Shown: positions 1 through 27,426 of the stretch, one piece after another
How positions within the stretch are numbered: position 1 is the stretch's first letter
Layout of the letters: each line of letters starts with the position of its first letter
Source: a virus
Direction: 5' to 3' (one strand)
Length of the DNA stretch: 27,426 bases
Virus record (IMG/VR): IMGVR_UViG_3300034111_000393
Location: 1 to 27,426 of that record
Made by a program: the position numbers and the translations under genes
Notes under the pieces: generated by a model
What the model saw: only the letters and a program-made list of their open reading frames with translations
Databases searched by the model: none
What the model was told of the DNA's origin: nothing

Positions 1-66
1 GTCTCCCGCCTCCTTGCGTTTCAGCTTGTGAGCGGCGGCGGCTCTGGATTGTGCGGGTGTGGGCAT
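1..66 (-). CDS. Partial small basic protein, N-terminus only
   Basis: A leftward reading frame starts at ATG 66-64 and is open for all 22 codons to the window edge. It begins MPTPAQSRAAAAHKLKRKEA. A strong ribosome binding site, AGGAGA (plus positions 71-76), lies 4 nt upstream and decides the start. The visible part is rich in alanine, lysine and arginine, as at the start of many small phage DNA-binding or head proteins, but no family can be named. It is the second of two leftward genes diverging from the terminase operon. Confidence 0.5.
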   Translation of the reverse strand, partial: MPTPAQSRAAAAHKLKRKEAGD

Positions 67-90
67 TGTCTCTCCTGTTCCTACGCCTTC

Positions 91-119
91 AGCCCGGCCA
101 CCGTTTCCGGCTCCGGGCT
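91..119 (-). other. Hairpin with GAAA tetraloop between two leftward genes
   Basis: On the minus strand AGCCCGG (119-113) pairs with CCGGGCT (97-91). Inside lies a second stem, CCG-GAAA-CGG, capped by a GNRA-type tetraloop. It sits between the stop of the 63-aa leftward gene and the ribosome binding site of the next. No T-run follows on the minus strand, so it is more likely an RNA stability or processing element than an intrinsic terminator. Confidence 0.35.
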
Positions 120-141
120 TGGGGGTTTAGGTGGGGTGGGG

Positions 142-333
142 TTAGGCGAGGCGGCGCTGTTTGGCGTCAGCGAGGTAGCGACGGGCGCTCTCCTTGTGCA
201 GCGCGGGACCGTAAAAGCCGACAACCTTTCCGGTGCGGGCGCTCTCGGCGGCGGCGCGGCGGCACTCGCCAGCGCTGTTGATGCTGCGGGCGATCAAGGC
301 GGCGGGCGTTTGTTCGATTGTGCGAAGGATCAT
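142..333 (-). CDS. Small hypothetical phage protein, 63 aa
   Basis: The leftward ORF starts at ATG 333-331 with GGGAG (plus positions 342-346) 8 nt upstream, a good Shine-Dalgarno match. The product is 63 aa, basic and alanine-rich, beginning MILRTIEQTPAALIARSINS and ending AKQRRLA, with no membrane segment or cysteine cluster. I do not recognise the family. It is preferred over the overlapping plus-strand frame (28-408) because it has a proper ribosome binding site and a balanced composition. It diverges from the terminase genes across a 138-nt control region, so it may begin an early or regulatory leftward operon. Confidence 0.55.
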   Translation of the reverse strand: MILRTIEQTPAALIARSINSAGECRRAAAESARTGKVVGFYGPALHKESARRYLADAKQRRLA

Positions 334-471
334 CTGCGTATCTCCCTGCGGGCCAACCCCGCTGTTGATGTGTTATGCGCCAGTGATACCGATGTTGCAA
401 GCGCATAATTGCAAGCGCATACGAATTATTTTCAACCCTTATGGGGCGCGATCTAAATTAGAGGCGAGTAG
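334..471. promoter_or_regulatory. Divergent intergenic control region
   Basis: This 138-nt non-coding gap separates the leftward small genes from the rightward late operon and is more AT-rich than its surroundings. It contains the TTGCAAGCGCATA repeats described separately. An inverted pair, ATAATT (405-410) and AATTAT (424-429), overlaps them. A possible leftward promoter is TTGCAA (minus strand, 400-395), a 17-nt spacer and CATAAC, but the -10 match is weak. No confident rightward promoter could be fixed. The assignment rests mainly on position and repeats. Confidence 0.45.
374..421. repeat. Operator-like direct repeat TTGCAAGCGCATA x2 plus inverted half-site
   Basis: TTGCAAGCGCATA occurs exactly at 395-407 and again at 409-421, one base apart (14-bp period). 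TATGCGC at 374-380 is the reverse complement of the GCGCATA half. Two direct copies and one inverted half-copy in a divergent promoter gap are typical of a transcription-factor binding array. No regulator gene is present in the window to pair with it. Confidence 0.5.
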
Positions 472-756
472 ATGGCAGCGGGCATTAAGACCGGGGGCCG
501 AACCAAAGGCACGCCGAACAAGGCAACCGCTGACATTAAAGCCGTCGCCCAAGTTTACACCGAGGAAGCTGTCAACGCGTTGGCTGTCATCATGCGGACC
601 AGCGAGAGCGATGCGGCCAAAGTCGCTGCGATCAAGGAGCTGTTAGATCGCGGCCACGGAAAGCCGACACAGAGCGTTGATCTCGACGCCAACGTGAAAG
701 CGACCGTCCAAAAGATCGAGAGAGCGATTGTCGATTCTCCGAATAGAGACAGCTAG
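472..756 (+). CDS. Probable small terminase subunit (TerS-like), 94 aa
   Basis: The 94-aa product lies directly before the large terminase and overlaps it by 29 nt. It opens with KTGGRTKGTPNK (residues 6-17), the basic GGR.KGTPNK motif common at the N-terminus of small DNA-binding phage proteins beside TerL. A helical segment follows (about 22-60), ending LLDRGHGKPTQSVD. That layout fits a TerS that recognises the packaging site and hands DNA to TerL. The start ATG has AGAGG about 6 nt upstream. Position and motif support the role; the family is divergent, so a DUF5681-like protein of unknown role is the alternative. Confidence 0.6.
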   Translation: MAAGIKTGGRTKGTPNKATADIKAVAQVYTEEAVNALAVIMRTSESDAAKVAAIKELLDRGHGKPTQSVDLDANVKATVQKIERAIVDSPNRDS

Positions 757-2035
757 GGTCTTTCAGCCGCTTCTGGCTCCGGCCCGTGACAAAGCGGTCT
801 GGGGTGGTCGAGGTTCCGGCAAGTCGCATTTCATCGCCGGGTTGATGGTTGAGGATTGCCTAGCCGAACCGGGCGACAATGGCGGCGAAGGGATGCGGGC
901 GGTTTGCCTGCGGGAAGTCCAGAAGGACTTGGCCCAATCGTCCAAGCTGCTTCTAGAGACGAAGCTCGCAACGCACGGCTTGGGTGAAGCGGACGGCTTC
1001 AAGGTGTATCGCGACGTGATACGCACGCCGGGCGATGGCCTGATTATTTTCAAGGGCATGAATGATTATACAGCTGACAGCATCAAGTCGCTGGAAGGCT
1101 TTAAGCGCGGTTGGTGGGAAGAAGCCCACGGCGCAACTCATACCTCGATCAACCTCTATCGCGCCACGATGCGCGCACCTGGCTCGCAGATGCTTTGGTC
1201 ATGGAACCCGAGGCGCAAGCAAGACGCGGTAGATGTGATGTTCCGGGGAACGCAAACCCCGACCGACAGCGTGGTGGTCCATGCCCGATGGCAAGATAAC
1301 CCGTGGTGGACGCACGAACTGGAAATGGAGCGACAGAACACGCTCCGCATGTCGCCCGACCAATATGAGCACATCTGGAATGGCGACTACGTGAAGATAT
1401 TTGAGGGCGCATATTACGCGACCCAGCTAACCGCAGCGAAGACGGAAGGCCGCATTGGCCACGTCGCCGCTGATCCGCTGATGCAATACCGGGCGTTCTG
1501 GGACATCGGAACGCGAGACGCTACCGCGATCTGGGTTGCCCAATTCGTCGGGCGTGAGATCAGGGTTCTCGACTATTACGAGGCATCCGGTCAGCCTCTT
1601 GCAACGCACCTCAACTGGCTGCGTGAAAAGGGATACGGCAACGCGCTTAACGTATTGCCCCACGACGGGGCGAACATGAACCATATTACGGCTGTGAGGT
1701 TCGAAGACCACATCCGCTCGGCAGGCTTTCAGGCTGAGACGGTACAGAACCAAGGCAAGGGCGCGGCCATGCAGCGGATTGAGGCTGCAAGGCGATTGTT
1801 TCCCCGCATCTGGTTCAACGAACTGACCACGGAACCCGGCAGAGACGCGCTGGGAGCCTACCACGAACGCCGCGACGACGCGCGGGGCATAGGGCTAGGG
1901 CCTGAGCACGATTGGTCCTCACACGGCGCTGATGCGTTCGGCCTGATGTGTGTTGCGTATGAAGAGCCTCGCGCCGCACGCGCAGAGAAACGACCACCTC
2001 GCCGCGTAGGCGCTAACAGTTGGATGGGGGCGTAA
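728..2035 (+). CDS. terL: Terminase large subunit (packaging ATPase/nuclease)
   Basis: This is the 435-aa motor that pumps DNA into the prohead and cuts it. The Walker A loop is GGRGSGKS (residues 26-33). Walker B with catalytic acid is in GFKRGWWEEAH (E131/E132). The ATPase coupling region contains WSWNP (157-161). The C-terminal RNase H-fold nuclease begins at FWDIGTRDATAIW (D259, D264), with further acidic candidates at D313 (LPHDG) and D402 (HGADAF). The overall form is like PBSX-type/Terminase_6 enzymes. The start is TTG at 728, preceded by GAGAG. The next in-frame ATG (844) would remove the P-loop, so a non-ATG start is required. It overlaps the TerS-like gene by 29 nt. Confidence 0.93.
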   Translation: MSILRIETARVFQPLLAPARDKAVWGGRGSGKSHFIAGLMVEDCLAEPGDNGGEGMRAVCLREVQKDLAQSSKLLLETKLATHGLGEADGFKVYRDVIRTPGDGLIIFKGMNDYTADSIKSLEGFKRGWWEEAHGATHTSINLYRATMRAPGSQMLWSWNPRRKQDAVDVMFRGTQTPTDSVVVHARWQDNPWWTHELEMERQNTLRMSPDQYEHIWNGDYVKIFEGAYYATQLTAAKTEGRIGHVAADPLMQYRAFWDIGTRDATAIWVAQFVGREIRVLDYYEASGQPLATHLNWLREKGYGNALNVLPHDGANMNHITAVRFEDHIRSAGFQAETVQNQGKGAAMQRIEAARRLFPRIWFNELTTEPGRDALGAYHERRDDARGIGLGPEHDWSSHGADAFGLMCVAYEEPRAARAEKRPPRRVGANSWMGA

Positions 2036-2036
2036 G

Positions 2037-2198
2037 ATGAGCAAAGCCGAACGCCTCCGTCAACTTGCCCTTCAATCCTATTGGGCCGCTGAAACCCCAA
2101 AGGAAGCAAAAATGGCGGGCATCTTAATTGATTTGTTTGCGCCAGACGTGCGCGACGATGACAGGCCGCTTCCGCGCGTGAAAGTGGTGTTTGCATGA
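2037..2198 (+). CDS. Small hypothetical protein between terminase and portal, 53 aa
   Basis: An ORF of 53 codons starts at ATG 2037, one base after the terL stop, and ends at TGA 2196-2198, overlapping the portal ATG (2195) as ATGA. The product begins MSKAERLRQLALQSYWAAET and ends with a basic, proline-containing tail (RPLPRVKVVFA). It has no membrane segment. The exact fit between two coupled genes argues that it is translated. I do not recognise a family. A structural or packaging accessory role would suit the position, but nothing in the sequence proves it. Confidence 0.6.
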   Translation: MSKAERLRQLALQSYWAAETPKEAKMAGILIDLFAPDVRDDDRPLPRVKVVFA

Positions 2199-4288
2199 GC
2201 GAAGCGCCCAAACGCAAAGCGCCAAAGATCGAAGGCTATGACGACGAGGCCTCGTTCATCAAGGAGGCGCGCGAGCGTTTCCAGCGCGCTGTAGACTTTG
2301 ACCGCGACAATCGGGATCAGGGGATTGAAGACTTGAAGTTCCTTGCCGGTGAGCAATGGGACGAGGAAGCGCAGGCGGCTCGCAAGGGTCGGCCCATGTT
2401 GACGATCAACACGCTTCCGACCTTTGTGGCGCAAGTGGTCGGTGACATTCGTATCAACCGCCCGGCAATCCGCATCCGCCCGGCTGAAGACGGCGACAAG
2501 GACCTGGCTGAAGTCCGCGAGGGCCTGATCCGCGCCATTGAGCGGGACAGCGATGCACAAGGCGTGTACGTCAACGCCGGGAACAACCAGGTTGCGTGCG
2601 GGATTGGTAACTTCCGCATTGGCCTCAAATACGCGACCGACGACGGCTTTGACCGTGACCTGATGATTGAGGCTATCCCGAACGCCTTTGCGGTGACTTG
2701 GGACCCTTACTCTACAGAGCGCACGGGCAAGGACGCCTCGCACTGTTTTGTCAGTGACATGGTTCCCCGTAAAGACTTCGAAGCCCGGTTTGATACCGTG
2801 CTAGACAGCAGCCTTGAAGTCCCGCTTCACGACGTAGACGGCTGGTACTCGCAGGACAGCGTTCGGATTACCGAATACTGGATCATGAAGACCTCGAAGG
2901 TTGATCTCGCGCTGCTGGAAGGCGGGCTTGTCGTCAAGGCTTCGGAAGTCCCGCAAGGCGTTGTTCCGATCCGCACGCGCTCCGCTGACGTCAAGTCGGC
3001 GTGCATGTATCTGATCAGCGGGACCCAGGTTCTCGACGGTCCCTATGAGCTACCGATTGACCGTCTGCCCATCATCCGGGTGCAAGGCTGGGAGGTGAAC
3101 GTTGGCGACCGTCGCATTCGTGGCGGTCTGGTCCGCAACGCGCGGGATAGTCAGCGGCTCAAGAACTATTGGCGCTCTGTGTCGGCTGAAATGCTGGCTC
3201 TAGCGCCGAAAGGCAAATGGCTGCTAGAGGAACGTCAGGAAGGCGATCAAGACGGGTTCCGCGATGCGGTCAACTCGGACGATAACGTCCTGACCTTCAC
3301 GGGGCCAAACGCTCCGCAGTTCATCGGCCCGCCGAACCTCAATACCGCTGTGCTTCAGGAATCAAACCTGAACTCGCAGGACATGAAGGATACGACCGGC
3401 CTTCACGATGCCAGTTTGGGCGCTCGCTCAAACGAGACGTCTGGCAAGGCCATCATGGCACGCCAGCGCGAGGGCGACGTTGCCACGTTCATCTATCCCG
3501 ACAACCTGCAAGCGGCGATCCGCGAAGGTGGCCGGGTTCTGAATATGCTGATCCCCACGGTGTTTGACACGGCTCGCACAATCCGCGTGCTGGGTGAAGA
3601 CGACAGCGTGAAGGTGAAGCGCGTCAACGATCCGAACGACCCGGAAAGCATTGACATCAATCGCGGCAAGTATGACGTTTCGATTGAGAGCGGCCCGTCC
3701 TACTCGACCAAGCGCGTTGAGGCGGCGGAAAGCATGATGCAGTTTGTGCAAGCTGTCCCGGCGGCGGCGTCTGTATCTGCTGACCTCATTGCCAAGGCCC
3801 AAGATTGGCCGATGGCGAACGACATTGCCGAACGGCTCAAAAAGGCCCTGCCTCCCGGTCTGGCGACCGACCCTGACGACGAGAAGACGCCAGAGCAACA
3901 GCAGGAAATTCAGCAGGCCATGCAAGCGGCCCAGCAACAGCAGGCCATGCAGCAACAGGACATGGACCTGACCATGCAGCTTAAGCAGGCGGCGGTTATC
4001 AAGGCGCAAGCGGAGGCTGAGAAGGCGGTTAACGAGGCGCAAGCCCCGCCTGAAAGCCCCGCAGAGCCCGACGAATTGGACGTGATGCTAAAGGTCGAGC
4101 AAGTCCGCAAAGCCAAGGCCGACGCGGACAAGGCCGAATGGGATGCAAAGCGCGCATCCGTTGGCCTGCTGGACGACATGCACAATCACAACATGAGGCC
4201 CGTCGAAGCCGCGATGGCGGAGCGGGACCTTGAAGACCGGATGAAGCCGCCTGAAATGGGCGAGCAGGAAACCGGCGACGACGATTAA
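2195..4288 (+). CDS. Portal protein, P22 gp1-like
   Basis: At 697 aa this is close in length to the P22 portal (725 aa), which forms the dodecameric DNA gate at one head vertex and docks TerL and gp4. Family features include the N-terminal segment EQWDEEAQAARKGRPMLTIN (about 51-70), the R/Q-rich wing, and the conserved DTTGLHDASLGARSNETSGKAI region (about 398-419). The C-terminus (about 565-680) is a long Gln/Ala/Glu-rich helix, like the barrel of P22-type portals. Order TerL-portal-scaffold-coat is as in P22-like phages. The ATG overlaps the preceding stop (ATGA). It is a confident call. Confidence 0.92.
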   Translation: MSEAPKRKAPKIEGYDDEASFIKEARERFQRAVDFDRDNRDQGIEDLKFLAGEQWDEEAQAARKGRPMLTINTLPTFVAQVVGDIRINRPAIRIRPAEDGDKDLAEVREGLIRAIERDSDAQGVYVNAGNNQVACGIGNFRIGLKYATDDGFDRDLMIEAIPNAFAVTWDPYSTERTGKDASHCFVSDMVPRKDFEARFDTVLDSSLEVPLHDVDGWYSQDSVRITEYWIMKTSKVDLALLEGGLVVKASEVPQGVVPIRTRSADVKSACMYLISGTQVLDGPYELPIDRLPIIRVQGWEVNVGDRRIRGGLVRNARDSQRLKNYWRSVSAEMLALAPKGKWLLEERQEGDQDGFRDAVNSDDNVLTFTGPNAPQFIGPPNLNTAVLQESNLNSQDMKDTTGLHDASLGARSNETSGKAIMARQREGDVATFIYPDNLQAAIREGGRVLNMLIPTVFDTARTIRVLGEDDSVKVKRVNDPNDPESIDINRGKYDVSIESGPSYSTKRVEAAESMMQFVQAVPAAASVSADLIAKAQDWPMANDIAERLKKALPPGLATDPDDEKTPEQQQEIQQAMQAAQQQQAMQQQDMDLTMQLKQAAVIKAQAEAEKAVNEAQAPPESPAEPDELDVMLKVEQVRKAKADADKAEWDAKRASVGLLDDMHNHNMRPVEAAMAERDLEDRMKPPEMGEQETGDDD

Positions 4289-4297
4289 GGTTTCGCG

Positions 4298-4320
4298 CAA
4301 CGGGGTGGCTCCACCCGTTG
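4298..4320 (+). other. Hairpin in portal-scaffold gap
   Basis: CAACGGGGTGG pairs with CCACCCGTTG with one bulged G and a small GCTC loop. It occupies the 66-nt gap between portal and scaffold genes. No T-run follows, so full termination is unlikely. An mRNA processing or stability element separating portal from the highly expressed scaffold and coat is plausible. Confidence 0.35.
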
Positions 4321-4354
4321 ACTACGCGCCCGGAGCAACCCCGCGAAAGCGCAC

Positions 4355-5215
4355 ATGACCGACCAAACCCAAGCCCCGGTGGAAACCGATGGCACCGACA
4401 CCGCTGCCGTTCTAGCGGCGTTGGAAGGCGACAAGACCTATCTGGCTGACGACAAGGCCCCGGAAACCCCGGAGCCCGAAGCGGAGCCAGAAACCCCCGG
4501 CGACGATGCAGCCGCCGAACCTGCCGAGACTGAAGGCGAGAAGCCCAAGGTCAAGCGGTCAGTTCAAGAACGCATCGATGAGATGGCAACGCAGAAACAC
4601 GAGGCTTTGCGAGAAGCTGAGTACTGGAAGGCGAAAGCCCTACAGGCGCAACCCGCTCAACCCGCCCCAGAGGCGCAACAGATACCGCAAGGCGACGGCA
4701 GACCAAACCGCGCCGACTATGACGACGACTTTGCATTTATCGAAGACCTGACCGACTGGAAGGCATGGCAAGCGGCGAACCAAATGGTTCAACAGCAAAC
4801 CCAGACCCTACAGATTAAGGCGGTTGTCGAAACCTACCACACCCGCGCAAAGACGCTTTATCCCGAGGGCAAGCCCGCTGGATTGGTGGCCTTTGAAAAG
4901 GTGCAACAGGTTCCCGAAGCGGTGAATGAGATTGTCGGCACGTCGGACATCGGCCCGATGATTGCCGCCCACCTTGGCGACAACCCCGCAGAACTGGACC
5001 GGATCAATGGGCTAAGTCCATTCCACCAGGTGCGCGAGTTGACACTCCTTGAAGCACGCCTGACGCCCGCAACCGGGTCGAAGGTTCCCCCAAAAACCGC
5101 CACGGATGCGCCCGAACCTCCGCCAACCGCGCGAGGCTCAAACGGTCAGTTCAAGGTTGCCGGTGATACCGGAGACTTTGCGGCCTTTGAAAAGCAGTAC
5201 CGCATTCCGGGCTAA
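4355..5215 (+). CDS. Capsid scaffolding protein
   Basis: The 286-aa product sits exactly between portal and coat, the place of P22 gp8 (303 aa). Its composition fits a scaffold: a very acidic, Pro/Glu-rich N-terminus (about 1-65), the helix KRSVQERIDEMATQKHEA (about 67-84), a Gln/Ala/Pro-rich linker, the segment DDDFAFIEDLTDWKAWQAA common in phage scaffolds, and a C-terminal tail ending FEKQYRIPG. Scaffolds direct coat assembly and leave the prohead before or during packaging. There is no protease motif. The ribosome binding site before ATG 4355 is weak, but no other start fits better. Confidence 0.85.
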   Translation: MTDQTQAPVETDGTDTAAVLAALEGDKTYLADDKAPETPEPEAEPETPGDDAAAEPAETEGEKPKVKRSVQERIDEMATQKHEALREAEYWKAKALQAQPAQPAPEAQQIPQGDGRPNRADYDDDFAFIEDLTDWKAWQAANQMVQQQTQTLQIKAVVETYHTRAKTLYPEGKPAGLVAFEKVQQVPEAVNEIVGTSDIGPMIAAHLGDNPAELDRINGLSPFHQVRELTLLEARLTPATGSKVPPKTATDAPEPPPTARGSNGQFKVAGDTGDFAAFEKQYRIPG

Positions 5216-5244
5216 TGGCCTGAGCGCCAGAAAGTACCGCCACT

Positions 5245-6477
5245 ATGGCTAACGCATATGCAACCCCGAAGGTCTACGCCAACGTCGGCCTAGCCCTCCT
5301 CAAGAACCAACTTGTCATGGCGAAGTTGACCGACAGCGAATCCGTGAACAAGGAGTTTGTCCCCGGCGTCGGCACGACCGTTTATGTGAAGCGCCCGCCC
5401 GAGTTCACCATCCGCGACGGCGCTGCGGCGTCCAGCCAAGATGTGGTCGAGGGCGAAGTGGCCGTGGTCTGCGACAAGCAGAAGGGCGTCGACGTTCAGT
5501 TCACCGGCTACGAAGCCACGACGAACATTGACCAGCTTCTGAAGTCGAAAATCATCAAGGCGGCGATGACGCAAATCGCTTCCCAGATTGACGGCGACCT
5601 GATCGACCAGACCAAGTTCTTCAACAACTCGGTCGGCACCTACGGAAACACCATTTCCACGGTTGCCGGGTTCTTTGCGGGTCCTCAGCGTCTCGACGAA
5701 ATGGGCGTTCCCATGTCGGACCGAAACGCCATCATGACCCCGGCTGACGGCTACGCTCTGGCTGCGACCTTCACGGGTCTGGCCGCGCTGGCTGGCGACA
5801 CGGCAATCAGTGCTCTGCAAAAGGCGAAAATCCCGATGCTCGGCAACACCCAGCCGTACATCACGCAGACCATCCCCGCCATCACGACCGGCGACCGCGT
5901 GACCACGACCACGCTGGTCAACGGCGCGAACCAGAACGTCACCTATGCGTCTTGCCGCACGACCTACACGCAGTCACTTGTCTGCGACGGTCAAGCGTCC
6001 AAGACCTACAAGGCTGGCGAGAAGTTCACGATCAACGGCGTCAACGCGGTCAACCCCCGCACGAAGGCCGATCTCGGTTATGCCCGTCAGTTCACCATCA
6101 TGGCCGACGCTACGTCTGCCGGCGGTGGCGGCGACGTGACCCTGACCATCTCGCCCCCGATCATCACCTCGGGTGCGTTCCAGACCTGCACGGCGGCTCC
6201 GGCCAACAACGCGCAGCTGACCCACCTTGGCGCTCTGTCCACGACCTACCGCTTCAACGCCGCTTTCCACAAGTCGGCGATCAAGCTGGTCAACGTGAAG
6301 CCGCCGAACCCCTACTCGGGTGAAAGCGATTACGCCACCGACCCCGACACCGGGATCAGCGTTCGTTACTGGCGCTATTCGGACGGAACCAACGACCTCC
6401 ACAATCACCGTTGGGACGTCTACTACGGCGTAAAGAACGTGGACACCCGTCTGGGAACCACGATGTTCGGCGCCTAA
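5245..6477 (+). CDS. Major capsid (coat) protein, P22 gp5-like
   Basis: This 410-aa protein is near the P22 coat length (430 aa). It begins MANAYATPKVYANVGLALLK and contains the P22-type sequence GTTVYVKRPPEFTIRDGAA (about 43-61), then a TNIDQLLKSKIIKAAM helix. A central inserted domain follows (about 220-330), then the conserved end YATDPDTGISVRYWRYSDG ... WDVYYGVKNVDTRLGTTMFG. It has the HK97 fold typical of this family and builds the icosahedral shell with the scaffold. Codon use is strongly biased to C-ending codons, as expected of the most abundant virion protein. A hairpin terminator lies just downstream. Confidence 0.93.
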   Translation: MANAYATPKVYANVGLALLKNQLVMAKLTDSESVNKEFVPGVGTTVYVKRPPEFTIRDGAAASSQDVVEGEVAVVCDKQKGVDVQFTGYEATTNIDQLLKSKIIKAAMTQIASQIDGDLIDQTKFFNNSVGTYGNTISTVAGFFAGPQRLDEMGVPMSDRNAIMTPADGYALAATFTGLAALAGDTAISALQKAKIPMLGNTQPYITQTIPAITTGDRVTTTTLVNGANQNVTYASCRTTYTQSLVCDGQASKTYKAGEKFTINGVNAVNPRTKADLGYARQFTIMADATSAGGGGDVTLTISPPIITSGAFQTCTAAPANNAQLTHLGALSTTYRFNAAFHKSAIKLVNVKPPNPYSGESDYATDPDTGISVRYWRYSDGTNDLHNHRWDVYYGVKNVDTRLGTTMFGA

Positions 6478-6489
6478 GCGTCATTGATC

Positions 6490-6526
6490 GGCCCGCTCTG
6501 AAAGGGGCGGGCCACTTCATTCTCAT
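6490..6526 (+). terminator. Hairpin terminator after coat gene
   Basis: GGCCCGCTC (6490-6498) pairs with GGGCGGGCC (6505-6513), a 9-bp stem with one G-T pair and a TGAAAG loop, followed by the pyrimidine/T-rich ACTTCATTCTCATTT. It lies 12 nt after the coat stop. The T-tract is interrupted, so termination is probably partial, which would keep coat mRNA abundant while letting some transcript continue. Confidence 0.65.
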
Positions 6527-6543
6527 TTGAAAGGGACAAGCCG

Positions 6544-6783
6544 ATGGCTGTTCAATATCTCGGGGATAACCCCATCAATGGCGGTGTTTCGCTTGGTCAA
6601 GCCGCCACCTCGCTCATTAGCCTCTATGGCGCCACTCCCGTCGCCCAGCGCAGCTCGACCGTGCTGGCGACCTCGACTATCTCCGCTTCCAGCTACGTGA
6701 CTGTCGGGTCTAACCTGACCGCCATCATCCTGGAGCTGGTCAACGGCCAAATCGCCCTCGGCACGCTGCGGACGACTGCCTAA
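6544..6783 (+). CDS. Small virion-associated protein, 79 aa
   Basis: The first gene after the coat terminator has a good ribosome binding site (AAGGGA, about 8 nt before ATG). The 79-aa product contains SLISLYGATPVAQRSS (about 23-38). A similar FYG.TPV.Q motif is frequent in small phage head or fibre proteins, often before a helical C-terminus; here the end is ILELVNGQIALGTLRTTA. A capsid decoration or head-fibre-like role fits the place next to the coat gene, but this is inference from motif and position. No catalytic residues are visible. Confidence 0.6.
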   Translation: MAVQYLGDNPINGGVSLGQAATSLISLYGATPVAQRSSTVLATSTISASSYVTVGSNLTAIILELVNGQIALGTLRTTA

Positions 6784-7326
6784 GTGACTGCGGAAGCGCC
6801 CTCGGTTGCCTCTGTTCCGGGGGCGCTTCTTCACGTCGGGTGCGGCTATAGCCCGCTGCCTGATTTCCTCTCATTCCTGAACTACAGCGAAACCCGTCTG
6901 GACATCGACCCGCGATGCAAACCCGATGTGGTCGCGTCAATGACCGATCTGGGGGACATTGGCACCTTCGATCTGGTGTTCTCGCATCACTCACTGGAAC
7001 ACCTCGCGCCGCATGACGTGGGTGTTGCGCTAAAAGAGTTTTGCCGGGTGCTTAAGCCTAACGGCGCGACATTGGTGTTTGTTCCAGACCTTGAAGGCGT
7101 CGAGCCTACGGATGAGGTTTTATTCGTCAGCCCGGCTGGCCCTATAGCGGGTTTGGACCTGTACTATGGGCTAAGGTCGGCCCTGTTAGATCAGCCCTAC
7201 ATGGCGCACCGGACGGGCTTTGTGAGCAACACCCTACGCGCTGCGCTGGAAAGCGCGGGCTTTGCGCGGGTGGTGATCCAAAGGCTTCCCGACCATAACC
7301 TGCTGGCGATTGGATACGTCCAGTGA
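6784..7326 (+). CDS. SAM-dependent methyltransferase (class I, Methyltransf_11-like)
   Basis: The 180-aa product starts at GTG 6784, immediately after the preceding stop. It carries class I methyltransferase landmarks: motif I LLHVGCGYSPLP (15-26), the acidic loop LDIDP (39-43) that binds the SAM ribose, FDLVFSHHSLEHL (62-74) and FCRVLKPNGATLVFVPD (86-102). The end HRTGFVSNTLRAALESAGF matches the Methyltransf_11 fold. Such enzymes methylate small molecules, sugars or proteins; no DNA methyltransferase motif (NPPY or PC) is seen. It overlaps the next gene, a glycosyltransferase, as GTGA, so the two probably act together, for example in making an O-methylated glycan. The substrate is unknown. 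Confidence 0.85.
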   Translation: MTAEAPSVASVPGALLHVGCGYSPLPDFLSFLNYSETRLDIDPRCKPDVVASMTDLGDIGTFDLVFSHHSLEHLAPHDVGVALKEFCRVLKPNGATLVFVPDLEGVEPTDEVLFVSPAGPIAGLDLYYGLRSALLDQPYMAHRTGFVSNTLRAALESAGFARVVIQRLPDHNLLAIGYVQ

Positions 7327-8024
7327 AGGTTGCGCTTTGCACGCCAACGCTTGACCAACCGCTTCCCGCCTACGTCAAGGCAATGGAAGCGTCACTGCCC
7401 ACGCTGAAAGAGGCGGGGATTGACTACACGCTGCTGATCGAGGTGGGTTGCCCTTACATTTCCGGGGCCAGGGCTACACTCCTCCGCAAAGCCTTAAATG
7501 CTGGGGCGGAGACGGTGGTTTTCATTGACCATGACCTGTCATGGAGGCCGGAAGACCTGCTAGACCTGATCCAGACGCCGGGCGAGGTTGTCGCGGGTGT
7601 CTATCGGTTCAAGAAGGATGACGTAGAGTATATGGGCACGCTGGCGCTTGATAGCGACGGCAGGCCGATAGGCAGAGCGGCGGACGGAACGAACACCCTG
7701 GTATTGAACGCAGAGCGCGTCCCCGCCGGGTTTATGAAAATCACCCGATCCGGGGTGGAACGGTTTATCAGAGCCTATCCGCACCTTTGCTACGGCTCGC
7801 CGATTGCCCCCCATGTTGACCTGTTCAATCACGGGGCGTTTGAGGGCGTGTGGTGGGGTGAAGACTACGCCTTTTCTCGCAACTGGCTGGCTTGTGGCGG
7901 GGATTTGCTGGTTTTGCCCGATCTAAGCCTAACCCATCACAGCGCGACCGCTGAGTTCCCGTTTAATCTGCACCAGTACCTTATGCGCCAGCCGGGCGGC
8001 GCGTTAGCGGAGGCGGCATCATGA
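7323..8024 (+). CDS. Glycosyltransferase, GT-A fold
   Basis: The 233-aa protein starts at GTG 7323, overlapping the methyltransferase stop. It has the GT-A pattern: beta-strand start MKVALCTPTL (1-10), ARATLLRKAL with a donor-site arginine (R50), the metal-binding DxD motif FIDHD (D69, D71), WWGEDYAFSRN (E180/D181, the usual ED acid pair) and a late LTHHS (H205/H206) that can complete the metal site. It should transfer a sugar from a nucleotide donor. Its place between coat and gp4 genes suggests a virion protein or host surface glycan as acceptor, but this is inference. There is no membrane segment, so it should act in the cytoplasm. Confidence 0.85.
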   Translation: MKVALCTPTLDQPLPAYVKAMEASLPTLKEAGIDYTLLIEVGCPYISGARATLLRKALNAGAETVVFIDHDLSWRPEDLLDLIQTPGEVVAGVYRFKKDDVEYMGTLALDSDGRPIGRAADGTNTLVLNAERVPAGFMKITRSGVERFIRAYPHLCYGSPIAPHVDLFNHGAFEGVWWGEDYAFSRNWLACGGDLLVLPDLSLTHHSATAEFPFNLHQYLMRQPGGALAEAAS

Positions 8025-8611
8025 CTATGCGTGACACCCTGACCGCTGCAATCCGCATGATCGGAGTGCGGGCGCTGTACGACACGCCGGACGAAGTAGA
8101 GATGAACTTGGCTCTTGAATCCTTCCAGAGCATGATCGGCACCCTGCCCAAAGTTCGCCTGACTGACGTGCTGGTGGATGCGGACTACACCGCCAAAGAG
8201 GACGAGCGGATATTCAACACAACCGGCGCACCCGTTCTCATTACCCTGCCTGATACGATAACCGACCCGATCACTGGCGTTGAACGTCCGCCTCGCAACG
8301 GGGCGATGGTGGTGGTCGCGGTGACGGGTACGCGGCATATCTACATCTCCGAACTAGGCGCATGGAAAACGGCAACCGGCCTGACGCTGGAAAGCGAACA
8401 ACCTTTTGGCCCTGAGCATGAACAGGGATTGAGGGCCATGCTTGCGGTGCGGATTGCGCCGGAATTGCAGCGTCCGAATGTCCCTGATTGGGTGGTGTCA
8501 ATGGCTGAAGCCGGACGGCGCACCATCCGCCAGCGGTTCCTGCAAACGTACAAGATAACAACGGACCCGCTCCTGCTTGACCGCTTCCAGAGACACGGGG
8601 TGTATGTCTGA
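8021..8611 (+). CDS. Tail accessory factor / head-tail connector, P22 gp4-like
   Basis: The product is 196 aa; P22 gp4 is 166 aa. Gp4-type proteins bind beneath the portal and begin the short tail. Typical features are the helical start TLTAAIRMIGVRALYDTPDE (5-24), the ALESFQSMIGTL segment, and the conserved GPEHEQGLRAMLAVRIAPEL (about 131-150). Start ATG 8021 overlaps the glycosyltransferase stop and has GGAGG 7 nt upstream; ATG 8027 is a second possibility. The modification cassette thus lies between coat and connector genes that are usually close neighbours. Moderately confident at family level. Confidence 0.75.
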   Translation: MTMRDTLTAAIRMIGVRALYDTPDEVEMNLALESFQSMIGTLPKVRLTDVLVDADYTAKEDERIFNTTGAPVLITLPDTITDPITGVERPPRNGAMVVVAVTGTRHIYISELGAWKTATGLTLESEQPFGPEHEQGLRAMLAVRIAPELQRPNVPDWVVSMAEAGRRTIRQRFLQTYKITTDPLLLDRFQRHGVYV

Positions 8612-9015
8612 TGGCCTTGAAATACTCCACCACGCTCCGCAATGCCCAGCTTGACGCCATCACCACGGCAGTCGGTACGTCGGGTATCCTGCGGATTTAC
8701 AGCGGGACCCGTCCAGCCAACGTCGCGGCGGCTATCACCGGCACGTTGCTTGCCGAATGTGTTTGCAACGCCTCGGCCTTTGCGGCGGCGGCTTCGGGTG
8801 GCGTGCTTACGGCCAGCGCCATCGCAGACGATAGCAGCGCCAACGCGAGCGGCACGGCGAGCCACTACCGGCTTTTCCGTTCGGACGGCACTACGGCGGT
8901 CATTGACGGCGATGTATCCACCTCTGGCGCTGACCTGAACCTTGACAACACGTCGATAAATTCTGGTCAGGTGGTCAGCATTACCAGCTTCACCATTACG
9001 GCTGGAAATGCCTGA
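8611..9015 (+). CDS. Small beta-rich phage structural protein, 134 aa
   Basis: The 134-aa product begins MALKYSTTLRNAQLDAITTA and continues with LRIYSGTRPAN, a beginning seen in a widespread phage protein family of unknown exact role. The rest is Ser/Thr/Ala-rich and beta-like (HYRLFRSDGTTAVIDG, VSITSFTITAGN). There is no signal peptide, membrane segment or catalytic motif. It is coupled to both neighbours: its ATG overlaps the gp4-like stop and its own stop overlaps the next ATG. It is most likely a minor virion component in the head-tail or fibre region. Confidence 0.7.
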   Translation: MALKYSTTLRNAQLDAITTAVGTSGILRIYSGTRPANVAAAITGTLLAECVCNASAFAAAASGGVLTASAIADDSSANASGTASHYRLFRSDGTTAVIDGDVSTSGADLNLDNTSINSGQVVSITSFTITAGNA

Positions 9016-9299
9016 TGAGCGGAACCGGCACCGCAACAATCGACTTTGGGGCCTTTCCGGGATCGAATGAGGCGTCAATTACGTTTGCCGATGCGACCGT
9101 CGGCGCTGGTTCCAAGGTTGAAGCGTTCATCATGGCCGCTGACACGACGTCCGACCATACGGCCAATGACCACAGATACGCCGGGCAATTCTTCTCGCTG
9201 ACCGCAAGCCCGAACGCGGGTGTCGGCGGGACGATCTACGCTCGTTCAATTCACAAGATGCAGGGGACATATGCCGTCCGCTACGTCTGGGCAGACTAG
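9015..9299 (+). CDS. Small phage structural protein, 94 aa
   Basis: The 94-aa product starts at ATG 9015 overlapping the previous stop (TGATG). It begins MSGTGTATIDFGAFPGSNEA and contains AFIMAADTTSDHTANDHRY and a beta-rich end, GTYAVRYVWAD. I recognise the general type, found beside the 134-aa neighbour in many phage structural clusters, but not a defined function. No enzymatic or membrane features are seen. It is probably a virion protein given the coupling and composition. Confidence 0.65.
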   Translation: MSGTGTATIDFGAFPGSNEASITFADATVGAGSKVEAFIMAADTTSDHTANDHRYAGQFFSLTASPNAGVGGTIYARSIHKMQGTYAVRYVWAD

Positions 9300-9308
9300 G
9301 GATATACG

Positions 9309-10820
9309 ATGGCTCTTGAAACCAACATTGTCGGCGGCGTTTCGGGCGGCAAGCAGGAAGTTGACGCAAACAAGAACGCTTTTGTCATCACGCCCGGCTA
9401 CACCGCTGGCGGTGTTGCGTTTGGTGGCGGTCCCGATGCGGGCCTGACCCTGCAATCAGAGAACGACAGCGGCGCGCTGACCGGCACTCGCCACGTCCAC
9501 GCGCCTGAGACGGACGAAGACTATCGCCTGCGGGTAGCCCTTGATAACATGCTCGACACAGAGCAATTCATCGACACGGCCCAGAACACCGGCAAGTTCT
9601 CCCACGCCTTCACAACCCTGACCGCGACGTCTTCCACGGCTGGCCTGTTGACCAACTCCGGCAACATTACGACCACGACGACCGGCATGACGTTCGGCAC
9701 GTTTGCCCAATTCCCCATCGGGGGCACCAACACGCTGGTTTGCGAAACGGCTCTGGCCTTCTCCGCGCAACCAAACGCCAACACCGTGATCGACTTCGGC
9801 CTGTTCCAGCGGGGTGCCTCGACGGCGTTCCTTGGGCTGGATGGCGTCTATTTCCGGATGAACTCGGGCGGGCTGCAAGGCATCGTCAACAACAACGGCG
9901 TGGAAACCTCGACGGGCGTCTTCCCGCTGGCCTTGGGTGCGGGAACCTTCGCCTACACGAACAACCGCGTTTATCGGTTCCTGATCCAAACGACCAACGT
10001 CGCGACTTCGTTCTGGATTGACAACCTGAAGGTGGGCGAAATCCCCACGCCTGCCGGTCAAGACAGCCCGTGCCAATCGCGTGCGCTTCCGTGGTCGATC
10101 CGTCATGCCATCGTCGGCGGTGCGGCTGGCGCGGCAACCCAAGCCTTGGTCAAGGACTATCGGATTTTCCTCCGTGGCCCGCAATTCGCGGACAAGCTGT
10201 CAACCATCGGCAACCGCGTGCTTGGTTCCTATCAGGGCTTGTCGGGCAACACGATGGGTAGCCTTGCGACCTACCCGAACAACTCAAACCCGACCGCGGC
10301 CGCGCCTGCTAACGGCTCGCTGACGGCCAACCTTCCGGGCGGTCTAGGTGGTCAAGGGCTTGTCACGGCAGCCGTTGCAGCGGCCACGGACGGCATCTGG
10401 GGCAGCTATCAGGTTCCGGCTGGTACGGCAGCGGTCCAAGGCCGCAGGCTGGTTGTGCGGGGCATCAGGCTTCAATGCGTCAACACGGGCGCGGCGGTTG
10501 CTACCACGGCAACGGTTGTGCAGTTCTCGCTGGCCTTTGGCCATACGGCTGTGTCACTGGCCACTGCTGAAACCGGCTCGTTTGTTACGGCTACGGCCAA
10601 GGCCCCGCGCCGTGTTGCTATGGGCTTTCAGTCGTGGCCTGTCGGTGCTGCTATCGGCGCACCGCCTACGGAAGGCCCGATCTACTTCGACCTTGAGGAC
10701 GCCCCAATCTACGTCAACCCCGGCGAGTTCATTGCCTTGGTGGGTAAATTCATTGTCGGCACGGCTACGGCCTCGCAGACCATCGCCTTTGTGTGGCAAC
10801 CCATTTACGGCTGGGAATAA
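9309..10820 (+). CDS. Large beta-rich virion protein, possibly lectin-like
   Basis: The product is 503 aa, dominated by Gly, Ala, Thr and Asn. An N-terminal segment of about 90 residues (ALETNIVGGVSGGKQEVDAN ... TDEDYRLRVALDNMLDTEQF) is followed by a region (about 95-300) with alternating hydrophobic strands, ending in LVKDYRIFLRG, that resembles a concanavalin-A/laminin-G-type jelly roll by pattern only. The C-terminal third is another beta domain, ending FVWQPIYGWE. It lies among small structural genes, so it is probably an exposed virion protein that may bind carbohydrate. No catalytic site is visible. The function is inferred from composition and place. Confidence 0.6.
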   Translation: MALETNIVGGVSGGKQEVDANKNAFVITPGYTAGGVAFGGGPDAGLTLQSENDSGALTGTRHVHAPETDEDYRLRVALDNMLDTEQFIDTAQNTGKFSHAFTTLTATSSTAGLLTNSGNITTTTTGMTFGTFAQFPIGGTNTLVCETALAFSAQPNANTVIDFGLFQRGASTAFLGLDGVYFRMNSGGLQGIVNNNGVETSTGVFPLALGAGTFAYTNNRVYRFLIQTTNVATSFWIDNLKVGEIPTPAGQDSPCQSRALPWSIRHAIVGGAAGAATQALVKDYRIFLRGPQFADKLSTIGNRVLGSYQGLSGNTMGSLATYPNNSNPTAAAPANGSLTANLPGGLGGQGLVTAAVAAATDGIWGSYQVPAGTAAVQGRRLVVRGIRLQCVNTGAAVATTATVVQFSLAFGHTAVSLATAETGSFVTATAKAPRRVAMGFQSWPVGAAIGAPPTEGPIYFDLEDAPIYVNPGEFIALVGKFIVGTATASQTIAFVWQPIYGWE

Positions 10821-10842
10821 CCCTCTGACGAGAGGCTGATCT

Positions 10843-11307
10843 ATGTCTCTCCTTCTTGCGGTCCTCGTTGCGGGGACCATCACGGGAACCGCCGCGCAAA
10901 CGCAAGCGCCGGACGTCGGCGCGGCTTCGGGTGCGGTTCTCATTACGGCGACCGCTTCCGCAACCCAAGCGGCGGACACCGGATCGGCAAGCGGTGCGGT
11001 TCGCATCACTGCCACGGCTTCGCAAAGCCAAGCCGATGACACCGGAAATGCAACGGGCTCTGCCCCGCTTGCGCCCATCGTCGGCACGGCAAGTTCTACG
11101 CAAGGGCCGGACACCGGATCGGCGTTTGGTTTAATTGATCCGATCTACGCTTATCCGATTCCTCTGGGTGGCAATGAGAACGCAACCGGCGTTGTGGCTG
11201 GTTCCGCAACCGCAACACCCATTCCGGGACCGTCTACGGCCTCGGGCTCGCCTGTCTCGGGAAGCACGACTATCGCGCCTCCCCGTCCCGCAACCGTTTA
11301 CGCATAG
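10843..11307 (+). CDS. Repeat-containing Ala/Thr/Ser-rich phage protein, 154 aa
   Basis: The 154-aa product has four imperfect repeats of about 21 residues with the core TASxTQAxDTGSASG (residues 13-100), then a Pro/Thr-rich tail. The first 11 residues, MSLLLAVLVAG, are hydrophobic, but no positive charge or clear cleavage site supports a signal peptide; they may be a beta strand of the first repeat. Repeats of this kind occur in phage structural proteins of unknown role. AGAGG lies about 10 nt before the ATG. It could be a flexible spacer or fibre. It is next to a spike-base-like gene and might be its partner. Confidence 0.6.
   Translation: MSLLLAVLVAGTITGTAAQTQAPDVGAASGAVLITATASATQAADTGSASGAVRITATASQSQADDTGNATGSAPLAPIVGTASSTQGPDTGSAFGLIDPIYAYPIPLGGNENATGVVAGSATATPIPGPSTASGSPVSGSTTIAPPRPATVYA
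10879..11142 (+). repeat. Four imperfect in-frame tandem repeats, ~63 bp
   Basis: Units begin at codons 13, 34, 55 and 79 of the 154-aa gene: ITGTAAQTQAPDVGAASG, ITATASATQAADTGSASG, ITATASQSQADDTGNATG and IVGTASSTQGPDTGSAFG. The first three are 63-72 bp apart. The protein is better conserved than the DNA, so these are old duplications kept by selection rather than recent slippage. Confidence 0.75.
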
Positions 11308-11315
11308 GAGCCAAC

Positions 11316-11558
11316 ATGGCTGACAAAAAAACCATCAACGGCTCCGACCGTTGGGTATCCATCACGCCTTCTGACACGGTGAACATCCTCGAAACTCCGC
11401 GCGCCATCCATTGCGATGTTGCGGGCAATGCCGTGCTGGTCGGTGTGGACGATGTAGCCGTGACGTTTGCGCTTAATGCCGGGACAACCTATCCCTACCA
11501 GCCAAAGCGCATCAACTCGACCAGCACGACGGCAACGGGTCTTAAGGCCCTCTACTAG
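11316..11558 (+). CDS. Head-spike base-like protein (RCAP_Rcc01079-like), 80 aa
   Basis: The 80-aa product has the layout of the spike-base family named after RCAP_rcc01079 of the Rhodobacter capsulatus gene transfer agent: ITPSDTVNILETPRAI (15-30), a small beta core (VAGNAVLVGVDDVAVTFAL), and the typical end RINSTSTTATGLKALY (65-80). In the gene transfer agent, this protein anchors spikes on the capsid that bind the host capsule. Here it would make a base for a head or tail appendage. GGAG lies 8 nt before the ATG. The family assignment is from memory of its sequence pattern and was not searched. Confidence 0.65.
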   Translation: MADKKTINGSDRWVSITPSDTVNILETPRAIHCDVAGNAVLVGVDDVAVTFALNAGTTYPYQPKRINSTSTTATGLKALY

Positions 11559-12004
11559 TGCTGAAACCCGGTAGCCCGCTAATAGATCGGCGGATATTGG
11601 ACATAGACGCCCGCTATGTGGCTTTCCTATCGGGTGGCGTGCCGTTGACGGATTATCCCGGCGAGACGTTGCAATGCCGGAACGAGCTGGACCGCACGAA
11701 CTGGATGGAACTGCGGGACCTTTGCCGCCAAGCCATTGAAGCCGAGAAAGCCTACTACGCCGCTAACGAGTTGCCTGATCCGGTTGACGGTTGGGGCGCC
11801 GGACTGATTACGGCTCCTGGTATCCGCACAACATCCAACGCCTACATTCGCCCGACGGTTGCCGCAACCTTGGTTATCCTTGCAAGCATCACGACATGGG
11901 CCTTTGAGGCTCAAGCCAACTGGTGGCGCATGAAGGATGAGGCAAGGGCCTGCGTTAACCGGAAAGACCTTGAAGCAATCGACCTAGAACAAGGGTGGCC
12001 GTGA
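11558..12004 (+). CDS. Conserved phage protein of unknown function, 148 aa
   Basis: It starts at GTG 11558, sharing one base with the preceding TAG, and ends with a TGA overlapping the next ATG. The 148-aa product has a soluble N-terminal half with DRTNWMELRDLCRQAIEAEK (about 45-64) and a C-terminal half with IRTTSNAYIRPT, a hydrophobic stretch VAATLVILASITTWAF (101-116), then NWWRMKDEARACVNRKDLEA. The hydrophobic part is amphipathic enough to be a buried helix rather than a membrane span. I do not recognise a family with certainty. Coupling to neighbours suggests a minor tail or assembly protein. Confidence 0.55.
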   Translation: MLKPGSPLIDRRILDIDARYVAFLSGGVPLTDYPGETLQCRNELDRTNWMELRDLCRQAIEAEKAYYAANELPDPVDGWGAGLITAPGIRTTSNAYIRPTVAATLVILASITTWAFEAQANWWRMKDEARACVNRKDLEAIDLEQGWP

Positions 12005-12225
12005 TGAAAGCTGTGCGCCGTTACCTTGAGAACGTCGTCGCTGGCCTTTCGCACCTGATTAACGCCCTGACGGGTGGTGACGCGCGGGTTTCATGGTCGG
12101 CAAGGCTTGGGGCAGAAGCCCATAACGGCAACGTGCTTTCCGCTGTGCTGGCCCTTATAATTGACACCGTGCTTTTCAGCCGGGGCCATTGCTACGAACA
12201 CGCGCAAGAGGAGGGGTTGATTTGA
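12004..12225 (+). CDS. Small conserved phage protein, 73 aa
   Basis: ATG 12004 overlaps the previous stop (TGATG) with AAGGGTGG just upstream, so it is preferred over the in-frame GTG at 11995. The 73-aa product, MKAVRRYLENVVAGLSHLIN ... HCYEHAQEEGLI, has an amphipathic N-terminal helix, then ALTGGDARVSWSARLG. This layout (YLxNVxxxLxxLxNALxGGD ... S.R.G) is familiar from small proteins found in many phages; their role is not known to me. A Cys/His pair near the end (HCYEH) is notable but too small for a clear metal site. Confidence 0.6.
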   Translation: MKAVRRYLENVVAGLSHLINALTGGDARVSWSARLGAEAHNGNVLSAVLALIIDTVLFSRGHCYEHAQEEGLI

Positions 12226-13646
12226 CGGCTGTCCCTTTCCTGCTGTCATCCTCGGCCCTGTCCAACTTCGCCCCGATCAGGACCACGAATGTTCACGTAG
12301 AGGCTAACCCGGCCTCGCAGGCGGCTCCTGTGGCCCTTGTAGCGCGTCCCGGCCTGTCTACCTTCGCCAGTGTCGGAACCGCCCCCACGCGCGCCCTGTG
12401 GCAGAAGCAAGGGCTATTCGAGAACGCGGCGCTGATCGTCGCTTCGGGTGAGGTCATCTCGCTATCGGCTTCGGCTGTCCAGAACACTTACAGCGGAACG
12501 AGCATTGCCGGGGATGATCTGGTCGAGATCGACGGTCAGTTGGACGCTGACTATAACTCCGAAGCCTACATCGCCAACGGTTCGGCGTTTTACAAGGCGG
12601 TCTACAACCCGCTGACCGCGACCCGTTCAGTGGTACAAATCACCTTCCCCGATGCGTTCAACGCGGGTGCGACCTCGGTTGGCTGTCTGTCGGGCTATGT
12701 GCTTGCGACTCAAGCGGGAAGCGATGCGGTCTATTACCAAATCCCCGCCGCCTCGACGTTTACGGCCCTGCAATTCGCCTCCGCTGAATATGCGCCGGAC
12801 GCGAACGTCTGTATCCGGGTTGTGGGCGACATAGCCTGGTTGATGGGCGAAACGACCTTAGAAGGCTGGCGCGCTACGGGTAGCTCAACATCGCCCCTAG
12901 AGCCTGTCGGCGGCCTGAAATTTGACGTCGGCTGTAAGACCAAGGCCGCAGCGGTCAATTGCCGTGGCACGCTGGTGTTTGTGGATTCGGACGGTTCGGT
13001 TCGGATGACTTCGGGTGGGGCTCCTGAAACCATCTCCGAAAAGGGCCTTGCGGAGCAAATCGGCAACACCGCTGTCGGTGATATACGCGCCTCGTTCTAC
13101 ATCAAGGATCAGCGCCCGATCTATCGCCTGACCTTGGCGGCGAACGGGTCATGGGATTACGACCTGTCGGCGGGTAAGTGGACGCAAGCCAACTCCTACG
13201 GCTACGCCTACGCGCGCGCTCACCTGTTTGCCAATATCGGCGATATGGTGCTGGCTGCGGATTCCGCATCGAACGCCATCTGGACCGTTGACCCTGACAG
13301 CCGCCTTGACGTAGCGGAGACGTTCACGGTTGAATTTCACGCGCTTCTAGAAGTGAAAGAGGGCCGCGCTCCGATTGGCAATCTGGAACTGGATTGTCTG
13401 CTAGGCGATGCACCACACACCGGCCAAGGCTCCGCACCGCTGATCAGCCTGCAAATCAGCAAGGACGGCGGATATACATTTGGCCCCATCCAATACCGTA
13501 GCCTTGGGGTAACTGGCTCCCGCCTAACCGCTCCGCGCTGGAACGCCTTGGGTGACGCGGTGGCTCCGTTTGGGGCTCTGTTCAAGTTTCAGGTATCCGA
13601 CCCGGTTGGCCGTCGCTTCTCGGGTGCTCGCATCAATGTCCCTTAG
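12222..13646 (+). CDS. Tail hub / DNA stabilization protein, P22 gp10-like
   Basis: The 474-aa product (P22 gp10 is 472 aa) belongs by layout to the phage stabilisation family that plugs the tail under gp4 and carries the spikes. It begins TAVPFLLSSSALSNFAPI, has beta-propeller-like repeats, and ends with the typical ISLQISKDGGYTFGP ... LGVTGSRLTAPRWNALG ... FKFQVSDPVGRRFSGARINV. The frame is open from 12189, but TTG 12222 has an excellent AGGAGG (12209-12214) 7 nt upstream and overlaps the previous stop, so it is the better start. Length and C-terminal motifs make the call good. Confidence 0.8.
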   Translation: MTAVPFLLSSSALSNFAPIRTTNVHVEANPASQAAPVALVARPGLSTFASVGTAPTRALWQKQGLFENAALIVASGEVISLSASAVQNTYSGTSIAGDDLVEIDGQLDADYNSEAYIANGSAFYKAVYNPLTATRSVVQITFPDAFNAGATSVGCLSGYVLATQAGSDAVYYQIPAASTFTALQFASAEYAPDANVCIRVVGDIAWLMGETTLEGWRATGSSTSPLEPVGGLKFDVGCKTKAAAVNCRGTLVFVDSDGSVRMTSGGAPETISEKGLAEQIGNTAVGDIRASFYIKDQRPIYRLTLAANGSWDYDLSAGKWTQANSYGYAYARAHLFANIGDMVLAADSASNAIWTVDPDSRLDVAETFTVEFHALLEVKEGRAPIGNLELDCLLGDAPHTGQGSAPLISLQISKDGGYTFGPIQYRSLGVTGSRLTAPRWNALGDAVAPFGALFKFQVSDPVGRRFSGARINVP

Positions 13647-13890
13647 ATCGGTCCCGCTATTTGACCGTGAAGGCCGACCCACCACGTTCCTGATGCGTCA
13701 ATGGGCGCAGCGGGGCGCGCTACAGCCGCTTTACGCTGGCACCCGCTACCTTGACACCGGAAGGGCCGGATTGCCCGTTCTGAGGGGCCTATGGGCTGTA
13801 GCGTTTCCAACCCGTAGTCCGCTACCCCTTGATCCGATTGCCAATAGTGACGGCACCGGGACGCAGCGGTTTTGGGATGTTTTTGAATGA
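13636..13890 (+). CDS. Small phage protein after tail hub, 84 aa
   Basis: ATG 13636 lies 11 nt inside the end of the gp10-like gene. The frame is open from 13552, but the product from 13636, MSLRSVPLFDREGRPTTFLM, has the usual beginning of small phage proteins with the VPLFDxxGRPTxxF pattern. The 84-aa sequence is Pro/Arg/Leu-rich and ends DGTGTQRFWDVFE. It has no coiled coil, so it is not an obvious gp26 tail needle although it lies near the place such a gene would occupy. Function unknown. Confidence 0.55.
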   Translation: MSLRSVPLFDREGRPTTFLMRQWAQRGALQPLYAGTRYLDTGRAGLPVLRGLWAVAFPTRSPLPLDPIANSDGTGTQRFWDVFE

Positions 13891-13908
13891 CAGCAAGAGG
13901 ATAATTGC

Positions 13909-15300
13909 ATGTCGCTTCTGTCACTAATTCCGGCCATCTTTGGCGTAGGCTCTAGCCTTGTCGGCTCGTCTCAGGCAAAGAAGGCCAACACGCGCGCGAC
14001 GGAAGCCGCCAATCAGGCTAATCAAGCCAACATTGCGGCCAACCGTGAAAACCGCGATTACATTGCGGGCCTGAACCAGCCCAAGATTGCGGGCGGGAAT
14101 GCAGCGTTTGACATGCTGCTGCAAGAGTTTGGCGTAGGCCAGCCCGCACCGCAACGCCAATCGTCCTATCGCTCGCCGTCGTACAATCCGGGCGTTACAG
14201 GCCAACCGCAGCCCGCTGGCCCTGACGCGGGCTATGCTGGCGGCGTTCCTGCCCAACCGCAGGGCGGCTTTGACACGGGGGCCTATCTCAATGCCAACCC
14301 CGACGTTGCGCAAGAGTTTGAGCGCCTCAACAGCACGCCCGAAGGCCAAGCGACCCTACAGGCCAACGGCGTGACCTCGCCGGATGACTACGCGGCCCGG
14401 CACTACGAAACCAGCGGCCAAGCCGAAGGGCGGCAAGTCCAGCAATACGCGCCAGACCCGGCTGACCCTAACGCGGCTCCCGATCTGATGAACGCGCGCC
14501 GTCCTGACATTGGACCGGCCCCGACGTTTGAGCGCCGCGAAGACATCCGGATGCAGGACTATGGTTCGGCCCCTGATGCAGCGTCGTACTACAGCAACTT
14601 CGAGGCAGACCCCGGCGCGGCTTACCGTGAAAAGGGCGCGCTTGACGCAATCAACGCGGCTTCGGCAGCGCGTGGCAGGCTGCGTTCCGGCGATGCGGCC
14701 AAAGCCCTGATGATTGAGGGCGCAAACCAAAAAGCGCAAGACTATAATAACTGGTTCAACCGCCAGACCCAACGCCTTGCCGCCGACCGTGGACAGTTCA
14801 ATCAGAACCGCTCGTTCGCAGGCAACCTCTACACTAGCCAGAACGCCCGACAGGATGCTAACTTCGGTGAAGACCGGACCTATGGGTCAAACCTCTGGGA
14901 CCTGAACCGCCAACGCTCGGATCAGAATTTTGACACCGACCGGAACTATCAAACCAACCGCTCCGACACCCGCGTAAACAACCTGTTCCGCGTGTCGGGC
15001 GTGGGTGATAATGCTATTGGTAACGTCACGGCGGCGGGCAACAATTTCACCGGCAACGCGATGGACGCTAACGCCACCACGGCCAACATTGCGGGCAACA
15101 GCGCAATCAATCGCGCCAACGCTAACACCAACCTTGTTAGCGGCATTGGCGGCGCGGTGAGCAACGTGGCGAACGCCTTCACAGGCGGCGGGCGCTTCCC
15201 GGCTCCGAACCTACAGCGCAGCAATGCGGCTTCCGTTCCGTTCGACATGGCAACGCGCGGGTTTATCAACACGCCCGCCTCAATCCGTCCGGTGTTCTAA
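13909..15300 (+). CDS. DNA transfer / ejection protein, P22 gp7-like
   Basis: The 463-aa product follows the hub gene, with AAGAGGA 8 nt before the ATG. It starts with a hydrophobic Gly/Ser segment, LLSLIPAIFGVGSSLVGSSQ (3-22), like the membrane-active start of ejection proteins. Then come a helical Ala/Asn-rich coil (about 24-60) and a Gln/Pro linker. A small domain with AYLNANPDV ... HYETSGQAEGR (125-175) is the YLxxNPDV-xxHYxxxGxxEGR module also seen in secreted repeat proteins. A repetitive Asn/Asp/Arg-rich C-terminal half follows (NRQTQRLAADRGQFNQNRSF). Such proteins are packed in the head and ejected to carry DNA across the envelope. Confidence 0.72.
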   Translation: MSLLSLIPAIFGVGSSLVGSSQAKKANTRATEAANQANQANIAANRENRDYIAGLNQPKIAGGNAAFDMLLQEFGVGQPAPQRQSSYRSPSYNPGVTGQPQPAGPDAGYAGGVPAQPQGGFDTGAYLNANPDVAQEFERLNSTPEGQATLQANGVTSPDDYAARHYETSGQAEGRQVQQYAPDPADPNAAPDLMNARRPDIGPAPTFERREDIRMQDYGSAPDAASYYSNFEADPGAAYREKGALDAINAASAARGRLRSGDAAKALMIEGANQKAQDYNNWFNRQTQRLAADRGQFNQNRSFAGNLYTSQNARQDANFGEDRTYGSNLWDLNRQRSDQNFDTDRNYQTNRSDTRVNNLFRVSGVGDNAIGNVTAAGNNFTGNAMDANATTANIAGNSAINRANANTNLVSGIGGAVSNVANAFTGGGRFPAPNLQRSNAASVPFDMATRGFINTPASIRPVF

Positions 15301-16058
15301 TGGCGATCAACCTGTTCAGCACGTCCGGCATTCTTGACCGGGGCAACGAAGCCTTTAAGCAAGGTTACGACCAGATGGGCGCAATGCGTACCGACCGAAC
15401 CAACATGCAAGCCGGTAGAGCCTACGCAGGCGGCGACCGTCAAGGCGCGGCCCGTATGCTGGCGCAAGGCGGGAACATCAACGACGCGCGCACGCTGGAA
15501 AACGACATTCAGGGCGATGAGCGCCAGTTGATGCTGGACCAGCAGGCGGCGGAACAGCAGACGTACCAGCGCGGGCGGGACAAGACGACCGATCAAGCGG
15601 CGCAAGCCGAACGCAACTACACCACGCTAAAGCGCATTACGGGTGGATTGCGCGGCTATGACGAAGGCCAGCGGTTGCCGCAATTGCAGCGCGTGTTGCC
15701 AATCTTTGAACAGCTTGGCCTTCCCGTCGATCAGTTTGCGGCGCTGACAGAAGACCAGCTTAACAACGCCGGGCTCGACATGTTCGAGGGCGAGCTTGAT
15801 AAGCAATGGACGTTCCACAATCTGGGCGGCGGCGGCATTGGCCGATCCAACGCGCGTGACGGGACGTTTGAGACGTTGCGCGAACCGGCTGAAAAACCGC
15901 CCGGAAACTACATCATGGGTCCTGACGGAAACTGGATGCTTAACCCGCTCGTGGGGCAAGCCGCTGCTGCAAGGCGCGCGCCCAAGAGTGCGGGCGGTGG
16001 TGGCGTTCGTAGCAACATTCCGCCGCCGCCCTCGGGCTGGCGTCCAGCGGGCCAGTAG
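15300..16058 (+). CDS. Probable ejection/internal virion protein, 252 aa
   Basis: ATG 15300 shares a base with the previous TAA, so translation is coupled. The 252-aa product is Gln/Ala/Gly/Arg-rich and largely helical up to about residue 150 (RGNEAFKQGYDQMGAMRTDR; DERQLMLDQQAAEQQTYQRG). It then has a Gly-rich segment and a Pro-rich tail (IPPPPSGWRPAG). No enzyme motif is visible. Length, composition and position between the gp7-like gene and the large ejection protein suggest a gp20-like or accessory ejection protein. A conserved internal virion component is the safest wording. Confidence 0.6.
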   Translation: MAINLFSTSGILDRGNEAFKQGYDQMGAMRTDRTNMQAGRAYAGGDRQGAARMLAQGGNINDARTLENDIQGDERQLMLDQQAAEQQTYQRGRDKTTDQAAQAERNYTTLKRITGGLRGYDEGQRLPQLQRVLPIFEQLGLPVDQFAALTEDQLNNAGLDMFEGELDKQWTFHNLGGGGIGRSNARDGTFETLREPAEKPPGNYIMGPDGNWMLNPLVGQAAAARRAPKSAGGGGVRSNIPPPPSGWRPAGQ

Positions 16059-16067
16059 GGGAAAGCC

Positions 16068-16826
16068 ATGCCGGTAGGATACGAAATCACCAACGACAAA
16101 GGCGAGCGCGCGTGGTGGGATGGCAAGAAGGTCACGCCGCTAGACGCCAACGGCGTACAAGTCGGCGGTGGTGCGCCGACTGAAGGTCAGCGCACAACCG
16201 GCTTTCTGTCATCGCGCATTGCTGATTCCGCAAAGGCCATTGACGCCATTGACCGCCGGAACCCAAACGCGGCGAAGCCGGGGATTGTGGAAACGACAGC
16301 CGATGTTGTCACCGGCGGAAAAGCGACAAACCTTTTCCGCAACGCTGACCGGCAAAAGACCGTCGCCAACCAGCTTGATATTCTCGACGCCGCTTTGACG
16401 ATGGGAACCGGCGCGGCGTACACCCAAGAGCAGCTTAAGAACTATCAGCAAGTGTATTTCCCGGCGTTCACGGACAAACCGGAAGCCGTGGCGGAAAAGC
16501 GCCGCAAGCTGGCCAGCCTGTTGCGCGCAGCCAAAATTAAAGGCGGGACCGCATCGCCGCCGATTTTGGACGAAGCCATTTTGATCTATGGTCAGCCGGA
16601 AGGTGGCGTCCGCAATGTGGATGGGCGCGCGCCTCCCGCTGGATTTGAGACGCGTCTTACGCCAGCCCAAAGGCGTGTAACCGGCTCGCTTCCGAGAACC
16701 AAAGCGCCAAGCGGTCAACAGGCAAACCCCTACGCGCCGACAACTAACGATGAGTTCGAAAAGCTCCCCGTTGGATCGTTCTTTATCAACCCCGCCGATG
16801 GGCGCATTTTGAAAAAGAGGCAATAA
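16068..16826 (+). CDS. Probable internal virion protein, 252 aa
   Basis: GGGGAAA precedes ATG 16068. The 252-aa product begins MPVGYEITNDKGERAWWDGK and has a central helical part (IADSAKAIDAIDRRNPNAAK; RQKTVANQLDILDAALTMG, about 90-160). It ends EFEKLPVGSFFINPADGRIL-KKRQ. A similar LPxGxxFxxPDGxxxxK terminus is common in phage virion or ejection proteins. The stop overlaps the next ATG (TAATG). There is no catalytic signature. The role is inferred from neighbours and the C-terminal motif. Confidence 0.6.
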   Translation: MPVGYEITNDKGERAWWDGKKVTPLDANGVQVGGGAPTEGQRTTGFLSSRIADSAKAIDAIDRRNPNAAKPGIVETTADVVTGGKATNLFRNADRQKTVANQLDILDAALTMGTGAAYTQEQLKNYQQVYFPAFTDKPEAVAEKRRKLASLLRAAKIKGGTASPPILDEAILIYGQPEGGVRNVDGRAPPAGFETRLTPAQRRVTGSLPRTKAPSGQQANPYAPTTNDEFEKLPVGSFFINPADGRILKKRQ

Positions 16827-18565
16827 TGGCACTCGATTTCTCTGCGCGTGCTAGCGAGGCCCCGCTTGATTTTTCGGCACGCACGAAGCCAAAGCCCAAG
16901 CGCAATTGGCAAGGCGAAGTCACGGGCGCTATGGCGAATTTTAATCGTGGCCTTGGCATTGGTGACGAGCTTGCGGCGGCAGGCAACACGGTTGCCAACG
17001 TGTTTTCCGGTCGGGTTCCGCTGTCTGGCGTGGGCGCTGACTACAACCGCAGCATGGCGGAACAGCGCCGCATTGAAGACAGCTACGCGGCTGATCGTCC
17101 CAATGCGGCGGCTCTGGCGCGCGGCTTTGGCATGGCGGCAACGGCGGCGGTTCCGGCAGGCAATACGGCGAACCTGTTTGCCCAAGGTGGACGGGCCGTC
17201 AATGCGGCGCGTGGCGCAACCCTAGCCGCAACGCAGGGCGCGACATATGCAGCGGTTGACCGTGGTTCGGCGCGTGAGCGTCTAGCGGCGTCCAGTCGTG
17301 CGGCGCGTGACCCGGTAACGCTGGGGCTAGGGGCTGTGGGTGGCCGTATGGCTACGCCGCGCAAAGCCAAGACCACGCCGAAAGTTGACCCTAACGTTGA
17401 ATTGCTAGCGCGCGAAGGCGTGACGCTAATGCCGGGCCAGATGGGTGGCGGATTGCGCCGCGCTGCTGAAGACGCCGGTAGCTCACTGCCGATGGTCGGC
17501 GATAAAATTGCGGAAGGCCGCACAACTGGCTTTGAAACGTTTGGCCGCGCCACGCTCAACCGTGCGCTGGCTCCCGTTGGCCACAAGCTGCCCGATGACA
17601 TTCCTTCTGGAACCGAAGCCGTAAAATACGCAGGCGACTATCTTTCCAAGGGCTACGAAGCGGCAATACCGGGCCGCAACATTGTGTCGGATCGTGAGTT
17701 GGTGCAGGATTATGTAAGCGCCCTGTCAAACGTCAACACGCTTACGCCGCGAAACTTCAAGCGGCTTGAAAGCATTTTGAACGAACGCGTAACCAGCCGG
17801 TTTCCTGCAAAGGGCGCTATTGACGGGGCGCTATACAAGAAAATCCAAAGCGAATTGGATTTTGAAGTGTCGCGCTTCAAGGGTTCTAAAGACGCCGACG
17901 AACAGGCAATGGGCGCGGCGATTGAAGGAGTGCAAAGCGCAATCGAAAAAGCCGCTCGCCGCCAAGACCCCGCGTTTGCCAAGCAGATTGATGCCCTTGA
18001 TCGCGGGTGGGCTGAATTGGGTCGCATTGAAGCGGCGGCAGCCAAATCAACTGACTTGTCGGGCAACTTTACGCCAAACCAGTACGCTCAATCCGTTCGC
18101 GCTGGCGATGACCGCGTTCGCAGGCGTGGCGTGGCTAGAGGTGAAGCCTTGTCGCAGGACTTGGCGCGCGCCGGGGTAAAGGTGCTTCCGTCTAGGGTTC
18201 CTGACAGCGGAACCGCTGGGCGTGCGGCGTGGGGCATGGTGGCGTCCGCGCCGGGGGCAGTTTTGGGCGCTATGACGGGCGGCGGATTTGGTGCGGCGGC
18301 GGGTATTGCTGGAACGGCAGCAACGCTTAACGCGGCATCTAGGCTCTACAAACCGGAAGCTATCGCGGCAGCTAACGCGGCCCTCATGGAGCGCATCTCA
18401 CCAAGCGAGCGCCAACAGGCGCTTAGGGCGCTTGCCGACCTTGCCGCCAACGATCCAGCCGCCCAAGAATTGTATCGTCAGGTGGCGGCAAGGCTTTCAA
18501 GGGCGGCGGGAGTTGCAGGCGGTTCACAGGCCGGACAATCGCCCAACCTTTTCGCACAGCCCTAG
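16826..18565 (+). CDS. Large ejection protein, P22 gp16-position
   Basis: The 579-aa product (P22 gp16 is 609 aa) is the last of the ejection-like genes; AAGAGG lies 6 nt upstream. It starts with an approximate repeat, ALDFSARASEAPLDFSART. It contains ALARGFGMAATAAVPAGNTA and a Gly/Ala-rich hydrophobic stretch MVASAPGAVLGAMTGGGFGA (about 471-490), both able to interact with membrane. A conserved region VTLMPGQMGGGLRRAAEDAG ... SLPMVGDKIAEGRTTGFETF occurs in large phage internal proteins. The middle (about 300-420) is charged and helical. No lysozyme or protease motif is seen. It should be ejected with DNA to form the envelope channel. Its last 143 bp overlap a possible leftward gene. Confidence 0.68.
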   Translation: MALDFSARASEAPLDFSARTKPKPKRNWQGEVTGAMANFNRGLGIGDELAAAGNTVANVFSGRVPLSGVGADYNRSMAEQRRIEDSYAADRPNAAALARGFGMAATAAVPAGNTANLFAQGGRAVNAARGATLAATQGATYAAVDRGSARERLAASSRAARDPVTLGLGAVGGRMATPRKAKTTPKVDPNVELLAREGVTLMPGQMGGGLRRAAEDAGSSLPMVGDKIAEGRTTGFETFGRATLNRALAPVGHKLPDDIPSGTEAVKYAGDYLSKGYEAAIPGRNIVSDRELVQDYVSALSNVNTLTPRNFKRLESILNERVTSRFPAKGAIDGALYKKIQSELDFEVSRFKGSKDADEQAMGAAIEGVQSAIEKAARRQDPAFAKQIDALDRGWAELGRIEAAAAKSTDLSGNFTPNQYAQSVRAGDDRVRRRGVARGEALSQDLARAGVKVLPSRVPDSGTAGRAAWGMVASAPGAVLGAMTGGGFGAAAGIAGTAATLNAASRLYKPEAIAAANAALMERISPSERQQALRALADLAANDPAAQELYRQVAARLSRAAGVAGGSQAGQSPNLFAQP

Positions 18566-18680
18566 CTGACCACTTCCAGCCGATCACACCGGCATAGACA
18601 AAGATAAACAGCCCCGGAACAAAACCGTTCGAGGCCATTACACGCTCGCCGAGTTCCCAGCGAATTTCGTCGCGCTCCAT
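18423..18680 (-). CDS. Possible leftward small membrane protein, partly antisense
   Basis: A leftward frame of 85 codons starts at ATG 18680-18678. Its first 38 codons fill the 151-nt gap between the ejection and fibre genes and look coding: a charged start, MERDEIRWELGERVMASNG, then a membrane-like GFVPGLFIFVYAGVIGW (19-35) and a basic follow-on (KWSARAVRKGW). The remaining codons run antisense to the ejection gene and look less natural (Pro/Leu/Arg-rich). GGTGA about 5 nt upstream is only a weak ribosome binding site. It could be a real small inner-membrane protein, or the remnant of one cut by recombination. No function is assigned. Confidence 0.33.
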   Translation of the reverse strand: MERDEIRWELGERVMASNGFVPGLFIFVYAGVIGWKWSARAVRKGWAIVRPVNRLQLPPPLKALPPPDDTILGRLDRWRQGRQAP

Positions 18681-18716
18681 AGCTTCACCATATCATGAAA
18701 CCCGCGAGGCTCAAAC

Positions 18717-19760
18717 GTGGCTGTACTAGTAGAAGGGCGCATCCTAGTCACCGACGCATCGGACACACCGATCAGCGGCGGCAAGGTGCGGATATACGAC
18801 ACCGGCACCACAAACCTGACCAGCGTCTTCAGTGACGCAGCCTTGTCGGTTCCGCTGACCAATCCCGTTGTAGCCAACTCGTCAGGCTTCACGCCGGTTA
18901 TCTTTGCGGCAGAGGCGACGTCCGTTGACGTGACCTATCTCACCGCCGCTGACGCTACCGTGACGGGCCGGACCTACACGGCTATCCCGTTCCTTGGCTC
19001 CGACACCGGCACCTTCACCCGGACGTTCGGAGGTGGAACGCGCTTCAAAATCACGGACGGCGGCGGCATCGTTCTGATGCAGGTTGGCGATGCTTCCCCG
19101 GATAACGTGGGCGGGCAACTGACCATTGAGGGCTGGGCGGGAACGCAAGGCGATACGCTCACGCTCGACTTTGCCACGACCAACACGACCGGCGTCATGA
19201 CCGAAAACAGCAAGAAGCTGCTCGGCATCGTCAACACGGCAGCGACTACGTTTACGACCGTTGCCTCGGTTGATATTCCGCTGACGCAGAACCCGAGCGG
19301 GGTTCTGGTGTGGGACGTGGACGTGATCAACCTGATCACGTCGGGAGACGCAGCCCTAGGCATCCAGTTCTCTTATGATGGCGGGGCCAGCTACAAGTCA
19401 GGGGCATCGGATTACGCCTATGCCTACCAATACAAAAACCTGGGGGACGCAAACCCATACCCGACTTACGCCGACAGCAGCGGTTCCACTCAAATTCTCA
19501 TGAACTCTGGCACGTCCATGTTGACGGTTCCTGGCTGGCTCAATCTGAAAATCAAAACCATTGCCAGTGGCTCACTTCCGACTGTCCTGAAAGGCGATCT
19601 AACCTGCCTGCAATCTAACGCTAAGCCGAACCTAAACCTCATTCGCGGTTACGGCCTCGGAGGCTACGGCAAGGCCACACATATGCGCCTGCTGGCTTCC
19701 ACCGGCACAATCACCGGCCAGTATCGGGTGGCTGCAATGAGAGGCTTTGGGGAAGCCTAA
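18717..19760 (+). CDS. Tail fibre / spike protein with head-binding N-terminus
   Basis: The product is 347 aa, starting at GTG 18717 with GAGG about 6 nt upstream; no in-frame ATG lies nearby. Residues 1-85 match the common N-terminal anchor of phage fibres and tailspikes: TPISGGKVRIYDTGTTNLTS, VFSDAALSVPLTNPVVANSS and GFTPVIFAAEATSVDVTYL. The rest is beta-rich and Thr/Gly/Ser-rich, with LGIQFSYDGGASYKSGAS (about 219-236) and a Gly-rich end. The anchor suggests attachment to the tail hub; the C-terminal part is probably a host-binding or structural beta domain. The short length compared with enzymatic tailspikes suggests a fibre or adaptor. Confidence 0.75.
   Translation: MAVLVEGRILVTDASDTPISGGKVRIYDTGTTNLTSVFSDAALSVPLTNPVVANSSGFTPVIFAAEATSVDVTYLTAADATVTGRTYTAIPFLGSDTGTFTRTFGGGTRFKITDGGGIVLMQVGDASPDNVGGQLTIEGWAGTQGDTLTLDFATTNTTGVMTENSKKLLGIVNTAATTFTTVASVDIPLTQNPSGVLVWDVDVINLITSGDAALGIQFSYDGGASYKSGASDYAYAYQYKNLGDANPYPTYADSSGSTQILMNSGTSMLTVPGWLNLKIKTIASGSLPTVLKGDLTCLQSNAKPNLNLIRGYGLGGYGKATHMRLLASTGTITGQYRVAAMRGFGEA
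19742..19758 (+). other. Perfect hairpin at the 3' end of the fibre gene
   Basis: AGGCTT (19742-19747) and AAGCCT (19753-19758) flank a TGGGG loop just before the fibre stop codon TAA. A run of only four A's follows on the plus strand and no T-tract, so it is not a standard terminator. It marks the border between the fibre gene and the AT-rich leader of the homing endonuclease. Confidence 0.3.
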
Positions 19761-19819
19761 AACTCGACATTCGTCAATAAATATCATACACTTAGCGCGA
19801 AACAGGCGAGGCTTTTCTG

Positions 19820-20344
19820 ATGCTTGAATGGCGCGATATTCCGGGGTTTGAAGGTGCTTATCAAGCAAGTGCTTGCGGGCAAATCCGTTCGCTTGAACGG
19901 ACGGTGATCGGAGCGCGAGGCGTGGCGGTTTACGTCCCCGGCTGCATCAAAACCCAGCGAATTGATCGGGATGGTTATCCCGTCGTTGGTTTGTCCAAGG
20001 GCGCTGGAAAAATCCAAACCTACGGCGTCCATCCATTGGTTTTGGCGGCGTTTTCCGGCCCGAAGCCGCATCCAATGTTTCAAGCGTGCCACAACGACGG
20101 CAACCGCGCAAACAGCGCCATCAGCAACCTTCGCTGGGCATCTCCCGCAGAGAACTACAACGACCGCCGCGCTCACGGAACGGATGCGGGCGGCGAGGGA
20201 AACCCGGCAGCAAAAATGACGTGGGCAAAGGTGCGGCTACTTCGAAAAGTCGCAAGCCAGTTCACCCAAAAAGAACTGATGGCTTATTTCAACATGTCGC
20301 AGCCGCAGGTTTCCAAAATAATCCTGCAACAGTCGTGGGTATAA
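19820..20344 (+). CDS. HNH homing endonuclease with NUMOD4 and HTH domains
   Basis: The 174-aa product is a free-standing homing endonuclease, a selfish element that cuts intron-like target sites in related phages. Domains in order: NUMOD4 DNA-binding module, EWRDIPGFEGAYQASACGQI (3-22) then RSLER; an HNH_3 nuclease, with VHPLVLAAF (H71), CHNDGNRAN (H91, N92) and ISNLRWASPAENYND (N103); and a C-terminal helix-turn-helix, TQKELMAYFNMSQPQVSKII (149-168). GAGG is 8 nt before the ATG. The 59-nt leader is AT-rich, with a TATCAT (19782-19787) that could belong to its own weak promoter. It lies between fibre genes and is probably a recent insertion. Confidence 0.9.
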   Translation: MLEWRDIPGFEGAYQASACGQIRSLERTVIGARGVAVYVPGCIKTQRIDRDGYPVVGLSKGAGKIQTYGVHPLVLAAFSGPKPHPMFQACHNDGNRANSAISNLRWASPAENYNDRRAHGTDAGGEGNPAAKMTWAKVRLLRKVASQFTQKELMAYFNMSQPQVSKIILQQSWV

Positions 20345-20380
20345 GCGAGTGAACCCAACTTTAACCACGGAGATTAACCC

Positions 20381-20494
20381 ATGATCGGCCTTGGCCTGTC
20401 CCTAGTGCTTGGTCGCCAACCCGCTGCTGGCGGCGCACCTTCAACCGCAGGCCAGCCCATTGGCCTCCTTCTCGCTCTGACAAAGGCGTCCTGA
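20381..20494 (+). CDS. 37-aa peptide gene before a fibre gene
   Basis: A 37-codon ORF starts at ATG 20381 with GGAG (20369-20372) 8 nt upstream, and ends one base before the next ATG. The peptide begins MIGLGLSLVLGRQPAAGGAP and ends PIGLLLALTKAS. Similar tiny MIGxGLSL peptides are often found in phage fibre regions. It is weakly hydrophobic but too short for a confident membrane call. The good ribosome binding site and tight spacing make translation likely; the role is unknown. Confidence 0.55.
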   Translation: MIGLGLSLVLGRQPAAGGAPSTAGQPIGLLLALTKAS

Positions 20495-20495
20495 C

Positions 20496-21158
20496 ATGGC
20501 TGACAACATCACAATCACTCAAGGGTCCGGTACGACCATTGCCACCGATGACGTGTCGGGCGTGCAGTATCAGGTCGTTAAGATTTCCGCTGGCGCTGAC
20601 GGCGTAGCTGGCTCGCTGGTGGATTGGACTACCGGCACGGCGGGCTCGCCTGCTGGTGGTGTGACGTCCGTTCAGGGTGTGTCAGGTGGCACTCCCGCGC
20701 CAGTGACCTCGGTTGGCTACGCCGTTGCGACGGTCTGCACCTCCGGCACGACGGCTTATGTCGCGACGGACGTTGTGGGTGGCGCGAAAGACTTTGGCGT
20801 TCTCGGCCCCAGCGGCGCAAGCGTCATCATTACGACCGTACAGCTAATGATCAATTTGTCGTCTGTCACCAGCGGCATGACATCGTTCACGCTGCATCTG
20901 TTCAACGTGACGCCCCCCAGCGCCATTGCCGACAGTTCGCCCTTCACCTTGGCGTCCGGCGACCGCGCGTCTTACCTTGGGTCCGTCCTGATCGGCACCC
21001 CGGTTGATCTGGGCGACACCCTTTACGTTGAGGCCAATGGCGTGAACAAGCAGGTGAAGTTGTCCGGCACGAAACTGTTTGGCTATCTCACCACAAACGG
21101 GGCTTACACCCCGACCGCCGTTGATTATACAGTGACCATCCACACCGTGGCGGTGTGA
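20496..21158 (+). CDS. Beta-rich phage fibre/structural protein, 220 aa
   Basis: The 220-aa product begins ADNITITQGSGTTIATDDVS, GVQYQVVKISAGADGVAGSL, a start typical of a phage structural family common in alphaproteobacterial phages. The C-terminal 130 residues form a second beta domain, with MINLSSVTSGMTSFTLHLFN (about 118-137) and FTLASGDRASYLGSVLIGTP, followed by LFGYLTTNGAYTPTAVDYTV. No enzyme motif is present. Position between the peptide gene and the adhesin suggests a fibre or spike component. In some phages such proteins decorate the virion surface; which structure it joins is not shown. Confidence 0.65.
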   Translation: MADNITITQGSGTTIATDDVSGVQYQVVKISAGADGVAGSLVDWTTGTAGSPAGGVTSVQGVSGGTPAPVTSVGYAVATVCTSGTTAYVATDVVGGAKDFGVLGPSGASVIITTVQLMINLSSVTSGMTSFTLHLFNVTPPSAIADSSPFTLASGDRASYLGSVLIGTPVDLGDTLYVEANGVNKQVKLSGTKLFGYLTTNGAYTPTAVDYTVTIHTVAV

Positions 21159-21161
21159 CTC

Positions 21162-22079
21162 ATGCCGTCACCCACGATTAACCGGATATTACGCAGCAGT
21201 CGGGGCGGCACTGTTGTTCTGACCAGCGGGACAACGTGGACAGTTCCCGTAAACTTTAAGTCGCTGGTGTCCATTGAGGCCATTGGCCCCGGAGGCGCGG
21301 GCGCTGACGGGTTGCACCTCAGCTATTCCGGCGCGGGTGGCGGCGGCGGCGCTTACGCCAAGATTGTGTCGGCTGCGAATATCGCCGCAGGTAACGTCCT
21401 GACGATCCAGATTGGGGCGGGCGGCTCTGGCAACGCCACCTTTCTGCAAGACAACACCGCCACAACCGTTATCTCGGCGGCGGCGGGCGGCAACGCAGTT
21501 ACCACCACGGCGGGGGCTGGCGGCACGACGGCGGCTTCAACCGGATCAACCAAGTTTGCAGGCGGCGCGGGCGGCATCGGATCATTAGGTGGCGGGAACC
21601 AGCCCGGAGCTGGCGGCGGCGGCGCTGGCGGGCCAAATGGCACAGGCGCAACGGGCGGCGGTACTGGCGCGGGCGGTGCGGGAGGCTCTGGCGGCGGCGG
21701 GGCTGGCGGCGGCACTGCGGGCGTAAGCACTGTTGGATCGAATAACGGGTCTAACGGCGGAAACAACTTTTTTGGCACTGGTGGCGGCGCTGGGTCAACC
21801 AATGGCAGCGGACTTCCCGGAACCGCAGGCTCAAACGGAGGCGGCGGTGGCGGCGGTCAAGGTAGCGGCGGTGGGGCCGGGGGCGCGGGCGGCCCGGGTG
21901 GCACGGAACTGGCTGAGGGAACCGTTCAAGGCCCCGGCGGCGGTGGCGGTGGTGGCGGCGCGGACGCGGTAGCGGCGGGCGTGGGCGGTGCATACGGCGG
22001 CGGTGGCGGTGGTGGTGGCACTTACGGTGGCACTGCCGCAACTGGCGGCGCAGGCGTCATTGTTATTGTGTATCGTTAG
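21162..22079 (+). CDS. Polyglycine-rich phage adhesin-like protein
   Basis: The 305-aa product starts with a small beta module, GTVVLTSGTTWTVPVNFKSL (16-35), then SIEAIGPGGAGADG. A glycine-rich body (about 110-300) follows, in which Gly reaches more than half of residues in places. It ends GGAGVIVIVYR, the usual end of phage glycine-rich domains. Arrays of GGxGG repeats fold as stacked polyglycine-II helices in known phage adhesins (for example S16 gp38), with loops between runs presenting receptor contacts. Loops here include SLGGGNQPGA and NNFFGTGG. A receptor-binding tip or fibre cap is likely. The small gap to both neighbours indicates one transcript. Confidence 0.78.
   Translation: MPSPTINRILRSSRGGTVVLTSGTTWTVPVNFKSLVSIEAIGPGGAGADGLHLSYSGAGGGGGAYAKIVSAANIAAGNVLTIQIGAGGSGNATFLQDNTATTVISAAAGGNAVTTTAGAGGTTAASTGSTKFAGGAGGIGSLGGGNQPGAGGGGAGGPNGTGATGGGTGAGGAGGSGGGGAGGGTAGVSTVGSNNGSNGGNNFFGTGGGAGSTNGSGLPGTAGSNGGGGGGGQGSGGGAGGAGGPGGTELAEGTVQGPGGGGGGGGADAVAAGVGGAYGGGGGGGGTYGGTAATGGAGVIVIVYR
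21561..22065 (+). repeat. Low-complexity GGC/GGN coding tract
   Basis: The glycine-rich part of the adhesin is encoded by long runs of GGC, GGT and GGN codons, making degenerate GGCGGC-type repeats. Such tracts can expand or contract by slippage or unequal recombination, changing adhesin length. The minus strand shows long Pro/Ala/Arg-rich open frames here that are artefacts of this composition. Confidence 0.7.
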
Positions 22080-22090
22080 GGGCTGCTGAC

Positions 22091-24220
22091 ATGGCTGCAA
22101 AGCGCGGTTCAATTCTAAGCCTCCCCACTGTTGGACCCGGCGCAAGCTGGAACGGCACGGCTCTGTCAGGCGGAACCCCGCCGACAGACCCCACTAGGAC
22201 CACAGCCAAGCCTGCGATCCATTGGCTTGTGCCATCTGAGCTACGGTTTATTAGCGGAAACAACATCCCAATTGGCGTCGATGCGGATGCTAACGGCGGC
22301 GTTCAGCGCGTAGATTTCTGGGTTGAAGGCCGGATTTTTAGTGTCTACGCGCCCTACTTCTACCGCGACACAGACGCCAGCGGACGGCCTCGGTCCCGGT
22401 TTGGCTATTGGATTACGTTAAACGCGGCCTCCTTTACATCGGTTAGCACAACTGGCGAGGCGCGGATTTATGCCACCGCTTACCCGAACGACCCGACCAT
22501 GCAGGCCCGGACAATCGGCATTACCTCCGGCGTCCCGGCAACGGACAATCTCCGGGGTGACTACGCCCTGACGGTCTATCCGCGCGCTGCGGCAAACGAT
22601 TGGGTGAAGACCGTCGCGCCAACAGGGGCAGACTACACCACGATTGCGGCGGCAATAACGGCGGCGCGGGCGGCAACGGCAGAAGCGCCATTGATCACCA
22701 TTACGGCGACGGGTTCTTACGAACTCACCAGCGATGCCAACAACTACGCCAACGGAAAGGGCTTCTGCACGATAACCGCTTCAACCGGTGTGACGGCCAC
22801 CCTGGGACGGGCGGCGGCGTTCGCACCTTCAACGCCCGCTAGTTGGCCTTGGCTGCCGGGCTGGGACGGCATCGAGTTCCGGGGATCGGGCATCGTCTTT
22901 GATCAGCGCAACTGGTCAACGATCAACACGACAACCAAGCCCGCGTGGTTCAACGGCTGCAAGTTCACTAACAGCATCGGCACGCTCTACAGCTACTATT
23001 GGAACGGACTCATTCATCCCGGCTTTGGCGCGAATAACTCCAACTACTGGGATGACGTGACGGTTGAATACAACGCGCGCGGGAGCGCTTTAGGCAACCA
23101 AAGATATGTGCGCGGATGCACCATCAATCAGTATGCTGATGACCTCTTTACGGGGACGCACTATGTAGCAAATAACTATGTTCGATATTACGAAATTGCG
23201 TTTTTCATCGGCACTACTGAAGACCTCGTTACTGGCACTGTTACAAACTTCACCGGCCTGCGGATCAACGGGCCTGCAAACGCCACCGTGAGCAAGACAG
23301 CGGCGGATGCCCAAGGCGGTAATTTGCTCCTTCGGGTCAGCGGATCGACTGTGGCCACCATCGCGCTAGGTTACTATGGCAACGACACCAACCCGACAAT
23401 TGATGCTGTCGTCACGGCGATCAACGCCTACGGCAATGGCTGGTCAGCCAGCGCACAGAATAGCCGGGGAGCGATGCGCCCATCGGCGTTAGGCGCGACA
23501 ACTGGACACGCAGCCAGCTTTACGGATTTGGTGGCTACACCAACAATTAACTTGAACGCGGGCGAAGATTATCACGCTGATTGGTGGCAGGGGTACACGG
23601 GCGGCGTAACCCGTCAGAACGTCATTATTCGTGACAACACAACGCGGGACTCAGGCTTACAAGCAACTGCAAACGCAACTATATTTTTGGACGATGATGT
23701 AGGTACATTGTACGCGGATTTTATTATAAAAAACAACGTTTGGACGGGTCGCTACGGTGTAACAAGATTGGGGACAGACCAGCTAAGTCATGTTGTCTAC
23801 GACAACAACTCTAACGAAGCTCCAATATCACGCAGGCAATCACCAGCGGGTGATCAAATCTATTCCAGCTACAAGAACAATGCATCGGCGTTGTTGGCTT
23901 ACAATGCGGCGGGTACATGGGTTGGTGATGCACCTTGGATTAACAATTCATACATAATTGCCAACGGAAACGGCGCAATTTCGGGCGGGTCCAACTCTGG
24001 TAACTTCACAATCACCAAAGACGGAAACGCAACGACCTATTGGAAACTGTTGTTTGTGGATTATGAAAACGGCGACTATCGCCCGGTGACGGCGGGAACC
24101 TTGCTGTCAAACCTGAAAACCAAGATCAATAGCTTTGACGGCACGGGCATAGTCTATTCCACCTCTGACGTTGTGGGCGCGCGGTCCAAAAACGGCGGCG
24201 CACCGTCGTACCCGTTTTAG
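22091..24220 (+). CDS. Tailspike-like protein with right-handed beta-helix
   Basis: The product is 709 aa. The N-terminal 170 residues form beta domains (HWLVPSELRFISGNNIPIGV; RVDFWVEGRIFSVYAPYFYR) with Ig-like features. From WVKTVAPTGADYTTIAAAIT (about 173-192), the classic start of a pectin-lyase-like parallel beta-helix, it runs through coils rich in N, G and aromatic residues (GWDGIEFRGSGIVFDQRN; VTRQNVIIRDNTTRDSGL; ADFIIKNNVWTGRYGV) to about 640, then a short C-terminal region. Aspartates in LNAGEDYHADWWQG (about 490-503) are candidates for an active site, but no specific lyase or hydrolase can be named. It is probably the capsule- or LPS-binding spike. The segment about 23640-24010 is AT-richer than the rest. 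Confidence 0.78.
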   Translation: MAAKRGSILSLPTVGPGASWNGTALSGGTPPTDPTRTTAKPAIHWLVPSELRFISGNNIPIGVDADANGGVQRVDFWVEGRIFSVYAPYFYRDTDASGRPRSRFGYWITLNAASFTSVSTTGEARIYATAYPNDPTMQARTIGITSGVPATDNLRGDYALTVYPRAAANDWVKTVAPTGADYTTIAAAITAARAATAEAPLITITATGSYELTSDANNYANGKGFCTITASTGVTATLGRAAAFAPSTPASWPWLPGWDGIEFRGSGIVFDQRNWSTINTTTKPAWFNGCKFTNSIGTLYSYYWNGLIHPGFGANNSNYWDDVTVEYNARGSALGNQRYVRGCTINQYADDLFTGTHYVANNYVRYYEIAFFIGTTEDLVTGTVTNFTGLRINGPANATVSKTAADAQGGNLLLRVSGSTVATIALGYYGNDTNPTIDAVVTAINAYGNGWSASAQNSRGAMRPSALGATTGHAASFTDLVATPTINLNAGEDYHADWWQGYTGGVTRQNVIIRDNTTRDSGLQATANATIFLDDDVGTLYADFIIKNNVWTGRYGVTRLGTDQLSHVVYDNNSNEAPISRRQSPAGDQIYSSYKNNASALLAYNAAGTWVGDAPWINNSYIIANGNGAISGGSNSGNFTITKDGNATTYWKLLFVDYENGDYRPVTAGTLLSNLKTKINSFDGTGIVYSTSDVVGARSKNGGAPSYPF

Positions 24221-24266
24221 CCATGACCCAGCCAACCCACGCCGACCTAAACAAGAGAACCGCACC

Positions 24267-24524
24267 ATGACCGCCGAATCCTGGGTAGCCATTGCCGCCC
24301 TGACGTTTGTCGTCGTCGTCCAAGCGGGCGCATCAATCTGGTGGGCCGCAACGGTCAATTCCAAGGTTGCGGCGTTGGAAGCAGCGGCCAAAAGCCACGG
24401 CGACCTACGCGACATCGTGATTGAGATGCGTACCGAGATGCGGGGATTTCAGGGCGTCATCCGGGATTTAGCCGAGGGTATCAAAGACCTTCGCCGTCCA
24501 ACCCGGCGCGGGCAAGAGGGGTAA
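24267..24524 (+). CDS. Single-span membrane protein with coiled coil (lysis region)
   Basis: The 85-aa product has one transmembrane segment, WVAIAALTFVVVVQAGASIW (6-25), followed by a helical, charged tail (VNSKVAALEAAAKSHGDLRD; EMRTEMRGFQGVIRDLAEG) with coiled-coil character. The frame is open from 24171, but ATG 24267 gives the normal N-terminus and has AAGAG about 9 nt upstream. A 15-codon ORF (ATG 24223) ends with a TGA overlapping this ATG, so it may be translated by coupling. Being first in the lysis block, it could be a holin-accessory or regulatory membrane protein; it is not the i-spanin, which lies at 27126. Confidence 0.65.
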   Translation: MTAESWVAIAALTFVVVVQAGASIWWAATVNSKVAALEAAAKSHGDLRDIVIEMRTEMRGFQGVIRDLAEGIKDLRRPTRRGQEG

Positions 24525-24531
24525 CGTCTCG

Positions 24532-24765
24532 ATGGGTAAACTGTTCCGCGATTTATTCACCGGCAGCGATGGCCGAACATTTGCCATCGGGCGGATTGCA
24601 TCGGTCCCGACGCTCTTTTCCGGCCTTGGCCTTCCCCTTGGCGCTTTGGCAATGGGCCAGACGCTAGACTTTGCGGCGCTAGGGGTTTTTTACGGCGGCG
24701 TTGCTGGTGGCGTTGCGGCGCTTATTGGCTTAACTTCACATACAGAGCCCAAGGGTGGCGAATGA
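24532..24765 (+). CDS. Putative holin, two membrane segments, 77 aa
   Basis: The 77-aa protein opens MGKLFRDLFTGSDGRTFAIG, similar in pattern to small phage proteins with FTGxDxxTxDxGR. Two hydrophobic segments follow: IASVPTLFSGLGLPLGALAM (about 22-41) and ALGVFYGGVAGGVAALIGL (about 49-67). The C-terminal tail is short and polar (TSHTEPKGGE). Size, two spans and a 4-nt ATGA overlap with the endolysin gene make a class II-like holin likely, which would open the inner membrane for endolysin. AGAGGGG lies about 10 nt upstream of the ATG. Holins are too diverse to confirm by motif. Confidence 0.62.
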   Translation: MGKLFRDLFTGSDGRTFAIGRIASVPTLFSGLGLPLGALAMGQTLDFAALGVFYGGVAGGVAALIGLTSHTEPKGGE

Positions 24766-25187
24766 AGTACGCACTTGGCCCGAAGTCGCTTGCCAAGCTG
24801 GATGGCGTGCATCCCGATCTTGTGCGAGTCGTGAAGCGGGCCATAGCCATAACGCGGCAGGACTTCATGGTTTTGGAGGGTGTGAGAACACCCGCCCGCC
24901 AAGCCGAACTGTACGCGCAGGGCCGCACAAAGCCCGGCAAAGTCGTGACTTGGACGATGACCTCCAATCACTTCCGCAAGGCGGACGGCTACGGCCATGC
25001 GGTGGACCTTTGCCCCTTTCCGGTAGACTGGAACACGGCGTCCAAGTTTGACGACATTGCAGACGCGATGGAAAAGGCGGCTAAAGCGGTGGGCGTAAGC
25101 ATCAGGTCAGGTATGGATTGGGACCGCGACGGCAAGCGCCGTGAGGTTCGGGAGACGGATTCGCCTCACTTTGAGTTGGCCCGTTGA
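24762..25187 (+). CDS. Endolysin, M15 peptidase (VanY/L-Ala-D-Glu type)
   Basis: The 141-aa zinc peptidase cuts peptide cross-links of peptidoglycan. The family's LEGVRTPARQAELYAQGRTK (38-57) is followed by TWTMTSNHFRKADGYGHAVDL, with zinc ligands H70 and D82 (H79 nearby), and then DSPHFEL (133-139), where H136 is the third ligand and D133 the catalytic residue. Compared with enzymes that have SxHxxGxAVD, five extra residues (KADGY) lie between the first ligand and GHAVD. There is no signal peptide or cell-wall-binding domain, so it needs the holin. ATG 24762 overlaps the holin stop. Confidence 0.9.
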   Translation: MKYALGPKSLAKLDGVHPDLVRVVKRAIAITRQDFMVLEGVRTPARQAELYAQGRTKPGKVVTWTMTSNHFRKADGYGHAVDLCPFPVDWNTASKFDDIADAMEKAAKAVGVSIRSGMDWDRDGKRREVRETDSPHFELAR

Positions 25188-25369
25188 TCGATAACGCCCT
25201 CCCAATGGTCGCAGCGGTCCTGCACCGTGCCTATCGGGAGAACCGCCGCGCCTACGTCGAGGAAGCGTCACGGTTGATCCCTACAATGTCACCGTGGCCC
25301 AAGCGGCGAAGTTCCAAGCGAAGACCCATCCCCGGCGTCATTGACGCCCCCACGGACAGCGAGGGCTAG
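25184..25369 (+). CDS. Small basic hypothetical protein, 61 aa
   Basis: The frame starts at TTG 25184, overlapping the endolysin stop, and ends in a TAG sharing a base with the next GTG. The product, IDNALPMVAAVLHRAYRENR onward, is helical at first (VAAVLHRAYRENRRAYVEEA) and then basic and proline-rich (PWPKRRSSKRRPIPG). The ribosome binding site is weak, so reinitiation from the endolysin stop is needed; ATG 25205 is an alternative start. I do not recognise it. Tight packing between two coupled genes supports its reality. The adjoining phosphoesterase may be a partner. Confidence 0.5.
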   Translation: MIDNALPMVAAVLHRAYRENRRAYVEEASRLIPTMSPWPKRRSSKRRPIPGVIDAPTDSEG

Positions 25370-26475
25370 TGCCTACACCTGCACGAACGGACGAGGGGCC
25401 GCGTTCGCGCCGTTCCGTCAAAGAGCGTATTGAGGCCAAACTACGCCAAGGCCATAGGCCAAGAGGCATGACGGGCAACGGTAACGGGGCCGTTGCGGAA
25501 GCGGCGATTGAAGCCGTGGCAGAAGGCGAGTTCGCCACCGTTGGCGCGTTCAAGTCGGCCATGCTGGACTTGCCGCCGGAATGGGAACCGGATTGGTCAC
25601 TATACAGGGCGCAACGCTACCAGCAACCCGTTCCACTGTCGGTGCTGACACCGGCCCTAGAACCCTTCCCGATGGCCCCTAGCGGCACGCCACAGCGCAT
25701 TCTAGTCATCGGCGACCTACACAATGACCCGCGCCACGAACATCGCCTGAAGGTGCTAACGTGGGCGGCGCGCATGGCAAGCGAACACCGCTACGACCGG
25801 ATCATCCAGGTTGGCGACTGGTCGACCTTTGACAGCGTGAACCAGCACGACGACAACGCTACGGTGGCCGCAAGGTTCAAGCCATCGGTGAAGGTCGATC
25901 TGGAAAACCTCACCCAATCGCATCAGGCCTTCCGACGCGGGATGGCGGAAGACTATCGCCCCAAGCTCGACTTTCTGCTAGGCAATCACGAGAACAGGCT
26001 AGAGCGGTTTGAAAATGCCAACCCGGAAAGCGTCGGAACCTTTACTCTTGCTCGCGACGAGACTTTCGCCCAATTCGGCTGGCGGTCACGACCGTACGGG
26101 GAACTGTTTTACGTCGAAGGGGTCGGTTTTACACACCATCCGACAAACGGCGCAGGGCGAGCTTACGGTGGAAAAACGGGGCCTCAGCGCGCCGCGAACG
26201 AAAGTACCGTCCCTGTAGTCAGCGGTCACACTCACAGACGCCAAGTCCACGATAGCCCGAAGATTGGCCCGGTTGACGTCATCTCAATGGTTGAGGTCGG
26301 ATGCGGCCTTTTCTGGGGCGAAGTCGAATCCTACGCGCGTCATGGCTTAACGGGCTGGTGGCACGGCTTGGTCCCGATGACAGTGCAAGGCGGCGTCATC
26401 ACTGATCTTGAGTTCAAGTCCATGCTGACAATCCGTGACCGTTACAGCGATGACGGCGGCGACGTGAGGTCATAG
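25369..26475 (+). CDS. Calcineurin-like metallophosphoesterase with N-terminal extension
   Basis: The 368-aa product starts at GTG 25369, sharing a base with the preceding TAG. The two-metal phosphoesterase core begins at about 108, with motifs in order: ILVIGDLHND (D116, H118), IQVGDWSTFDS (D150), FLLGNHENR (N206, H207), GFTHHPTN (H256/H257) and VVSGHTHRRQ (H287, H289). All metal ligands appear intact, so it should hydrolyse phosphodiester or phosphomonoester bonds. The first 100 residues form an uncharacterised extension, with a basic helix RSRRSVKERIEAKLRQGHRP, which may bind nucleic acid. It sits between endolysin and spanin genes. The substrate is unknown: nuclease, nucleotide phosphodiesterase and other roles remain possible. 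Confidence 0.87.
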   Translation: MPTPARTDEGPRSRRSVKERIEAKLRQGHRPRGMTGNGNGAVAEAAIEAVAEGEFATVGAFKSAMLDLPPEWEPDWSLYRAQRYQQPVPLSVLTPALEPFPMAPSGTPQRILVIGDLHNDPRHEHRLKVLTWAARMASEHRYDRIIQVGDWSTFDSVNQHDDNATVAARFKPSVKVDLENLTQSHQAFRRGMAEDYRPKLDFLLGNHENRLERFENANPESVGTFTLARDETFAQFGWRSRPYGELFYVEGVGFTHHPTNGAGRAYGGKTGPQRAANESTVPVVSGHTHRRQVHDSPKIGPVDVISMVEVGCGLFWGEVESYARHGLTGWWHGLVPMTVQGGVITDLEFKSMLTIRDRYSDDGGDVRS

Positions 26476-26525
26476 GAGGCGGCTGGTTTGCACGCGGTCG
26501 CTTTCGTCAAGGCTAACTGGACATT

Positions 26526-27023
26526 TTAGGGTTTGGGAAAATTGGGGTTAGCAAATTCGCCAAAATGCTCGCAAGCAGCAACGTCATAAGCGCGAGCAGC
26601 GGCTTCCTCATCTGCATAAAGGCCCAAATGAAATTGCTGGCCGTTGATTCTGATGCGCGCTTGCCATTTAAGCATTTGTTTGTGCCAATGAACCCCAAGA
26701 AATTTCGAGGTCGCGCCAGCCCTGCTTTTGCAATTCCGCTGGTTTTCAGATTGCGTACACACTCGCAAATTAGTTCTGCGATTGTCTAATCCGTCGTGAT
26801 TGATGTGGTCAACAAACATGTCTGCGCTCGGGTTTAAGATGGCCCGATGCATCAAAATAGTAGCGCGTCTGCCATCATCGCGCTTTATGTTGCGGCCCGC
26901 ATACCACGCGCGCCTGTCGCGGCGAACGCACCACTTAAATTGCGCCAACTCCTCATAGTCTGCTGCGTCGACAATAGCGAACTTGCCTTGCGACAGCGGA
27001 ATGAGTTTGGTATTTTCAGACAT
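26526..27023 (-). CDS. HNH homing endonuclease with AP2 DNA-binding domain
   Basis: This leftward gene gives a 165-aa product from ATG 27023-27021, with GGAAAGG about 8 nt upstream; an in-frame ATG at 27098 is less likely because it lies beyond the terminator hairpin. It begins MSENTKLIPLSQGKFAIVD. The HNH_3 nuclease has ILMHRAILNP (first His), VDHINHDGLDNRRTNLRV (H-N core) and a trailing QSENQRNC. It is followed by an AP2 DNA-binding domain (FLGVHWHKQMLKWQARIRIN ... HLGLYADEEAAARAYDVAA). It is the only clear leftward gene in the late region, less GC-biased than its neighbours, and is most probably a mobile insertion between phosphoesterase and spanin genes. Confidence 0.88.
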   Translation of the reverse strand: MSENTKLIPLSQGKFAIVDAADYEELAQFKWCVRRDRRAWYAGRNIKRDDGRRATILMHRAILNPSADMFVDHINHDGLDNRRTNLRVCTQSENQRNCKSRAGATSKFLGVHWHKQMLKWQARIRINGQQFHLGLYADEEAAARAYDVAACEHFGEFANPNFPKP

Positions 27024-27048
27024 GGGGCGACCTTTCCAGAGGCGTTCA

Positions 27049-27086
27049 GGGCAGGCGCTTTGGCGAGCGGCCTGCCCCTTTTGTTT
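27049..27086 (+). terminator. Rho-independent terminator, rightward
   Basis: GGGCAGGC (27049-27056) pairs with GCCTGCCC (27070-27077). Three more pairs, GCT/AGC, extend the stem across a bulged G, with loop TTGGCG, followed by CTTTTGTTT. This is the strongest intrinsic terminator in the window. It would stop transcripts coming through the lysis genes. On the minus strand the same structure lies in the leader of the HNH-AP2 gene. Confidence 0.78.
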
Positions 27087-27125
27087 AGCGGAAACCACCC
27101 GTTACTGCAAGCAAGCGGAGATGCA

Positions 27126-27426
27126 ATGTTTCCATTTACCGTTACGCCACGCATCATCCTCGCCGGAATAGCCGCTACAGCCCTTCTAGCGACCGTGGGC
27201 GGGTTATACTGGAAGGGTAGACACGATGCCGCCGAACGGGCCAAGGCCGCTGTAGAGGCCGCTCAAGCGCAAGCGCGCGTGTCAGACGTGACGGCCAAGG
27301 CGCTCGACACCCACACAACCGAAGTCCGCATAATTCGCGAGAGGTCCGACCATGCGATCCAAGTTGTCCAGCAGGCCCCCGGCGCTGACACTCCCGTTGA
27401 TCCTGGCCTTCTCAGCGCTTGGCGTG
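27126..27426 (+). CDS. i-spanin (Rz-like), partial at right edge
   Basis: The frame starts at ATG 27126 with GGAG 5 nt upstream and is open to the window end (100 codons). The product has an N-terminal transmembrane anchor, RIILAGIAATALLATVGGLY (9-28), then a long helical periplasmic part (RHDAAERAKAAVEAAQAQAR; TTEVRIIRERSDHAIQVVQQ) and the segment PGADTPVDPGLLSAWR, typical of Rz-type i-spanins. These bridge to an outer-membrane o-spanin and fuse the membranes at lysis. An out-of-frame o-spanin start lies inside it at 27352. The alternative ATG at 27121 meets a stop after 16 codons. Confidence 0.78.
   Translation, partial: MFPFTVTPRIILAGIAATALLATVGGLYWKGRHDAAERAKAAVEAAQAQARVSDVTAKALDTHTTEVRIIRERSDHAIQVVQQAPGADTPVDPGLLSAWR
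27352..27426 (+). CDS. o-spanin (Rz1-like) start embedded in i-spanin, partial
   Basis: ATG 27352 lies in the +1 frame relative to the i-spanin gene, with GAGG (27341-27344, within GCGAGAGG) 7 nt upstream. The 25 visible codons give MRSKLSSRPPALTLPLILAF then SALGV: a basic N-terminus and a hydrophobic core, as in a lipoprotein signal peptide. The lipobox cysteine would lie just past the window edge. An embedded or overlapping Rz1 is the common arrangement in phages of Gram-negative hosts. The call depends on the unseen lipobox. Confidence 0.58.
   Translation, partial: MRSKLSSRPPALTLPLILAFSALGV

What the first reader, a model, noticed from the sequence alone, without database searches (positions are those of the whole stretch)
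6784..8024. Methyltransferase-glycosyltransferase cassette between coat and connector genes
A GTG-started SAM methyltransferase and a GT-A glycosyltransferase overlap by 4 nt and sit between the coat and gp4-like genes. Virion glycosylation with associated methylation is known for some mycobacteriophages. A cassette placed among P22-like head genes suggests a capsid or spike protein is decorated with a methylated sugar, perhaps to evade binding or change surface adhesion. I know of no described system of this form in P22-like phages, though I could not search.
Basis: partly seen in the sequence, partly recalled or inferred. Interest (0 to 1): 0.68.

Follow-up and report, generated by a model that had tools for sequence, protein, structure and literature searches.

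The report
Phage capsid-protein sugar-tagging gene cassette
Next to its shell gene, this virus of bacteria carries genes for a sugar-adding enzyme, a methyl-adding enzyme and a small protein that always travels with the sugar-adding enzyme, which suggests that many uncultured viruses sugar-coat their own particles through a dedicated small surface protein.

Summary
A class I SAM methyltransferase (MT, 6784-7326) and a GT-A glycosyltransferase (GT, 7323-8024) are translationally coupled (4-nt overlaps) between a P22-type coat gene and a gp4/tail-adaptor-like gene. The AlphaFold2 model of the GT (pLDDT 94) best matches STIV A197 and collagen protein-glycosyltransferases, and keeps DxD, GED and HH motifs.

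In about 450 fetched loci, GT tracks g79 rather than the coat: every g79 locus with room downstream has a GT (133/133), and in L175 g79+GT moved together away from the coat. P22-like phages lacking GT keep the coat and sometimes the g79 N-terminal and YGxxP modules, but lack the C-terminal module carrying an Arg and a near-invariant Ser/Thr. MT occurs only beside g79+GT.

Best explanation: GT puts a sugar on g79, a probable capsid-surface accessory protein, and MT methylates that glycan. Acceptor, sugar and virion location are inferred, not shown. Mycobacteriophages such as Corndog are the functional precedent, without detectable sequence homology. I file it as a new variant of a known kind (phage virion glycosylation), widespread in uncultivated P22-like phages.

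The parts
5245..6477 (+). P22-type major coat protein, context gene and rival acceptor
   Evidence: PF11651 E 1.7e-35; phrog_283 4.5e-78
6544..6783 (+). g79: 79-aa small protein, proposed capsid-surface accessory protein and glycan acceptor (variable N-term, YGxxPxxQR motif, S/T-rich stretch, C-terminal helix)
   Evidence: no Pfam/PHROG family; adjacent to GT in 133/133 non-redundant loci with room; AF2 gives only a C-terminal helix 51-72, pLDDT 61
6649..6651 (+). g79 Arg36 codon (invariant Arg of YGxxPxxQR), predicted GT-recognition residue
   Evidence: 209/209 GT-associated C-terminal modules; absent in the no-GT forms
6673..6675 (+). g79 Ser44 codon, near-invariant hydroxyl residue, best candidate O-glycosylation site
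   Evidence: 98% Ser/Thr in 209 modules (179 S, 26 T)
6784..7326 (+). SAM-dependent methyltransferase (MT), class I
   Evidence: PF08241 5.9e-10; motif LHVGCGxxxLP and LEH conserved in 20 relatives
7323..8024 (+). GT-A glycosyltransferase (GT), soluble, 233 aa
   Evidence: AF2 pLDDT 93.9; Foldseek PDB top hit STIV A197 E 6e-10, then COLGALT1 and LH3; phrog_1574
7527..7535 (+). GT DxD motif (D69, D71), predicted metal/nucleotide-sugar site
   Evidence: invariant in 42 aligned relatives
7857..7865 (+). GT GED motif (G179-E180-D181), predicted catalytic base region
   Evidence: invariant in 42 aligned relatives
7935..7940 (+). GT HH (H205-H206), predicted metal-binding histidine
   Evidence: invariant in 42 aligned relatives
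8021..8611 (+). gp4-like/tail-adaptor-like protein, translationally coupled to GT by ATGA overlap
   Evidence: sequence; family profile hits 59 loci downstream of GT and the annotated tail adaptor of MW202573

Best explanation
g79-MT-GT is a self-contained virion-glycosylation cassette. The phage makes a small capsid-associated protein (g79) whose variable N-terminus anchors it to the particle and whose C-terminal module (YGxxPxxQR + Ser/Thr-rich stretch + helix) is the substrate. The soluble GT-A enzyme uses a host nucleotide sugar and a divalent metal to glycosylate that module, most likely O-linked at the near-invariant Ser/Thr (Ser44 here), with the invariant Arg36 as recognition element. 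The MT, present in a subset of the phages, methylates the attached sugar (or an outer residue), capping or masking it. Shown here: gene identities, the GT-A fold, conserved motifs, obligate g79-GT pairing, MT only with GT, and tracking of the C-terminal module with GT. Inferred: that g79 is in the virion, that it is the acceptor, the linkage and the sugar, that MT acts on the glycan, and any benefit (adhesion, protection from proteases, or hiding surface epitopes).
For: GT fold and motifs: AF2 pLDDT 93.9; Foldseek top hits STIV A197 and the protein glycosyltransferases COLGALT1 and LH3; DxD, GED and HH invariant in 42 relatives. Pairing: of 149 non-redundant g79 loci, all 133 with >1.6 kb downstream room carry GT, and the 3 without GT lack room; g79 and MT loci were also recruited by their own sequences. 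All 67 newly fetched MT loci contain GT. In L175, g79+GT sit together between TerL and portal, about 3.4 kb before the coat. Two-copy phages also show g79-GT-g79-MT order. Natural control: coat-recruited P22-like loci without g79 lack GT and MT; no-GT phages keep related N-termini and sometimes YGxxP but never the Arg (0/14), versus 183/184 with close GT; restricted to loci recruited by coat or a non-QR relative, 18/18 versus 0/14, Fisher p 2e-9. GT-linked modules are richer in Ser/Thr (0.33 vs 0.24, p 4e-6) with one column 98% Ser/Thr. Recurrence with distant enzymes: MW202691 has a YG protein (QQSVTNTTTTTATTT) directly before a distant GT; L408 has a YG protein followed by a distant GT and a distant MT. 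MT-GT 4-nt overlap in 69 of 80 non-redundant pairs. Precedent: Corndog O-MT and GTs in structural genes, capsid/tail-tube glycosylation cited; STIV A197 essential, its coat protein glycosylated.
Against: No biochemical or mass-spectrometry evidence. g79 has no recognised family and a poor model (pLDDT 61), so its presence in virions is argued from gene position. Phylogeny and linkage inflate the association tests; the 14 no-GT loci fall into about 5 sequence clusters at 80% identity, one of them a spurious ORF. Distance correlations do not single out g79: GT-g79 partial r 0.16, GT-gp4 0.16. Distant GT relatives sit in other contexts (replication genes of phiM12; primase region of HTVC027P), so the wider fold family is not virion-specific. 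L056 has GT but lacks the Arg. Nothing here distinguishes sugar from protein methylation by MT.
Confidence: 0.57

Rival explanations
1. Same chemistry, different acceptor: GT glycosylates the major coat protein (or the tail spike), and g79 is only a neighbour exchanged in the same recombination unit.
For: The cassette is usually next to the coat. In mycobacteriophages capsid and tail-tube proteins are the modified ones. Physical linkage alone can produce g79-GT co-occurrence; distance correlations do not favour g79 over gp4.
Against: Phages with the same coat family lack GT. g79+GT moved away from the coat together in L175. The Arg-containing C-terminal module of g79 tracks GT presence. GT distance barely follows coat distance (rank r 0.17).
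Confidence: 0.2
2. MT is not a sugar methyltransferase but modifies g79, coat or another virion protein directly, in parallel with glycosylation.
For: Class I MT without a substrate-specific family match beyond Methyltransf_11. Some g79 C-terminal types go with MT (SVSTN 18/0, THTTT 18/2).
Against: All 67 newly fetched MT loci contain GT whereas GT often occurs without MT, as expected if MT needs the GT product. Similar O-MT + GT groups occur in Corndog.
Confidence: 0.2
3. GT and MT act on host surface glycans or metabolites (receptor masking, superinfection exclusion) or on phage DNA bases.
For: Distant GT relatives sit among replication genes in phiM12 and HTVC027P. Phage GTs can modify LPS or DNA (general knowledge).
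Against: Placement inside the late head operon between coat and tail adaptor; pairing with a small structural-region protein; soluble GT-A rather than a membrane Gtr-type enzyme; the profile search of 398 Hyphomicrobiales genomes found the GT in only 2, so it is not a common lysogenic conversion gene there; no DNA-hypermodification genes noted in the window.
Confidence: 0.08

Closest known systems
Mycobacteriophage virion glycosylation (Corndog gp35-gp38, Che8, Myrna; Freeman et al. 2023, PMC4351075, PMC11600133, PMC12363180)
   Same: Phage-encoded glycosyltransferases with an O-methyltransferase among virion structural genes; proposed or shown to modify virion proteins
   Different: Phages of actinobacteria, with several GTs; capsid and tail-tube proteins are the acceptors; no detectable sequence similarity (searches find no mycobacteriophage); no dedicated small partner protein reported in what I read. 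Weak fold similarity to Gp87 of phage Ardmore only.
STIV A197 (PDB 2c0n) and glycosylation of the STIV major capsid protein B345
   Same: Top Foldseek hit (E 6e-10, prob 1.0); small soluble stand-alone viral GT-A; essential, with glycosylated coat protein (PMC10551542)
   Different: Archaeal virus with double-jelly-roll capsid; 16% identity; no MT partner known to me; acceptor of A197 itself not proven
Collagen glycosyltransferases COLGALT1 and LH3 GT domain
   Same: Next-best fold matches; GT-A enzymes that glycosylate proteins
   Different: Large eukaryotic multi-domain enzymes acting on hydroxylysine; 12-14% identity
Small capsid decoration proteins and head fibres of tailed phages (phage L Dec, phi29 gp8.5)
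   Same: Small gene near the coat gene; presumed anchor plus exposed part
   Different: No sequence family shared with g79; none is reported, in what I read, as a dedicated substrate of a neighbouring phage GT

Membership tests
GT-A glycosyltransferase | GT-A (Rossmann-like, nucleotide-sugar binding) fold | tested here: met
   AF2 model pLDDT 93.9 and Foldseek prob 1.0 to A197, COLGALT1, LH3
GT-A glycosyltransferase | Conserved DxD metal site and acidic catalytic residue | tested here: met
   D69/D71, E180/D181, H205/H206 invariant in 42 relatives
GT-A glycosyltransferase | Transfers a sugar from a nucleotide donor | not testable with these tools
   needs enzyme assay
Pfam Glycos_transf_2 (GT2) | Score above Pfam gathering cut-off | tested here: not met
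   16.2 bits vs cut-off 23.3 for the window protein; not filed as a GT2 member, only as GT-A-like
Class I SAM methyltransferase | Methyltransf_11 domain with SAM motif | tested here: met
   40.1 bits vs cut-off 21.2; LHVGCG conserved
Virion glycosylation cassette (mycobacteriophage type) | GT and MT genes inside the virion structural gene region | tested here: met
Virion glycosylation cassette (mycobacteriophage type) | Homology to the Corndog/Che8/Myrna enzymes | tested here: not met
   tblastn of GT, MT and a distant GT in 50,697 phage records finds no mycobacteriophage; the Corndog record could not be fetched for a direct comparison
Virion glycosylation cassette (mycobacteriophage type) | Sugar covalently on a virion protein | not testable with these tools
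   needs MS of virions
Capsid decoration / head-fibre protein (for g79) | Known decoration-protein family match or fold | tested here: inconclusive
   no Pfam/PHROG hit; low-confidence model
Capsid decoration / head-fibre protein (for g79) | Present on the virion surface | not testable with these tools
   position between coat and tail adaptor only

The most novel reading that the evidence does not exclude
A dedicated enzyme-substrate pair: a modular, horizontally exchanged small capsid-surface protein whose C-terminal glycosylation domain travels with its own GT (and optional methyltransferase), used across hundreds of uncultivated P22-like phages as a plug-in surface-glycan system, with one Ser/Thr site and an Arg recognition residue.
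Probability: 0.45. Interest if true: 0.76.

Novelty: new variant of a known kind. Interest (0 to 1): 0.63.

Why it matters
Glycosylated phage virions have been demonstrated in only a few systems. Here one GT family, recognisable by sequence, is found beside the coat gene in hundreds of uncultivated P22-like phages, together with a specific predicted substrate and site. That makes phage-surface glycosylation testable with one small protein, one enzyme and one optional modifier, outside actinobacteria, and suggests that sugar-coating is a common, exchangeable trait of environmental P22-type heads.

Tried and rejected
Sequence search for a solved GT homologue: none; only the fold search worked. 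g79 structure: low confidence, not used for a fold search. Distance-correlation (mirror-tree-like) test for g79-GT co-evolution: weak and no better than GT-gp4, so not used as support. First count of the Arg position was off by one column and was redone. S/T richness versus MT presence: no difference (p 0.42). Arg glycosylation (NleB/EarP-like) considered because of the invariant Arg; not excluded, but S/T exchange at position 44 favours an O-link. DNA-base glycosylation and host seroconversion considered and ranked low. Head fibres of phage 7-7-1 checked: genes unknown, no help. Corndog record not in the collections under two accessions. Rfam and tRNA scans of the window: nothing.

Full report
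Observation. The window (a 27,426-base IMG/VR virus record) is a P22-like late region on the + strand: TerL 728-2035, portal 2195-4288, scaffold 4355-5215, coat 5245-6477, a 79-aa gene 6544-6783 (g79), MT 6784-7326, GT 7323-8024, gp4/tail-adaptor-like 8021-8611, a structural protein 8611-9015 (phrog_3758) and an Hc3/stabilisation-like protein 12189-13646. MT starts with GTG right after the g79 stop; MT/GT and GT/gp4-like overlap by 4 nt. MT is a clear Methyltransf_11 protein. The GT is below the Pfam cut-off alone, but its relatives hit Glycos_transf_2 (42 of 43), and its model (pLDDT 93.9) is a GT-A fold closest to STIV A197, then COLGALT1 and LH3. DxD, GED and HH motifs are invariant in 42 relatives.

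The overlooked partner. GT relatives were fetched from IMG/VR (264 pattern matches, 263 confirmed, 80 kept). Their gene order is nearly always coat - g79 (one or two copies) - [MT in 34] - GT - gp4-like. g79 has a variable N-terminus, a YGxxPxxQR motif, a Ser/Thr-rich stretch and a C-terminal helix. Searching with g79 or MT instead of GT gives the same picture: all 133 non-redundant g79 loci with enough downstream sequence carry GT (this pool includes the GT-recruited loci), and all 67 newly fetched MT loci contain GT. MT position varies (g79-MT-GT, GT-MT, g79-GT-g79-MT). In L175 the g79-GT pair lies between TerL and portal, far from the coat. So GT travels with g79, not with the coat.

Natural controls. 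Searching with the coat recovered mostly P22-like loci (72 of 79 new ones) with neither recognised g79 nor GT (some of these contigs end soon after the coat). Between coat and gp4 they carry small proteins that share g79's N-terminal modules (MALPxxGxGYQxGDGN..., MPNTKPIGVAYEDQ...) but have other C-termini. Some keep YGxxP but have K/Q-A, Q-P and so on instead of QR, and these lack GT. Over 206 non-redundant loci, close GT goes with the Arg in 183/184 and no GT with the Arg in 0/14; in loci not recruited by GT or QR patterns it is 18/18 versus 0/14. Distant GTs give a mixed picture (2 of 8 with Arg). In 209 GT-linked modules the Arg is invariant and a position eight residues further in the window protein (Ser44) is 98% Ser/Thr with S/T exchange. 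Those counts are not phylogenetically independent.

Recurrence. MW202573 has coat-g79-MT-GT-tail adaptor in a complete uncultivated genome. MW202691 has a Thr-rich YG protein directly before a distant GT and then the P22 tail accessory factor. L408 has coat, a YG protein, a distant GT and a distant MT, then three more YG proteins. The same triad thus recurs with diverged enzymes. GT distances barely follow coat distances (rank r 0.17 against 0.47 for coat-gp4), as expected for a mobile cassette.

Mechanism. Shown: enzyme classes, fold, conserved motifs, obligate pairing, and tracking of the C-terminal module. Inferred: g79 is a capsid accessory protein with an N-terminal anchor and an exposed glycosylated C-terminal module; GT uses a host nucleotide sugar; MT caps the sugar. 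The wider GT fold family also occurs away from virion genes (phiM12 replication region; HTVC027P), so virion action rests on context. The direct co-evolution test was uninformative.

Known systems. Mycobacteriophage Corndog has an O-MT and GTs among structural genes (PMC4351075), and related papers cite capsid and tail-tube glycosylation (PMC11600133, PMC12363180). STIV A197 is an essential GT and the STIV coat is glycosylated (PMC10551542). No sequence homology to the mycobacteriophage enzymes was detected. No paper found here describes a glycosylation cassette in P22-like phages, but the library lacks many subscription papers. Hence: new variant of a known kind.

Carriers. The GT is rare in bacterial genomes (4 loci in genome contigs; 2 of 398 Hyphomicrobiales genomes), but Rhizobium ecuadorense CNPSO 671 carries a TerL-to-ejection-protein module with g79-type and GT, which makes experiments feasible.

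Noticed in passing
window 19820-20344: NUMOD4 + HNH_3 homing-type endonuclease inserted among the tail/fibre genes.
   Followed up: no
L408 1570-4192: Independent layout: coat, YG small protein, distant GT, distant MT, then three more YG small proteins before gp4.
   Followed up: partly
L230-L307, between coat and gp4-like genes (e.g. L250 6845-7024): P22-like phages without GT carry a conserved 60-70 aa protein (IYLRHPxHGTKVAxxExEAxxDExNGWxR) before gp4, apparently unnamed.
   Followed up: no
window 22091-24220: 709-aa protein with no PHROG or Pfam hit at the position expected for a tail spike.
   Followed up: no
window 25369-26475: Calcineurin-like phosphoesterase (PF00149 3e-6) at the right end of the late region.
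   Followed up: no
window 21162-22079: Extremely Gly-rich 305-aa protein with weak similarity to a tail fibre assembly family (phrog_863).
   Followed up: no
MK620894 (Streptomyces phage Kradal) 98110-98316: The YG-type small domain of L408 also matches inside a Streptomyces phage tailspike protein (E 2e-5), so the YG domain may be a general virion-surface module.
   Followed up: partly
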